Below, one piece after another: positions 1-64,000 of a stretch of DNA of 64,000 nucleotides. Positions within the stretch are counted from its first letter, which is position 1. Every line of letters starts with the position of its first letter. The stretch comes from an uncultured Poribacteria bacterium. GTDB lineage: Bacteria > Poribacteria > WGA-4E > WGA-3G. Position numbers and translations under genes: made by a program. The stretch spans positions 4,318,217 through 4,382,216 of the forward strand of contig OX639992.1 in assembly GCA_951828515.1 (NCBI GenBank), in the 5' to 3' direction. The notes beneath the pieces were generated by a model, which had not been told where the DNA came from, made no database searches, and worked only from the letters and a program-made list of their open reading frames with translations.

Positions 1-2188
1 CAATCAGAATTCTATCCTGGATAAACCCGAGGAATTCAGGCAACACCATTTCAATGCCCGGTGAACTCTTGACGGTCTCTGTATCAACGCCATGGATGCG
101 CGTCGCTGACTGCGGAATGTGTCCGCCTGGTGGTCTGACCAAGCGATAATACCGCTCGACTTCATTTCCTGTTCCACCGAGACGGTGCGCCGCTATTTCA
201 ACGATTTCCGCTGTTTTTGGGTTGAGTCCAGTCGTCTCCAAATCGTAAACGACCATGTCTGCCATGTTTGGGGTCTCAAAACGATTCACAAGCCGTTGGC
301 AGAGTTTGAGTGCTGTAATGCTATGGATCCCTTCTGCTTCCAAGCGAAGCACGTCCGTGTTTGCTATATCCGCTGTGCCGATGAGGATTGTTCGCGCGTC
401 CCGGGCACTTTCTCCGATTTCCTCAAAATCGCCGATAAGCAGATGGACCCCGTTTTCGTTCGGTTTAGGACTGTTTCCATCAGGCGGCAACAACTGGAGT
501 TCTGCAGTGTGATTCAGGTCAGTTTCAAGCGTCTGGTAGATAATATGCGCCGCACAGTACTCGTCAATCCCGTGGCTGGCGGTAATCTGAACCGGCTCAC
601 CGAGAGTCAGCGCGCTGTAGAGGACATCTTGCACAGTTACCAGATTCGGCATCTCCGGTTGTTTTTCGATGATCTCCAGTTCTTCAGCGCGGTAGGGAGT
701 CCGAGAACGTTCTAAAGTATCAAAGAGTTTCGGGATAATTTTATCAACCCGCTCGTCTTCAATTTCAGTCGATAATCTCTCAAGCTGTGTCCAAAATTGA
801 CGGACATTTCGGCGCGTTAGGGGACCGACGTCCTGTGGATATGCTTCGATATTTTTCAGAAGTTCGACAAAAGCAATATCTTCACGTTGTGCGAGCCATT
901 TCAGGCGCACCCATGTTAAGTCGTCGATGCAAGTTTCAGGGAAATTGATTGCCGCTTCCAAATCTTGCGGGAGTTGCCACTGGATGAAACGGAGATACGC
1001 CAGGATACTTTTGCTATTTTCTTCCGCAAAGGAGGGAGTCGGTTGGATTCGCTGGAATTGGATATGTTGCCGTAGCAACTGTTCTTCCAGAACATCCGCG
1101 AGTCTGTGTGTGCGGTAAAAAATGGCAATATCGCGATAAGAATAGTTGCGTTGCGTTACCAAGTTCTGGATGACGTTAATGATGCCGTGCGCTTCCGCTA
1201 TAGGTGTGTCAAAGGTATAGTGAAAGATGTCACGTCCCGCGTCCTTATGGGTTCTGAGGGTGTGCTGTCTCTGCCGTTCCGTGTTTCTGGAGATGACTTC
1301 CTCTGCGGCGCGCAAAATCTTCTCGCTACACCGATAGTGGTCGTCTAAAGCGAGTTCTTTCGGATCGTAATCAGTTCTGAAGTCGTCAATATACGCTGGG
1401 TTCGAGCCTCGCCAACTATAGATCGCCTGATCTTCGTCAGCGACTATCATGAGATTGTGTTCGGGCGGCGCACAGAGCAGTTGGAGTAAGTGATACTGTA
1501 CGCTGTTTACATCGTGGAATTCGTCAACGAGGATATGGGCAATTGCTTTGTGATAGTCTTGCTGGACATCTTCCACCTGTTCAAACAACTCGACAGCCTT
1601 CACAAGGAGATCGTCGAAATCGAGCGCATCGTATGCCGCAAGTTTGTCTTGGTAGCTTCGCAGGACGTTTCGGATATTTTCGGCGGTCTCCGGATCATGA
1701 ATGTCCGAGGCATCTACGGCATCAACCGGATTCTGCGATTTACATTTGGCATCGCTCAGGATATTACGAAGTTGCCAGGGTGGATAATCATCGGTGTTGA
1801 GGTTCAAAGCACGGACGCTTTCTGTGAGAATCTCATCTTGGAGTTCCTGATCGAAGATAGTGAAGTTTTCGCTTAATCCGATCCGCAGGGCGTGCTTTCG
1901 GAGCACTTTAACGCAAAATGCGTGGAAGGTACTGACTTTAATATTGGAACCGTGCGGTTCGCCGATCTCGGTGTTGACGCGTTCCTGCATCTCTTGCGCG
2001 GCTTTATTAGTAAAGGTGATCGCAAGGATGTTCTCCGCCTTGATACCGTGTTCGCGAATCAGATAAGCAATACGATGTGTGATAACTCTTGTTTTCCCTG
2101 TACCGGGACCTGCGATAACAAGGAGTGGACCATTTTTATGTGTTACGGCTTCTGTCTGTTTTTCATTTAATTCATGAAGAATGTTCAT
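1..2188 (-). CDS. UvrD/PcrA-type superfamily 1 helicase with embedded DnaQ-like exonuclease domain (C-terminus off window)
   Basis: ATP-dependent 3'-5' DNA helicase, presumably for repair or fork processing. Start ATG at 2188 is preceded by GGAGGG; the frame stays open for 729 codons to the window edge. Seen: Walker A AGPGTGKT (residues 26-33), motif Ia ITFTNKAA, motif II DEFHDV (from about 222; usual form DEFQDT), motif III ADEDQAIYSWRGS, motif IV-like DIAIFYRTHRLADVLEEQ (about 350). At residue 649 a DLETTG motif opens a DEDD-type exonuclease domain (ExoI, then a GVDTETV stretch); ExoIII lies off the edge. Helicase motifs V (TxHxxKGLE-like) and VI (YVAxTRA-like) are not seen before residue 729. 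The exonuclease therefore appears inserted within, not appended to, the helicase. Helicase assignment is secure; the insertion model is inference. Confidence 0.9.
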   Translation of the reverse strand, partial: MNILHELNEKQTEAVTHKNGPLLVIAGPGTGKTRVITHRIAYLIREHGIKAENILAITFTNKAAQEMQERVNTEIGEPHGSNIKVSTFHAFCVKVLRKHALRIGLSENFTIFDQELQDEILTESVRALNLNTDDYPPWQLRNILSDAKCKSQNPVDAVDASDIHDPETAENIRNVLRSYQDKLAAYDALDFDDLLVKAVELFEQVEDVQQDYHKAIAHILVDEFHDVNSVQYHLLQLLCAPPEHNLMIVADEDQAIYSWRGSNPAYIDDFRTDYDPKELALDDHYRCSEKILRAAEEVISRNTERQRQHTLRTHKDAGRDIFHYTFDTPIAEAHGIINVIQNLVTQRNYSYRDIAIFYRTHRLADVLEEQLLRQHIQFQRIQPTPSFAEENSKSILAYLRFIQWQLPQDLEAAINFPETCIDDLTWVRLKWLAQREDIAFVELLKNIEAYPQDVGPLTRRNVRQFWTQLERLSTEIEDERVDKIIPKLFDTLERSRTPYRAEELEIIEKQPEMPNLVTVQDVLYSALTLGEPVQITASHGIDEYCAAHIIYQTLETDLNHTAELQLLPPDGNSPKPNENGVHLLIGDFEEIGESARDARTILIGTADIANTDVLRLEAEGIHSITALKLCQRLVNRFETPNMADMVVYDLETTGLNPKTAEIVEIAAHRLGGTGNEVERYYRLVRPPGGHIPQSATRIHGVDTETVKSSPGIEMVLPEFLGFIQDRILI

Positions 2189-2253
2189 CGGGGTTCCCTC
2201 CGTACATTCTATTGCAAATTTGTGTGCTTTTTAGAGTCGGTATAATAATTATT

Positions 2254-2376
2254 AGGACTTACACATTGATGCGATAAATCGCATCACTACAAACATAAGG
2301 AACTTTGAAGGATGCCCGTTTCTCAAAAGGTGCCTGGTTCGTAGTGGCGCAATTCATTGCGCCTTGCGTAAGTCCT
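2254..2376. repeat. Inverted-repeat (MITE-like) element, AGGACTTAC ends
   Basis: Left end AGGACTTACACA and right end TGCGTAAGTCCT are inverted copies. The 123-bp interior is made of two further palindromes (GATGCGATAAATCGCATC and GGCGCAATTCATTGCGCC) and has no reading frame. A diverged second copy lies at 55933-56050, and a right half only at about 21946-22030. Confidence 0.65.
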
Positions 2377-2798
2377 GAATTATGTCAAAATATAGCCGTT
2401 CTCCGCTATGAATTCGTTATGGATATTATACCGCATTCAGCGCGAAAAAGCAAGGTATTTTGGGGATAAATAGGGCTATTGAGTTCTCCGTTTTTTCCCG
2501 TTTTTTGATCCCAGTCCCGGCACCCCCAGTCCCGGCACCTCCTGGTCCGGTAGGGTTTTTGCTTGGGTGTTTCTTCACTGTTTTCAACTGCGCCGGAGTT
2601 TACCCACGACCCTTTCTCAACCAAGAAGCGTCTATAATCCTGAAAATCCTTGAATCCTGAAAATCCTGATTCAGACAATTAACCTCGCACATTCCCCTCC
2701 AATTCGACCTCGTTTCCAAATTACCCGTCTGTTTTTGAAAAAAGTCCCTGAAATTCATGAAATTGTGCTTTTTTTCGGGCAAGTTATACAAATTTGAT

Positions 2799-2828
2799 TT
2801 GACTTCGTATGTCGGATCAAAGTATAAT
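2799..2828 (+). promoter_or_regulatory. Sigma70-like promoter, copy 1
   Basis: TTGACT (2799-2804), 18-bp spacer, TATAAT (2823-2828). It lies in the first unit of the tandem duplication upstream of the LRR pseudogene. Confidence 0.6.
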
Positions 2829-2916
2829 TTAATCTTAATAGGTTAATAAAAATGTATTTTAGAATAATTGTAAAAGTAGACCTAAAAGGTTTTCGGGCAG
2901 GTTATACAAATTTGAT

Positions 2917-2945
2917 TTGACTTGTATTTCAGATTAAAGTATAAT
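2917..2945 (+). promoter_or_regulatory. Sigma70-like promoter, copy 2
   Basis: TTGACT (2917-2922), 17-bp spacer, TATAAT (2940-2945): close to consensus and the nearer of the two promoters. It implies a ~230-nt leader before the LRR start at 3182. Confidence 0.7.
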
Positions 2946-5202
2946 AATATCTTAATAGGTCTATAAAAATGTATTTTAGAATAATCATGAAAATAGACCT
3001 GAAAGGACAGTGATATTTTTCCGTAGACGGAGATCTTGCCACGTCTGCTATATTTCACAAGAAGATTTGTGTGAGAGACACGTTTACGTCCCTCTATTCA
3101 CAAACCGACATCTTATAATGTAGGTTGGGTTGCGCCACAAGCGAAACCTAACACTACCCTAAAATGGAAGGAACTGAAACTATGAACGCTTTTCGATACT
3201 TTTTGCGATTTTACTGGCACTCATTTGTATCCCTCATATCACGAGTGCTCAAGAAAACGATGAAGGTCAAGGAGAGGGTGCTGAAATCCCGGAAACCGAT
3301 GAATCCGATGCCGTAGAGATTACCGATACCAACTTAGCCTCGGCAATCCGTAGCACGCTTGGCTTAGGGACGGATGCGGAGATAACCGCATCGGATATGC
3401 TGAATCTCACGAGTCTGCAAGCCAAGAAAGCAGGGATCAGCGACCTGAGCGGCTTGGCGCATGCGACGCACCTCACGACGCTCAATCTCGCTTCAAACTC
3501 AATTAGCAATCTCAGTCCGCTGAAAGACTTGCTGAGTCTCAATCACCTCGACCTCTACTCGAATCAAGTAACGGATCTCGGTTCGCTCTCAGGCCTCGAA
3601 AGTCTGACCTCCTTAGAGGTCGGTAAAAATGTGATTACCGACATAGAGGCTCTTGGAGACTTGACATCTCTGACGTCCCTGTATCTTGATGATAATAAGT
3701 TGACAGACTTCAGCGATCTCTCGAGTTTGACGGGTCTGAGCGTGTTGAGTCTGAGTAAGACGGGTATCAGCGATCTCAGCGTGCTTGAGAAGCTAACGAA
3801 CCTAACGCAGTTATATCTGACGGGCAACGAGATCAGTAGCATCACTGCGTTGTCAAAGTTGCCGAAGTTGGGTTGGTTATTTCTTGCGCAGAATCAGATA
3901 AGTGATGTCAGTCCACTTGTGGGTGTGGAGAGTTTGATGTCGTTGCGTCTGTTGGGGAATCCAGTATCGGATGCGTCACTGCTTTATCCATTGACGCAAG
4001 GGGGCCTGATAGATGTCGATATTGAGATACCGCCCCCGTCGGATACAGACCCTCCGAGTGTAGTGATTACGGTTCCCACGACTGCTCAGAATGGCGCGTT
4101 TGATGTAACGATAATGTTCAGTGAAGCCGTCTCCGGCTTTGAGCAATCGGATCTGTCGATCTCCGGGGCAGCCACTGCGACTGTCACGGCGTGGTCCTCT
4201 ACAGACGACACCGTCTTTACTGCGACGATTACGCCGACGAGGGATAGCGAGATGATGCTGAGTGTCGCCGCGGGTGTTGCCACCGATGCCGCAAACAATA
4301 ACAATACGGCTTCGGAGACACTGACGGTCACCGTAGATATGACTTCACCGGGTGTCAGTCTTTCTGTGCCAGCAGATGCTCAGAATGGTGCGTTTGATGT
4401 AACCATCACGTTCACGCAGGTAGTTTCCAACTTTTTGCAAGCAGACCTGACGCTTTCCGGGACAGCGGCTGCGACTGTCACGGCGTGGTCCTCTACAGAC
4501 GATAGGGTCTATACCGCCACAGTTACGCCAACGACGAGTGGGAATGTGGTGCTGAGTATCGCCGCGGGTGTCGCCACGGATGCCGCAGGCAACCAAAACA
4601 CGGCTTCCGACTCCCAGACTGTGACTGTGACACTGGAATGGATGCCGGATGCCAACCTCAAAGCTGCCGTTCGAGGCGCGCTTGGGCTTCAAGCAGAGGA
4701 GACACTCACCACGGCGAAAATGACAGAACTGCGGACACTGGATGCCCCATTGCGCGAGATAGAGAAGCTCACGGGGTTGGAACATGCCACGAGCCTGACG
4801 AATTTAGATCTGGGTGACAATTCGATAAGCGACATCAAGCCTCTTGAAGATTTGACGAGCCTGACGAATTTAGAACTGGATGACAATTCGATAAGCGACA
4901 TCAAGCCTCTTGAAGATTTGACGAGCCTGAAGGAGTTAGATCTGAGAGACAATTCGATAAGCGACATCAAGCCTCTTGAAGATTTGACGAGCCTGATGAA
5001 GTTAAATCTGGCAACGAATTCGATCAGCGATGTGAGTGATCTTAAAGGCTTGACGAACCTGACGGATTTATGGCTTGGAGGGAATTCGATAAGCGATGTG
5101 AGTGATCTTAAAGACTTGACGAACCTGACATCGTTATATCTGACGGCGAATTCGATCAGCGATGTGAGTGATCTTAAAGACTTGACGAGCCTGACAATGC
5201 TA

Positions 5203-6439
5203 GTAGTGTGTCAACCTTCTGTTGAAGGATATAGTTTGTTGAGTTTGATCCGTGCATCGTCGGTCGTAAACCGCCACTTGACCGTGGCACGTTGCTGATT
5301 TCTTCGGTCTTGCCATGCCTGGACCTCGCGCTTGAGGGTCTGTTGGTCGGGGATACGCCTTGAAAGGCATTGCCTGCTGAGGACGGAAAACTCAATCTCG
5401 GCGATGTTCAACCAACTGCCATGCTTCGGGGTATAGTGAAACTCTAACTTTTCAGCGATCCGATCCGCTTCGTCGGCTTCAAATGCCTTATACAAAGAAC
5501 CGAGTTTATGTGTATTGAGATTATCGCAAACCAGCAGAATCTTTTCTGCGTCTGGAAAATGCACATCGACGATATCTCGGCAGATATGTGCGAAATCAAT
5601 GCTCGTGCGTTGGTCGGTGACTTCAACGTGTCGAAATCCGAAAAAGGGTGCGAAAATCATAAACAGATTGCTGACGCCATTGCGTTTATATTCAGGATCA
5701 TATCGGTAAGGTTTCCCCGGACTTAGGGGCAGCGGCGGACGCATTTCCTGAAGGTGCTGTTTATTCGTCTCATCGACACACACCACAGGATACCTCGGGT
5801 CTTCAGGGCGCCCATAGAGGTCTAAGATGCCTTCCATCGCCGTCACGAATGCCTCCGAAGCTTCTGCTGGGATACACCAGCACTGCTTGCGCCAGGGACG
5901 CAGTTCGTTTTTTTTAGCACCTGTCGGATGCTTTCATGAGAAATACTTGAAAAATGGTGGAGCTCCACCATTTTCTCAGCTAACAGACGCAACGTCCAGC
6001 AGGCATGCCCCTCTGGCGGATCCGAACAGGCCAAGGCGATGAGATGTGCCTCTTTTTCGCCATCAAACTTTTTCGGTCTTGAGACCTGAGAGGGCTTTCT
6101 CGGGAGCAGGGCGGCTTCGAGACCTTCAAGCGCAAAGGTTTTACGCACGCGCTGAATAGTAGACAGGGAGACATCAAGACCTGCTTTTATCGCCTTATCG
6201 AGGAAAGCGGGTCCAAACTCGCCCGCGTCTGCTTTCAACAAGATCCGGGCGTGCGTGAGTTTTCTCGCAGATGCCGTGCCTGAAGTCGTCAGAGTTATCA
6301 GAGACTCTCGTTGCTCTGAGTCAAGAAGAACAGGGTAACGTTTTGCTGGCATAACAGACTCCAACTGAAAGGATTTATGACATTGACACGCAGCATACCA
6401 GTTTTCACAATAACTATCAATAGAAACTTGACACACTAC
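5203..6439 (-). mobile_element. IS630-family insertion sequence, TA target duplication
   Basis: The 1,237-bp element is flanked by TA at 5201-5202 and 6440-6441. Ends are inverted: GTAGTGTGTCAA at left and TTGACACACTAC at right. Removing the element and one TA restores a continuous LRR frame (...LTSLTMLDMAINSISDV...). TA target use, a DDE transposase and a two-frame reading arrangement fit IS630/Tc1-like elements. The uninterrupted transposase frames suggest recent arrival. Confidence 0.92.
5211..6352 (-). CDS. IS630-family transposase, two frames joined by a probable -1 frameshift
   Basis: DDE transposase that cuts and pastes the surrounding element into TA dinucleotides. The upstream frame starts at ATG 6352 (MPAKRYPVLLDSEQ, weak GGAG upstream) and carries the helix-turn-helix N-terminal part; it ends at 5843. 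The downstream frame ends at 5211 and carries the DDE core: D in VCVDETNKQ, D in LVCDNLNTHK, E in HGSWLNIAEIEF. Homology crosses frames at an A8 run (T8 on the plus strand, 5908-5915; A-AAA-AAA-C read on the minus strand), where a -1 slip gives LKKNELRPWRKQCWC. This slippery site makes programmed frameshifting likely; a plain indel is the alternative. The fused product would be about 380 residues. Confidence 0.88.
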
Positions 6440-7627
6440 TAGATATGGCTATCAATTCGATAAGTGACGTGAATCCTCTTAAAGACTTGACGAGCCTTGA
6501 GCATTTATATCTGTATGAGAATTCGGTAAGCGACGTGAGTGGTCTTAAAGACTTGGCGAGCCTGAAGCATTTATATCTGTATAAGAATTCGATCAGCGAT
6601 GTGAGTGATCTTAAAGACTTGACGAACCTGACAACGCTAGATCTGGGTAAGAATTCGATAAACGATGTGAGTGATCTTAAAGACTTGACGAACCTGAAAT
6701 CGTTACGTCTGGATCACAATTCAATAAGAAACGTGAGTGTGTTTGAGAAGTTGACGAGCCTGGAGTGGGTATGGCTTGCCGGCAACCCGATTTCGGATAC
6801 GTCGCCGCTTTATGATCTTTTGTCGGCGAACGGTGGCACCATTACCTATATTGACATAGATGTTTCTCGATATGCGCCGTGGGATGTCAATAAGGACGAG
6901 AGTGTGGATGCCAGCGATGTGGCACTCGTCACCGCCGCCTTAGGACAAAGTGGTGCGGACATCATAGATTCGCGCACGGATGTCAACGGCGATGGCACGG
7001 TGGATGCCGATGACCTGACGCTTGTCACCGAGAACCTCGATGCTGATGAGGAGGCGGCACCGTCGGCGATAGAGGGTATAGCGTCCCTCTTGGATCCCGC
7101 CGTGCTTGAATCCTTGGATCCAGAGGTGCTTGCTGCGCAGCTCTCAAGTTTGCGTTCAAAAAGCGACGGTTCTCTGAAATACTTACGTGCGATCGCATTG
7201 CTTGAAAGTGTGTTGGCAACTCTGCGTCCAGCCGAGACGTTGCTGTTGGCGAATTACCCGAATCCGTTCAACCCTGAGACGTGGATACCGTATCATCTGT
7301 CAAACCCAAGCCAAGTCGTGATAACCCTTTACGATGTGCGTGGCAGCGTCGTCCGCCGCTTGGAATTCGGACATCAGCGAGAAGGCTATTACACGAGTCG
7401 GAGTCGTGCGGCGTATTGGGACGGCAGAAATAGTATGGGTGAGCGTGTTGCGAGTGGTGTTTATCTCTATCAACTCCAGGCGGATAATATCTCCCTCCTG
7501 CGAAAGATGCTCCTCTTGAAGTAACCCCTACCCCCAAACCCGGTAGATGCGGTTTGATGAAATTTTACTAAATATGTCGGTAATTCTATGTTCTCTCCAG
7601 GCCCGGTAGGTGCGGTTTTATGCGTTT

Positions 7628-7721
7628 TATAGTAAATTCCGAAAATATCTGCACACCCCTGGTAGGTGCGGTTTCTAACCGCACCGAGTTTGGTGTAAAA
7701 GTAATTACAGAATCCACTATA
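7628..7721. repeat. 94-bp MITE-like element with TATAGT ends and TGCGG palindrome core
   Basis: Left end TATAGTAAATTCC, right end GAATCCACTATA. The core is the palindrome GGTGCGGTTTCTAACCGCACC. An almost identical 94-bp copy lies at 36798-36891. A third copy with the same ends but a different core is at 56108-56244. The TA-rich termini would suit mobilisation by a TA-targeting transposase, which is inference. Confidence 0.7.
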
Positions 7722-7935
7722 ATAAAATGTTTCGGTAATTCCATTTGGAAAAACGATTGTAGGGGATTTTTGCTTGGATGTTTCTTGGTCTTGTGCCTGC
7801 CCACACATTACCGACAATTAACCTCGCACATTCCCCCCAATCCGACCTCGTTTCCAAATTACCCCTCTGTTTTTGAAAAAAACCGCTGAAATTCATGAAA
7901 TTGTGCCTTTTTCGGGCAAGTTATACAAATTTGAT

Positions 7936-7964
7936 TTGACTTGTATTTCGGACTAAAGTATGCT
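7936..7964 (+). promoter_or_regulatory. Sigma70-like promoter of the giant surface-protein gene
   Basis: TTGACT (7936-7941), 17-bp spacer, TATGCT (7959-7964). It is homologous to the two promoters at 2799 and 2917 but has a weaker -10 box. The ~230-nt leader up to ATG 8198 is conserved with that of the pseudogene. Confidence 0.6.
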
Positions 7965-8197
7965 TTAATCTTAATAGGTCAATAAAAAATATTGAAAAAA
8001 ATTGTGAAAATAGACCTAAAAGGACACTGGTATTTTTGCGGAGACGGAGATCTTGCCACGTCTTCTATATTTCACAAAAAAATTTGTGTGAGAGATACGT
8101 GTGGGTATCCCTGTTCACAAACCGATGTCTTATAATGTAGGTTGGTCGCGCCACAAGCGAAACCCAACGCTACCCTAAAATGGAAGAAACTGAAACT

Positions 8198-11100
8198 ATG
8201 AAACGTTTTTCGGTGCTTTTTGCGATTTCACTGGCACTCATTTGTATCCCTTGTATCACGAGTGCTCAAGGAAATGCTGCGCCAACGTTCACCGATGGAG
8301 ATAGCACGACGCGCTCGGTTGCGGAGAATACGGCGGCAGGCGAAACTATCGGTAGTGCCGTAGCCGCAACGGATACCGATACCGGCGATACCCTAACCTA
8401 CACGCTCGGTGGCACGGATGCGTCTTCGTTTGACATTGTCAGCACAAGCGGGCAGCTACAGACCAAAGATGCCCTCGACTATGAGACCGGCAACTCCTAC
8501 GAAGTGACAGTCTCTGTCTCTGATAGCACCGACACCGATACCATCACCGTCACGATCAATGTCACGAATGTCAACGAGGCACCGACGTTCCCTGATACCA
8601 CCAACACAACCCTTGAAGTAACAAATCACACACCGGTAGGCACAAACATCGACCCCGCAGTCTCCGCAACCGACCCCGATGTCACCGCCACGAACACGGA
8701 TGTCAATCCTGACAATGCTATTGTTGATGCTTTGACGTATACGCTCGGTGGCACGGATGCGTCCTCATTTGAGATTGATGCCGAAACCGGGCAGCTGCGA
8801 ACTGTGGAAGGTGTTGCGTTTGACCGCACAATCCAGTCGTCCTATAGCGTGACCGTCACCGCCTCCGATGGCGAGTTCAGTGTCGAAATCTCAGTAGGTA
8901 TCACTGTTGTGCTGACCCCGCCCAACGAGCGCACACCGCAGGTACAGGATGCTATCGTTGACGCACTCCCCCATAGAAGTTCTATCGACGATGTGACACT
9001 TGACGATCTGCGTCTGATTACACATATTCGGATGTGGGATCTTTACGTCCCAGATATGGTGGACCTCACTGCACTGCAAGCGGGGGATTTCGATGGATTC
9101 ACCGAAGTAACGAATATCAGGATACACGGTGCCAACTTGACCACGTTGCCAGAAGGTCTTTTTTCTGGACTCACCAAATTGCAGTATCTCAATCTGGGGC
9201 ATGTCGGTCCCCTTAGTACTGCCATCAGCCTAATTGGTAACCAATTGAGCGAGTTGCCTGCGGATATCTTTGACGGACTCACCGCATTGGAGGAGCTCCA
9301 TCTGGGGGATAACAACTTAGGAGAGAACGACTTGCCTGCGGATATCTTTGACGGACTCACCGCATTGAAGCAGATCTGGCTGAATAATAACGAGTTGACC
9401 ACGTTGCCAGAAGGTCTTTTTTCTGGACTCACATTGAACAGGCTCCATCTGCAGGAGAACGACTTGGGAGAGGGCGGCTTGCCGGAGGGTCTTTTTGATG
9501 GAGCCACCGTGGGGTCGATAAATCTGTGGCATAACGACTTGAGCGAGTTGCCGGAGGGTATCTTTGACGGACTCACCACATTGTGGAATCTTTCTCTGGG
9601 TAATAACGACCTCAGTGTGTTGCCTGCGGGTATCTTTGACGAACTCACCGCATTGGGAAGTCTCGGTCTGGGTAGTAACGACTTGAGCGAGTTGCCGGAG
9701 GGTATCTTTGACAAACTCACCGCATTGTGGGAGCTCGGTCTGCAGCATAATGAGTTGAGCGAGTTGCCTGCGGATATCTTTGACGAACTCACCGCATTGA
9801 CAGGTCTCGGTCTGGCTAGTAACGACCTCAGTGTGTTGCCTGCGGGTATCTTTGACGGACTCACCAAATTGGAGGAGCTCTATCTGGATGGTAACGTGTT
9901 CAGCACGTTGCCGGAGGGTATCTTTGGCGGACTCACCGCATTGACAATTCTCGATCTGGAAAGTGACTTGGTGTCTTCGTTTCGTGTACCCGTGTCGATA
10001 GAGGAGGTGAGTGGGGGAGCGTTCAAGGCAACGGCACCCACCGGCGCACCGTTTCCGATAGTCCTATCACTTACCGTTACCAAGGGCACCCTGAGTGAAA
10101 CGACAGTTACAATCCCTACCGGGGCACTTGAGAGCGACGCATTTGTAGTGGTGCCTACCCCCGGCGAGACGATCGCTGCTGTCAATGTGGATATCGACGA
10201 GCCACTGCCCAGTATACCGTCCACTCATAATGGATACAACCTCGTCTATAAAGATATACGAGCACCCAACGTTAGTATCATGGTGCCGACGGGGGTGCAG
10301 AATGGCGAGTTTGAGGTGACGGTGGTCTTTAATGAAGAGGTGCGGTTTTTTGAGCAGATAGGGCTCTTTATGAAGGGCACATCAGAACCGAGTATAGCGG
10401 AATGGAATCCGCAGGAAGGTGGCACCGACTACAAAGCCACGATTACCACCGTCCGTAGCGGCACGGCGATCTTCGAGGTTGCTGCGTCTAGAGCCGCGGA
10501 CTTTTCACATAATCTGAACACCGCTGCGGAGCAGAAAACAGTGAATATCCTCATCGGACCGACGTTCAGCGATGGGGATAGCACAACGCGCGCGGTGAAT
10601 GAGAATACCGCAGCGGGGGAAAACATTGGGACCCCAGTAGCGGCAACCGACCCCGATAGCGATGATATCCTAACCTACACGCTCGGTGGCACCGATGCGT
10701 CCTCATTTGATATTGATGCCGAAACCGGGCAACTGCAAACCAAAGCAGAACTTGACTATGAGACCGACGACTCCTATACCGTGACAGTCTCTGTCTCTGA
10801 TGGCAACAGCGGTACTGACGCTATTGATGTCACCATCGAGGTCACGAATGTCAACGAGGCTCCGAAATTTGCCACAACCACCGCCACACGTTCCATCGCA
10901 GAGAACACCGCAGCAGGCATAGATATCGGCGAACCAGTGGCGGCAACCGACCCCGATGTCGCCGGCACGAACACAGATGTCAATCCTGACGATGCGACTG
11001 TTGATGCTTTGACATACACGCTCGGTGGCACGGATACCGCGTCATTTGCTATTGATTCCGATACCGGGCAGTTGGAAACCAAAGTCGCACTCGACTATGA

Positions 11101-14100
11101 AACCAAGGACAGTTACGAAGTGACCGTCACCGCCTCCGATGGTGGCACGGATACCGCCTCTATCACCGTTACTATCAACATCACGGATGTCAACGAGGAC
11201 GTTCCCAATAGTGCGCCGACATTCACTGCTGGGGATAGCACGACGCGCTCAGTTGCGGAGAACACGGCGGCAGGCGAAGACATCGGTAGTGCCGTAGCCG
11301 CAACGGATACCGATATCGGCGATACCCTAACCTACACGCTCAGTGGCACCGATGCGTCCTCATTTGCGATTGTCAGCACAAGCGGGCAGCTACAGACCAA
11401 AGATGCCCTCGACTATGAGACCGACAACTCCTACGAAGTGACAGTCTCTGTCTCTGATAGCATCGACACCGATACCATCACCGTCACGATCAGTGTCACG
11501 AATGTCAACGAGGCACCGGCATTTGCCACAACCACGACCACGCGTTCCATCGCAGAGAACACCGCAGCATCAACAGATATCGGCACCGCAGTCTCCGCGA
11601 CGGATCCGGATGTCGCCGGGACGAACACGGATGTTAATCCTGATGATCCTAATGTTGATGCTTTGACGTACACGCTCGGTGGCACGGATGCCGCATCGTT
11701 TGATATTGTCAGCACAAGCGGGCAGCTGCAAACCAAATTGGCACTCGACTATGAGACTGACAACTCCTATTCCGTGACCGTCACCGTCTCCGATGGTGGC
11801 ACGGATACCGCCTCTATCACCGTTACTATCAACATCACGAATGTCAACGAGGCACCGAAATTTGCCACAACCACCGCCACGCGTTCCATCGCAGAGAACA
11901 CCGCAGTAGGCACAGCTATCGGCGAACCAGTGGCGGCAACCGACCCCGATGGCACGACAGATGTCAATCCTGAGGATGATAATGTTGATGCCTTGACGTA
12001 CACGCTTGGTGGCACGGATGCCGCCTCATTTGTTATTGATTCCGAAACCGGGCAGTTGAAAACCAAGGTCGCCCTCGACTATGAAACCAAGGACAGTTAC
12101 GAAGTGACCGTCACCGTCTCCGATGGTGGCACGGATACCGCCTCTATCACCGTTGTTATCAACATCACGACTGCGCCAACGTTCACCGATGGAGCTAGCA
12201 CGACGCGCTCGGTTGCGGAGAACACGGCAGCAGGCGAAGCCATCGGTAGTGCCGTAGCCGCAACGGATGCCGATAGCGGCAATACCCTAACCTACACGCT
12301 CGGTGGAGACCCGGATGCGGCATCGTTTACGATTGTCAGCACAAGCGGGCAGCTGCAGACCAAAGATGCCCTCGACTATGAAACCAAGGACAGTTACGAA
12401 GTGACCGTCACCGCCTCCGATGACAACGACAGCACTGACGCTATTACGGTGACTATCAATGTAACCAACGTCAACGAGGCACCGACATTCCCTGGTACTG
12501 GTACCACCGCCACGCGTTCCATCGCAGAGAACACGGGGACAGGTGAAAACATCGGTGCCGCAGTGTCCGCGACGGACCCCGATGGCACGACAGATGTTAA
12601 TCCTACAGATGCGACTGTTGATGCTTTGACGTACACCCTCGGTGGCACGGATGCCGCCTTATTTGCTATTGATGCCGATACCGGGCAGCTGCAAACAGTG
12701 GCAGGTGTTGTGTTTGACCGCACAATCCAGTCGTCCTATAGCGTGACCGTCACCGCCTCCGACGGCGAGTTCATGGTCACAATCTCAGTAGATATCACTG
12801 TTGTGGTAACGCCGGTATGTGACCGCACGCCACAGATACGGGCTGCCATCATTGCCGCCGTGCCAGGCGTGACCGACTGCGCTGACGTGACGGAGACGCA
12901 TCTCGCTGCGATTCCGACTCTTAATGTGTCCAGCCAGGGCATCACGACACTGAAAGCCGGCGATTTTGATGGTCTCACAACACTGATAACGCTCAACCTG
13001 AACGCCAACCGGCTTAGCACACTCCCGGCAGGAGTGTTTGATGAACTCACGGCATTGACAACGCTCAACCTGCGCCACAACCAGATGATGACACTCCCGG
13101 CGGATGTGTTTGATGAACTCACAGCACTCACAAATCTCAACCTGAATCGTAACCAGATTAGCGAACTCCGGGCAGAAGTGTTTGATAAACTCACAGCCCT
13201 GACAGTGCTCTACTTGGACAACAACCAGATGATGACACTCCGGGAGGATGTGTTTGATAAACTCACGGCACTGACAACGCTCAGCCTGAACGCCAACCAG
13301 CTTAGCGAACTCCCGGCGGGTGTGTTTGATGAACTCACGGCATTGACAACGCTCTTCCTGAACCACAACCAGATGATGACACTCCGGGAGGATGTGTTTG
13401 ATAAACTCACAGTACTCACAACGCTCTTCCTGAACAACAACCTGCTTAGCGAACTCCCGGCGGATGTGTTTGATAAACTCACAGCCCTGACATCACTCAG
13501 CCTGGGCGCAAACCTGCTTAGCGAACTCCCGGCGGATGTGTTTGATAAACTCACAGCCCTGACAGCGCTCAGCCTGAGCGACAACCTGCTTAGTGCCCTA
13601 CCGGCGGAGGTGTTTAAGGGGCTTACAGCACTCACAGAACTCTACCTGAGCGAGAATACCGTTGATCCATTGCCCGTGACGGTCTCACTAAAGAAGGGTG
13701 CAGAAGGGGCGTTCAAAGCCACGGCACACACCGGGGCACCCTTCGCTATAGCGTTACCGGTCACCGTTACCAGCGGGACCCTCGATGGGGATGCCACCAC
13801 GATTACAGTCCCCATCGGTGACGTGGAAAGTGACCCCCTGACTGTGACGCGCACAGCTGGCACAACGGCTGCTGTCACCGTGGATATTGGCACCTTGCCC
13901 GACTTGCCTTCAGACCATAACGGATACGCCCTCGTCAAATCTGCTGACCTTCCGCTTGAAATCTTCGAGGACGTATCCAATGCTGCGCCAACGTTCAGTG
14001 CTGGAGATAGCACGACGCTCTCAGTTGCGGAGAATACGGCGGCAGGCGAAGACATCGGTAGTGCCGTAGCCGCAACGGATACCGATACCGGCGATACCCT

Positions 14101-17100
14101 AACCTACACGCTCGGTGGCACGGATGCGTCCTCATTTGCGATTGTCAGCACAAGCGGGCAGCTACAGACCAAAGATGCCCTCGACTATGAGACCGACAAC
14201 TCCTACGAAGTGACAGTCTCTGTCTCTGATGGCACCGACACCGATACCATCACCGTCACGATCAGTGTCACGAATGTCAATGAGGCTCCGAAATTTGCCA
14301 CGACCACCGCCACGCGTTCTATCGCAGAGAACACCGCAGCATCAACAGATATCGGTGCCGCAGTCTCCGCAACCGACCCCGATGGCACTACAGATGTCAA
14401 TCCTGACGATGCGACTGTTGATGCCTTGACGTACACCCTCGGTGGCACGGATGCCGCGTCATTCGATATTGATTCCGAAACCGGGCAGTTGGAAACCAAA
14501 GTCGCACTTGACTATGAGACCGACAACTCCTACGAAGTGACGGTCTCTGTCTCTGATGGCACCGACACCGATACCATCACCGTCACGATCAGTGTCACGA
14601 ATGTCAATGAGGCTCCGAAATTTGCCACGACCACCGCCACGCGTTCTATCGCAGAGAACACCGCAGCATCAACAAATATCGGCGCAGTGGTATCCGCAAC
14701 CGACCCCGATGGCACGACAGATGTTAATCCTGATGATGATAATGTTGATGCTTTGACGTACACGCTCGGTGGCACGGATGCGTCTTCGTTTGCGATTGTC
14801 GGCACAAGTGGGCAACTGCAAACCAAATTGGCCCTCGACTATGAGACCGACAACTCATACACCGTGACAGTGAGCGTCTCTGATGGCACGGATACCGATT
14901 CTATTACCGTTACTATCAACATCACGAATGTCAACGAGGCTCCGAAATTTGCCACAACAACCACGACGCGTTCTATCGCAGAGAACGCCGCAGTAGGCAC
15001 AAATATCGGTGCCGCAGTCTCCGCAACCGACCCCGATGGCACTACAGATGTCAATCCTGAAGATGCGAATGTTGATGCTTTGACATACACGCTCGGTGGC
15101 ACCGATGCCGCATCGTTTAATATTGTCGGCACAAGTGGGCAACTGCAAACCAAAGTCGCACTCGACCATGAGACGAAGCCCTCCTACGAGGTGACCGTCA
15201 CCGCCTCCGATGGTGGCACGGATACCGCCTCTATCACCGTTACTATCAACATCTTAGAAACAACACGACCGAACGTTAGTATCACGGTGCCAACGGGCGT
15301 GCAAAATGGCGCGTTTGAGGTAACAGTCGTCTTTGATGAAGCGGTGACAGGGTTTGCGCAGTCAGAACTCGTTGTGACTGGGACATCAGGGTCGAGTATA
15401 ACGACGTGGAATCCGCAAACAGGCGGCACCGACTACAAAGCCACGATTACACCGACGCAAACAGGGACAGCGATCTTTAAGGTTGCGGCGAGCGTCGCAA
15501 AAGATGCCGCAGAGAATCAGAACACTGCTGCGATACAGCAAACCGTGCAAGTCGATATGACGCGTCCGACAGTAAGTATCACCATCCCATCAGGTGCGCA
15601 AAATGGAGTGTTTGAAGTGACAGTGGTTTTTAGTGAAGCGGTGACGGGATTTGCGCAGTCGGAGCTCGTTGTGACTGGGACATCGGGTGCGAGTATAACG
15701 GCATGGAATCCACAGACGGGCGGCACCGACTATAAAGCCACGATTACACCGACCAGTGGTGGCACGGCGATCTTCAATGTTGCTGAAAATGTCGCAGAAG
15801 ATACGGGTGGGAATCAGAACACTGTTGCGACACAGCAAACCGTGCAAGTCGATATGACGAGTCCGACAGTAAGTATTACCATCCCTTCAAGCGTGCAGAA
15901 CGCGCCTTTTGACGTGACGGTCGTGTTCAGTGAAGCCGTGACGGGATTTGAGCAGTCGGAACTCGTTGTAACTGGCACGTCAGGATCGAGTATAACGGCA
16001 TGGAATCCGCAGGACGGTGGCACCGACTACAAAGCGACAATCACACCGACGCAAACAGGGACAGCGATCTTTAACGTCGCCGCAAACGTCGCCGCAGACG
16101 CAGCAACTAATCAGAACACTGCTGCGACGCAGCAAACCGTGCAGGTCAACCTCACTCGCCCAACGGTAAGTATCACGATCCCTTCAGATGCACAGAATGG
16201 CGCGTTTGAAGTGACAGTGGTTTTTAGTGAAGCGGTGACAGGGTTTGCGCAGTCGGAACTCGTTGTGACTGGCACTTCGGGTGCGAGTATAACGACGTGG
16301 TCTCCGCAAACAGGCGGCACGGACTATAAAGCAACGATTACACCGACCAGTGGTGGCACGGCGATCTTCAATGTTGCTGAAAATGTCGCAGAAGATACGG
16401 GTGGGAATCAGAACACTGTTGCGACACAGCAAACCGTGCAAGTCGATATGACGAGTCCGACAGTGAGTCTTACCATCCCTTCAGGCGTGCAGAACGCGCC
16501 TTTTGACGTGACGGTCGTGTTCAGTGAAGCCGTGACGGGATTTGAGCAGTCGGAACTCGTTGTAACTGGCACGTCAGGATCGACGATAACAGCGTGGAAT
16601 CCGCAGGATGGCGGCACCGACTATAAAGCGACGATCACACCCACCAGTAGTGGCACGGCGCTCTTTAATGTTGCCGCAAACGTCGCAGCAGACGCAGCAA
16701 CTAATCAGAACACTGCTGCGACGCAGCAAACCGTGCAAGTCAACCTCACTCGCCCAACGGTAAGTATCACGATCCCTTCAGATGCACAGAATGGCGCGTT
16801 TGAAGTGACAGTGGTTTTTAGTGAAGCGGTGACAGGGTTTGCGCAGTCAGAGCTCGTTGTGAGTGGCACATCAGGATCGAGTATAACGACGTGGTCTCCG
16901 CAAACCGGCGGCACGGACTATAAAGCCACGATCACACCGACCAGTGGTGGCACGGCAATCTTTAATGTTGCCGCAAATGTCGCCGAAGACACAGGTGGGA
17001 ATCAGAACACTGTTGCGACACAGCAAACCGTGCAAGTCGATATGACGCAGCCGACAGTAAGTATTACCATCCCTTCAAGCGTGCAGAACGCGCCTTTTGA

Positions 17101-20100
17101 CGTGACGGTGGTGTTCAGTGAAGCCGTGACAGATTTCATTCAGTCGGAACTCGCTGTGAGTGGCACATCCGGCTCGAGTATAACGGCATGGAGTCCTCAG
17201 ACGGGTGGCACCGACTACAAAGCGACAATCACACCGACGCAAACAGGGACAGCGATCTTTAACGTCGCCGCAAACGTCGCCGCAGACGCAGCAACTAATC
17301 AGAACACTGCTGCGACAGAAAAAACCGTGCAAGTCGATAGGACGCAGCCGACAGTAAGTATCACTATCCCTTCAGAAGCACAGAATGGCGCATTTGAGGT
17401 AACAGTCGTTTTCAGTGAAGCGGTGACAGGGTTTGCGCAGTCAGAACTCGTTGTGAGTGGCACATCAGGATCGAGTATAACGACGTGGTCTCCGCAAACC
17501 GGCGGCACAGACTATAAAGCCACGATTACACCGACCAGTAGTGGCACGGCGATCTTTAACGTCGCCGCAAATGTCGCCAAGGATGCCGTAGAGAATCAGA
17601 ATACTGCTGCACCCCAGCAAACCGTGCAAGTCGATATGACGCAGCCGACAGTGAGTCTTACGATCCCTTCAGGCGTGCAGAACGCGCCTTTTGACGTGAC
17701 GGTGGTGTTCAGTGAAGCCGTCACAGGTTTCGTTCAGTCAGACCTCGCAGTCAGTGGGACATCGGGGTCGAGTATAACGGCATGGAATCCGCAGGATGGC
17801 GGCACCGACTATAAAGCCACGATTACGCCGACCAGTAGCGGAACAGCGATCTTCAATGTTGCCGCAAACGTCGCAGCAGACGCAGCAACTAATCAGAACA
17901 CTGCGGCGACGCAGCAAACCGTGCAAGTCAACCTCACCCGCCCAACGGTGAGTATTACGACCCCTTCGGATGCGCAGAATGGTGCGTTTGACGTGACGGT
18001 GGTGTTTAGTGAAGCGGTGACGGGATTTGAGCAGTCGGAGCTCGTTGTGACTGGGACATCGGGCGCAAGTATAACGGCATGGAATCCACAGACCGGCGGC
18101 ACGGACTACAAAGCCACGATTACACCGACGCAAACGGGGACAGCGATCTTCAATGTTGCGGCGAATGTTGCCGAGGACACCGGGAGTAATGGAAATACCG
18201 CTGCATCAGAGCAAACCGTGCAAGTCGATAGGACGCGTCCGACGGTAAGTATCACTATCCCCTCAGGAGCGCAGAACGGCGCGTTTGAGGTAACAGTCGT
18301 CTTTGATGAAGCCGTGACCGGGTTTGTGCAAAGTGAACTTGTTGTGACTGGCACATCAAGTGCGAGTATAACAGCGTGGAATCCACAGACGGGCGGCACC
18401 GACTATAGAGCCACGATTACACCGACGCAAACGGGGACAGCGATCTTTAACGTCGCGGCGAGCGTCGCAAAAGATGCTGCAGAGAATCAGAATATCGCTG
18501 CGACACAGCAAACCGTGCAAGTCGATATGACGCTTCCAGCGGTAAGTATCACCACCCCTTCAGGAGCGCAGAATGGTGCGTTTGACGTGACAGTGGTGTT
18601 CAGTGAAGCAATGACGGGATTTGTGCAGTCTGAGCTTATTGTCAGTGGGACATCGGGCGCAAGTATAACAGCGTGGAATCCGCAAACAGGCGACACCGAC
18701 TACAAAGCCGCAATCACACCGACACAGACAGGGACAGCGATCTTTAATGTTTCTGCGAATGTCGCCGAGGACGCAGCGACTAATGGGAACACCGCAGCAT
18801 CAGAGCAAACCGTGCAAGTGGTGCTGGTAATTCCGAGTGCTGTGAGGGATGACAGTCTCGAACCGCTGATGAGCGTCATCAAAGCGGATGGGACGCTCTA
18901 TGATCCTGACGTTGATATATTTACCAGTACCGATCCTGATAACGATCCGGTGACCTTCTCTGTGAACATTGACTTCGGAGAAGCGGTGTCTGGGTTTGTT
19001 CAGGCGGACTTTACAATCAATCAAAGCGGACAGACAGATGACACCTTGATTACCAACTGGGTAGCAGATGTCGATGGTGCCCGCTACACGGCAAAAATTA
19101 TCTGTAAGAAAAAGGGGGGCGTGTCGTTTTGGGTAGATGAAAATGTCGCACAATCCGTTGCTACCGATGCATGGAACACGGCATCGGCAAGGCAGGTCGT
19201 GTCAGTATTTTATGATGTGGGGACGCAAGACGACACGCATCCCTTTGTGACGCTTACGGTGCCTCCGGTGGAAGAAGTACAGACGGAAACCTTTATTGTG
19301 ACCGTGAGTTTCAACGAGCGGGTTTTCGATTTTACGCAGTCTGACCTGTCTATCGTCCCGCGTTTTCGGCAAAGCGCGCCCCTTGATGAGAAGCCGCCGG
19401 GAAAGGTAGTATCGATTGAAGGGTGGGAGCCGGATGCTGACGGGATGCGTTACACTGCGACGATCGCTCTCCTCGAGGCTCGTCCTCGTGAGTCGGATGG
19501 GAAGATTTACGATCAATTTTGGGTCGGTTTTATGGTTCAGGAGGGGGTTGCCCAGGATGCTGGAGGGAATCCGAATGGTGCCGTAGGTGAAAAGTTAGTC
19601 ACAGTCACCCTTCCCAAGGAATCAGATAAGACATCGCCTACTGTGAAGATTGTCCCACCTGATGATTCGCCGGCGGGCGCATTTGATGCGAAAATCTGTT
19701 TCAGTGAGGTAGTGATCGGTTTTACGGAGTCCGACCTCCAAGTCACCGGCACTGCGGGTGCCACGATTACCGACTGGAAAATACAAGAAGACGAAGAAGA
19801 TGAAGAAAATGTGCATGTGTTCATCGCTACACTCACACCGACCCAGGACGGCACTGTGACTCTCAACGTATCTGCCAACGTTGCCAAAGATGCAGCGGGG
19901 AACGGGAATACTGAAGCCACACAGCAGAGTATCACAGTGGCTGGCTTTGACTCACGTCCGACTGTCCGTATTATTGCGTCTGAAGGGGTCAATCTGGATC
20001 CTTTTCAAGTGACAATCGAATTCAGTGCGGCGGTCACCGACTTTGTGCAGAGCGAACTCTTATGCACCGGGACAGCGGAAATGACGGTTGCCGACTGGAG

Positions 20101-20911
20101 TGGCAGCGGTGTGAGTTACACCGCTATGCTCACACCGAAATGTGGAGGGACACTGAGACTTGATGTCGCGAAAGGAGCGGCGAACGCCGGGACCGTTGAA
20201 AGCCCCATCCTGAGCCGCGCCGCACCCCGTGTCACAGTCGTCATTCTACCCGAAGATGTCAACCACGATGGTGTGGTGAGTATCCTCGATCTGTTTGATG
20301 TCGCTGCAAATTTTGGGAAAACGGTTGAGGATCCGACAGAAATTAATCCAGACGTCAATAGAGATGGCATCGTGGATACGACTGATTTCAACTTGGTCAA
20401 GGAACGGTTAAAATTGGGGACGGATACCCTCGAGGCTGCAAACAATGCGCCTGCGATTGGAGAAATGTTCACCGTGTTGGATCGGGCAACGTTGGAGAAG
20501 TTGGATCCAACAACCCTCAAGGCACAACTCGACAGATTACGCGCTAAAAGCGACGGTTCTCTGAAATACCTACGTGCGATCGCGTTGCTTGAAAGTGTGT
20601 TGGCGGCACTGCGTCCCGTCGAGACGTTGCTATTAGCCAACTATCCCAACCCGTTCAACCCTGAAACATGGATCCCGTATCACTTAGCGAATGCCAGCGA
20701 TGTGGTCATCACGATCTACGATATGCGTGGCAGCGTTGTCCGCCGATTGGAACTCGGTCATCAACGTGAAGGCTACTACACCAGCCGGAGTCGTGCGGCG
20801 TATTGGGACGGCAGAAACCATATCGGCGAACGCGTGGCAAGTGATGTGTATTTCTACCAGTTGGAGGCGGATAATAGGTCTCTTCTGCGTAAGATGGTCA
20901 TTTTGAAGTAG
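8198..20911 (+). CDS. Giant secreted cadherin / LRR / Ig-like repeat surface protein (4,237 aa)
   Basis: Probable cell-surface adhesin or structural protein; the ligand is unknown. I chose ATG 8198 (not in-frame ATG 8180) because GGAAG precedes it and MKRFSVLFAISLALICIP makes a signal peptide. Order: two cadherin-like domains (8280-8920); 24-residue LRRs of LPxGIFDxLTxL type (8930-9980); one Ig-like (10255-10550); seven cadherin-like (10558-12820); second LRR block (12830-13670); four cadherin-like (13978-15255); twelve near-identical 99-residue Ig-like domains (15262-18825); divergent Ig-like domains (18830-20250); dockerin-like pair DVNHDGVVS / DVNRDGIVD (20260-20400); C-terminal segment with NYPNPFNPETWIPY (20640-20911). 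That last segment resembles T9SS/FlgD-like tails. Asp-rich cadherin-like motifs suggest Ca2+ binding. Repeat number may be unstable in cells or in assembly. Confidence 0.9.
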   Translation: MKRFSVLFAISLALICIPCITSAQGNAAPTFTDGDSTTRSVAENTAAGETIGSAVAATDTDTGDTLTYTLGGTDASSFDIVSTSGQLQTKDALDYETGNSYEVTVSVSDSTDTDTITVTINVTNVNEAPTFPDTTNTTLEVTNHTPVGTNIDPAVSATDPDVTATNTDVNPDNAIVDALTYTLGGTDASSFEIDAETGQLRTVEGVAFDRTIQSSYSVTVTASDGEFSVEISVGITVVLTPPNERTPQVQDAIVDALPHRSSIDDVTLDDLRLITHIRMWDLYVPDMVDLTALQAGDFDGFTEVTNIRIHGANLTTLPEGLFSGLTKLQYLNLGHVGPLSTAISLIGNQLSELPADIFDGLTALEELHLGDNNLGENDLPADIFDGLTALKQIWLNNNELTTLPEGLFSGLTLNRLHLQENDLGEGGLPEGLFDGATVGSINLWHNDLSELPEGIFDGLTTLWNLSLGNNDLSVLPAGIFDELTALGSLGLGSNDLSELPEGIFDKLTALWELGLQHNELSELPADIFDELTALTGLGLASNDLSVLPAGIFDGLTKLEELYLDGNVFSTLPEGIFGGLTALTILDLESDLVSSFRVPVSIEEVSGGAFKATAPTGAPFPIVLSLTVTKGTLSETTVTIPTGALESDAFVVVPTPGETIAAVNVDIDEPLPSIPSTHNGYNLVYKDIRAPNVSIMVPTGVQNGEFEVTVVFNEEVRFFEQIGLFMKGTSEPSIAEWNPQEGGTDYKATITTVRSGTAIFEVAASRAADFSHNLNTAAEQKTVNILIGPTFSDGDSTTRAVNENTAAGENIGTPVAATDPDSDDILTYTLGGTDASSFDIDAETGQLQTKAELDYETDDSYTVTVSVSDGNSGTDAIDVTIEVTNVNEAPKFATTTATRSIAENTAAGIDIGEPVAATDPDVAGTNTDVNPDDATVDALTYTLGGTDTASFAIDSDTGQLETKVALDYETKDSYEVTVTASDGGTDTASITVTINITDVNEDVPNSAPTFTAGDSTTRSVAENTAAGEDIGSAVAATDTDIGDTLTYTLSGTDASSFAIVSTSGQLQTKDALDYETDNSYEVTVSVSDSIDTDTITVTISVTNVNEAPAFATTTTTRSIAENTAASTDIGTAVSATDPDVAGTNTDVNPDDPNVDALTYTLGGTDAASFDIVSTSGQLQTKLALDYETDNSYSVTVTVSDGGTDTASITVTINITNVNEAPKFATTTATRSIAENTAVGTAIGEPVAATDPDGTTDVNPEDDNVDALTYTLGGTDAASFVIDSETGQLKTKVALDYETKDSYEVTVTVSDGGTDTASITVVINITTAPTFTDGASTTRSVAENTAAGEAIGSAVAATDADSGNTLTYTLGGDPDAASFTIVSTSGQLQTKDALDYETKDSYEVTVTASDDNDSTDAITVTINVTNVNEAPTFPGTGTTATRSIAENTGTGENIGAAVSATDPDGTTDVNPTDATVDALTYTLGGTDAALFAIDADTGQLQTVAGVVFDRTIQSSYSVTVTASDGEFMVTISVDITVVVTPVCDRTPQIRAAIIAAVPGVTDCADVTETHLAAIPTLNVSSQGITTLKAGDFDGLTTLITLNLNANRLSTLPAGVFDELTALTTLNLRHNQMMTLPADVFDELTALTNLNLNRNQISELRAEVFDKLTALTVLYLDNNQMMTLREDVFDKLTALTTLSLNANQLSELPAGVFDELTALTTLFLNHNQMMTLREDVFDKLTVLTTLFLNNNLLSELPADVFDKLTALTSLSLGANLLSELPADVFDKLTALTALSLSDNLLSALPAEVFKGLTALTELYLSENTVDPLPVTVSLKKGAEGAFKATAHTGAPFAIALPVTVTSGTLDGDATTITVPIGDVESDPLTVTRTAGTTAAVTVDIGTLPDLPSDHNGYALVKSADLPLEIFEDVSNAAPTFSAGDSTTLSVAENTAAGEDIGSAVAATDTDTGDTLTYTLGGTDASSFAIVSTSGQLQTKDALDYETDNSYEVTVSVSDGTDTDTITVTISVTNVNEAPKFATTTATRSIAENTAASTDIGAAVSATDPDGTTDVNPDDATVDALTYTLGGTDAASFDIDSETGQLETKVALDYETDNSYEVTVSVSDGTDTDTITVTISVTNVNEAPKFATTTATRSIAENTAASTNIGAVVSATDPDGTTDVNPDDDNVDALTYTLGGTDASSFAIVGTSGQLQTKLALDYETDNSYTVTVSVSDGTDTDSITVTINITNVNEAPKFATTTTTRSIAENAAVGTNIGAAVSATDPDGTTDVNPEDANVDALTYTLGGTDAASFNIVGTSGQLQTKVALDHETKPSYEVTVTASDGGTDTASITVTINILETTRPNVSITVPTGVQNGAFEVTVVFDEAVTGFAQSELVVTGTSGSSITTWNPQTGGTDYKATITPTQTGTAIFKVAASVAKDAAENQNTAAIQQTVQVDMTRPTVSITIPSGAQNGVFEVTVVFSEAVTGFAQSELVVTGTSGASITAWNPQTGGTDYKATITPTSGGTAIFNVAENVAEDTGGNQNTVATQQTVQVDMTSPTVSITIPSSVQNAPFDVTVVFSEAVTGFEQSELVVTGTSGSSITAWNPQDGGTDYKATITPTQTGTAIFNVAANVAADAATNQNTAATQQTVQVNLTRPTVSITIPSDAQNGAFEVTVVFSEAVTGFAQSELVVTGTSGASITTWSPQTGGTDYKATITPTSGGTAIFNVAENVAEDTGGNQNTVATQQTVQVDMTSPTVSLTIPSGVQNAPFDVTVVFSEAVTGFEQSELVVTGTSGSTITAWNPQDGGTDYKATITPTSSGTALFNVAANVAADAATNQNTAATQQTVQVNLTRPTVSITIPSDAQNGAFEVTVVFSEAVTGFAQSELVVSGTSGSSITTWSPQTGGTDYKATITPTSGGTAIFNVAANVAEDTGGNQNTVATQQTVQVDMTQPTVSITIPSSVQNAPFDVTVVFSEAVTDFIQSELAVSGTSGSSITAWSPQTGGTDYKATITPTQTGTAIFNVAANVAADAATNQNTAATEKTVQVDRTQPTVSITIPSEAQNGAFEVTVVFSEAVTGFAQSELVVSGTSGSSITTWSPQTGGTDYKATITPTSSGTAIFNVAANVAKDAVENQNTAAPQQTVQVDMTQPTVSLTIPSGVQNAPFDVTVVFSEAVTGFVQSDLAVSGTSGSSITAWNPQDGGTDYKATITPTSSGTAIFNVAANVAADAATNQNTAATQQTVQVNLTRPTVSITTPSDAQNGAFDVTVVFSEAVTGFEQSELVVTGTSGASITAWNPQTGGTDYKATITPTQTGTAIFNVAANVAEDTGSNGNTAASEQTVQVDRTRPTVSITIPSGAQNGAFEVTVVFDEAVTGFVQSELVVTGTSSASITAWNPQTGGTDYRATITPTQTGTAIFNVAASVAKDAAENQNIAATQQTVQVDMTLPAVSITTPSGAQNGAFDVTVVFSEAMTGFVQSELIVSGTSGASITAWNPQTGDTDYKAAITPTQTGTAIFNVSANVAEDAATNGNTAASEQTVQVVLVIPSAVRDDSLEPLMSVIKADGTLYDPDVDIFTSTDPDNDPVTFSVNIDFGEAVSGFVQADFTINQSGQTDDTLITNWVADVDGARYTAKIICKKKGGVSFWVDENVAQSVATDAWNTASARQVVSVFYDVGTQDDTHPFVTLTVPPVEEVQTETFIVTVSFNERVFDFTQSDLSIVPRFRQSAPLDEKPPGKVVSIEGWEPDADGMRYTATIALLEARPRESDGKIYDQFWVGFMVQEGVAQDAGGNPNGAVGEKLVTVTLPKESDKTSPTVKIVPPDDSPAGAFDAKICFSEVVIGFTESDLQVTGTAGATITDWKIQEDEEDEENVHVFIATLTPTQDGTVTLNVSANVAKDAAGNGNTEATQQSITVAGFDSRPTVRIIASEGVNLDPFQVTIEFSAAVTDFVQSELLCTGTAEMTVADWSGSGVSYTAMLTPKCGGTLRLDVAKGAANAGTVESPILSRAAPRVTVVILPEDVNHDGVVSILDLFDVAANFGKTVEDPTEINPDVNRDGIVDTTDFNLVKERLKLGTDTLEAANNAPAIGEMFTVLDRATLEKLDPTTLKAQLDRLRAKSDGSLKYLRAIALLESVLAALRPVETLLLANYPNPFNPETWIPYHLANASDVVITIYDMRGSVVRRLELGHQREGYYTSRSRAAYWDGRNHIGERVASDVYFYQLEADNRSLLRKMVILK
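15262..18825 (+). repeat. Twelve 297-bp tandem repeats encoding Ig-like domains
   Basis: Each unit encodes 99 residues beginning TxPTVSITIPS and ending with QQTVQVDM-like text. From unit 3 to 9 the units alternate between QNAPFDV and QNGAFEV types, so the duplicated unit was probably a 594-bp pair. Antisense pseudo-frames recur every 297 bp as a by-product. Confidence 0.9.
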
Positions 20912-20939
20912 GCTTCCTCATTGCAGGTGAAATTACTGT

Positions 20940-20980
20940 GCCAGTGATGCCGTAACACTGGACTGCGTTTTATTTTTGGT
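20940..20980 (+). terminator. Possible terminator after the giant gene
   Basis: CCAGTG and CACTGG form a 6-bp stem with a 9-nt loop, followed by a T-rich tract (GCGTTTTATTTTT). A second hairpin, GGCGAGGTTTTTAACCTCGCC at about 21041-21061, lies between this gene and the convergent PhyH gene. Confidence 0.45.
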
Positions 20981-21071
20981 TCTAAAAATATTCAACGACG
21001 GGCGGATTGAACGCCATCCCATACAACGTAACTATGATCGCTGGCGAGGTTTTTAACCTCGCCATTTTACG

Positions 21072-21872
21072 TCACGGTTTGGTATCGGTGTTAACAGGCG
21101 GTTCCTCGTTGTTAATAAACCGTTCAATCGTGTTAATTGTTGCTGGACTCGTACGGAAGTCGGCAACCCACGGTTCACGGAAGTATGCCTGCTTGTCACG
21201 CGGTAGCGCGGAGATTACTTCGGGCGGAGTCTTCAACCGATGCCAGTGGGTCGCGAGATGCGCGTAGGCATTTAGAACTGCTACACGCGGTGCTTCTCGT
21301 TGCCAAACAGGACCCGCATGACACAGATTTTCTGTAAAGAAGATCGCACTGCCTGCTGGGCATTCATACGACATCAGGAACGGACTCCGTTTCGCCTCCT
21401 CTAACGACATGTGATCGGGATGCATCGGGAAGTTGGACTTATGACTGCCCGCGATGAAATGCGTGGCACCGTCCTTTTTGGTGACATCTGTGAGTTCAAA
21501 GACGACGCGCACCATTCCCGCGTGAATCCGTCCGTTATTGAACCGATACCCGAAAATCGGATCGCCTTGCTGCGGTCCGCCACCGTGAAGCCCCCCGTGT
21601 TCCTGTCCTTTTTCACGCCAGACGGAGGAGCAGTTCTCCAATCGAACATCGGGCCCGATGATTTCGTGCAAGACATCGAGCACCTTCGGATGGTCGATGA
21701 GGACATTCGCCGGACCACCGGGGACGGCGCGGTGCTCTGGTGGTAAAGACTCCGGCTCGTGATGTATCCGTTCGATCTGTTCAACAATTGCTGCCACTTC
21801 GTCGCGTTCAAGGATAGCAGGGCGAACAAGAAATCCGCTCAAATCGAATCGAAATTTTTCTTCGTCGGTCAT
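21072..21872 (-). CDS. Phytanoyl-CoA dioxygenase (PhyH) family protein 1
   Basis: Predicted Fe(II)/2-oxoglutarate-dependent oxygenase fold; substrate unknown. Start ATG 21872 (MTDEEKFRFDLSGF) is preceded by GAAGGAG; an upstream ATG at 21965 has no such signal. The 266-residue protein opens with the RFDLSGFLVRP block typical of the family. H96 lies in GLHGGG where the metal-binding HxD would be expected, so the Asp is replaced by Gly. A distal His sits in NLCHAGP (H185) with a following Arg at 196 that could bind 2-oxoglutarate. The altered facial triad means a non-oxygenase or halogenase-like role cannot be excluded. It faces the giant adhesin convergently. Confidence 0.82.
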   Translation of the reverse strand: MTDEEKFRFDLSGFLVRPAILERDEVAAIVEQIERIHHEPESLPPEHRAVPGGPANVLIDHPKVLDVLHEIIGPDVRLENCSSVWREKGQEHGGLHGGGPQQGDPIFGYRFNNGRIHAGMVRVVFELTDVTKKDGATHFIAGSHKSNFPMHPDHMSLEEAKRSPFLMSYECPAGSAIFFTENLCHAGPVWQREAPRVAVLNAYAHLATHWHRLKTPPEVISALPRDKQAYFREPWVADFRTSPATINTIERFINNEEPPVNTDTKP

Positions 21873-22106
21873 AGGTTTAGCATCTCCTTCATAGGTTCTT
21901 CTGAGATAGGATGGACACAGTTTACCCTTTCCGTACAGGCTTTCGTTTGTAGTAGCGCAATTCATTGCGCTTTCTCTGGGAATATCCGTTTAATGTCAGC
22001 ATGAACTCCAAATCTGCGTAAGTCCTGTGAGATAGAGAAGTATAATATGTTTCCGTTTTCTCTGTGAGATTTCTTTTCCAGACGGCACCGAAATTTTAGA
22101 ACGTGT

Positions 22107-22622
22107 CTACCCACTCAAAACTGCGGCCAGGTTCTTGGCTTGACCACATTTACCTTTCTTGATTGCAACAGTTTGGCGGTGAAAACGTATCTTAGCACGT
22201 TCGAGTTTGTAACGTTGAGATTTATCTATCCCTTTACCATGGAACAAGGCAGGAATGCATACGATTTCGAGCGACTGTAATGCCATTGTCGCGGGTTCAG
22301 GCAATTTCCCAAGTACCTCCGTGACGAAATCAGCTGCGCCTTGCAATTGTCCGGTTACCTCTGATGCTTTGAAGGTGCCGCTCTTGAGTTCGATGAGCAC
22401 AACAACCAGTCGGTTTTGGGATGGATTCCCGCAGAAGAGAACATAGTCACATCGTTTCGTGCGCATTTGTTGCTGTTCAAACTCACATTCAAGGTTTACG
22501 ATAATCCGAGTAGAGGGGGTGCCAGTTAAGTATACACGACACCCATCTCCACGACAGGATTTGCTAAGACATTCTTCATTTACCTGCTTCCCGATTTCTG
22601 CGAGAAGCTCTTTTAATCCCAC
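22107..22622 (-). CDS. Small PD-(D/E)XK-like nuclease candidate, partner of the adjacent ATPase
   Basis: 171 residues, not recognised as a named family. Seen: D59 in RCDYVLF, then E78-x-K80 in VVLIELKSG and Q92 in GQLQGAADF. This D-(18)-ExK-Q arrangement matches the PD-(D/E)XK nuclease active site. Four Cys (C18, C23, C28, C46) lie in the N-terminal part and could be a metal site. It begins 6 nt after the ATPase stop (22629), so the two are surely co-transcribed. By analogy to ATPase + nuclease defence pairs (Septu, PARIS), it may be the effector. That role is inference; the catalytic motif is seen. Confidence 0.6.
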   Translation of the reverse strand: MGLKELLAEIGKQVNEECLSKSCRGDGCRVYLTGTPSTRIIVNLECEFEQQQMRTKRCDYVLFCGNPSQNRLVVVLIELKSGTFKASEVTGQLQGAADFVTEVLGKLPEPATMALQSLEIVCIPALFHGKGIDKSQRYKLERAKIRFHRQTVAIKKGKCGQAKNLAAVLSG

Positions 22623-22628
22623 TCGTTG

Positions 22629-24074
22629 CTACTCCTTGTTGACTTTCTCAAGTAGGTCTTGGAGGTTAACCGACCGGTCATAGAGTTTATCAGCCACATC
22701 TTCGTAATCTTTCGGTTCTATACCTTCGGTAGGGTCAAACGGAATCTGTTTCACTATCCCATCCTCTTGGAACCACCATGTACCTACTTCTTCTGGAAGC
22801 AGCCAGTGTATTGATTCCATCTTTTTCACCTGCGGTACACCTTTTCTCTTGAGATCGCCTATCCGAATCAGATTCGCAATTTCTTTGAGTAACCAGTCGC
22901 TGTGCGTTGTCACAACCACCCGTACACCAGCGCGGACTAAGCCAGCAAGGGTTAATGCTATTTCTGTTTGCGCACCGGGGTGTAAGTGTGCCTCCGGTTC
23001 TTCAATGATGAGTGTAACGCCAGGATGGATGCCACTACGGAGAAGAAGCACGACCGGCGCAAGTTCGGACACCATGGATGCCGCACGTGTGAGACGTACC
23101 TCTTCTCCCATCTCGCGTGGGCGATAAAGAAAATCCGGATATCCACTCGGGGCAGGTTTTATTAGAATCTGCCCCGCGAGCACGTCGGATTCTAATGCAT
23201 CAGCAAGGTGCTGCATCTCTTCGTCAGGTTCTTCGGATTTTTCGTAGAGGATAAGTTGTTTCATAAAGTCTGCAACAATCCCTGAAAACGTTGGAACCTC
23301 TAAGGGCGTGAGACCTCCACGAGTCGCACGCTCAATCAGTGAACTGGCTATTACTCGATGACTCTGCATAATTCCACTTCGGGCCGCCGGTAAGTAGGCC
23401 CTGTCTTCTGCATATCTGCTTAATTCAAGGGCAAGCGCAATGTATAGATCGCTAATGTCAAGTTTCTCCGTTGACATTACCCATTCTTTGGATTGGATGG
23501 CTAAATTCTCGTTAACCGATCCGCGTACTGTAAGGTCTGATTCAAAGGCCTTCAAGTTAAAATCCCACAGTTTTTGGTTTTCCTCGCTGACTTCCAGAGC
23601 GACTGTCATTTCATCACGTTGACCGTCTTTTAGCCGAATCAGATCCGTAATTGAATTAAGATCGAAGCAACGTTTGAGCTCGGTCCTGAGACTTTCTGGA
23701 TCTTTGATTTCTGACTGTAACATGTCACAGATTTCCTGTGGTAAGTCAGAAAACTTGAGGGACCGACTAGATGTATTTAGTTTTTCGAGAACAGCACTAA
23801 TGTCAGCATTGATCCGACGGAGCGATTCGTACAGACCCAAGGGGCCCATTTGTCTAGGTCGTCCTGGTAATCGAGAAAAACCGTTAAAAATGCCGTGTAA
23901 CGCATAGATAAGGGTGGAGAAATAGGTTTTTCCTGTGTTACTTGGACCTACAAACACCGTCAAAGGATGAAGGTTTATTGTAGCTTCTGCTATCGGACCG
24001 AAATTCTTGACAGCAATTTCAACATTCGGGGGGCTTGGCATTTCTGGTGTTTCAGGCGTTTTTGTTTTGCTCAT
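22629..24074 (-). CDS. AAA/OLD-like ATPase of a candidate two-gene defence module
   Basis: 481-residue ABC/SMC-like single-protein ATPase of the AAA_15/AAA_21 type. Walker A GPSNTGKT at 43-50 follows the family opening VEIAVKNFGPI. A long insert is followed by a signature-like block RAASMVSELAPV (330-341), Walker B LIIEEPEAHLHP (355-366) and a switch His in VTTHSDW (391). No TOPRIM domain follows, unlike full OLD nucleases, so nuclease activity would have to come from the neighbour at 22107-22622. Start ATG 24074 overlaps the TGA of the upstream DUF1611 gene (ATGA), implying translational coupling. The module reads DUF1611-ATPase-nuclease. Confidence 0.8.
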   Translation of the reverse strand: MSKTKTPETPEMPSPPNVEIAVKNFGPIAEATINLHPLTVFVGPSNTGKTYFSTLIYALHGIFNGFSRLPGRPRQMGPLGLYESLRRINADISAVLEKLNTSSRSLKFSDLPQEICDMLQSEIKDPESLRTELKRCFDLNSITDLIRLKDGQRDEMTVALEVSEENQKLWDFNLKAFESDLTVRGSVNENLAIQSKEWVMSTEKLDISDLYIALALELSRYAEDRAYLPAARSGIMQSHRVIASSLIERATRGGLTPLEVPTFSGIVADFMKQLILYEKSEEPDEEMQHLADALESDVLAGQILIKPAPSGYPDFLYRPREMGEEVRLTRAASMVSELAPVVLLLRSGIHPGVTLIIEEPEAHLHPGAQTEIALTLAGLVRAGVRVVVTTHSDWLLKEIANLIRIGDLKRKGVPQVKKMESIHWLLPEEVGTWWFQEDGIVKQIPFDPTEGIEPKDYEDVADKLYDRSVNLQDLLEKVNKE

Positions 24075-25147
24075 TGGAATTTCTCCCTATTTTCTCTGTG
24101 TGTTTTTTGAACAGCGTCAACCAATTTATCCGCACCGAACCGCACGACATCCGTTGCAGGTAACCCTGTCTCTGCCTCCGCTGCGATGATCGCCTCACGC
24201 GCCGCTGCCTCGGACAGGTCGAAACAATTCAACGCCAATCCGATCACTTTGGCAGGCTTGATCGGTGCCGCCATCGCTTCGTATTGCGCTATCATCTCAG
24301 GAACCGGTGGCAACGGCACTGTATACCGAGCAACTGTATCCCGAGAGGGTTGATGGCAAAATATCATCGCATCTGGTAGACTGCCATGGAGTAAGCTTAA
24401 CGTCACGCCGGAATACCCCGGATGTACAAGTGATCCCTGTCCTTCAACGATAAGGAGCGAGTGATCTTTCGCACCCGCAAGCACGATCTGTTCCGCGGCA
24501 CCGGCGGTAAAATCAGAGACAACTGCATCGATCGCAATGCCCCAGCCCCATACCATAATCCCGTTTTGCCCTGTTGGACAGAATTCTGCATCCAAACCAC
24601 GTTCGCGTGCCGTACGCGTAACCTCTATACCGGATAACATTTTACCGACGCGGCAATCTGAACCCACGGTGAGGATGACTGTGGCATCGACAGCATCGGC
24701 TTTGCACGTGGCAACGGGTAGATCTGCAGGCGGTTTCCGGGCATCCCATAACAGCACATCGTGTGCCGCAGCGAGTTCTGTGAGTTCTGCATCTTCACTC
24801 AGGAATTGGTGCAAGCCGCTCATAACGTGGAGTCGATTGTGTATCGCTTCATGGAGGATTGCGCGCCAAGCGTGCGGTAATTCACCACCGGGTGGAGCAA
24901 TACCGATAGCGAGCATGGTCGGCTCAAACTGCATCGCCTCGGCGAGATCCCGGACAACAGGAATACCCTTCCCAATCTCGATGATTTCGCTGGTGTCTCG
25001 TCCCGCGTTTGCCCTATCGATAACGGCGACGACGTTCTCAGGGAGATAGCGGACTAAGACCGTAGCGGTTTTCGATTCGAGGATGCCGAATGAACCTTCA
25101 GCAAGAATCACGATTCTATGTAATTTCGGTTGTAATTGCTTTAGCAT
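24071..25147 (-). CDS. DUF1611 (DgcN-like) P-loop protein
   Basis: Member of the DUF1611 family, whose characterised relative DgcN is linked to D-glutamate catabolism as an N-acyltransferase. I chose ATG 25147 (MLKQLQPKLHRIVILAEG) because family members begin a few residues before this RxVIxAEG strand; an in-frame ATG at 25213 exists and neither start has a clear SD. The N-terminal part is Rossmann-like (GKGIPVVRDLAEA). The second half carries a P-loop-like GSDCRVGK and the block FCPTGQNGIMVWGWG typical of the family. The stop overlaps the ATPase start by 4 nt. No DgcA-type partner enzyme is in view, so the association with an ATPase-nuclease pair is odd. Confidence 0.75.
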   Translation of the reverse strand: MLKQLQPKLHRIVILAEGSFGILESKTATVLVRYLPENVVAVIDRANAGRDTSEIIEIGKGIPVVRDLAEAMQFEPTMLAIGIAPPGGELPHAWRAILHEAIHNRLHVMSGLHQFLSEDAELTELAAAHDVLLWDARKPPADLPVATCKADAVDATVILTVGSDCRVGKMLSGIEVTRTARERGLDAEFCPTGQNGIMVWGWGIAIDAVVSDFTAGAAEQIVLAGAKDHSLLIVEGQGSLVHPGYSGVTLSLLHGSLPDAMIFCHQPSRDTVARYTVPLPPVPEMIAQYEAMAAPIKPAKVIGLALNCFDLSEAAAREAIIAAEAETGLPATDVVRFGADKLVDAVQKTHRENREKFQ

Positions 25148-25219
25148 TTTTTTGTCCGTCGTTTCAGCAGGATAGGATACTTGTAAATTAGCACAAATCG
25201 AAATCAATTTCAAGGGGTA

Positions 25220-25385
25220 GGCAGATAAATTGCTCCTGTAGGAGGGAACTCCGATTCCCGACTCTTGCCGACCGCTGACTGCCGACCGCTATTCTGCTGA
25301 CTGCCGATTGCTGTCTTGCTGATTGCTGTCTTGCTGACGGCTATTCCTGTAGGAGCGAGTTCCACTCGCGATTCTTACCGGATAA
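25220..25385. repeat. Clustered GTAGGAG and CTGACTGC-type degenerate repeats
   Basis: Between two minus-strand genes lie TGTAGGAGGGAACTCC (25233-25248), a quasi-tandem CTGACTGC/CCGACCGC tract (25265-25350), and GTAGGAGCGAGTTCCACTCGC (about 25349). The same tract type occurs near 38835, 41921, 47487 and 56345, and GTAGGAGCGAG near 39269 and 46280. Confidence 0.6.
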
Positions 25386-25388
25386 CTC

Positions 25389-26267
25389 CTATAGAAATTG
25401 ACGCAGATACCTACCACCAAGTGCGAAGCCTTCTAACCCAGGGGCACCGCGATCTTCATTCTCGACGCAAAGGACATAGTCGTAGCCGGATTCCTGGAGC
25501 GCACCGGTAATCGTTCCCCAATTCAATTGTCCGCGCCCGGGCACACGATACTGCCACCACCAGTTCCCTATGATCCCCTGCCGGAACTTCATCTGAGGAC
25601 TGATTTCACAATCCTTCACATCGGCATAATACCATTTGCCGTTGAACATACGGATCGCATCTTCAGCGGGTAGGATACCCATCCAGAGCCAGTGCGATGG
25701 GTCGCAGGAGAGTCCCAGCGAATCCGACGGAATCGCGTCGAGAATTCGTTCCCACATTTCAGGATTACAGGCGATGTTGCCCATACGGACGGCGCAATCA
25801 AGCGCAAGTTGCACGTCTCTCTCTTCGGCGAAGCGGACGACAGGGGTCCACATCTCTTTGAATCGTCCGACGAGTTCAACCGACCTGTCACCGGGGTTAC
25901 CGGGTTCTGAAGAGAACTGTCCATAGAAATGCCAACCTACCGGACTGCCAGCGTAGGTCACCACCACGGGAGCACCGAGGATGTGTGCCGCTTCGATCGC
26001 TTGCATCAGTGCGTCGCGCGCGTCATCCCGTATTTCTGGATCATCGTCAAGAAGGTTACAATGCGCAGTTATGGCAGCGAGATAGATACCGTGGGCATCC
26101 AAAATTTCCTTGACCGCTTCGCCGCCAGATTGTATAATGGCACTCGGTTCGACAACGCCGGTGGCGTTCGGACGGATCGCGTCAAATCCGTTGACTTTTG
26201 CCCACGCTGCACATTCGGCAAGGCTCCAACCGCCATTGCCAGCACTCGTACTGAAACTTAAATCCAT
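25389..26267 (-). CDS. Sugar-phosphate isomerase/epimerase family (xylose isomerase-like TIM barrel)
   Basis: 292 residues, AP_endonuc_2 / xylose-isomerase-like TIM barrel, probably acting on a sugar, inositol or keto-polyol with a divalent metal. Typical strand-end residues are visible: an Asn/Thr-rich first strand (MDLSFSTSAGNGGW), HCNLLDDD, VVVTYAG, LALDCAV, LGLSCDPSH (candidate metal ligands D and H), ADVKDCE and LCVENED near the end. It is cytoplasmic with no signal peptide. The start at 26267 is preceded by AAAAGGAAAAATC. It diverges from the Nth-like gene at 26302, so the 34-bp gap must hold both start regions. Substrate cannot be deduced. Confidence 0.85.
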   Translation of the reverse strand: MDLSFSTSAGNGGWSLAECAAWAKVNGFDAIRPNATGVVEPSAIIQSGGEAVKEILDAHGIYLAAITAHCNLLDDDPEIRDDARDALMQAIEAAHILGAPVVVTYAGSPVGWHFYGQFSSEPGNPGDRSVELVGRFKEMWTPVVRFAEERDVQLALDCAVRMGNIACNPEMWERILDAIPSDSLGLSCDPSHWLWMGILPAEDAIRMFNGKWYYADVKDCEISPQMKFRQGIIGNWWWQYRVPGRGQLNWGTITGALQESGYDYVLCVENEDRGAPGLEGFALGGRYLRQFL

Positions 26268-26301
26268 GATTTTTCCTTTTTGGTGAAGGGACTTTCTGCG
26301 T

Positions 26302-26979
26302 ATGCAAATTTTATGTGAAGGAAATATTACCGAAAAACTGTTTACACTCTATAATCAACTGCTCGCGCAACACGGGAACCGTAAATGGTGGCCCGCAGAC
26401 ACACCGTTTGAAGTGGCACTCGGTGCAATTCTAACACAAGCGACTTCGTGGCGCAACGTCGAAAAAGCGATGGAGAATCTCAAAGGGGCTGATGCTTTTA
26501 CGGCTGAAGGGATAGCATCTATCAGTCAAGCCTCTTTGGAACGCCTGATCCGACCCTCACGCTACTTTCGTATGAAGGCACAAAAGGTGCGTGCTTATGT
26601 GGAACATATCGAAGAACGTCCCATGCACGTGATGTTCACGCAAGATGTCCCTGAATTGCGTGAAGAACTGCTCTCCATCTACGGTGTCGGTCCTGAAACA
26701 GCGGATACGATTATCCTTTACGCCGCTGGCAAACCGAGTTTTGTTGTTGATTCCTATACCTATAGGCTTTTCTCACGGCTGGGATGGGTTACAGGAAATT
26801 ACAACTATGACAAGCTTCGTGCGTTGTTTATGGACAACCTTCCCCACGATGTTGACCTATTCAACGAATACCATGCACTAATTGTTGGACACGGTGCAAG
26901 AATCTGCCACAAGAAGACACCGAATTGCCAGGAGTGTCGTTTACAAACATCGTGTGCATATTACCAGTCGTCTGAATGA
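26302..26979 (+). CDS. Endonuclease III-related HhH-GPD DNA glycosylase with [4Fe-4S] cluster
   Basis: 225 residues. Helix-hairpin-helix SIYGVGPETADTIILYA (125-141) is followed by the catalytic Asp in VVDSYTYRL (D150). The C-terminus has CxxxxxxCxxCxxxxxC (CHKKTPNCQECRLQTSC), the canonical Nth/MutY iron-sulfur spacing. The Lys that makes Nth a bifunctional lyase falls on E132 here (GVGPETA instead of GVGRKTA). This points to a monofunctional glycosylase or a sub-family with changed specificity. The N-terminal block HGNRKWWPADTPFEVALGAI is typical of the endonuclease III-related group. Likely role: base-excision repair. Confidence 0.9.
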   Translation: MQILCEGNITEKLFTLYNQLLAQHGNRKWWPADTPFEVALGAILTQATSWRNVEKAMENLKGADAFTAEGIASISQASLERLIRPSRYFRMKAQKVRAYVEHIEERPMHVMFTQDVPELREELLSIYGVGPETADTIILYAAGKPSFVVDSYTYRLFSRLGWVTGNYNYDKLRALFMDNLPHDVDLFNEYHALIVGHGARICHKKTPNCQECRLQTSCAYYQSSE

Positions 26980-27096
26980 GAATATGAGGTGTGCACCAAC
27001 TTACGACACCGGGGGGATAGTTTGAGATTCGAATAAAGTATATTCGATTGTAGGGGCAGTCCTTGTGGCTGCCCTCTTAAAATTCTCGGCGTGTTG

Positions 27097-29106
<2,010 letters not shown>

Positions 29107-29176
29107 TTATCCGGTTTTAGAAGGGCTTCTAAAAATTTTAAACAACCTGGACCGGTCGCAAATACATCTATTTGCG

Positions 29177-30607
29177 TCATTGGGTATGTACTGATAAATC
29201 GCTTGCGATCGTTAATCGTCTCTGACGTGTAAAGGTACGTGGACGCGTGAACCCTTCGCCTGTCGGTCCCGCGATAGTCATCGCGAGGTAGCCTTCGCCT
29301 TCTAATCCGCAGGAAGAGTAAGAAGGTGCGTTAATGACTGTAACGCTACAGTCCATTGCCTTTGTGAACTGCGTAATGCGTTTGGTGTTGTTTGTGTGAA
29401 GCACTGCGGTGTGCCCACGTCCACCTTCTGCTCTGACCGCGCCTGCCAATGCCTCATCGAAGTCGCGACAACGAACGACGGGCAGAATCGGCATCAGATA
29501 TTCGTTAATGACGAACCCATGATCCGCTGGTACCTCAACAACGATTGCAACTGTCTGTGGGGGTGCTGTGATACCGGCGGCGTTTAAAATGGTCAACGCA
29601 TCTTTGCCGATGTACTCCTTGTTTGATTCCTCTTTTTCTGTGACAACCGCCTCTAATGCCTGAAGCTGGCTCACATTGAGTAGATGCCCGCCATTCCGTG
29701 TTAACTCCTGAACTGTTTCGTTTGCTACGGAATCGATAACGAAAAGTGCTTTCTCACCGATACAGAGCAGATTGTTGTCAAAACTTGTGCCGGCAATGAC
29801 ATGTTCCGCTGCCTGCTGAACATCCGCTGTTTCGTCAATGATTGCAGGCGGATTGCCGGGTCCAGCGGCGACTGTCTTTTTACCGCTTGAGAGTGCAGTC
29901 CGGACGACGGACGCGCCACCTGTCGCAACGAGCATAGCGATGTCAGGATGCTCCATGATCTCCTTTGCTGTTCGCAGACTGGCGTTCGCAACCGAAGTAA
30001 GTAAGTTAGCAGGACCCCCTGCCTTGACGATTGCTTCGTTGATGACGTGCATCGTTTCTTCGGTGCAGTCGCGCGCATTCGGGTGCGGGCTGAACACAAC
30101 AGAATTCCCTGCTGATAGCATTATAATCGCATGGTTAATTACCGTTGAGGTCGGATTCGTGGTAGGGGTGATCGAGTTGATAACGCCGAAAGGAACATAT
30201 TCGATGAGAAGTGTTCCAGAATCGCCCGATACCGCCTCAGACAGAAGGTCATCCACACCCGGTGAGAGTGTTACCGCCCCCTCATTCTTCATCACCTTAT
30301 GTGCCGCATCCCCCATATTTGTGTCTTGTACTGCCAAGTCCGCAAGACGTTTCGCGTTCGCGAGTGATACCTCTTTGATCGCTTTGATGATCTCGCGCCT
30401 TTTGGCAAACCCAAGTTTGACAAGTGCTTTCTGTGCCGTTTGTGCGGCTGCGATAGCCTCTGCCGCTGTCCCAAAAACGCCTGCTCGCGAGGAGGAACTC
30501 ACCCCCACGGACGTAACTGGCTGTGTTGCGACTGGTCTGTCTTGTTGGAGTGTTCTTAAGACTTGGGAGACAATTTCTTCAATCTGTTTTTCGTCAATTT
30601 GTGCCAT
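29177..30607 (-). CDS. Acylating aldehyde dehydrogenase of a bacterial microcompartment (EutE/PduP-like)
   Basis: CoA-acylating aldehyde dehydrogenase: aldehyde + CoA + NAD+ to acyl-CoA. 476 residues. An N-terminal amphipathic segment (KQIEEIVSQVLRTLQQ) followed by a flexible linker is the classic encapsulation peptide of PduP/EutE. Catalytic Cys lies in NNLLCIGEKALFV and the nucleotide-binding loop in MLVATGGASVV. Start ATG 30607 has GGAGGG upstream. It lies 168 nt downstream of the BMC-H shell gene on the same strand. The short hairpin between them (about 30733-30771) may set their ratio. The upstream aldehyde-producing enzyme is not in this window. Confidence 0.92.
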   Translation of the reverse strand: MAQIDEKQIEEIVSQVLRTLQQDRPVATQPVTSVGVSSSSRAGVFGTAAEAIAAAQTAQKALVKLGFAKRREIIKAIKEVSLANAKRLADLAVQDTNMGDAAHKVMKNEGAVTLSPGVDDLLSEAVSGDSGTLLIEYVPFGVINSITPTTNPTSTVINHAIIMLSAGNSVVFSPHPNARDCTEETMHVINEAIVKAGGPANLLTSVANASLRTAKEIMEHPDIAMLVATGGASVVRTALSSGKKTVAAGPGNPPAIIDETADVQQAAEHVIAGTSFDNNLLCIGEKALFVIDSVANETVQELTRNGGHLLNVSQLQALEAVVTEKEESNKEYIGKDALTILNAAGITAPPQTVAIVVEVPADHGFVINEYLMPILPVVRCRDFDEALAGAVRAEGGRGHTAVLHTNNTKRITQFTKAMDCSVTVINAPSYSSCGLEGEGYLAMTIAGPTGEGFTRPRTFTRQRRLTIASDLSVHTQ

Positions 30608-30732
30608 TCAGCCCTCCAATACCTCGTTGCGCAGGGCGCGCTACGGGAACACATGCTGAACCACTAATGGATCCAGACGATAGATATAGACCCTGTGGCA
30701 GGGCAACGTGTTCTCTACTAAAGCGGTGTAGG

Positions 30733-30771
30733 GTTGGGGTACGAAAGCCATCCCTCACCCTACAAAATTTC
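30733..30771. repeat. Inverted repeat between shell gene and aldehyde dehydrogenase
   Basis: TGTAGGGTTGGGG and CCCTCACCCTACA flank a short loop. There is no strong T-tract on the minus strand, so it is more likely an mRNA-stability or attenuating hairpin than a full terminator. Confidence 0.4.
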
Positions 30772-30775
30772 CGAT

Positions 30776-31075
30776 TTATTTGCTGCTACTCTTGGCTGCA
30801 GAATTCCCGCCAAGAATGGCTTCCACATCTGAATGTGGGCGAGGGATGACATGCACCGACACTAATTCGCCGACTGCTTTCGCCGCTTCTGCGCCAGCAT
30901 CTGTCGCAGCTTGCACCGCACCGACATCTCCACGGACCAAAACAGTGACAAAACCGCCACCTACCTGTTCTTTTCCGACCAATTTGACGTTTGCAGCTTT
31001 CACCATGGTGTCAGCAGCTTCGACCGCACCAACGAGTCCACGTGTTTCAACCATTCCTAATGCTTCATTGCTCAT
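30776..31075 (-). CDS. Bacterial microcompartment shell protein, BMC-H (EutM/PduA-like)
   Basis: 99 residues, a single BMC domain. It opens with [21 protein letters not shown], the conserved first strand-helix, followed by [21 protein letters not shown] and the [13 protein letters not shown] helix. Family members form hexameric tiles with a central metabolite pore. ATG 31075 has AAGGAG 7 nt upstream. A C-terminal Ser/Lys tail (SAAKSSSK) follows the domain. Together with the aldehyde dehydrogenase it makes a two-gene locus lacking pentameric (BMC-P) and trimeric (BMC-T) shell genes. Those must be elsewhere if a closed shell is made. Confidence 0.95.
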
Positions 31076-31493
31076 GTAGTTAGCTCCTTATCTGTGAAAA
31101 TAGAATACGAGGCACCGTCCGGCGTACCACCGATGTCTGTTGTTAGGTTGGCCATAGCCTCGGTACGCACAGCGTCCCCTTAATCAAATATGCTCGTTAA
31201 TAATGATACTACAAAATTCGCATTTCTGCAAGTCAAATTTTTAATATCATCAGGATAGGTGTGGAGGTTTAATCCAATGTACTTTTCGATTTTGTCTTGA
31301 CTTTTAATCGGAATTCTGCTAAAATATATTAAAGTATTGACGCAAGTCGATTAAAAACTTTTTTAAGCGGAATCTGAAGCACCTCATTGTCTTGTCGCGT
31401 GAAGGGGGGTTGCGTGGATTCAGACGAATTAAATTTCGGAGAAACTTGTAAAACAAAAATTTCTATTGGAACGTCAACGAAGGAGAACTCATT
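31076..31493. other. Divergent intergenic region between BMC-H and citrate-synthase-like gene
   Basis: 418 bp with no gene. It holds the plus-strand promoter at 31297-31325 and an ~170-nt leader. No repeat-family member was recognised in it, unlike most other gaps in the window. Confidence 0.6.
31297..31325 (+). promoter_or_regulatory. Sigma70-like promoter for the citrate-synthase-like gene
   Basis: TTGACT (31297-31302), 17-bp spacer, TAAAAT (31320-31325). Confidence 0.55.
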
Positions 31494-33044
31494 TTGAACA
31501 AAGTTTTGGGGGTGAAGCAGGCAGCCGCGGCCCGAAAAATCCTGTCTGGTGTGCCAGAAGCCTCAACGTATGCCCCAGTAACGGATTCCTTAAACAGAGC
31601 GGCAGAGTTGGGTGAAGATAAGATCACAGCCGTGCTTACCAGTTTCAGCTCGATGCCACAATCGACAACCGTTTTCGCGAATCCGGCGTTGCACAAAGTC
31701 GCAGTTGATTGTGCTGGCACCCAAATAACATTGAACATTCGCAGCTTTGCTATTCGGGGTATTGTATCTGAAAGTGAGATCGTTGCAGGACAGATCAGTC
31801 CCGCTGGTGTCATCTTCGCTGGACTCTTCGGTAGAAAACCTGAAACGGATGCAACTGGACTTGACGAAGAGGCACTGCTGGCAGAATTAATAGATAAGAA
31901 ATTTTATAACTTTGTTACGACTCGCAGAGATAGCCTCACCGGTAAACATCGGCTCGTCAATCAGGTCGCTGAATTTGTTAAAGCCTTCCCAGAAGCAGGT
32001 CCCGAAGCTGCCATTCAACATTTCTCAACACTCCGTAAACTCAGTCATCCGAATCAGAAAGGGATTAACAGCACAAGACACCCCGGCGCACTCCTGCTTG
32101 AACTGATCGGGACGCACATGGAGAATGTCGCAGTCGGGACGGTTTCTGTGTACATGCGCCATCAGCTCCGAGAGAACAATGCACTGCATCCGCAAGTCCT
32201 CGCAATGCGCGCATCCGATCTCATTACCGAACATCAGAAAAATGGAAAAACCGCTTTCCAAACCTCCTATAGTCTCCTTTTGGGGCGTGAAGCAAGCACC
32301 GTCGAAGCGAATATCTTAGAACGAATGGGGATCATACAGGCGCACCACGGTTCCGCAGGTTCCAACGTTGTCGCACGCTATCTTGCCACTTTGCATACCG
32401 GCGCAGTCTCTGACTTTTTTGTCGCATCACAAATGACGTTAGATGGCGACCGACACTTCGGCGCAATTCACGACATGACGGCTTTCATTAATCAAATTGA
32501 ACCGCTTGATACCGAAACCCGTGAAGACGCAATTCGTCAACGGATGCTGTCTGCGCTGCCGACCTTTGGACACCCAGAAATCGCTGCCGCTGGACGATCT
32601 GATGAAATCCAGCAAGACCCCAGACCTGCCATCTATTTCAATCCTTTCTTAGAAGCTGTTGACAATGGTGACATTCAACTCAACGATCGACAGAAAAAAC
32701 GGTTGGGTATTACGCAGCGCATTTACCAACTCGCTTTCATCGAAGGCTTTGTCCGTCCCGGACGTGAGGACGAACCGCCCCTCCGTTTAACACCGAATAC
32801 CGATTTCGGTGGATGGGCAGTCCAAGAAGGGTTGGACATCTATGAGAGTGATAGAACCCTATTGACCTATATCTTCCGTGGTTTTGGTTGGATGATGGAT
32901 GCCCGCGAACAACTCCAACTCAGGATTATCCGGCCCGTTATTCCACCCCACCCAGATGTCATTCCCGGACCGACTGACGATATGACCATTGCAAACGAAG
33001 TGGTCGCATTACACAATCGGATGGCAAGCACGAGCACCTTTTAG
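31494..33044 (+). CDS. Divergent citrate synthase-like protein
   Basis: 516 residues, longer than the usual ~430. TTG start at 31494 with AAGGAG 8 nt upstream. The region 280-330 (GIIQAHHGSAGSNVVARYLAT, then LDGDRHFGAIHDM) lines up with the citrate synthase segment carrying the two catalytic His (the LxxHADHExNxST and GPLHGGAN motifs), giving H284/H285 and H321 as candidates. The N-terminal IRGIVSESEIVAGQISPAGVIF resembles the family's substrate-lid strand region. The adjacent icd gene supports a TCA role. Sequence divergence leaves 2-methylcitrate synthase, a citryl-CoA lyase-like enzyme or a non-catalytic homologue open. Confidence 0.68.
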   Translation: MNKVLGVKQAAAARKILSGVPEASTYAPVTDSLNRAAELGEDKITAVLTSFSSMPQSTTVFANPALHKVAVDCAGTQITLNIRSFAIRGIVSESEIVAGQISPAGVIFAGLFGRKPETDATGLDEEALLAELIDKKFYNFVTTRRDSLTGKHRLVNQVAEFVKAFPEAGPEAAIQHFSTLRKLSHPNQKGINSTRHPGALLLELIGTHMENVAVGTVSVYMRHQLRENNALHPQVLAMRASDLITEHQKNGKTAFQTSYSLLLGREASTVEANILERMGIIQAHHGSAGSNVVARYLATLHTGAVSDFFVASQMTLDGDRHFGAIHDMTAFINQIEPLDTETREDAIRQRMLSALPTFGHPEIAAAGRSDEIQQDPRPAIYFNPFLEAVDNGDIQLNDRQKKRLGITQRIYQLAFIEGFVRPGREDEPPLRLTPNTDFGGWAVQEGLDIYESDRTLLTYIFRGFGWMMDAREQLQLRIIRPVIPPHPDVIPGPTDDMTIANEVVALHNRMASTSTF

Positions 33045-33286
33045 GAATCATCGGTTTTTATGGTGGATTATCAAAATATGTAAACGTTTCAGGGAACACT
33101 GGACCTCTCTGCCACCGCTGGAGAGGGTGTTTTTGCTTGGGTGTTTCCCCTAGTATCCTCGCCCTCTTTTGGTGTATAAGTAATTCTATAATTCACCATA
33201 GTTAAAGACAGAGGTTGTTAAATTAACGTCTCTTTTAACTGATAACTGAAGACTGAAAACCGAAAACTATTGAGAGAGGAACACCC

Positions 33287-34531
33287 GTGATTGAATTTGA
33301 GCAATTAACTGCACCAACAGAAGGGGAAAGAATCGGGATCGACAATGGACAGCTCGTCGTGCCGAATAAGCCGATTATCCCTGTTATTGAAGGCGACGGC
33401 ATCGGACGAGACATCATGAAGGTTACACGCCGGGTTGTTGATGCGGCTGTTCAGACAGCGTCCAACGGTGAAAACCAGATCGTTTGGTTTGATGTCTACG
33501 CTGGCGAAAACGCCATGGCGAAATACAACGAATGGCTCCCACAGGATACCTTTGACGCAATTGAATACTTCCGCGTTGCCCTGAAGGGACCCCTCACAAC
33601 ACCTGTCGGTGGTGGATTCCGAAGTCTAAACGTGACGCTGCGTCAGGTCCTTGAACTCTACGCATGTGTCCGTCCCGTCCGCTACTTCCAAGGTGTCCCC
33701 GCCCCTGTAACGCATCCCGAAAAGATGGATGTCGTTATCTTCCGTGAAAACACTGAAGATGTCTACGCTGGCATTGAATGGGAGCAAGGCACGCCAGAGG
33801 TGAAAAAGGTTATCGAATTGCTCCGCACCGAAATGGGAGTAAACATCCGCGAGGATTCCGGTATCGGTGTGAAACCGATCAGCATTTTCGGCACAAAACG
33901 CTTGGCACGGATGGCGATCCAGTACGCAATTGACCACGGCAGACGCAGTGTCACCTTTGTTCATAAAGGCAATATCATGAAGTTTACCGAAGGGGCGTTC
34001 TGTGCATGGGGATATGAACTCGCCAAAGAAGAATTCGCTGATCAGACGATTACAGAGGATGAACTCTACAGCGATTACGGGGGTGAGTGTCCAGAAGGAA
34101 AAATAATTGTCAATGACCGAATTGCTGACAGCATGTTGCAGCAGATTCTAACGCGAACCGATGAATACGATGTGATTGCCACCCCGAATTTGAACGGGGA
34201 TTATCTCTCGGATGCTGCAGCGGCACAAGTCGGTGGTATCGGTATGGCACCCGGTGGTAACCTCAGCGATGAAGTCGCGCTTTTTGAGGCGACGCACGGC
34301 ACTGCACCGAAGTATACCGATCAGGATGTCGTCAATCCGGGTTCACTGATCCTCTCTGCGGTGATGATGCTGGAGCACATGGGCTGGCAAGAAGCCGCCG
34401 ACCTGATTATTTCGGGACTTGAGAAGACCCTCCTCCAGAAACGGGTGACCTACGATCTGGAACGTCTCATGGAAGGCGCGACGAAGGTCCGAACTTCTGA
34501 GTTCGGTGCATCGATTGTCGAGAACTTTTAG
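33287..34531 (+). CDS. icd: Isocitrate dehydrogenase (NADP+)
   Basis: 414 residues. Oxidises isocitrate to 2-oxoglutarate in the TCA cycle. Start GTG 33287 after GAGAGGAA. Seen: [12 protein letters not shown], isocitrate-binding SLNVTLRQ and [23 protein letters not shown], the metal site in [21 protein letters not shown], and [17 protein letters not shown]. Its KY pair is the NADP+-selecting determinant known from the E. coli enzyme. It lies 242 bp after the citrate-synthase-like gene. The gap carries a degenerate AACTGA/AACCGA tract (33237-33270) and a ~20-bp motif copy (33129-33148). Confidence 0.97.
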
Positions 34532-34570
34532 CGAAAACCTCTTCCACCACACATAGCAAAGGAACGACAG

Positions 34571-34708
34571 ATGTCCTTAAAAACGAAGATTATTCTGGGA
34601 ACAGGTGTGTTGGCGGCTATCGGCATCGGTATCGGTCTTGAATTACATCGTCTTCACAGGCGCATTCTGGAAGAATTAGTGGCAATTCGCCAGCAAGGCG
34701 AGCGGTAA
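34571..34708 (+). CDS. 45-residue single-pass membrane peptide
   Basis: Small gene immediately downstream of icd. ATG 34571 follows AAAGGAACGAC and the stop is TAA 34706-34708. The product begins MSLKTK, then one hydrophobic stretch (IILGTGVLAAIGIGIGLEL), then a basic/amphipathic tail (HRLHRRILEELVAIRQQ). The topology suggests an inner-membrane anchor with cytoplasmic tail. It starts 39 bp after icd and may be co-transcribed. Function unknown; real-gene status rests on the ribosome-binding site and the clean TM-plus-helix layout. Confidence 0.55.
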   Translation: MSLKTKIILGTGVLAAIGIGIGLELHRLHRRILEELVAIRQQGER

Positions 34709-34922
34709 TTGATACCGTTTCCAACTGCCCCTGTCCTGCACAATTATCCTTCCTAAACTCTTAGGGCATTCCGTTTTCCCTTCTTGAGTCCCAGCGGGTT
34801 TATTTGCTTGGGTGTTTCCTTCAATATGTTTATAGAAACCGTTCAGAAGAGCCATCAAGCCCTGTAAGGGCGGCATTTGGCAGCTCTAAGGACTTTCTGT
34901 GCCAGAGAACGAGGTATACATC

Positions 34923-36188
34923 ATGATTACCGAACTCAGCGCGCAAAATTTCAAATCTTGGGAAGATACGGGTAAGTTGCAGATAGCACCCTTAACCGGA
35001 TTTTTCGGCGCGAACAGTTCCGGCAAAACCAGCATTCTGCAAACGCTGCTCATGCTAAAGCAGACCGTGGAACGTCCATGGAATTGGGAGGGAATTATTG
35101 ATTTCGGTGACGATAATTCACTGGTTAACTTGGGCAGTTTTGACGACCTCATTCACGGACACAGACGTGACCATCCACTCCGAATCTCACTATCGTGGAA
35201 ATTATCAGAAGAACTAAGGATAGGAGATACGGACGAGGTGGATACCCTCTCCTTTGATCTCAGCATCAATAACAATGAAAATTCAGTCTCCCAGCCGGTT
35301 TTCAATTATAGGGTAGACGAACAACGCTTTGGGATAAGTTGGGATAGTCAGGGGATCTGTTGGGTTTCTGCCCCCAGTGTGCCAAATCTCGATGCCACCG
35401 TGTTTCGGTGTTATGGGATTCACAATTTATACTCTGATATACTGAAACTTTTTTCACCGCTCCAAACTTGTTTTGAAAATCTGTTTCGCAGCATCCGTTA
35501 TCTCGGTCCCCTCCGTGAATATCCCCGCCGGCATTACGCATGGCAGGGTAAGCATTCGCCAGGTGTAGGGCAGCACGGGGAAGATATGGTCACCGCCCTC
35601 TTTTCCGGACGAATTCAACTCCGTTCTCTTGACGAGCAGATCCCTAAATGGCTACAGCGGTTGGATTTAATCGACTCCTATCGCCTCAATCCTATCTCCG
35701 AAACAGAAAAGGATTACGAATTTCTCGTCAGAAAATACAAGGGCGGACCCGAAGTCCGACTCACAGATGTCGGTTTTGGGGTTTCGCAGGTGCTGCCAGT
35801 ATTAGTTCTGTGTTATTACGTGCCTGAGGGAAGTATCCTCATTCTTGAACAACCTGAAGCACATCTCCATCCGAAAGTCCAGTCGGAATTGGCGGATCTT
35901 CTTATTGAGGTCGTAAAAAATCGGCGACTCCAAATTATCCTTGAGAGCCACAGTGAGCATCTGCTGATACGGTTAATGCGACGGATCGCTGAGGAACAGA
36001 TTTCAGCAGACGACACCGCCTTCTATTTTTGTGAAATGAACGAAGGGGTATCCGAAATTGAGAAGCTCAATGTGGATGATTACGGAAACATCACGAATTG
36101 GCCACAAAACTTCTTCGGGGATGAGATGGGTGACTTGGCAGCAAAAACGAAAGCGGAGATGAAACGTCGGAAAGCCGGCAAATTATGA
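34923..36188 (+). CDS. AAA ATPase (AAA_15/DUF3696-like) of a second two-gene module
   Basis: 421 residues from ATG 34923 (GAGG about 8 nt upstream; an upstream alternative start at 34899 lacks support). It opens ITELSAQNFKSWEDTG, then Walker A GANSSGKT (29-36). The signature-like block DVGFGVSQVLPVLV precedes Walker B LILEQPEAHLHPKVQ and the switch His in ILESHSEHLLIRLMRRI. The C-terminal stretch FYFCEMNEGVSEIEKLNVDDYGNI fits the DUF3696 tail. The stop overlaps the start of the PIN-like gene (ATGA), so the two are translationally coupled. ATPase-sensor plus nuclease-effector is the likely logic; a defence role is inference. Confidence 0.82.
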   Translation: MITELSAQNFKSWEDTGKLQIAPLTGFFGANSSGKTSILQTLLMLKQTVERPWNWEGIIDFGDDNSLVNLGSFDDLIHGHRRDHPLRISLSWKLSEELRIGDTDEVDTLSFDLSINNNENSVSQPVFNYRVDEQRFGISWDSQGICWVSAPSVPNLDATVFRCYGIHNLYSDILKLFSPLQTCFENLFRSIRYLGPLREYPRRHYAWQGKHSPGVGQHGEDMVTALFSGRIQLRSLDEQIPKWLQRLDLIDSYRLNPISETEKDYEFLVRKYKGGPEVRLTDVGFGVSQVLPVLVLCYYVPEGSILILEQPEAHLHPKVQSELADLLIEVVKNRRLQIILESHSEHLLIRLMRRIAEEQISADDTAFYFCEMNEGVSEIEKLNVDDYGNITNWPQNFFGDEMGDLAAKTKAEMKRRKAGKL

Positions 36189-36688
36189 AAGTTATTGTAG
36201 ATACAAATGTTCCGTTAGTTGCCAATGGGAGAGCAGACCAAGCATCTGAAGATTGCGTGGAAACCTGTATTGACGAACTAATGAAGATTACCGAAGGTAA
36301 CGTAAAATTAGTGTTGGATGACCAGCGACGAATTATCGAAGAATACCGAAATAAATTGAATCCGGGAGGTTTTCCTGGTGTTGGAGACGCTTTCCTTAAA
36401 TGGGCGGAGATAAATTGGGCAAACCTGCAACAATGTGATTTGGTTTCCATTACACCTATTGATGATTTAGAAACTGATTTTCAGGAGTTTCCAGCATACC
36501 CGGCGTTAGCGGATTTTGATCCGGATGATAGAAAATTTATCGCTGTTGCACTCGCACACTCCGAGAAACCTCCTATCTTGCAAGCGGTGGATAGTGGGTG
36601 GTGGAACTACCGAGAGGCATTCCATCGAAACGGTGTAACGATTGATTTCATCTGTGAAAATGACATTCGTTTGATGCTAAACCTGTAA
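36185..36688 (+). CDS. PIN-like nuclease, partner of the ATPase
   Basis: 167 residues. Acidic residues in PIN order: D6 in VIVDTNVPLV, E52/E53 in RRIIEEYR, D115 in DPDDRKFIAVAL, D136 in AVDSGWW. PIN nucleases are Mg2+-dependent RNases or DNA nucleases. A 4-nt overlap with the preceding ATPase gene makes them a unit. No VapB-like antitoxin is adjacent, so this is not a standard VapBC pair. Likely effector of the ATPase module. Confidence 0.75.
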   Translation: MKVIVDTNVPLVANGRADQASEDCVETCIDELMKITEGNVKLVLDDQRRIIEEYRNKLNPGGFPGVGDAFLKWAEINWANLQQCDLVSITPIDDLETDFQEFPAYPALADFDPDDRKFIAVALAHSEKPPILQAVDSGWWNYREAFHRNGVTIDFICENDIRLMLNL

Positions 36689-37469
36689 CTTCTATTTTCC
36701 CACCTCAAAAATAAGCCTACCCAATCTTAATCTGATGTTCTGTATTGCCACGACCCAACCTACATACACCGAAAGAAATACCCTTCCGTAAGATTTTTAT
36801 AGTAAAGCCCGAAAATATCTGCACACCCCCGGTAGGTGCGGTTTCTAACCGCACCGAGTTTGGTGTAAAAGTAATTGCAGGATCCACTATAATATGACAA
36901 TTTTTGTGTGTTTGGACGCAATTTTTGCGTGTTTTCATGCGGTTTCTGCATAGTTGCGAGAGCTTAGGATTGAAAACGGGCTCCGTCTCTTTGACAGTGA
37001 CGAAAAAAATGGACGCGTATGCCCGTTCTCTAAACCCAGTGTACGTCTGTATTTGAAGCGCATTACCGTAAAGACCTCCTTCGATCTTGGCGAAAATATG
37101 TCCGTTATGGATAGGATTGGCACGAAATTTGCTACTTTACCATTACCAACTGTTTATATAATCATATCTGGTCATTAGCAATGTCAGATTCTGTATATAA
37201 AATAGTTGTATTCGGTATGCTTTATTGAGAATTCAGCCTATATTTTGTTTAGCAAAGCTGTCGCCGGATTCTTAGGTTCGACTCCCATTTTTCCTTTCAT
37301 TAACGAACGGGATGTTCTATCTCTCTGATTTTTCTGTGGAGGGATATGTTTAAACCTTTTCGTTCCTACGGAGTTTTATCGGTGCCAGCGAGTTGTATTG
37401 TAAACGTTTAGCACTTTATAGGCTTTCGGTTCGCACAAGCTTATATTTCCCTTGGTAAGGAGATAGTGA
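36689..37469. other. Gap with a MITE-like element; no convincing gene
   Basis: Contains the 94-bp TATAGT element (36798-36891). A 74-codon TTG-start frame at 36954-37178 has no ribosome-binding site and no recognisable motif, and its antisense frame is equally open. Downstream to 37445 nothing was recognised. Confidence 0.55.
36798..36891. repeat. 94-bp MITE-like element, TATAGT ends
   Basis: Second copy of the 7628-7721 element, same length, with ends TATAGTAAAGCCC and GGATCCACTATA and the GGTGCGGTTTCTAACCGCACC core. Confidence 0.7.
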
Positions 37470-37823
37470 ATGGATAGAGGTGTCTTTGACGGGTTCACTG
37501 TGAAAATATTTTATGGCGAGGACGACTATTATCTCGCGCATTTTGTGGAGCTTCCGAATGTTTGGGCTTTCGGAACGACGCCATCTAAGGCTATGATTGA
37601 ATTGGAAGCGACTTGGGAATTAATAAAACAGCATAATCGGATGGACAGAGAACCCATTCCGAAGGCACCTTCACAAGAAGCGTATGAAGGATTTTTCAAT
37701 GTTCCGGTCGATGCGCAACTTTATCACACCCTGACTGTTGCTGCGACGGAAGCAGGTGTGAACCTGTATACCATCGTGGCACGTAAGCTCGCCGCAGCAA
37801 CAAAAAATGATGAGGGGTTATAG
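37470..37823 (+). CDS. HicB-like antitoxin, orphan
   Basis: 117 residues. The first half (KIFYGEDDYYLAHFVELPNVWAFGTTPSKAMIEL) is the HicB partial RNase-H-like fold. The C-terminal half (LYHTLTVAATEAGVNLYTIVARKL) is a ribbon-helix-helix-type DNA-binding region. ATG 37470 has AAGGAG upstream. In type II hicAB systems the ~60-residue HicA toxin is adjacent, but neither flank (37180-37469, 37824-38090) encodes one. It may be a stand-alone regulator or what remains after toxin loss. Confidence 0.75.
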   Translation: MDRGVFDGFTVKIFYGEDDYYLAHFVELPNVWAFGTTPSKAMIELEATWELIKQHNRMDREPIPKAPSQEAYEGFFNVPVDAQLYHTLTVAATEAGVNLYTIVARKLAAATKNDEGL

Positions 37824-37841
37824 ATAGAGTAAAACCCGTTT

Positions 37842-37870
37842 GCTGGCGAGGTTTTAAAGCCTCGCCACGC
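37842..37870 (+). terminator. GGCGAGG palindrome after the HicB-like gene
   Basis: GGCGAGG and CCTCGCC form a 7-bp stem 20 nt after the stop codon. It belongs to the GCGAGGTTnnnAACCTCGC repeat family that also sits after 20911, 38714 and 49286. Not followed by a T-tract. Confidence 0.35.
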
Positions 37871-37943
37871 ACCCGTACTGCACACCATCACAAAACCCTC
37901 AAGTCCGTATTCCTACCTTTCAGAAAATCCATACAAAAAGCAC

Positions 37944-37972
37944 TTGACACCAACCACGCTTTAAGGTATCAT
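37944..37972 (+). promoter_or_regulatory. Sigma70-like promoter for the NIPSNAP gene
   Basis: TTGACA (37944-37949), 17-bp spacer, TATCAT (37967-37972), giving an ~115-nt leader to ATG 38094. Confidence 0.6.
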
Positions 37973-38093
37973 CCTCATTGCCTAAATCGCCGGTTTCAGC
38001 CCTACTGGGAGATATGTGTAGAGAGTGGTATTATCTACATTTAACGAGATAGTTCCAATAAATCAGAACGAACGAATAACGCGGGAGGAGAGT

Positions 38094-38714
38094 ATGATCC
38101 ACGAAATAAGAACCTACAATTTGAAACTCGGCCAACTTAACGAATACTGGGAACGTTTCGGCGAGAAGTTACCCGGACGCCAGAAGCTATCGAAACTCGG
38201 TGGACACTGGTACACCGAAGTAGGACCCTTGAACCAGATGGTCGCTATTTGGCCCTATGAGAGTCTTGAACAGCGGGCGGAGATCCGGCGCACTGCGGAA
38301 GCGGGACCGAATCCGGTATGGCCCCCCGATACAAGCGATCTCATTGTGTCGATGGTATCCGAGATTTTTCTGCCAGCCCCCTTTATGGAACCCTTGGGTG
38401 AAAGAGACCTCGGACCGATATATGAGATGCGTTTGTACACCTATCCAGCGGAAGGTATGCCGCAGGTTTTAGAAGCGTGGGGTGCCGCTATCCCTGAACG
38501 CGTGAAGTATTCATCGTTGGCAGGCTGTTGGTACTCGGAATACGGTGGGGTCAACAATTTCATCCATATATGGGCGTATAGGAGTTTTGAAGAACGCCAA
38601 CGCATCCGAGTAGAGACGCGAGAGAAAGGCGTCTGGCCCCCCAAAGGTTCAGTCAGACCCATCACGCAGGAGAGCAAGCTTCTGCTACCTGCCCCTTTTT
38701 CACCGATGCAGTAG
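38094..38714 (+). CDS. NIPSNAP family protein, two tandem domains
   Basis: 206 residues from ATG 38094, with GGGAGGAG 4-5 nt upstream; an upstream alternative start at 38025 lacks an SD. Two dimeric alpha-beta-barrel NIPSNAP repeats: IHEIRTYNLKLGQLNEYW ... GGHWYTEVGPLNQMVAIWPYESL, then YEMRLYTYPAEGMPQVLEAW ... AGCWYSEYGGVNNFIHIWAYRSF. The conserved W-Y-E-x-G-x-N-x-x-x-x-I-W core appears in both. The family's biochemical role is largely undefined in bacteria. It is monocistronic: own promoter upstream and hairpin terminator downstream. Confidence 0.9.
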   Translation: MIHEIRTYNLKLGQLNEYWERFGEKLPGRQKLSKLGGHWYTEVGPLNQMVAIWPYESLEQRAEIRRTAEAGPNPVWPPDTSDLIVSMVSEIFLPAPFMEPLGERDLGPIYEMRLYTYPAEGMPQVLEAWGAAIPERVKYSSLAGCWYSEYGGVNNFIHIWAYRSFEERQRIRVETREKGVWPPKGSVRPITQESKLLLPAPFSPMQ

Positions 38715-39935
38715 TCTAATAACCCCTCCGCACCGCTGGCGAGGTTTCCCACCTCGCCTTCTTTCTTTTCTCTCATTTCTTAAACACTGCTCTGTACACT
38801 ATCGTACTACGATGCTACAATCGGTTTTCCAAATATGGTCACTGACTGCTGATTGCTGACCGCTGACCGCTGTTCGCGGTAGGTGCGGTTTTCAACCGTA
38901 CCATAAGTGTCAATCTAAGAAAAAATAACCGTCACGCCCCAGAAAAGTAGGCGCTGTTTGAAACTGCGCCGGATTTTACACAGAACCCCTGAAAACTTCA
39001 AAGACCTCTTGAATCCCGTAGGGTTTATTTGCTTGGGTATTTCTTCAGTATCTCTGTAGAAAAGTGCTACCTTACAGACCTAAGCCCCGTAGGGGTTTTT
39101 TGATAGGGTGTTTCTTCAGCATCTATAGAAATCTGTGGCAAAATGATACCGAAAACCACTAAATTGACACCTATGGTGCGGTTTCCTAACCGCACCGGGC
39201 ATAACCAAAAACAGTGGGACCTTTTAAGAGGAATCATCAATCAGAATTGGTATAACTACTGTTCTTCTGTAGGAGCGAGTGTTTTTGCTTGGGTGTTTCC
39301 GCATGCTCGCGAAGCAAGGTAGTAGGCACACTCCGTGTGCCGTTCACTAAGAAAGAACGTGCGATAATGCACGTCGCATTTGGGCGAGTACGCCGCAAAA
39401 TCGCACGACTACAAACAGAATTTTGATTTCCCCAGCGGGGCGATATGTGTTAATTGTCTGAATCACGGATTGACACAGATTACGCGGATTACGCGGATAA
39501 GAGAGCGTTCATTATTGGCATAGTGGATTTTAGTTTTCCTAACAGGGCTTGGCTAATGCGGTGCACACCGTGCTATAAACATACCGCCCTTACAGGTTTT
39601 AGGTTTACAAAAATCAAATATACTTGGAAATAAGAAACACCTATTATATTTAGCCCAGCAGGGGTTTTGCTTGAGTGTTTCTTCAATATGTCTATAATTA
39701 TGTGATGCTTCATCCCTCTTTAGCCCCAACGGGGCGACATGTTTATAGTCGCATGATGCTCCACCACTCCTCAGCCCCAGCGGGGCGACATGTGTGTAGA
39801 AAGCGACAATAACCACCTATCTTTAGCCCCAGCGGGGCGGCATGTGTGTAGGAAAGTGGTAAATCCCAAAACCCAAACCCCGTAGGGGCTGTGGGTTTCC
39901 CAACCTCGCTCCTCGCTACCAACCTCTGATTGCTG
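38715..39935. repeat. 1.2-kb repeat-dense region, no gene
   Basis: Contains members of at least five dispersed families: CTGACTGC-type tract (38835-38876), TGCGG palindromes (38880, 39175), four ~20-bp motif copies (39021-39046, 39091-39117, 39281-39300, 39661-39683), a GTAGGAGCGAG half (39269), and a run of CCCCAGCGGGG-CGACATGTGTGTAGAAA units (39425, 39722, 39775, 39825, 39885). The right end abuts the truncated restriction gene, so this block probably marks the deletion junction. Confidence 0.75.
38732..38775 (+). terminator. Rho-independent-type terminator after the NIPSNAP gene
   Basis: GGCGAGGT-TTCCC-ACCTCGCC (8-bp stem) followed by TTCTTTCTTTTCTCTC. Its stem is a member of the dispersed GCGAGGT palindrome family. 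Confidence 0.6.
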
Positions 39936-41378
39936 ATGGCTATCTCAAAAAAATATGGGCGAGGAAGGGAGTTCCTCGCCCAAAAGGAATTAATTGATAG
40001 CAAAATGCTTGCAGAGGCGGAGAGTGAAGATCCAAATAAAAACCGAAGCCAAGCCGCTGAAGACTTGCGGCAGATTGTCGCCACAATCGGCAAGCGTGGA
40101 CATCCGGGTGAACAGATTCGATGTGTTGTCTCTGTTGCCATGCTCAACGAGGGTTGGGACGCAAACAACGTCACACATATTCTGGGGCTACGTGCCTTCA
40201 CCAGCCAACTGCTCTGTGAGCAGGTCGTCGGACGCGGATTGCGACGCATGAATTACACACCCGATCCAGAGACAGGTCTGCTCACTGAGGAATACGTTGA
40301 TGTCTACGGCATCCCGTTTTCGGTGATACCTTTCAGAGGCAGAACCACGAATGCCCGCGCCCCCGATGACAAACCCAAAAACCACGTCCGTGCACTATCG
40401 GATCGTGAACATTTTGAGATCCGATTTCCAGTGGTAGAAGGATACGCCTTTGCACTCCAAAAGAACGAAATCAAGGCAGATATTGAATCCACAGAACCGT
40501 TGAGCCTCCAACCCGAAATTAACCCCACAGCACTCTATGTCAAACCCGCTGTCGGGTATGAAACCGGCGCGCCTTCTGCATCAGGTCCTGGCACGGTGGA
40601 ACTACAAGACCGTGAGGAATATTATCAAACCACGCACCTCCAAGCCATCAAATTCGGAATTGCGCATCGGATTGTCCACAAATTGGTCGGCGATAGCCAA
40701 ACCGCACCAGACCCAGACAGCAATCCGAAACTTCGGTTGCTCTCTCGGCACCGACTCTTTCCACAAGTCTTCAGGTTCGTTGATGCTTATGTCAAGGACA
40801 AGGTTGATTTCCGAGGGTGTGATCCCTGTGAACTTGGACAGGAAAAATACGTGACGCGTATTGTCGAACGACTCATGACTGCGATCCAACCCGATGAAAC
40901 AAAGGGTGAAATCCCGCTCCTGCCCATCCTTAACCGCTATGCACCCATCGGTACATCTGCGGATGTTGACTTTCTCACACCGCGTCCATGTACCGAAACA
41001 CTACGGAGTCATGTGAATCAGGTCGTACTGGATACCGGCACCTGGGAACGCGCAGCCAAATTTCGGCTGGAGCAATCCGAACTTGTAGAATGTTATGTCC
41101 GCAACGATCACCTCGGACTCGGAATCCCTTATGAACACGATGGCGTATCTCACCTCTACGAACCCGATTTTATCGTCAGACTCACAAACGGTGTCCACCT
41201 CGTTTTGGAGATTAAAGGTTTTGAACCCGATCAAGTGCACGCTAAACACGCTGCCGCCAGACGATGGGTGTCCGCTGTCAATAACTGGGGCAAACTGAAG
41301 AAATGGGATTTCCTTGTCTGTAGAGATCCACAACTGCTGGGACAAGAATTAGATCAACTGGTCGCTTCTGAAGGTTAA
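39936..41378 (+). pseudogene. 5'-truncated type III restriction enzyme (res-like) remnant
   Basis: C-terminal ~475 residues of a DEAD/DEAH helicase-nuclease resembling the BPTD_3080/type III Res group. Present: helicase motif V VSVAMLNEGWDANNVTHIL, motif VI QVVGRGLRR, and near the C-terminus a PD-(D/E)XK-like DFIVRLTNG-VHLVLEIKG. Missing: the whole N-terminal ATPase half with Walker A and DExx. The frame begins inside a repeat (TTGCTGATGGC) and crosses a perfect palindrome (GGGCGAGGAA/TTCCTCGCCC, 39958-39982) before family-like sequence begins near 39985. There is no SD and no methyltransferase gene nearby. The frame is otherwise undamaged over 1.4 kb, so truncation looks recent or the fragment is retained. 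Confidence 0.8.
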
Positions 41379-42034
41379 TATCTACAGTTCCGTTAACGCC
41401 CGTGCGGTTAGAAACCACACCATAGGTGTAAATTTAAGAAAAAACTGCTCATGGCATCGTAGGTTGGGTAGAACGGATGCCACCAAACCGCAAAAAATCA
41501 GAGAAAAACGAAGGTTCCTCCATACACGCTACATCAAATAGAGACGGAGTGAAACCCAACGCTTTTGTTCTCAAGTGCCTGCTGTGCCTCTAACGGTATA
41601 AAGTTGGGTTTCACTCTGTTCTTGCGGGTATATGGCAGCATCTGGAATTTGAGGTGTATTTGAAACATCGACATCTCTTCTCTCACCGTCGTTCTACCCA
41701 ACCTACGGGATCACAGAAACCCTAAATTGACACCTATGGTGCGGTTAGAAACCACACCATAAATGTTAATTTAACGCGTAGATTGGGTAGATTCGGATGA
41801 AACCCAACTGCATACTAAAGCCTTTGAAAAGACAAAGCACACCAAAATCCGCGAAATCTGTCAAATCCGCGTCAATCCGCGATTCAGACGATTAACACCT
41901 GCCAACTTTAAACCAAATCGCTGACTGCTGACTGCTAAAATACATTTGACATAAACTTCTGAATCTGCTACGGTATTAAGAATTGACCCTTCGTTTAAAA
42001 AAACAGCCACGCAAATTACAAACAAGGAAACGCT
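41379..42034. other. Repeat-filled gap before mutS
   Basis: No gene. It holds TGCGGTTAGAAACCACACC palindromes (41400, 41737), the 249-bp inverted-repeat element (41459-41707), and a CTGACTGCTGACTGC tract (41926-41938). A possible mutS promoter has TTGACA at 41946-41951 but a poor -10. Confidence 0.6.
41459..41707. repeat. 249-bp element with perfect 18-bp terminal inverted repeats
   Basis: Left CGTAGGTTGGGTAGAACG (41459-41476); right end 41690-41707 is its exact inverse. Inside, a second inverted pair (GGAGTGAAACCCAAC / GTTGGGTTTCACTCT) means the whole element can fold into one long hairpin. No transposase frame: a non-autonomous element. Confidence 0.8.
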
Positions 42035-44728
42035 ATGGCACGTTCAAAACAGTCTGACCTGTCATTAATGGACCTTTATAAACACGTAAAAAAACAGCAC
42101 GGAGATGCCATACTCCTGTGTCGGGTCGGCGATTTCTATGAAGCCTTCTTCGAAGATGCTGAACGCATTGCTCGTCTGCTTGAGATCGCCTTGACAGCGA
42201 GAAGCCATAAAAACCAAACATCCCCGCCGCCACCGATGGCAGGGATCCCGCACCACGCACTCGATTCCTATCTCTACAAACTCGTCAAAGCCGGACATAA
42301 AGTCGCTATTTTGGAGCAGACCGAGGACGCAAAACTCGCACGAGACGAGAATCGACTCGTCAAACGCGATGTCGTCCGAATCGTTACACCTGGCACCGTG
42401 ACCGACCCAAAGGTGCTTGAGCATAAGGTAAACAACTACATCATCTCGATTTATCCCAACAAAGGCATTTACGGTGTCGCTGTTGCGGATCTCTCCACAG
42501 GTGAATTTCTGGTAACCGAACTCACAGATCCTTCACGTCTCTGGGCGGAAATCCACCGTTTTTCCCCGAAAGAGTGCCTCTTTGCCGACACTTTTGAAGA
42601 TGAGGAGATGTTTGAGCGTCTCAAGACCGAACTCAAAATGACACTTAATTTCCTACCCGATTGGCGATTTGAAGTGGATACGGCTCGGACGGAACTCCTC
42701 GAACATTTCCAAACAATTTCGCTCGACGGGTTCGGATGCGAACACCTGCCCACGGCTATCTCTGCCGCTGGCGCGCTCGTCTATTACCTGAATGAAACGC
42801 AGAAACAGGAAGTCGAACACATTGTCTCCCTTCAGACCTACACGCTCTCGGATTTCATGGTACTGGATGCCGATACACAGCGTAACCTTGAACTGACAGC
42901 CTCCATTCGCGACGGTTCCACGAAAGGCACACTCCTCGAAGTCCTTGATGAGACGGTGACAGCGATGGGGGGCAGAAGGATACGTCAGTGCCTCTTGCAA
43001 CCCTTGCTTGATGAGAAAGAGATTGAGGCGCGCCTCGGTGCAGTTGACGAACTCAAAACCCAGATTAACTTGCAGGAAGAATTGAGAGACGCACTCGGAC
43101 AGATGTACGATATCGAGCGACTCATTTCTCGTATCAGTCTCGGTTCTGTGAATGGACGCGACCTACATGCGCTCAAGGATTCCCTTCACCTGATTCCCGA
43201 TGTTAAAGCGCAACTCCAAAACTGCAGTAGTGCCTTGTTGGTATCCCTCAATGACACGTTGGATCCGCTTCCAGACTTAATCGCGTTGATTGAACACGGC
43301 ATCCATCCCAATCCACCCGCGACAATCCGTGAAGGCGACATCATAAATGACGGTTACAGTGAGGAACTCGATGAACTTCGGCAGATTGTAGGACAGGGCA
43401 AAGACTGGATAGCCGCTATGCAGGAAGAGGAACGCAAACGCAGCGGTATCCAATCCTTGAAGATCGGATTTAACCAGGTCTTCGGCTACTACATCGACGT
43501 GACGAAGCCGAATCTGGACATGGTGCCTGAACATTATATCCGTAAACAGACGCTTCGGAACTCCGAACGGTTCATCACACCGGAACTCAAGGAGCAGGAG
43601 GCGAAGGTCCTCAACGCCGAGGATCGGATACAGACTTTGGAATATGAACTCTTCTGTCAGATTCGTGAAGATGTGTCGAAATATACGGAAGTTATACAGA
43701 AAATCGCCGCGGCACTCGCGATGATCGATGTCCTTGCCAACTTCGCGTATATCGCATCGAAATACAACTATGTAAAACCTACCGTCGCGGCGGTGGACGA
43801 GATCGTTATCCGGGATGGCAGGCACCCGGTTGTCGAGCAGTTGTTCACGCAAGAGGGGTTTGTTCCCAACGATACGCTACTCAACTGCGACGATGAGCAG
43901 TTACATATCATCACGGGACCGAACATGAGCGGCAAAAGCACGTATCTGCGTCAGACAGCACTCATCGTTTTGATGGCACAGATTGGGTGTTTCGTGCCTG
44001 CCTCCGCTGCGAAGATCGGCTTGGTAGACCGGATTTTCACACGGGTTGGGGCATCGGACAATCTCGTCATGGGGCAGAGCACGTTCCTCGTTGAGATGAA
44101 CGAGACGGCGAATATTCTCAACAATGCCACCCGCAATAGCCTCGTTATCTTTGACGAAGTCGGACGCGGCACCAGCACGTTTGATGGACTCAGCATCGCT
44201 TGGGCGGTTTCGGAGTATCTCTTAGATGAGAAGCGCATGGGCGCGAAAACGCTCTTCGCAACCCACTATCACGAGTTGGTGGAACTCGCCAGCAAATATA
44301 AACGTGCCAAGAACTACAATGTCGCCGTTCATGAAGATGGACAGAAGGTAACCTTTCTCCGAAAAGTTGTCCCCGGTGGCGCAGACCAAAGCTACGGTAT
44401 CCACGTCGCACGGCTCGCAGGGCTACCGCAAGTTGTAATCACACGCGCACAGCAGATACTTGAGGTGCTCGAACAGCACAATCTCAGTGTTGAAGCGGAT
44501 GGGGCGACGGGTCAGTCCCCGAAAACACATCCGACACTGCCGAAACCGCGCCGCCGTGTCTCCCGAAAAACACTGCAGAGCGATTCCCTGCAGTTGGCAC
44601 TCTTTACCCCGAAGACGCATCCGCTCGTCGAAGAAATCCGACGGCTGGAACTTACGCAGGTAACCCCTTTGGATGCAGTGAATATTCTCTATGATTTGAA
44701 GGCGAAGGCAGAGGAATCTGAGGGTTAG
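42035..44728 (+). CDS. mutS: DNA mismatch repair ATPase MutS
   Basis: 897 residues, full length. Recognises mismatches and recruits MutL. The mismatch-reading motif is in VGDFYEAFFEDAE. Then come connector, core and clamp domains, and the ATPase with Walker A TGPNMSGKST, signature MGQSTFLVEMNETANIL, Walker B LVIFDEVGRGTSTFDG, and ATHYHELVEL. The C-terminal tail is basic then ends in the usual helical dimerisation region. ATG 42035 has AAGGAAA upstream. No mutL is in the window. The minus-strand mtaB gene ends convergently 29 bp after the stop. Confidence 0.98.
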   Translation: MARSKQSDLSLMDLYKHVKKQHGDAILLCRVGDFYEAFFEDAERIARLLEIALTARSHKNQTSPPPPMAGIPHHALDSYLYKLVKAGHKVAILEQTEDAKLARDENRLVKRDVVRIVTPGTVTDPKVLEHKVNNYIISIYPNKGIYGVAVADLSTGEFLVTELTDPSRLWAEIHRFSPKECLFADTFEDEEMFERLKTELKMTLNFLPDWRFEVDTARTELLEHFQTISLDGFGCEHLPTAISAAGALVYYLNETQKQEVEHIVSLQTYTLSDFMVLDADTQRNLELTASIRDGSTKGTLLEVLDETVTAMGGRRIRQCLLQPLLDEKEIEARLGAVDELKTQINLQEELRDALGQMYDIERLISRISLGSVNGRDLHALKDSLHLIPDVKAQLQNCSSALLVSLNDTLDPLPDLIALIEHGIHPNPPATIREGDIINDGYSEELDELRQIVGQGKDWIAAMQEEERKRSGIQSLKIGFNQVFGYYIDVTKPNLDMVPEHYIRKQTLRNSERFITPELKEQEAKVLNAEDRIQTLEYELFCQIREDVSKYTEVIQKIAAALAMIDVLANFAYIASKYNYVKPTVAAVDEIVIRDGRHPVVEQLFTQEGFVPNDTLLNCDDEQLHIITGPNMSGKSTYLRQTALIVLMAQIGCFVPASAAKIGLVDRIFTRVGASDNLVMGQSTFLVEMNETANILNNATRNSLVIFDEVGRGTSTFDGLSIAWAVSEYLLDEKRMGAKTLFATHYHELVELASKYKRAKNYNVAVHEDGQKVTFLRKVVPGGADQSYGIHVARLAGLPQVVITRAQQILEVLEQHNLSVEADGATGQSPKTHPTLPKPRRRVSRKTLQSDSLQLALFTPKTHPLVEEIRRLELTQVTPLDAVNILYDLKAKAEESEG

Positions 44729-44757
44729 GCGGCAGCTCGGAAGTCACGCGATCACGA

Positions 44758-46143
44758 TCATCGTGATGGCGTGCTTCCGCAGATGCAATCCCCTTCTAAC
44801 GCACCGAGCGTAACGCGCTGAATCTGATTGATTGCGCTCTCTGGGGCGTCCACGAGGACACGGAGATAATTGTCAGTAAAGCCTGCGAGGTGGTTGTTTT
44901 CCCCTTCTCTGCTCGCTTCAATGAGCACCTCTTTCTGCTTTCCAAGCATCCGTTGTCGAAATGCCGTGTTCAGGCGTTCACCAAGCGCAATCATCGTTTG
45001 GCTGCGTGCCGCAGAGGCGTGTGGAGATACCTGATCCGGATAGGTCGCCGCGGGCGTGCCTTTCCGAGGGGAATAGCGGAACACGTGCAATTGACTGAAT
45101 CCGATGTCCTCGACGAATTGGCAAGACTCTTCAAAATGGGCATCCGTTTCGCCGGGAAATCCGACCATAATGTCAGTCGTAATCCCGACATCATCGCCAA
45201 AGACGCGTCGTAAGTTCTCAACGAGATGTGCGAATTCTGACGTGGTGTAACGCCGACGCATCTGTCGCAGTACCTCATCTGAACCGGCTTGGAGTGGAAG
45301 GTGGAAGTGCGGCATGCATTTCGGAAGTGCCGCCATCCGCTCGCCAAGGGTATCTGGGAAATACATCGGTTCAATCGAGCTGAAACGGATGCGTTCAATG
45401 CCTTCGATGTCGTGGATATGCTCTAAAATGTTGGCGATGTCTTTTTCCCGACCAGTGTCCACGCCGTAAGCACCGAGATGTACACCAGTGATGACGACTT
45501 CTTTGATACCGCTGTCAGCGATGCGATGGGCTTCGTCAGCAATGTCAGCGAGTGGACGGCTTGTCATCCTACCGCGCACGTACGGGATGATACAATAAGT
45601 ACAGAAGGCACTGCAGCCGTCTTGCACTTTGATAAGCGCACGCGTGCGTTTACCGGCATCACTGACACCTTTGCTAAAGCGTGCGTGTTCGCGAACCGCA
45701 TCGTGTTGAACGGGTTCTATGGCGAGGAGTGGGTTCGATGTGTGAGATGCCTCTGCTGTCGAGGTTTCTAACCTCGCTTCGGATGATGTTTCGGTGTGCA
45801 ATACATCGAGATATTGCTGAAAATCCGCCTTTTCTCGGTTGCCGAAAACGAACGTCACGCCGGGTATCTCTTCAATCGCCTCGCGGTCGCTTTCCGCATA
45901 GCAACCTGTGACGAGCACTTTCGCATTCGGATGCTGTCGGATCGATCTCCGAATAACTTGCCGTGCTTTCTGATCGGCGGTGTTTGTTACGGTGCATGTG
46001 TTGATGAGATAGAGGTCAGTCTGCTGTTGAGATGTCCCTTCCTCAACAACAGTATATCCGTTGCGCCGAAGTGTTTCGCGCATAGATTGCGTATCGTATT
46101 GATTGACCTTACAGCCCATCGTAATCAGTTTTGCAGTTTTCAT
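44758..46143 (-). CDS. mtaB: tRNA (t6A37) methylthiotransferase MtaB
   Basis: 461 residues. Radical-SAM enzyme adding a methylthio group to t6A37 of tRNA. N-terminal MTTase domain (TMGCKVNQYDTQSM, Cys ligands); radical-SAM Cx3Cx2C in CSAFCTYCIIPYVRG; VGFPGETDAHFEES; C-terminal TRAM domain. The MtaB subtype is judged from KVNQYD and the CSAFCTYC context. Between the two domains a 23-bp copy of a dispersed intergenic palindrome (GCTGTCGAGGTTTCTAACCTCGC, 45755-45777) lies in frame and encodes EARLETSTA. Confidence 0.93.
   Translation of the reverse strand: MKTAKLITMGCKVNQYDTQSMRETLRRNGYTVVEEGTSQQQTDLYLINTCTVTNTADQKARQVIRRSIRQHPNAKVLVTGCYAESDREAIEEIPGVTFVFGNREKADFQQYLDVLHTETSSEARLETSTAEASHTSNPLLAIEPVQHDAVREHARFSKGVSDAGKRTRALIKVQDGCSAFCTYCIIPYVRGRMTSRPLADIADEAHRIADSGIKEVVITGVHLGAYGVDTGREKDIANILEHIHDIEGIERIRFSSIEPMYFPDTLGERMAALPKCMPHFHLPLQAGSDEVLRQMRRRYTTSEFAHLVENLRRVFGDDVGITTDIMVGFPGETDAHFEESCQFVEDIGFSQLHVFRYSPRKGTPAATYPDQVSPHASAARSQTMIALGERLNTAFRQRMLGKQKEVLIEASREGENNHLAGFTDNYLRVLVDAPESAINQIQRVTLGALEGDCICGSTPSR
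45755..45777. repeat. Palindromic repeat embedded in the mtaB reading frame
   Basis: The 23 bp are identical to the core of the 48-bp tandem repeat at 49315-49446 and similar to hairpins after 20911, 37823 and 38714. Here it contributes residues in the linker between the MTTase and radical-SAM domains without breaking the frame. Confidence 0.8.
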
Positions 46144-46474
46144 GTTTTTTGGTCGGTTTAGTTTCTATTTTTAAACAAATATTATAACGAGTTTTTACCT
46201 GAATTGCAAGTATGATGTAGTTGTTAAGCAGGGACATTTAGTTCTCCAAAATTTTAGATGTTCGATTTTAGCGGATCCGCTGTAGGAGCGAGCTCCAGCT
46301 CGCGACTCTTCGCGTAAATTGGACAAAAACCTTAAAACTAAATAGCCCTGAGTTGTTAAGCGTATCCAGTTTCAGTAATTATCGGCTATCAGTTTTCAGG
46401 GATCGGTTAAGAGAATTGATTTAAAAAACACCTCTTTAACCGACAACCGAAGACCGATAACCGACAACCGTCTC
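46144..46474. other. Gap between mtaB and the oxidoreductase gene
   Basis: Holds GTAGGAGCGAGCTCCAGCTCGCGACTC (about 46282-46308) and a degenerate AACCGACAACCGAAGACCGATAACC tract (46436-46472) directly after the oxidoreductase stop. No gene seen. Confidence 0.55.
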
Positions 46475-47443
46475 TTATGATAATTCAACCGCTTTGCCGG
46501 TCCGTGCGCATTCGTAGATAGCCATGTTGAGTGCGACAGAGCGTCTGCCTTCATAACCATCCACTGCCGGTGAACCACCATCGTTGATGACTTGGAGCGC
46601 ATCCTCGATTACACTATTCGGATACGGCGGAAGTTCGATGTTCGGTTCATCATCGACGAACTCCCACATGTCCGGTCCGAGACCGACGATGCCTTTTTCG
46701 CCGTGAACGTGGATCATTGAGACACTGCTGCCGGGGAAAGTTGTCGTCGTCAGGACGTGTCCGAGCGCGCCGTTTTCAAATTCGAGAATCGCTGAGGTCA
46801 TGTCCTCGGTTTCACAATTTTCGTGATCGTAGACGTCGAAGTGCGCACCGATAACCCGTTTGACGGGACCCATGAACCAGAGCATCAGGTCGATGTAATG
46901 CACACCTTGGTTCATGATAGAGCCGCCACCGTCGAGTTTCCATGTGCCGTGCCAACCGACGTAGTAGCTATCCGGACGTTTCCACTTCATGCGGAGTTCG
47001 CAGAGCAGGGGTCTACCGAGACCACCCGTTGCAAGAACGTGCTGGATTTGGCGGTTATGTGTGCCGTATCGCTCGCCAAAATCGACAAGTAGCTTGACAT
47101 CGTTGTCTTCGCAAGTTTTGATGAGGGAGTTGCAATTTTCGACGCTGACGTCCATCGGTTTTGTAGTGATGACGTGTTTCCCGCGGCGTGCCGCTTCTTC
47201 TCCAAATCTGCCATGGAGACCGCTCGGAGTCATAATCATTGCCACGTCAATATCGTCGCGATCGAACATCTCAAGCGCGTCGTCGTGGCTTTCGCAGCCG
47301 AAGCGTTCTTCAGCCGTTTTACGCCGCTCTTCGACGAGATCCGCCACTGCGACAAGTTCTGCACCGTCCGTGTCGTGGATTACACCGGAGCGATTCATGC
47401 CCATACCTAAACCGACAACACCAAAACGTAGAGTATTAGCCAT
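46475..47443 (-). CDS. Gfo/Idh/MocA family NAD(P)-dependent oxidoreductase
   Basis: 322 residues from ATG 47443, with AAGGAG 7 nt upstream; an upstream start at 47488 lacks an SD. N-terminal Rossmann fold LRFGVVGLGMGMNRSG, then DVAMIMTPSGLHGRFGEEAARRGKHVITTKPM. TKPM stands at the conserved EKP position (Lys kept). The second domain contains GGGSIMNQGVHYIDLMLWFMGPV, with the D/H pair often involved in catalysis. Likely dehydrogenation of a sugar, inositol or derivative; substrate unknown. Cytoplasmic, monocistronic. Confidence 0.92.
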   Translation of the reverse strand: MANTLRFGVVGLGMGMNRSGVIHDTDGAELVAVADLVEERRKTAEERFGCESHDDALEMFDRDDIDVAMIMTPSGLHGRFGEEAARRGKHVITTKPMDVSVENCNSLIKTCEDNDVKLLVDFGERYGTHNRQIQHVLATGGLGRPLLCELRMKWKRPDSYYVGWHGTWKLDGGGSIMNQGVHYIDLMLWFMGPVKRVIGAHFDVYDHENCETEDMTSAILEFENGALGHVLTTTTFPGSSVSMIHVHGEKGIVGLGPDMWEFVDDEPNIELPPYPNSVIEDALQVINDGGSPAVDGYEGRRSVALNMAIYECARTGKAVELS

Positions 47444-47612
47444 TAGAAAATCTCCTTTTTTATAACTCGTCAGGGGAATAGCCCTCAACCTTCAGCAGTC
47501 AGCCTTCAGCAAGACGGTATAACTTCACCAGAAAACCTCTTAACTGAAGGTTTCCGATGGCTGATTGCCGATAGCCAATATGCTGACCGCTATTATACCA
47601 TATACATAATCT

Positions 47613-49286
47613 ATGCGTTACAAAAAATTAACAATACCCACAATCGGTTTTACCGTTCTTCTCTTTATCTTACACGCCGTGTTGAAATCCGCATTCGCAC
47701 AACCCGTTTCTTCACAAAACCAAGGCGTGCGTTTCACCGATATAACAACGGAACTCGGTATCGAATTTCGGCATGTAAACGGTGAGAGCGGTAAGAAGTA
47801 TTTTATTGAACCGATCGGCAGTGGCGTCGCACTCTTCGATTTTGACAATGATGCAGATTTGGATCTCTACTTCGTCAACGGTAGCGATTTGCCCGGAATA
47901 TCCCCTTCTATTCCGCCGACAAACCGTCTTTATCGCAATGACGGTGGCACTTTCATCGATATAACGGACACGGCTTCTGTCGGTGATACGGGCTATGGGT
48001 TGGGGTGCTGCGTCGGTGATTACAACAACGATGGTTTCACGGATCTCTATGTGACGAACTACGGTCCAAACGTGCTGTATCTCAACAATGGAGACGGCAC
48101 GTTTACGGATGTTGCTGCCACTGCTGGTGTTGATGGCAATCAATTCAGTAGTGGCTGTGCTTTTGTAGACGTTGATGCCGACGGCTATCTGGATCTCTAT
48201 GTCGTCAACTATGTCCAGTTCGATCCAGAGACGAACCCAGAATGCACCCGACAAGGTATTCTAACGTATTGCACACCCGAAGCACTCCCCGGCGTTGCCG
48301 ATGTATTTTACCGGAATAACGGTGACGGCACCTTCACGGATGTTTCGGAAAAGTTAGGGGTTGGTAGGGCAAATGGAAAAGGATTAGGGGTTGTCTGTGG
48401 TGATGTGGATAACGATGGGGATGTCGATGTTTTCGTTGCGAACGATACCACCCCGAATTTTCTTTATCGCAACGAACGGAACGGTGTGGCAATGACGGAG
48501 GACGCGCTTTTCGCAGGTGTTGCACTCAGCGAGGAAGGGCGCGCCTATAGCGGGATGGGCGCGAATCTCGGTGATTTTGACAACGATGGCTATCTCGATA
48601 TCGTGATTACGAATTTTCAGGATCAGACAAATAGTCTCTATCACAATGCCCAGAGCGGATTCTTTACCGAGATGAGTTTCGCCACAGGGATTGGGGAGCG
48701 GAGTCTTCCGTATTTGGCGTGGGGTGCCGATTTCATTGACTTTAACAATGATGGCTGGTTAGATCTGTTTGTTGCCAACGGTCATCTGGATGACAATATC
48801 GCGGAGATCGATCCAATCGGTACGTACGCACAACCGAATCAACTTTTTCTCAATGATCGAGGTATCAGGTTTTCAGAAAATCCTGACGCGGCGATAGCAC
48901 AGCAGAAAGTGAGTCGAGGCACAGCCTTCGGTGATATTGATAACGATGGCGATATTGACATTGTTGTTTCAAACCTCAAAGACACGCCGACCGTTTTACG
49001 GAATGACGGTGGCAACGCGTCGCAGTGGCTGGCTGTCAAACTCATTGGCACGCATTGCAATCGAGATGCGATTGGGACACGAGTCACAATTGTTTCTGGG
49101 GGTTTAACCCAGATGCGTGAGGTCAAAAGCGGTTCGGGGTACCTCAGTCAAAACGATCTCCGTTTACATTTTGGGTTGGGTGCCGCGGTGTCGGTTGATA
49201 CACTAACGGTGCGGTGGCTCTGTGGCAAAGTCCAAACCTTACAGGACGTCGAAACGAATCAGGTGCTTGTTATCTCCGAGAATTAA
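47613..49286 (+). CDS. Secreted FG-GAP/VCBS repeat protein with ASPIC/UnbV C-terminus (CRTAC1-like)
   Basis: 557 residues. N-terminal signal peptide (TIPTIGFTVLLFILHAVLKSAFAQ). At least six FG-GAP/VCBS beta-propeller repeats carry DxDxDGxxD-type calcium loops, e.g. FDFDNDADLDLYFVNG, GDYNNDGFTDLYVTNYG, DVDADGYLDLYVVNY, GDVDNDGDVDVFVAND, GDFDNDGYLDIVITN, GDIDNDGDIDIVVSN. The C-terminal ASPIC/UnbV domain contains AIGTRVTIVSGGLTQMREV and SGSGYLSQNDLRLHFGLG. Likely periplasmic or surface Ca2+-binding protein. No clear SD precedes ATG 47613. It is followed by three tandem hairpin repeats. Confidence 0.93.
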   Translation: MRYKKLTIPTIGFTVLLFILHAVLKSAFAQPVSSQNQGVRFTDITTELGIEFRHVNGESGKKYFIEPIGSGVALFDFDNDADLDLYFVNGSDLPGISPSIPPTNRLYRNDGGTFIDITDTASVGDTGYGLGCCVGDYNNDGFTDLYVTNYGPNVLYLNNGDGTFTDVAATAGVDGNQFSSGCAFVDVDADGYLDLYVVNYVQFDPETNPECTRQGILTYCTPEALPGVADVFYRNNGDGTFTDVSEKLGVGRANGKGLGVVCGDVDNDGDVDVFVANDTTPNFLYRNERNGVAMTEDALFAGVALSEEGRAYSGMGANLGDFDNDGYLDIVITNFQDQTNSLYHNAQSGFFTEMSFATGIGERSLPYLAWGADFIDFNNDGWLDLFVANGHLDDNIAEIDPIGTYAQPNQLFLNDRGIRFSENPDAAIAQQKVSRGTAFGDIDNDGDIDIVVSNLKDTPTVLRNDGGNASQWLAVKLIGTHCNRDAIGTRVTIVSGGLTQMREVKSGSGYLSQNDLRLHFGLGAAVSVDTLTVRWLCGKVQTLQDVETNQVLVISEN

Positions 49287-49314
49287 CCTAAGTTGATACC
49301 GATCCGCCAAGGTT

Positions 49315-49446
49315 TCCGCTGTCGAGGTTTCTAACCTCGCCTACCGTCAAATCCTTCCCAGTTCCGCTGTCGAGGTTTCTAACCTCGCCTACCGTCAAAT
49401 CCTTCCCAGTTCCGCTGTCGAGGTTTCTAACCTCGCCTACCGTCAA
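49315..49446. repeat. 48-bp tandem repeat (2.75 copies) built on the GTCGAGGTTTCTAACCTCG palindrome
   Basis: Units start at 49315, 49363 and 49411 with no visible differences. Each contains the palindrome plus CTACCGTCAAATCCTTCCCAG. It lies 29 bp after the FG-GAP gene stop, where it could act as tandem terminators or mRNA-end hairpins. Confidence 0.85.
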
Positions 49447-49602
49447 TGTTTAAGTAATTTGGGTTTTACTATATAATCTTACTTTTGTTCTGATATACTA
49501 TTCAAACCAGTTTGGGTGGCAGGGCAAAATGGACCGCATAATCCGCCTGTCACCCTCCCACCTTCGCAGGGGGATAAATCGACTGGGGATCGGGAAATTC
49601 AA

Positions 49603-49863
49603 ATGGATATGTTGGAGGAACTTAAAGCGCGTGACGAACGCATTGAAAGATTGGAACGCGCGCTGTTGTTGGTGCTGAGTTTAAACGTTGGAAATCATCT
49701 CGACAAATCTTCTCAGAATTGTTTTAGCCATGTCTCATCTTTCGCAGTCGAGCAGATGGAAACCCTTGTTGCGGAGTCTGGGAGCACGGAAAAGGTTATC
49801 GAGGCGTTGCTGGACGCCACTGAAAAACGGTTTCGTATTGAACTCGAGGCATTGAGTCGGTAA
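49603..49863 (+). CDS. Hypothetical coiled-coil protein
   Basis: 86 residues if started at ATG 49603 (MDMLEELKARDERIERLERALLLV); an in-frame GTG at 49516 would extend it by 29 residues of low-complexity text. The N-terminus is a charged heptad-like coiled coil. A second helix (VEQMETLVAESGSTEKVIEALLDATEKRFRIELEAL) follows. No family recognised and the SD is weak. CACCCCGTAGGGGTG palindromes follow at 49957 and 50004. Confidence 0.45.
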   Translation: MDMLEELKARDERIERLERALLLVLSLNVGNHLDKSSQNCFSHVSSFAVEQMETLVAESGSTEKVIEALLDATEKRFRIELEALSR

Positions 49864-50053
49864 CCTTGTGGGACACGGCATATCATAAGGTAGATTAACC
49901 CGAGTTGCTGCCAACAAATTTCGGGTCTTCTCATAGCGTTTTCCAGGCACTTCCCACCCCGTAGGGGTGATATGTCTATAGAAAACAACGTGTATGAGCA
50001 ATCGCACCCCGTAGGGGTGCTATGTCTATAAATAGATGGCAACTTGCGTTAAA

Positions 50054-50974
50054 TTAGGAAAGTGGTACCGCGTAATCGTCAGGATTGTCCTTTCGCCAAT
50101 TCGGGAGATACCCTTCTTTGTGCCCAAAACCGTAGGACGGACCGATTTGATTGATGCTCGACCAGGGCCACGCTTGCCCACCGATGAGACGGAATTCCTC
50201 ACCTTTGCCGCAGAGCCAGTAGAAGATATGCGCCACGTATCTCGCCACGCCGTGTCCTCCGTATTCGGCGGTTTGGATGTCAAATTCTGGCTCTTCTTTC
50301 CAATCCCGTGTGGGGGGGACCGTTCGCCAATAACTGTATTTCAGCATGTGGCGCAATCCTTCCGCTGTAGACTCACCACGCCGATGAAGAATACTTTGTG
50401 AATGGATAACGAACGAACCCGCCGGACCTTCGCTTGAAACACCTTTCTCCGCTATATCTCGACTTGTGGAGCGGATATGTGAACCGGGCATCAGTTCCGT
50501 CGGACCCAATTCCATCGGTGTATCCTGCGGGAAATAGAAGACCTCCACGAAATTGGTTTCAGGTCCAAAAACGTGATCGGCATCGTGGTGCCACCCTTGT
50601 GAAGGCATCGGACACTCAACACGGTGGTTGCTGACTAACACGGGTAATCCGACATCCTTACCGAGCAATGAACGCAAGGCACCAGCGAGTTCACGATTCA
50701 ACAGGACATGCTCAATGTACCAGTCTTCAAGCAGAATCGAGCTGGGTTCGTGCGTATCCCGCATTCGCTCTAAATCGGCGTGTGTTATCCCGTCGGGCAT
50801 AAAACACGGATTTATCGGCAAATCGCCGTTAAGATAATCACACGTCCGCTGGTTAATTTCATCAGGGACGACGCCTTGGAGTTGCAGATAGCCATCCCGA
50901 CAATACTGTAGCACCTGTGTATCGGTGAGCGTCGGTTCACAATCAAAGGTGCGATTTACTGCGTCATGTTTCAT
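50054..50974 (-). CDS. Phytanoyl-CoA dioxygenase (PhyH) family protein 2
   Basis: 306 residues from ATG 50974 (GAGGGAA upstream; a 50998 start would overlap the GNAT stop). Fe(II)/2-oxoglutarate oxygenase with an intact triad: H129-x-D131 in GWHHDADHV and distal H197 in SQSILHRRGE. The conserved LGPTELMPGSH strand is present. Unlike the proteins at 21072 and 51417, it retains the HxD motif and is likely catalytically competent. Last gene of the PhyH-GNAT-PhyH run. Substrate unknown. Confidence 0.9.
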   Translation of the reverse strand: MKHDAVNRTFDCEPTLTDTQVLQYCRDGYLQLQGVVPDEINQRTCDYLNGDLPINPCFMPDGITHADLERMRDTHEPSSILLEDWYIEHVLLNRELAGALRSLLGKDVGLPVLVSNHRVECPMPSQGWHHDADHVFGPETNFVEVFYFPQDTPMELGPTELMPGSHIRSTSRDIAEKGVSSEGPAGSFVIHSQSILHRRGESTAEGLRHMLKYSYWRTVPPTRDWKEEPEFDIQTAEYGGHGVARYVAHIFYWLCGKGEEFRLIGGQAWPWSSINQIGPSYGFGHKEGYLPNWRKDNPDDYAVPLS

Positions 50975-50994
50975 CTTTGATTCCCTCACACTTC

Positions 50995-51402
50995 TCATTT
51001 TTCCATTCTAAAAACACCGATTCTGAAGCCGTATCGCTTGTAAAAGGCGACGGCATCCTCGTTATGAGCGAGTACGTCCAATCTGACTTTCTTATCTGTC
51101 CATACGTTTTCGTATAACCAATCAAGCAGTTGCGTAGCGATCCCTTTACGTCGGTGTGCTCTGTCCACGTACAATTGCCGCATATAGTAGTGTCCATCAT
51201 CGTCTCTGTATAGACAGTAGCCAACAATGTGTCCGTTCTGCTTCGCCACGTAGCAGATGTAATCGGTTGCCAACCATTCTTTCATCCGCTCGGTGAGTTG
51301 GGCAATGTTCATCGGGTTGGGATGCTGTTCGTCCTCAATGAGATGCTTGTTCAGTTCAGCGAGTATGTCGACATCAGTGAGTTCGGCTTTGACGATTTTC
51401 AT
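50995..51402 (-). CDS. GNAT family N-acetyltransferase
   Basis: 135 residues from ATG 51402 (MKIVKAELTDVDILAELN). The acetyl-CoA loop is in VDRAHRRKGIATQLLDWLYE (RxxGxA/T form), and the C-terminal LDVLAHNEDAVAFYKRYGF is the standard beta6/beta7 block. Substrate unknown. It sits between two PhyH genes on the same strand with a 14-bp upstream gap and almost no downstream gap, so co-transcription is likely. Confidence 0.9.
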   Translation of the reverse strand: MKIVKAELTDVDILAELNKHLIEDEQHPNPMNIAQLTERMKEWLATDYICYVAKQNGHIVGYCLYRDDDGHYYMRQLYVDRAHRRKGIATQLLDWLYENVWTDKKVRLDVLAHNEDAVAFYKRYGFRIGVFRMEK

Positions 51403-51416
51403 TGAGATTGACCTAA

Positions 51417-52226
51417 TTACGTCAACGTCACAGTATCCTGTTTCATGAGGTCCTTTATTTCCCATTCTGACCCGTAAGCCGCTAATGCTTTCGTCTCAGG
51501 AGAGAGTCTCTCCATCACTTCCGGTGGGAAGGATTCGCGGACACCACGCTCGTCTTGGAAGAATTGCGTCTTATACCGGAGAATTAGGAATCGCCGATCC
51601 CGATCCATCGGTTTCCATACCAACACACCGTGGGTCAACATCTCGGTGATAATCACGACATCTCCCGCTTTCGGTGTCACATTGACAAGAGCTGGATGGA
51701 GCGGGGCATCTGGATTGTCAGGTTCGGGGAAAAACAGTTTCTCTGGACGCTTAAACTCTCTCTTATGGGAACCCGGCAAAACGATCAAACCCCCATCACC
51801 CGGATAAACGTCCGTGAAATAGAAGAAAGCAACGACATCGTTTGTGAAGATCTGACCGTTTTTGACCCCATACCGCCGGGTCCAACGAAAACCTTCACCG
51901 GCACAATGCAGGGGTGTCATCTCCTGTCGCTCGTGCGTATTCACAACAAGCGACCCGCGATTGAAACGCGGTTTGTTCCAAGTCAATTCTTTGATGATGG
52001 GCCACGTAACAGGATGTAGCGTTAACGCCTCAAGCGATTTGTCGGCAGAGAACCCGTTTGAAAAACCTTCACCACCGCTGCTAATTCCGGGTGGCAATTC
52101 ATCTGGTGCCGCTTGCACAAGCCGTTTGATCGCTACTTGTGCGTTGTTCAGTTCTTCAGGGGTCAGGACGTTCTCTAAATGCAGGTAGCCGCGTAGGTCA
52201 AAGAGGTATTTCTGTTTCGGTGTCAT
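51417..52226 (-). CDS. Phytanoyl-CoA dioxygenase (PhyH) family protein 3
   Basis: 269 residues. Starts MTPKQKYLFDLRGYL, closely like protein 1 (MTDEEKFRFDLSGFL). The family strand GDGGLIVLPGSHK is present, with distal His in EMLTHGVLVW (H199) and Arg R212. At the metal site the sequence is PLHCAGE (H107-C-A), so the Asp of HxD is absent as in protein 1. These two seem to form a subgroup with an altered metal triad. First gene of the three-gene run on this strand. Confidence 0.85.
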   Translation of the reverse strand: MTPKQKYLFDLRGYLHLENVLTPEELNNAQVAIKRLVQAAPDELPPGISSGGEGFSNGFSADKSLEALTLHPVTWPIIKELTWNKPRFNRGSLVVNTHERQEMTPLHCAGEGFRWTRRYGVKNGQIFTNDVVAFFYFTDVYPGDGGLIVLPGSHKREFKRPEKLFFPEPDNPDAPLHPALVNVTPKAGDVVIITEMLTHGVLVWKPMDRDRRFLILRYKTQFFQDERGVRESFPPEVMERLSPETKALAAYGSEWEIKDLMKQDTVTLT

Positions 52227-52518
52227 ATCCTTTCCTCAAGCGGGATGAGGGATCGTTCTCTTGCGAGATATGGTACAAAGAATTGCTTTAAAATTCAAGA
52301 TAATTTACAATGTAGACAGTATCTCACCTGATTTCCGTAATTATGCTGTCGACAGAGTCGTGAGAATCTATCTTGGATTCAGATTGCGGTGCTGTCCACG
52401 GTGATCGCACTGACCTGAATGGAGAGGGTTAGACACTCCGAAACAATTTTCCGTAATGTATTAGAATGTTCAATCAATTTTAATTTGTAAGCATATCTGC
52501 ATTAAAAAGGAGGAGACT

Positions 52519-53340
52519 ATGTTTAACGTGACAATTCAGCCTATCTATAAACCTTTAACATTTGTTGTGATATTCGTATTCGGCTTGTTGATGCTTTCTC
52601 ATATCGGAGATACCGCACCCGAACCCGAAGTTTGGTTTTCCTTCACAGGAAATAAAGCAGCTGTCGCTGAAGATGCCAGCGGCAATGGGAATGACGGCAG
52701 GATTGTGGGCAATGCAAAGCGGGTCAAAAGTAAAGAAGGTCCCTACGGGATGGGCATCGAACTCAGTAAAGCTTTGGACCAGTACATTGAATTCGATTAC
52801 GAGATGACCGATCCCGGTACCGTTTTATTCTGGTTTAAGCCTCACTGGAATGGTGGGGACGCAGGCACCTTTAGGATATTCGATGCCAACAATGCAGTCG
52901 TCTTTTTCTCCATTGGAAAAGGTGCCGTCATCGGAGAACGGGAAAATGAGTTCCACTTCGCGGTAGAGGACGCACCCGATACAGACTATTATCTCGCCGC
53001 TCAGGCCGCTGACGTTGTTAAAAAAGATAAGTGGATGCACGTCGCAGCAACTTGGGATTTCGGCGGCAGTGCTTTCTTCTACCTTGATGGCGAGGAAATC
53101 GCTACAGCGAAAGGGTTCGCAGGATTTCCTAAATTTCATGAATCCCCAAGAATCGGTGGAAATAACAAGTTTAAGTACAGAGCCACCACGGCAGGTGCTC
53201 ACGGTGTGATTGACGAATTCGCTATCTACAGTGAAGTCTTGTCGCAAAAGGACATCCAGAAGGACATGGAGTTCCTCGTTTCCGATGTGAAGCCCGAAGG
53301 AAAGATCGCTATGACTTGGGGACGGCTAAAGAGCGAATGA
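52519..53340 (+). CDS. Secreted LamG/concanavalin A-like protein
   Basis: 273 residues. ATG 52519 with a strong AAGGAGGAG. Signal peptide or anchor LTFVVIFVFGLLMLSHIG. The mature part is one LamG (Laminin_G_3) jelly roll: VWFSFTGNKAAVAEDASGNGNDG, GTVLFWFKPHWNGG, KWMHVAATWDFGGSAFFYLDGEEIA, IDEFAIYSEVLSQKDI. Such domains bind carbohydrate or protein at the surface. Divergent from the PhyH 3 gene; convergent with the sulfatase operon. Confidence 0.9.
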   Translation: MFNVTIQPIYKPLTFVVIFVFGLLMLSHIGDTAPEPEVWFSFTGNKAAVAEDASGNGNDGRIVGNAKRVKSKEGPYGMGIELSKALDQYIEFDYEMTDPGTVLFWFKPHWNGGDAGTFRIFDANNAVVFFSIGKGAVIGERENEFHFAVEDAPDTDYYLAAQAADVVKKDKWMHVAATWDFGGSAFFYLDGEEIATAKGFAGFPKFHESPRIGGNNKFKYRATTAGAHGVIDEFAIYSEVLSQKDIQKDMEFLVSDVKPEGKIAMTWGRLKSE

Positions 53341-53478
53341 TAACCATTGTTAGACAATTCATCATAAAAACATGATGTTGACGAATAAGACCGTTTGTAG
53401 TAGTGCAATTCATTGCACGTTCTAAGGGGACGTTAACGGAAAATGAATTGCACTACTACAAACTTTTGACCTTTAACG
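53341..53478. repeat. GTAGTAGTGCAATTCATTGCAC palindrome pair
   Basis: The palindrome at about 53397-53420 and an inverted partial copy (GAATTGCACTACTACAAAC) at about 53443-53462 flank 20 bp in this convergent gap. The same family occurs at about 2341 and 21946. Confidence 0.6.
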
Positions 53479-54873
53479 CTACTCATAATCCCCTAACGCA
53501 TCCCGCAACCGTTCCAATTCCGCTTTCAATTCCGCTACAACCCCCGCATACACCGGATCTCCATAAACATTGCGCATTTCATGCGGGTCCTTCTCCAGGT
53601 CGAACAACTCCCATTCTGGCGGTGTCGCTCGGTCTATTGCACCGCCTGACCCCAACGCCTCACCGTAATAGTAGATGAGTTTATACCGTTCCGTCCGCAC
53701 ACCGTAATGTGCTGGAATGTTGAAGTGCGCGAGGTGCATCCAATACCGGTAGTACATGGACGTGCGCCAATCCGCTGGCGTTTCACCTGTTAACGACGTT
53801 TGGAGACTACATCCTTGCATATCGTCTGGAATTCCTATGCCTGCGTAGTCGAGGAGCGTCGGTGCGAAGTCAACGTTCAGTGTAATTTGTTCACTCACAC
53901 CCGACACTGGGATCTCACGTGGGTATCGGACGAGCAACGGAATCCGAATTGATTCCTCATACATGAACCGTTTGTCGTACCAACCGTGGTCCCCAAGAAA
54001 GAATCCGTGATCTGCAGAATAGATGACGATCGTATCTTCCGCAAGCCCTTCCGCATCCAGATAATCGAGCAATCGTCCGACATTTTCATCGATGGCGTGG
54101 GCACAGCGCAGATAGTTCTGCATGTAGCACTGATAATTCCACCGTTTCAAAGCATCACCTTCCAAATTTCCCGGGATCGGTTCTGGGAGATGATTTTTCT
54201 GATGCATAATGCCTACCTTCGCTGTGTTCATCGCAGCCGCCGCTGCCCGATTTTCGTAGACATCGTTGAAGGTCGGGGGTTCAGGGATCTCCTCCGTATA
54301 GAGATGCCGATGCTTCGGATTCGGAAAAAACGGATCGTGCGTCGCCTTATAGGTCATCATGAGAAAAAATGGCTGATCCGTCTGTCTGTTGTGTAGCCAG
54401 TTCAGCGAGCTGTCCGTCACGATGTCCGCGGAGTATCCATCAAATTTTTTCCGTTCCCCCATCTCAATCATTTCGGGATCAATGTGTGCACCTTGGACGG
54501 GGAACACGTTCCAGTAATCGAATCCGTGCGGATCGCTGACACCACCGTGTCCGAGATGCCATTTCCCAACAATCGCCGTCTGATACCCATCTTCATGCAG
54601 CATCTGTGCGACTGTCTGTTCTTGCGTGTGATCAATTGTATCCGCGAGGGTTTTAATGCCCGTCTTATGACTGTATTTCCCTGTGAGAATGGAACCCCGT
54701 GCTGGCGTGCAGATTGCGTTCGTGCAGAAACAGTTGTTGAATCGCATCCCGCCATCGCCGATCCGGTCGATATTCGGGGTACTGTTCATCTCGCTCCCAT
54801 AGCAACTAATTGCTGGTGCCGCATGGTCATCGGACACAATGAGGAGTATATTCGGTCTATCTGTAGTCGGCAT
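53479..54873 (-). CDS. Sulfatase (type I, formylglycine-dependent)
   Basis: 464 residues. N-terminal PNILLIVSDDHA supplies the metal-binding Asp pair (D15, D16). C55 in ICTPARGSILTGKYSH is the CxPxR site converted to formylglycine. It requires a sulfatase-maturing enzyme, not present in this window. Later blocks: GKWHLGHGG, YSADHGFFLGDHGWYDKR. No signal peptide is evident, so probably cytoplasmic, or mis-predicted at the N-terminus. The start lies 3 nt after the stop of the dehydrogenase gene: a tight two-gene operon, possibly for sulfated sugar use. Confidence 0.95.
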   Translation of the reverse strand: MPTTDRPNILLIVSDDHAAPAISCYGSEMNSTPNIDRIGDGGMRFNNCFCTNAICTPARGSILTGKYSHKTGIKTLADTIDHTQEQTVAQMLHEDGYQTAIVGKWHLGHGGVSDPHGFDYWNVFPVQGAHIDPEMIEMGERKKFDGYSADIVTDSSLNWLHNRQTDQPFFLMMTYKATHDPFFPNPKHRHLYTEEIPEPPTFNDVYENRAAAAAMNTAKVGIMHQKNHLPEPIPGNLEGDALKRWNYQCYMQNYLRCAHAIDENVGRLLDYLDAEGLAEDTIVIYSADHGFFLGDHGWYDKRFMYEESIRIPLLVRYPREIPVSGVSEQITLNVDFAPTLLDYAGIGIPDDMQGCSLQTSLTGETPADWRTSMYYRYWMHLAHFNIPAHYGVRTERYKLIYYYGEALGSGGAIDRATPPEWELFDLEKDPHEMRNVYGDPVYAGVVAELKAELERLRDALGDYE

Positions 54874-54876
54874 GGC

Positions 54877-55899
54877 TTATTCCCAAGGTTTCAGGATAAT
54901 CTTCGAGCTTTCGTGAGATGCAGAAGTTTCAAATGCCTGTTGGATCTCACGCATCGGGTAGATATTGCTGATCAGCAGATCGAGGAGTGATGAGCCTTCG
55001 ATGACCTTCATCAACCCGGGGAATTGGTTGAGGTTATAGTGCCATGCCCCCGCGAGACGCAACCCTTTACCGATGAGATCTGGGCTGACGTGGAGAACGG
55101 TATCGTTTCTGCCACTCTGTCCGACGAACGCAATCGTGCCACGCCGACGCGTCGCATCAATACAAAGTCTGTGCGCTTGGACGTTTCCTGAACAGTCGAG
55201 TGCGAAGTCCACACCGCGCCCATCTGTGGTGAGGTCGCGAATCTGGTCTACAGCATCTTCATCAGTCGGGTTGATGACCGCCTCGACACCCATCTGTCTT
55301 GCCCGTTCAGCACGCCACGGGATTAGTTCCGCTGCGATGACTTTTGCACCGCGAAATCGAGCGTTGGTAATTGCACCGAAACCAACAGGACCGATACCGG
55401 TAATCAGCACCGTGTGTGTCGCGTTAACGCCCATTTCGTCAAACGCTCGATACGACGGGCCCAAGGCGCAGCACGCAAGGGACGCGTGTTCGTAAGAGAC
55501 GGTGTCTGGAATTTTTGGGAGCAACCAAGAGGGCTTGAGAATATACTGTGCCATTGTCGCACTCCCGTAAGCGGAGCCGACGAATTCCTCAAAATTGTAG
55601 TTGTTTTCGCAGTGGATGTAGTCACCGTCGGTGCAAAGCACACACTTCCCGCAGGGGTATTGTGGCATGACAACCACCCGGTCGCCGATCTCCACTTTTC
55701 CGGGTTGGGCGATGTCGACGACCTCGCCCGCGGCTTCATGTCCAAGCCGATCGGTCTGACTTCCGTGCTCAAAAGCGTGGTATTCGGTACACATCGGTGA
55801 AGCGTGGACTTTTACAACGACCCAATCCTCTTTCGGCGTCGGATCTGGTACTTCGACGAGTCCCGCTTGATGTTCACCTAAGACTGCTGCTACTTTCAT
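54877..55899 (-). CDS. Zinc-dependent medium-chain alcohol/polyol dehydrogenase
   Basis: 340 residues. Catalytic zinc ligands C37 and H54-E55 (RLGHEAAGEV). Structural zinc Cys C83, C86, C89, C97 (YPCGKCVLCTDGDYIHC). Rossmann GIGPVGFG about 168, followed by a D/E-poor nucleotide loop. MDR family: threonine, sorbitol or other polyol dehydrogenases share this layout. It is the first gene of the operon with the sulfatase, so an oxidation of the desulfated product is plausible but unproven. Confidence 0.92.
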   Translation of the reverse strand: MKVAAVLGEHQAGLVEVPDPTPKEDWVVVKVHASPMCTEYHAFEHGSQTDRLGHEAAGEVVDIAQPGKVEIGDRVVVMPQYPCGKCVLCTDGDYIHCENNYNFEEFVGSAYGSATMAQYILKPSWLLPKIPDTVSYEHASLACCALGPSYRAFDEMGVNATHTVLITGIGPVGFGAITNARFRGAKVIAAELIPWRAERARQMGVEAVINPTDEDAVDQIRDLTTDGRGVDFALDCSGNVQAHRLCIDATRRRGTIAFVGQSGRNDTVLHVSPDLIGKGLRLAGAWHYNLNQFPGLMKVIEGSSLLDLLISNIYPMREIQQAFETSASHESSKIILKPWE

Positions 55900-55932
55900 A
55901 GTTGCTCCTTATATTTTTCATCAAAGATACGT

Positions 55933-56050
55933 AGGACTTACGCAGGCTGCTCTTTTGTAGCACAAACTTTTAGATTGGGTCAGGAGTGTTGGCGTTTTGT
56001 CGAGAATCCGCATCTAACAAAGCGTGCCACGGTCAAAATTGCGTAAATCC
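55933..56050. repeat. Inverted-repeat element, AGGACTTACGCA ends
   Basis: 118 bp: left AGGACTTACGCA, right TGCGTAAATCC. Diverged relative of 2254-2376. Confidence 0.55.
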
Positions 56051-56107
56051 CGCAAAGGTATAGGATATTTCAATTAAACCTCCGTCCATTTTAGCATAAT
56101 TCCATTT

Positions 56108-56244
56108 ATAGTAAAGCCTGAAAATACTTGGACACTTTAGAAAACACAAGACCCCACTCGCTTGCGAGGTGTTTTTGCTTGGGTGTTTCCCACCTAACCT
56201 CGCCACATTAGAGCGTGTAAACTTAATTGTGGGCTTTACTATAT
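56108..56244. repeat. 137-bp TATAGT-ended element with GCGAGGT palindrome core
   Basis: Perfect 12-bp inverted ends TATAGTAAAGCC / GGCTTTACTATA. The core is a GCGAGG...CCTCGC palindrome split by one ~20-bp motif (56171-56190), unlike the TGCGG core of the 94-bp copies. Confidence 0.7.
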
Positions 56245-56398
56245 TCTATCAATCAAATTGTGAAGTTTTGATAGTCACGGTCGTTCAGTTTTCTTGTAGG
56301 GAGGATTACCAAAGCCTGCCATCTTTTGTAGGATTGACTTCCTGATCCCGACTCTTGCCGACTGCTGACTGCCGACGGCTGACTGCCAAAAACTTTGC

Positions 56399-56427
56399 TT
56401 GACAAAATTAGCGAAAACCTGTTTAAT
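56399..56427 (+). promoter_or_regulatory. Sigma70-like promoter
   Basis: TTGACA (56399-56404), 17-bp spacer, TTTAAT (56422-56427). It would read into the IS605-derived element and then the RidA gene. Confidence 0.45.
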
Positions 56428-56534
56428 AATAGAGGCAGATACAAACAATCACAGCAAGTATTGACTTGCAAGCCATACCAGAAATGCCGTGTTTTCGGCA
56501 TGTTAGGATTTAATCTTTTTATAAAAGGACAATT

Positions 56535-56965
56535 CAGGTCAGTGACCCCCGACTGAAGTTTGGGGGACCTGTGCGAAGCGTATGCCAAACGTCCACTCCA
56601 CAAGTTAAACCACTTTCTACACACAATATCGCGGTATCTCGGCGTGGCAGCCGAAACAATGTTAGTAAAAGGTCTGCATCTGTGGTGGATGTAGACGCAA
56701 GGATGCTCCCCAAGTCTCTATCAAACTTGGATACTGTGATGTGGAAGGGGAAACATACAACCCGAGAGGGAGATTACCAACAAAATCTTTTGGTAGGACA
56801 CCGGGTCAGGTCTATTAGACGGAAAGTGCGAGTTCTGTTCAACGAAGCAGCCCAATCTGAATCCAAACACCCAATGTGCAGGTGGTGTTAAAACAGCACT
56901 TTACATTTTAAACTAAAAAAGGAGCGGTGTTTCCTCCCCTGCCTAAAGACAGGGGTCTCCACACC
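56535..56965 (+). mobile_element. IS200/IS605-derived non-autonomous element (no tnpA/tnpB)
   Basis: Left-end hairpin ACCCCCGACTGAAGTTTGGGGGA (5-bp GC stem) near 56544-56566; right-end hairpin CCCCTGCCTAAAGACAGGGG near 56935-56955. Between them an open 106-codon frame (56571-56891) has no family signature. Sub-terminal hairpins at both ends are typical of HUH-transposed IS200/IS605 elements; the interior could be a remnant or a non-coding (omega-like) RNA. Boundaries are approximate. Confidence 0.5.
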
Positions 56966-56975
56966 GAAGAATTTG

Positions 56976-57437
56976 ATGAAAGTAGAACAACGACTTGAAG
57001 AATTAGGGGTGGAATTGCCAGAACCGGCGGTTCCCGTAGCGAATTATGTCACAACGGTGCAAGCCGGTAATATCGTCTTTACCTCTGGGCACGGGCCCGG
57101 AACAGGCGAAGGTCCAATCTATAAGAGCCAACTCGGAACCGATGCGACAATCGACGAAGGCTATGCTTCGGCACGCCAAGTGGCAATTTGCTTATTGAGT
57201 ACCCTCAAACACGCACTCGGTGATCTTGACAAAATCAAACGTGTCGTCAAAGTTCTTGGGTTCGTCAATTCGGCGCCCGACTTCATCGACCAGCCCGCGG
57301 TGGTCAATGGCGCATCGGACTTTTTGGTTGAGGTCTTCGGCGATAAAGGTAGACATGCCCGCTCCGCAGTCGGCATGGTCCAATTACCCGGTGGGATTCC
57401 GGTTGAAATTGAGATGGTCGTGGAAATTGAGGATTAA
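56976..57437 (+). CDS. RidA/YjgF family enamine/imine deaminase-like protein
   Basis: 153 residues from ATG 56976. RidA proteins hydrolyse reactive enamines/imines such as 2-aminoacrylate. Seen: NYVTTVQAGNIVFTSGHGPG, the ISGQ-like core, and C-terminal VGMVQLPGGIPVEIEMVVEIED. The canonical catalytic Arg before the final strand (R-x-x-V/C-x-x-x-x-L-P) is present in RSAVGMVQLPGG. It belongs to the longer ~150-residue subgroup. It starts within 15 bp of the end of the IS605-derived element, so its native promoter may have been displaced. Next gene is fabV, 132 bp downstream. Confidence 0.9.
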   Translation: MKVEQRLEELGVELPEPAVPVANYVTTVQAGNIVFTSGHGPGTGEGPIYKSQLGTDATIDEGYASARQVAICLLSTLKHALGDLDKIKRVVKVLGFVNSAPDFIDQPAVVNGASDFLVEVFGDKGRHARSAVGMVQLPGGIPVEIEMVVEIED

Positions 57438-57569
57438 TCTCTTGCGGAAACTTAAAATCCGTATGATGAGTCACGGAAGCGCAGCCCGAAACGAAGTGGA
57501 GGGCGACTCCGGAGAAGAAGACTCCAAGCATGAAACCACACTTATTACTCCGCAAGGAAAGTTATAAAA

Positions 57570-58763
57570 ATGGCAGTTCAAATTGTTAAACCTCGGATCC
57601 GAGGGTTTATTTGTACCAATGCCCATCCCGCTGGATGTCAGACGAATGTCCTAAACCAGATAGATGAGATTAAGCAGGGCATTCCCTACAAAGAAACGGG
57701 TATGAATGCCCTTATCATCGGTGCGTCAACGGGGTACGGGCTTGCTTCTCGTATCGCTCTGACTTGGGCTTACGGTGCGAAAACGCTTGGACTTCTTTAT
57801 GAGCGTCCCGCAGATGCCAGACGGACCGCAACAGCGGGGTACTATAACACCGTCGCCCTTCATCAGCAAGCCGCGGCGGATGGGTTTTTTGCGGACAGTC
57901 TCAACGGTGATGCGTTTTCTCATGAAATGAAGGCAGATGCTATTGCCCGACTCAAAGCGGACTTCGGGAAAATAGATATTCTCGTCTATAGCATCGCCGC
58001 ACCACGACGCATACATCCGAAAACCGGTGTCTCACATCAATCCCAACTGAAACCGATCGGTGCTTCGTATACAGGAAAGACGATTGATCTGAATCGTGAA
58101 GTTATCGCACCTGTGACGATTGAGCCAGCGGACGATCAAGAGATCACTGATACCATCGCCGTGATGGGTGGTGAAGACTTAGAGATATGGATTGACACAC
58201 TGGCAGAAGCCGAGTTACTTGCACCAGAAGTCACAGTTGTTGCCTATACCTATATCGGGAGTTCCTTGACCTGGCCCATTTACCGGGATGGGACTATCGG
58301 CAGAGCAAAAGACGATTTAAAAGCGCGCGTAGACGCACTTGACGAACGGCTCGCAAACCAACTCGGCGGTAATGCCTATATCTCGGTGAACAAAGCCGTC
58401 GTTACGCAAGCCTCCGCTGCAATTCCTGTCGTTCCGCTCTATGTCAGTATCCTCTATGATGTTATGAATGCCAAAGGCATCAACGAGGCACCGATTGGGC
58501 AGATGCGGCGACTTTTCTCGGAACATCTCGGACCTGGGCTACAACCGCAACTCGATAGCGAACGCTATATCCGTCTTGATGATCGTGAGTTACAGCCTGA
58601 AGTAACAGACGCTGTAACCGAGCGTTGGGGACAGATTGATACCCACAATTTCCATGAACTCTCCGACTACGCAGGCTTCAGACGCCGCTTCCGAAACCTG
58701 TTCGGGTTCGAGGTCGAAGGCGTAGGCTACGATGAGGCAGTCGAGACGGAATTAACGTTTTAG
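57570..58763 (+). CDS. fabV: Trans-2-enoyl-CoA/ACP reductase, FabV type
   Basis: 397 residues, the usual FabV size. Reduces enoyl-ACP/CoA with NADH in fatty-acid synthesis and is intrinsically triclosan-insensitive. N-terminal IVKPRIRGFICTNAHPAGC, cofactor loop VIGASTGYGLASR-like (LIIGASTGYGLASR), and the distinctive Y-x8-K active site in YRDGTIGRAK. Family marker FEVEGVGYDEAVE near the C-terminus. ATG 57570 has AGGAAAG upstream. No other fab gene is in the window, so it may be the main or sole enoyl reductase. Confidence 0.97.
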   Translation: MAVQIVKPRIRGFICTNAHPAGCQTNVLNQIDEIKQGIPYKETGMNALIIGASTGYGLASRIALTWAYGAKTLGLLYERPADARRTATAGYYNTVALHQQAAADGFFADSLNGDAFSHEMKADAIARLKADFGKIDILVYSIAAPRRIHPKTGVSHQSQLKPIGASYTGKTIDLNREVIAPVTIEPADDQEITDTIAVMGGEDLEIWIDTLAEAELLAPEVTVVAYTYIGSSLTWPIYRDGTIGRAKDDLKARVDALDERLANQLGGNAYISVNKAVVTQASAAIPVVPLYVSILYDVMNAKGINEAPIGQMRRLFSEHLGPGLQPQLDSERYIRLDDRELQPEVTDAVTERWGQIDTHNFHELSDYAGFRRRFRNLFGFEVEGVGYDEAVETELTF

Positions 58764-58794
58764 GAAATGACTGGCTGCGGAGATCAATATCTGA

Positions 58795-59133
58795 ATGCAA
58801 GATGTGCCACCGAGGGAACTACAATTCTACCGAATGCCAAATGGACGTGAACCTTTCGCTGAATGGTATAATGCAATTCGAGACCCATGGACGCAGAGTA
58901 GAATTCAGAAACGGCTTGTGCGGCTTGGTCTCGGCAATTTTGGGGATTGTCGTTCTGTTGGTAGCGGTGTGTTTGAACTGCGTCTTCAGTTCGCTGCCGG
59001 TTATCGCATCTATTTTGGTGAGGTAGATGACACGATTGTTCTTATACTCTGTGGCGGGGACAAGTCGTCGCAGACGCGGGACATTGCACGAGCAAAAACC
59101 TATTGGTTACAATACAAGGAGATACAACGATGA
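58795..59133 (+). CDS. RelE/ParE-type toxin (Gp49/HigB-like addiction module killer)
   Basis: 112 residues. PF05973/TIGR02683-type toxin, likely an mRNA interferase or gyrase poison. Family features: FAEWYNAIRDP near the start, then RIQKRLVRLGLGNFGDCRSVGSGVFELRLQ, GYRIYFGEVD, LILCGGDKSSQTRDIARAK. Its TGA overlaps the antitoxin ATG (CGATGAG), the standard toxin-first arrangement of this subfamily. A weak GGAG is about 13 nt upstream of ATG 58795. It follows fabV by 31 bp. Confidence 0.9.
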   Translation: MQDVPPRELQFYRMPNGREPFAEWYNAIRDPWTQSRIQKRLVRLGLGNFGDCRSVGSGVFELRLQFAAGYRIYFGEVDDTIVLILCGGDKSSQTRDIARAKTYWLQYKEIQR

Positions 59134-59531
59134 GAGAGTATCGAACTTTGTGCGATTTCCAAATGGAACAACTTGCTGACCGGACGGCGGCGATTAACTA
59201 TCTTCAAGTGACATTAGAAGAATACCAAGTTGATGGGGATATGCCCTTTTTTCTTCACGAGATCCGGACCGTTTTAGAAGCACAAGGCGGGATAGCCAAA
59301 CTTGCTAAGAGAACTAATATTGAACCCGCAGTCCTCTCAGAAATGCTCACCAGCGACGCGGCACCGCGGCTTGATATATTCAGTTCGATTTTGGCTGCCC
59401 TCGGATGCCAGCTCTCGATTCAACCCTTAGAGGCGACAGAATGTAGTACCGAATCCGTGGCAGGAGAGACGTCAATTGTGTCATCAAAGCTATCAAGTCC
59501 TACCCCTGAAGTTGTAGAAGAAAAAGGGTGA
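59130..59531 (+). CDS. HTH antitoxin partner of the RelE-type toxin
   Basis: 133 residues from ATG 59130, with AAGGAGATACAACG upstream inside the toxin gene. A Cro/C1-type HTH block (AQGGIAKLAKRTNIEPAVLSEMLT) follows an N-terminal IAYLxxALE-like segment (AAINYLQVTLEEY). This matches the TIGR02684 'addiction module antidote' group. The C-terminal tail is longer than usual (about 35 residues, acidic, rich in Ser/Glu). It presumably neutralises the toxin and autoregulates the operon. Confidence 0.88.
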   Translation: MREYRTLCDFQMEQLADRTAAINYLQVTLEEYQVDGDMPFFLHEIRTVLEAQGGIAKLAKRTNIEPAVLSEMLTSDAAPRLDIFSSILAALGCQLSIQPLEATECSTESVAGETSIVSSKLSSPTPEVVEEKG

Positions 59532-59595
59532 ATTGTTACATAGAGACCTCTTAACCGACAACCGACAACTGATAACTATCACAAAGGAGAAACTT

Positions 59596-60330
59596 ATGAC
59601 GCAACCAATTCAGGTTACAGTCTGGAATGAATTTAGACACGAAAAAACAAACGAGTTCATTCGTGGTCTTTATCCGAATGGCATTCATGCCGCAATTGCA
59701 GATGGACTCGATAAAGCCGGCGGTTTTAAAGTTCGGAGCGCAACGCTGGATGAACCCGAACACGGTTTGACCGACAATGTACTCTCAAACACCGATGTTC
59801 TCATCTGGTGGGGACATGCCGCGCATAATGCAGTTGAAGATGAGATTGCCGCTAAAGTTCGCGCACGTGTATTGGACGGTATGGGACTCATTGTCCTACA
59901 CTCCGCTCACTATTCTAAACCTTTCACGGGTTTGATGGGCACATCCTGTAGTCTCAAATGGCGTGAGGCGGGCGAAAAGGAACGTCTCTGGGTCATTGAG
60001 CACGGACACCCAATTGTTGAAGGCTTAGGCGAATACTTTGAACTTGAGCATGCCGAGATGTACGGCGAACCGTTTGATATTCCTGAACCCGATACACTCG
60101 TTTTGGTCAGCTGGTTCCCCGGCGGCGAAGTTTTCCGAAGTGGATGTTGTTATTATCGGGGCAGAGGAAAAATTTTCTATTTCCGTCCCGGGCATGAGAC
60201 ATACCCCATCTATTACGACGAAAACGTTCGGCACGTTATTGCGAATGCCTCTCGATGGGCGGCACCCGGCAACGCACCGACCCCCGTCTTTGGCAACGCA
60301 AAACCCTTAGAACCCATAGAAGAAGAATAG
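59596..60330 (+). CDS. ThuA-domain protein
   Basis: 244 residues from ATG 59596 (AAGGAGA upstream; an upstream start at 59533 lies in a degenerate repeat and is unlikely). ThuA fold (class I glutamine-amidotransferase-like): VTVWNEFRHEK, DVLIWWGHAAHNAV, GMGLIVLHSAHYSKPF, ending with the family's RGKIFYFRPGHETYPIYYDENV. Family members are associated with trehalose/sugar use; the biochemical function is unresolved. Preceded by an AACCGACAACCGACAACTGATAAC tract. Followed by two strong palindromes. Confidence 0.92.
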   Translation: MTQPIQVTVWNEFRHEKTNEFIRGLYPNGIHAAIADGLDKAGGFKVRSATLDEPEHGLTDNVLSNTDVLIWWGHAAHNAVEDEIAAKVRARVLDGMGLIVLHSAHYSKPFTGLMGTSCSLKWREAGEKERLWVIEHGHPIVEGLGEYFELEHAEMYGEPFDIPEPDTLVLVSWFPGGEVFRSGCCYYRGRGKIFYFRPGHETYPIYYDENVRHVIANASRWAAPGNAPTPVFGNAKPLEPIEEE

Positions 60331-60351
60331 ACGTATAACGTAGCATTGTCC

Positions 60352-60395
60352 CGCAAGCCTATATAGGCTTGCGCACGGACTTCCCCGGAAGTTCG
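60352..60395. repeat. Two adjacent perfect palindromes between ThuA and transporter genes
   Basis: A perfect 22-bp palindrome (CGCAAGCC-TATATA-GGCTTGCG, 60352-60373) is directly followed by GGACTTCC-CC-GGAAGTTC (about 60376-60393). They may form a terminator or attenuator, or an operator controlling the transporter at 60419; no T-tract follows. Confidence 0.5.
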
Positions 60396-60418
60396 CTCGT
60401 TGTTACTGAGAACTGTTT

Positions 60419-61906
60419 ATGCAAACAGAAGATACACAAACGACTGAACCTGTTGATATTCCACCCGTTACGGGCCCTTATACCGAACCGTGGTCGCTGA
60501 AAAAGATTATCGCGCTCGCATCGGTGTTTGGACCCGCAGCGATTGTTGCTTCAGTAAGTATCGGGGCAGGCGAAACGATTGTTGTTGTCCGGGCAGGGGC
60601 GTGGGCAGGATATAACTTGCTTTGGCTTGTGCTTCTGAGTTGCGTCGTCAAGGGGATATTTGTCACCTATCTACTCGGTCGCTATACCGCCGTTAGCGGT
60701 GAATACATCGGAAATCGGCTCGCGAAACTACCTGGACCGCGAGGTTGGCTCCTCATTGCGATTGTTATCTTTGAGATGGTAGGCGCCCCTTTGGCATGGG
60801 TGCCGATTGCTAAACCGTGCGGTGCGCTGCTCCATTTTCTATTCAAGGATATGTTATCTTCAGGTATCTCGCAACTCGTTTGGGAAAACTTAATCACTGC
60901 CTGCTTTATCACCCTCGCACTCCTCTTCGGTTTACGTATCTCTTTTGAAAGACTCGAAAAACAGCAACTCATTATTTGTTTGATCCTTGTGGTCGGAACG
61001 ATTATTGGTACCCTAATGGTGCGTCCCGACTTTGGCAAAGCACTCGTTGGGAGCCTCCGTTTCGGGTACCTGCCTGAATTCCCTGAATGGGCACCGCAGG
61101 ATGCGGTTGAGAATCCCTTGTTGACAATGGCGACAGCGTTTGGGTACGTCGGCGGTTCTGTAATGGGATACGTTGTTTACGCAAATTGGGTGAGCATGCA
61201 CCGCTGGGGGATGACAGCACATCAGAATATCGAGGCGATCCGTCAGCGTGCTACCAACCGTGATAAAGTCGATTATCTTCCTGAACAGCCTGAGCAGGTC
61301 AGCCAACTCCGACAAATCCTTGCCCCGCTTCGGTGGGATGTTGGTATGGGTGCGATCGTGCTATTTATTGTGACAGGCGCGTTCATGATTTCAGGCGCGG
61401 CGGTCCTGTATGGAATGCAAAGCACTTTTGAAGGGTGGAGCCTGCTTACCGATCAAGCGAGTGTCTGGAAAAATATTCACGGGTCGCTCGTATGGGTGTA
61501 CTACATCTGTATCGTCGTCGCATTGTGGGGAACGCTACAGGCACTACCAGAGATTTACGCTCGCGTGATGCAAGAGTTCTTCCAAGCGATCTGGCCCCAA
61601 CGTGAATGGAACTACGATACGCTTCGCAGATGGGTCTGTCTCTATATTTTCCTTACGACGATGGTGCTGATCTGGTTGAATATCCCGTTCGACATCTTGA
61701 CGCAGATTGCTGGCTTTATTTTAGCGAATTTTTCGATAGCATTGATGATGCTCGCTGCACTGTATCTCAACGCGAAGTTGCCCGCTGCGTACCGAACGCG
61801 TCCGTCCATGTTCGTCGGTGCGCTGATTTCTGCGGCTGTACTTATTACATTTGCCGGGATTAGTGGTTGGGGTTTGTGCGTCAAACTCGCCAAACTTCTC
61901 GCCTAA
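60419..61906 (+). CDS. Nramp-related membrane transporter with altered TM1 motif
   Basis: 495 residues, about 11-12 transmembrane helices. The Nramp fold is indicated by FGPAAIVASVSIGAGE in TM1 and a TM6-region GYVGGSVMGYVVYANW. In canonical Nramp proteins TM1 carries DPGN, which binds Mn2+/Fe2+; here the position reads IGAGE. The TM6 MPH motif is not visible. The DPGN replacement suggests a different cargo (Mg2+, Al3+-like or organic) in the manner of Nramp-related transporters. No regulator gene adjacent. The start ATG 60419 lacks a clear SD. Confidence 0.78.
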   Translation: MQTEDTQTTEPVDIPPVTGPYTEPWSLKKIIALASVFGPAAIVASVSIGAGETIVVVRAGAWAGYNLLWLVLLSCVVKGIFVTYLLGRYTAVSGEYIGNRLAKLPGPRGWLLIAIVIFEMVGAPLAWVPIAKPCGALLHFLFKDMLSSGISQLVWENLITACFITLALLFGLRISFERLEKQQLIICLILVVGTIIGTLMVRPDFGKALVGSLRFGYLPEFPEWAPQDAVENPLLTMATAFGYVGGSVMGYVVYANWVSMHRWGMTAHQNIEAIRQRATNRDKVDYLPEQPEQVSQLRQILAPLRWDVGMGAIVLFIVTGAFMISGAAVLYGMQSTFEGWSLLTDQASVWKNIHGSLVWVYYICIVVALWGTLQALPEIYARVMQEFFQAIWPQREWNYDTLRRWVCLYIFLTTMVLIWLNIPFDILTQIAGFILANFSIALMMLAALYLNAKLPAAYRTRPSMFVGALISAAVLITFAGISGWGLCVKLAKLLA

Positions 61907-62026
61907 TCGTTCTAATTGATATAACCCAAGTTGCCCTTTACCTAAGTTTACGGAATGAAAGCCCAATGCTTTAGCTTTGGGATGAAATTCCGCCCTATTG
62001 GAAAGGACCAAACGTCTAAAATAGAT

Positions 62027-62055
62027 TTGACATTCAGTCTAAAATGTTGTATAAT
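62027..62055 (+). promoter_or_regulatory. Consensus-like sigma70 promoter of tnpB
   Basis: TTGACA (62027-62032), 17-bp spacer, TATAAT (62050-62055): perfect boxes, the strongest promoter match found in the window. Confidence 0.75.
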
Positions 62056-62066
62056 AGTAATATCAA

Positions 62067-62109
62067 GTTGGCAGACATAATGAGCGTTACCGCTTGGTAA
62101 CGTGTCTGC
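62067..62109 (+). promoter_or_regulatory. Long hairpin between tnpB promoter and start codon
   Basis: GGCAGACA ... TGTCTGCC forms the outer stem and CGTTACC-GCTT-GGTAACG the inner stem. It lies in the tnpB 5' leader and may restrict translation or mark an element sub-end. Confidence 0.55.
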
Positions 62110-62152
62110 CTACCCACTCATTAGGGGTTAAAGACTTGAGACTTGACAGACC

Positions 62153-63268
62153 ATGAAAACCTATAAATACCGGCTTGGGAAACAATCGAACACAATCCGC
62201 ATTGGGAATTTGCTTGACGATATGTGGCAGGTGCATGTGTATTTCCATAAGTGGCAACGCCAGCGATATAAAGACGGACTGCCGTATGTCAACTTTGAGG
62301 GTATGTGCGACCACGTGAAACTTATGAAAGACACGACACACCCGCATTGGAAAGCATTACCGTCTCAAGCAATCCAACAAGAGTTGAAACGTATCCATTT
62401 GGCATACGACCGGTTTTTCAAAAAACTTGGCGGCAGACCGAAAATCAAAAAGAGACACAAGTTTAAGTCTATCACTTTTCCCGGACACGCAGGCTGGTTT
62501 CTGAAAAACAATCGTATCACCCTTACATTCCGCAAGTGGAACAACGGCAAATGGCGATTTGATAAAGTCCCTTACACTTTTCACAAACACCGGCAATGGC
62601 ACGGAAACCGAATCAGTCGTATCACGATAAAGCGTGATACTTGTGGTGTCTATTGGCTTTGCATAACAACAACCTACACAGATTTTAGACCGCTGCCGAC
62701 AACAGGTCAAAGCGTTGGGGCAGACTTCGGCATGAAAGACGCATACTTGACCCTTAGCACGGGTGAGAAAAAACAGCACCCACAACCTTTGAAGCACTCC
62801 TTGAACAAACTTCGGTCTCTCAATAAGGCATTGAGCCGTAAGCAAAAAGGTTCTAACGGCTGGTGGCGGTGTGTGAGACACCTCGCACGTCTCTATCGGA
62901 AAATCAGCAACCAACGCAAAGACTTTCATTGGCAACTCGCGAGCGAACTGTGTAAGAAGTTTGATACGATTGCGATTGAAACTTTGAACCTTGATGGCAT
63001 GAAACGCTTGTGGGGCCGTAAAGTCTCCGACCTTGCGTTCTATCAGTTTGTTGAGATATTGCAGTATAAGTGTAGAAAACATAAGCGTCTTTTGAAACAA
63101 GTCGATCAATGGACTGCGACAACGAAACCGTGTAGTGAGTGTGGTTTTCATAACGAAAATCTAACGCTAAAAGATAGGCAGTGGACGTGTCCTGACTGTG
63201 GTGCGCACCACGATCGGGACATCAACGCTGCGATAAACATATTGTGGGCAGGGATAGCCATCACTTGA
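62153..63268 (+). CDS. tnpB: TnpB RNA-guided nuclease (IS605 OrfB)
   Basis: 371 residues, complete. Ancestor-type relative of Cas12. RuvC residues: D in GADFGMKDAYL, E in IAIETLNLDGM, D in HHDRDINAAINI; all three acidic residues are present. Zinc ribbon CSECGFHN ... CPDCGAHH. The N-terminal KTYKYRLGKQ and helix block are typical. It uses an omega-RNA from the element's right end to cut a matching target next to a TAM. All key residues are intact, so it may be active. It carries its own promoter. Confidence 0.93.
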   Translation: MKTYKYRLGKQSNTIRIGNLLDDMWQVHVYFHKWQRQRYKDGLPYVNFEGMCDHVKLMKDTTHPHWKALPSQAIQQELKRIHLAYDRFFKKLGGRPKIKKRHKFKSITFPGHAGWFLKNNRITLTFRKWNNGKWRFDKVPYTFHKHRQWHGNRISRITIKRDTCGVYWLCITTTYTDFRPLPTTGQSVGADFGMKDAYLTLSTGEKKQHPQPLKHSLNKLRSLNKALSRKQKGSNGWWRCVRHLARLYRKISNQRKDFHWQLASELCKKFDTIAIETLNLDGMKRLWGRKVSDLAFYQFVEILQYKCRKHKRLLKQVDQWTATTKPCSECGFHNENLTLKDRQWTCPDCGAHHDRDINAAINILWAGIAIT

Positions 63269-63289
63269 CGATATGCCTTGTCTCTGACA

Positions 63290-63385
63290 AGGGAAATGCC
63301 CGCAGGTGGAGCGACAGTTAGACGGTGGACTCTTTGAGAAAACCGCAGTCGCGACGAAGCCGAAGCCCAACCCTTTAGGTTTGGG
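63290..63385 (+). ncRNA. Predicted omega-RNA scaffold region of the TnpB element
   Basis: Between the tnpB stop and the right-end hairpin are stem-forming pieces (CCTTGTC/GACAAGG beginning just upstream, and GCGACAG/CGCAGTCGC). Position and structure fit known omega-RNAs; the extent and guide start are not determined. Confidence 0.45.
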
Positions 63386-63439
63386 TGCTATCACGGATTT
63401 CCGTTAGCGATTGGGGTATAGAAAATCACGAGTCGTTTA

Positions 63440-63475
63440 TTCCAAAGCCCGAGCGGGGTGATATGTGTGTAGAAA
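63440..63475. repeat. AGCCCGAGCGGGGTGATATGTGTGTAGAAA repeat unit
   Basis: Member of the CCCC(A/G)GCGGGG-ATGTxTxTAGAAA family otherwise concentrated at 39425-39850 and 49957-50035. Confidence 0.6.
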
Positions 63476-63522
63476 TGCTCCAGGCGGTGGATTAGGCCAT
63501 GTAATAAAATGCTGATCAGCAC

Positions 63523-63551
63523 TTGACACCTGTCACGTGAGTGTATAGAAT
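63523..63551 (+). promoter_or_regulatory. Sigma70-like promoter of PhyH gene 4
   Basis: TTGACA (63523-63528), 17-bp spacer, TAGAAT (63546-63551); the start codon is 39 nt further on. Confidence 0.6.
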
Positions 63552-63590
63552 ACCTTCAACAACTCTGAATCTGCAGAAGGAGAAAAGATC

Positions 63591-64000
63591 ATGACAGACA
63601 TCATAGGTGAACTCAATAAACTACAACAGAACGGGTTCCGTTTAATAGAGGGCGCGTTGTCGCCGGAAGAGACGGAACATGTCCGCCAGAGGATTAACCA
63701 TGCCCGTGAAAAGGGCTGGGAAGAAGGCTTAAACGCTGTCGGTAACATGTGGTTTGATACCTTGCTCGACCGCGAACCTGATACGTACCAATCGCTTGTC
63801 GGGCATCCGAGTGTCCGTCCTTACCTTGAGGGATTAATGGGCAAACAGTGCCAACTCCGGAGTCTGCGGGCGCACATCAATCCAGGTCCCTATCTCCAAG
63901 AATGGCACATGGATTTTTACGGCTACTGGCAGGAACAGCGGTATGTTCAGGAGCATCCGTTTGCGATGGCACCCGTCGGGATTAACACCACCTTCTACTT
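63591..64000 (+). CDS. Phytanoyl-CoA dioxygenase (PhyH) family protein 4 (C-terminus off window)
   Basis: First 136 residues only. ATG 63591 has AAGGAG upstream. Starts MTDIIGELNKLQQNGFRLIEGALSPEE, the family N-terminus. The HxD motif is intact: H106-M-D108 in EWHMDFYGYW. The distal His and Arg lie beyond the right edge. It has its own promoter and is the fourth PhyH gene in 64 kb. Belongs with protein 2 in having a normal HxD. Confidence 0.88.
   Translation, partial: MTDIIGELNKLQQNGFRLIEGALSPEETEHVRQRINHAREKGWEEGLNAVGNMWFDTLLDREPDTYQSLVGHPSVRPYLEGLMGKQCQLRSLRAHINPGPYLQEWHMDFYGYWQEQRYVQEHPFAMAPVGINTTFY

Follow-up and report, generated by a model that had tools for sequence, protein, structure and literature searches.

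A GCTG-tagged REP palindrome inserted in frame in the mtaB gene of a Poribacteria bacterium

Introduction

What is a palindromic repeat doing inside the gene of a tRNA-modifying enzyme, and by what route did it come to lie there? The question is raised by an uncultured member of the Poribacteria, bacteria known mostly from sponges, in which mtaB (44758-46143, minus strand; assigned by TIGR01579 and by its orthologues), encoding the tRNA t6A37 methylthiotransferase of 461 amino acids, is host to such an insertion. Positions refer to the stretch of 64,000 nucleotides that we analysed, hereafter the window, or, where so marked, to the genome. The initial annotation of this DNA had described the block as a dispersed palindrome that adds nine residues between the two main MtaB domains, and had likened it to the palindromic elements (RPEs) of Rickettsia. 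Here we identify the block as a member of a family of repetitive extragenic palindromes (REPs), describe where else that family has entered proteins, and weigh how the mtaB copy might have arrived.

A family of GCTG-tagged palindromes

The block at 45755-45777 (plus strand) reads GCTGTCGAGGTTTCTAACCTCGC, with the tag GCTG at 45755-45758 and the core CGAGGTT-TCT-AACCTCG at 45760-45776. It belongs to a dispersed palindrome of which this 5.85-Mb genome has about 100 copies. On its own strand the element is a tag followed by a hairpin, GCTG plus GCGAGGTT-nnn-AACCTCGC, and the consensus of 110 aligned copies, written tag first, is (CC)GCTG-GCGAGGTT-TCT-AACCTCGC-C(TCTT), immediately outside of which conservation drops to background. 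These copies, those of the window included, were taken from stretches around 100 of the 119 places where the genome matches the core with at most 2 mismatches, a count in which a palindromic site may figure twice, once per strand; when copies with similar flanks are removed, 41 flank-distinct sites remain. The reversed control gave no match at all, and within the window the core CGAGGTTTCTAACCTCG, allowing up to 3 mismatches, is found 11 times against 0.17 expected, a number reached by 0 of 100 shuffles, so that the dispersal proposed in the initial annotation is borne out. Further copies in the window lie, for example, at 21040-21063 (GCTGGCGAGGTTTTTAACCTCGCC) and 38735-38758 (GCTGGCGAGGTTTCCCACCTCGCC), both on the plus strand, and many copies sit in longer repeats or tandem arrays with periods of 24, 32, 39, 48 or 50 bp. 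The pattern is present in 38/38 genomes of the genus with 2 to 181 matches each, and across this one genus it seems to bloom and fade (G007, G009, G001, G017 and G028 as against G016, G023 and G008).

Most of these genomes are metagenome assemblies, which are prone to break at repeats, and one might suspect an assembly artefact or a palindrome arisen by chance. Five separate genomes, however, share the insert of mtaB, the inserts of the other three aligned proteins recur in two to six genomes each, and the shuffled and reversed controls gave counts at or near zero, leaving this explanation a negligible probability.

In its 24-nt unit and high copy number the family agrees with the description of REPs as palindromes of 20-40 bp, and it has their conserved four-base tag beside the stem, GCTG (97 of the 110 copies; GTAG in 9 and other tags in 4) being an unlisted variant of the GTAG tag. 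Like REPs it is also mostly extragenic: among the 41 flank-distinct sites, four have been verified by alignment to lie inside proteins (MtaB, an iron-containing alcohol dehydrogenase, a redoxin and a membrane protein), and a possible fifth is at the N-terminus of a YihY protein. The block at 45755-45777 is thus a GCTG-tagged REP of a family multiplied in this Poribacteria genus, and it is because of its tag, stem and small loop, together with a transposase gene of the RAYT type (REP-associated tyrosine transposase) bracketed by the same repeats, that we assign it to the REPs and not to the RPEs.

The insertion in MtaB and its decay

Despite its insert, MtaB scores 427.4 bits against TIGR01579, above the curated cut-off of 357.05. 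The codons at 45754-45780 (minus strand) spell EARLETSTA, residues 122-130, and the repeat does lie in frame in the linker between the domains as the initial annotation had it; the net gain, however, is 6 codons (18 nt) and not nine. We searched 60 genomes, this one included, for MtaB orthologues and aligned 50 of them (34 of the same genus, 14 of the same order and 2 of the same class), two congeners with paralogue-level matches only (G019 and G022) and eight same-class genomes staying outside the alignment. The insert is found in 5/34 same-genus orthologues (this genome, G030, G016, G023 and G008) and is absent from 29/34 of the same genus, 14/14 of the same order and 2/2 of the same class; one of these 45 proteins, L041, carries an unrelated longer linker. 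The expectation that most relatives would lack the insertion therefore held, and that of clean borders held in part: relative to most congeners the difference is exactly +18 nt, in frame and within the inter-domain linker, but it is not exact to the base, as a few bases on each side, and with them a few neighbouring linker residues, also differ between filled and unfilled orthologues. Nor did we find, among the aligned MtaB proteins, the inserted residues conserved in orthologues that lack the repeat in their DNA, a case that the initial annotation had asked to be considered.

The five carriers read EARLETSTA, EARLETSPA, EARLEASPA, EAQLEASPA and EARLETAPA, with residue changes R/Q, T/A, S/A and T/P. 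Of the 8 Watson-Crick pairs of the stem, 7 are left in this genome, 8 in G030, 6 in G016, 5 in G023 and 7 in G008; in this genome the break is at the base of the stem, and in G016, G023 and G008, three of the five carriers, it lies inside. We read this decay as that of a drifting fossil in a tolerated linker. An AlphaFold2 model of MtaB (26 sequences; mean pLDDT 83.0) points the same way, with residues 121-136 below 50, a stretch of low confidence that follows a helix running to residue 125 and precedes the first radical-SAM strand at residue 168, and the insertion site is accordingly predicted to be a disordered linker. As to solved structures, MiaB (7mjz) aligns across the insert region and RimO (4jc0) aligns on both sides of it. 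That the insert has been kept in five species, including G016, G023 and G008 with 3-6 pattern matches left per genome, could alternatively mean that selection retains it for a function of the added peptide or of the mRNA hairpin in MtaB. We consider this very improbable in view of stems broken inside in three of five carriers, the varying residues, the disorder of the stretch in the model, and the use of other frames of the same element by other proteins.

In a four-protein tree, which is midpoint-rooted as the intended outgroups were lost to the gap filter, all five carriers belong to one clade (support 100) whose only other member, G026, is without the mtaB insert; the nodes that place G026 have support of 56-87.

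The intergenic array and neighbouring repeats

A tandem array of the same REP with its flank occupies the intergenic region at 49314-49446 (plus strand; period 48, 2.8 copies), and as the initial annotation had observed, 45755-45777 equals part of it, 49318-49340, letter for letter. We considered the array as the source of the mtaB insert and rejected it. Although 23/23 bases match, this genome is the only one of the five carriers to have the T at 45759 that completes the match: on the coding strand the other four filled orthologues have CTCGCC, as in the family consensus, and this genome has CTCGAC. The array is for this reason a sibling copy with no demonstrated role as source. It is missing in three relatives that have both flanks (loci of G030, G034 and G026) of the eight compared.

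The window holds other repeats as well. At 7668, 36838, 41404 and 41741 start the cores of palindromes of another family, akin to GTAG-GTGCGGTTnnnAACCGCAC, and a further RAYT, at G000:C1:2484747-2485217, lies amid copies of this family. At 49956-50037 the repeat CACCCCGTAGGGGTG(A/C)TATGTCTATA is present twice, a repeat which as an array of 50-bp period surrounds an IS200-like Y1 transposase at G000:C1:2864923, and 46286-46312 (GTAGGAGCGAGCTCCAGCTCGCGAC) is another REP-like palindrome with a GTAG tag, to which a GTAGGAGCGA repeat is similar that relatives have in the position of the 49314 array. Many REP copies (for example 49440-49475 of the window, L098, L110 and L138) have some 20 bp away a recurrent sequence like TGTATAAGTAATTACGGGTTTTACTATAA, perhaps an older, longer repeat. 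Long tandem repeats at 4789-6739, 9529-9959, 12974-13649 and 14105-18819 have units of 66, 72, 327 and 297 bp; the 297-bp unit is present in 11.9 copies, and the repeats of shorter unit look leucine-rich.

Copies inside other proteins

The initial annotation had suggested looking for the same element, in any reading, within other proteins. We scanned the copies of this genome for open reading frames and compared these with congeners (36 genomes searched per protein), and found the element in frame in several, with four of the six possible reading frames used across the aligned cases. An iron-containing alcohol dehydrogenase (PF00465, PF25137) has gained 18 nt reading GEVSNLA in 2/30 aligned proteins (this genome and G030); its structure model, at a mean pLDDT of 48.4, was discarded. 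In a redoxin/copper-monooxygenase protein (PF00578, PF03712) 48 nt reading GEVANLA have been added, likewise in 2/30, and the G030 protein has a second in-frame copy. A 782-residue protein with no Pfam match, by its look a membrane protein, has gained 12 nt in 6/30, and here the reading uses a frame with TAG in the common loop, in place of which carriers have TGG (this genome and G030) or TAC (G001, G007, G009 and G017).

These six membrane-protein carriers form two separate clades in the four-protein tree, and all are among the seven element-richest genomes (103, 61, 128, 91, 181 and 122 matches); the seventh, G028 with 68, does not have the loop filled. On both grounds we favour parallel insertion, one old gain with several losses being possible. 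A second loop of this protein, near residue 180, reads like the REP peptide in several congeners and is too variable to count, and in the homologue L225 (G025) the variable loop that takes up the REP insert elsewhere contains RRGEVTSPLRQ, which may stem from a different palindrome.

Adjoining the alcohol dehydrogenase gene is that of a beta-propeller protein (PF07676, PF13360), in which the REP peptide comes after the PQQ_2 match; in the fragment from this genome that match extends to residue 61. Among 21 readable loci of 30 the peptide is clear in 8, looks decayed in 4 and is absent in 9, and it is repeated in tandem and in frame in G004 (four copies) and G009 (two). In the YihY/BrkB protein (PF03631) of this genome, whose start codon is tentative, the element is near the N-terminus, and seven relatives have another start there. 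An LRR protein at 992441, an ASPIC-like protein at 3786193 and the site 2152115 were not counted as coding, the REP preceding the probable true start as judged from the sequences, nor were short reading frames that carry repeated flanks. A scan of at least 80 loci in the sequence collection, 64 of them from Poribacteria, gave no Poribacteria copy in a reading frame of 200 or more residues, the seven such frames all being in other phyla, and the coding cases consequently rest on the genome searches.

Filled and empty sites in the genome

We searched 21 sites of this genome in eight relatives; for 12 of them the first loci included no relative in which both flanks were present, three of these 12 were later added, and an earlier comparison of six sites included three where no relative had both flanks. 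At 4976663 a 70-nt insert beside a gene start is empty in 8/8 relatives. A donor of its flanks was not found in the genome, where, besides the insert itself, the REP part alone (26-32 nt) has matches elsewhere. Six sites are filled in G030 (3030348, 3297692, 3786192, 4064203, 4433584 and 5431104), at some further sites the relatives show a changed loop or sequence unrelated to the element, and the alignment at 4434654 was discarded because it was a repeated flank that had aligned. Since inserted lengths differ between sites (+12, +18, +18, +48 and about 70 nt), we found no single mobile unit or fixed junction.

RAYT genes and their REP partners

Pfam Y1_Tnp matches six places in this genome, five of them above its cut-off. 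Three of the proteins exceed the cut-off of 80 bits of NCBIfam NF047646 (REP-associated tyrosine transposase) with 121.9, 122.1 and 128.5 bits; of the other two, one is IS200-like and one stays below at 58.7 bits. The three RAYT genes and the IS200-like gene lie among four different repeat types. The RAYT of 121.9 bits (G000:C1:2880651-2881136) lies between GCTGGCGAGGTTTCCTAACCTCGCC and, on its other side, copies in inverted orientation, the bracketing arms being 25 nt long and 100% complementary; the third, of 128.5 bits (L062, G000:C1:2854481), lies among inverted arrays of TTTGGTAGGAGGGAACTCCGCTTCCCGACTC with period 43. At the place of the former, G012 matches L105 up to the two limits of the RAYT region, bases 12681 and 13487, and no more than 25 bases separate these matches. 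Inverted REP copies are present on both sides of this RAYT in our genome and in G024; that of G017 has a one-sided array plus copies of mixed orientation, the nearest REPs being in one orientation and not inverted.

Over 22 loci, the RAYTs at least 79% identical to this one (this genome, G024 and G017; 3/22) lie among GCTG REPs, one at 75% (G032) among GCAG REPs and twelve at 63-74% among GTAG or GTGG REPs, and near six at 53-57% the hairpin scan found no REPs. Nothing ties RAYT and REP to each other more strongly than this pairing of identity and tag. By analogy with PMC8266576, the RAYT would be the enzyme by which the REP is cut and moved. In G009, G001, G007, G028 and G030, five of the seven copy-richest genomes, we found no RAYT with more than 54% identity; the gene may have been lost there, the assembly may lack it, or the work may be done by another enzyme.

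The hairpin could instead have been copied from elsewhere with no transposase, if short stretches of homology already in the host, such as GCTG or GCTGGC, had allowed recombination or a switch of template. Such a route would accommodate the varying insert lengths and the REP-rich genomes with no close RAYT, and some unfilled sites have suitable bases: at the aligned insertion point of mtaB, 3/29 unfilled congeners (L016, L034 and L041) have CAGC, which is GCTG on the other strand, and in the membrane protein the unfilled L205 reads GGGCAAAGCCAGC at the place of GGGC...GCCAGC in filled congeners. CAGC occurs somewhere in 8/29 of the mtaB linkers, however, making this a weak match, and a pre-existing GCTG as the target of insertion was set aside on that count. 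Moreover, recombination alone leaves the pairing of RAYT and REP types over 22 loci unexplained, and we judge it unlikely.

A proposed route into mtaB

Overall we think it most likely, with a probability of roughly three in four, that the RAYT moved a REP copy as a single-stranded hairpin into the mtaB linker in the common ancestor of the five carriers, where it drifts as tolerated linker sequence. The mover would be the cognate RAYT, one of the Y1/HUH transposases of IS200/IS605 type. Once between the domains of MtaB, the copy would owe its survival to a net change in length divisible by three, to a reading of the hairpin that has no stop, and to a linker that is unstructured and variable in length; it would now be drifting there. 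The same process may have placed copies in four or more other proteins, and some of these copies would later have multiplied in tandem and in frame. That the RAYT drove the movement, that events took this order and that the copy is neutral is what we infer from the repeat family and its numbers, its pattern of presence and absence, the frames it uses and the RAYT that the same family brackets, all of which are observed. Against this account stand G026, which lies inside the carrier clade with no insert, albeit at the support given above, the five copy-rich genomes with no close RAYT, the varying insert lengths and the REPs of G017 that are not inverted.

Tentatively, and at somewhat less than even odds, the GCTG REP/RAYT system might be a continuing source of insertions into loops and linkers, with repeated and parallel entry, peptides in four frames and in-frame tandem expansion. 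The change of tag from GTAG to GCTG, which goes with the RAYT subfamily, would then lend itself to a test of the guide rule proposed for RAYT cleavage dinucleotides; extending the rule reported for a Marinomonas RAYT in PMC8266576, we would expect GCTG to select CA or CG in place of CT. The insertions also present small mobile hairpins as a source of new protein sequence in Poribacteria. With filled and empty sites in conserved genes, placed on a tree, and a likely enzyme, the insertion rule becomes testable. Passages of PMC8266576 report a test of the tag as guide for the cut and describe the spread of REPs as poorly understood.

Comparison with known systems

Among known systems the GTAG REPs and REPtrons come closest. 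As described in passages of Nunvar et al. 2010 (PMC2817692) and Di Nocera et al. 2013 (PMC3733652), they share with our element a four-base tag, a stem of 7-8 bp, a loop of 3-4, high copy number and arrangement in dimers or arrays, as well as copies inside genes and a RAYT gene surrounded by copies in opposite orientation, an arrangement reported in the former paper. The difference is in the tag, the main one here (GCTG, 97/110) being outside the variants GTAG, GYAG, GYRG, GTRG, GTMG and GTGG named in section 5 of PMC3733652. The same source reports intragenic REPs in several species and suggests that they are tolerated in linkers and loops.

The likeness to Rickettsia elements proposed in the initial annotation holds for behaviour and fails for family, given the tag, stem, loop and RAYT of a REP. 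RPEs, in the account of PMC3733652, are in-frame palindromes in unrelated proteins, thought to be tolerated in linkers or loops, and our element too is an in-frame palindrome within otherwise conserved proteins, which speaks of behaviour and not of kinship. This common behaviour is what descent from an RPE proper would predict, but tag, stem and bracketing RAYT fit REPs, and we regard such descent as extremely improbable, RPEs being set apart here by their description and not by sequence. In PMC3733652 the intragenic REPs of R. conorii are equated with RPE-4 and RPE-6, RPE-1 is called longer, and the CGTC REPs are said to have no dedicated transposase, in contrast to the RAYT among the Poribacteria copies. 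The inner palindrome GGCGAGGTTnnnAACCTCGCC is shared with CGTC-tagged REPs, since it occurs in Bacteroidota loci (for example Runella and Saprospiraceae), among the matches listed mostly within CGTC...GACG, whereas the Poribacteria copies carry AGC or TAC at that place, from the GCTG or GTAG tag.

Poribacteria have 0 occurrences in the text of PMC2817692 and PMC3733652, and going by titles and the beginnings of abstracts in the open-licence literature we found no report of such elements from this group. The kind of element is thus already known, and what is new, as far as our searches show, is a GCTG-tagged Poribacteria family, its pairing with a RAYT subfamily, and a set of aligned filled and empty sites.
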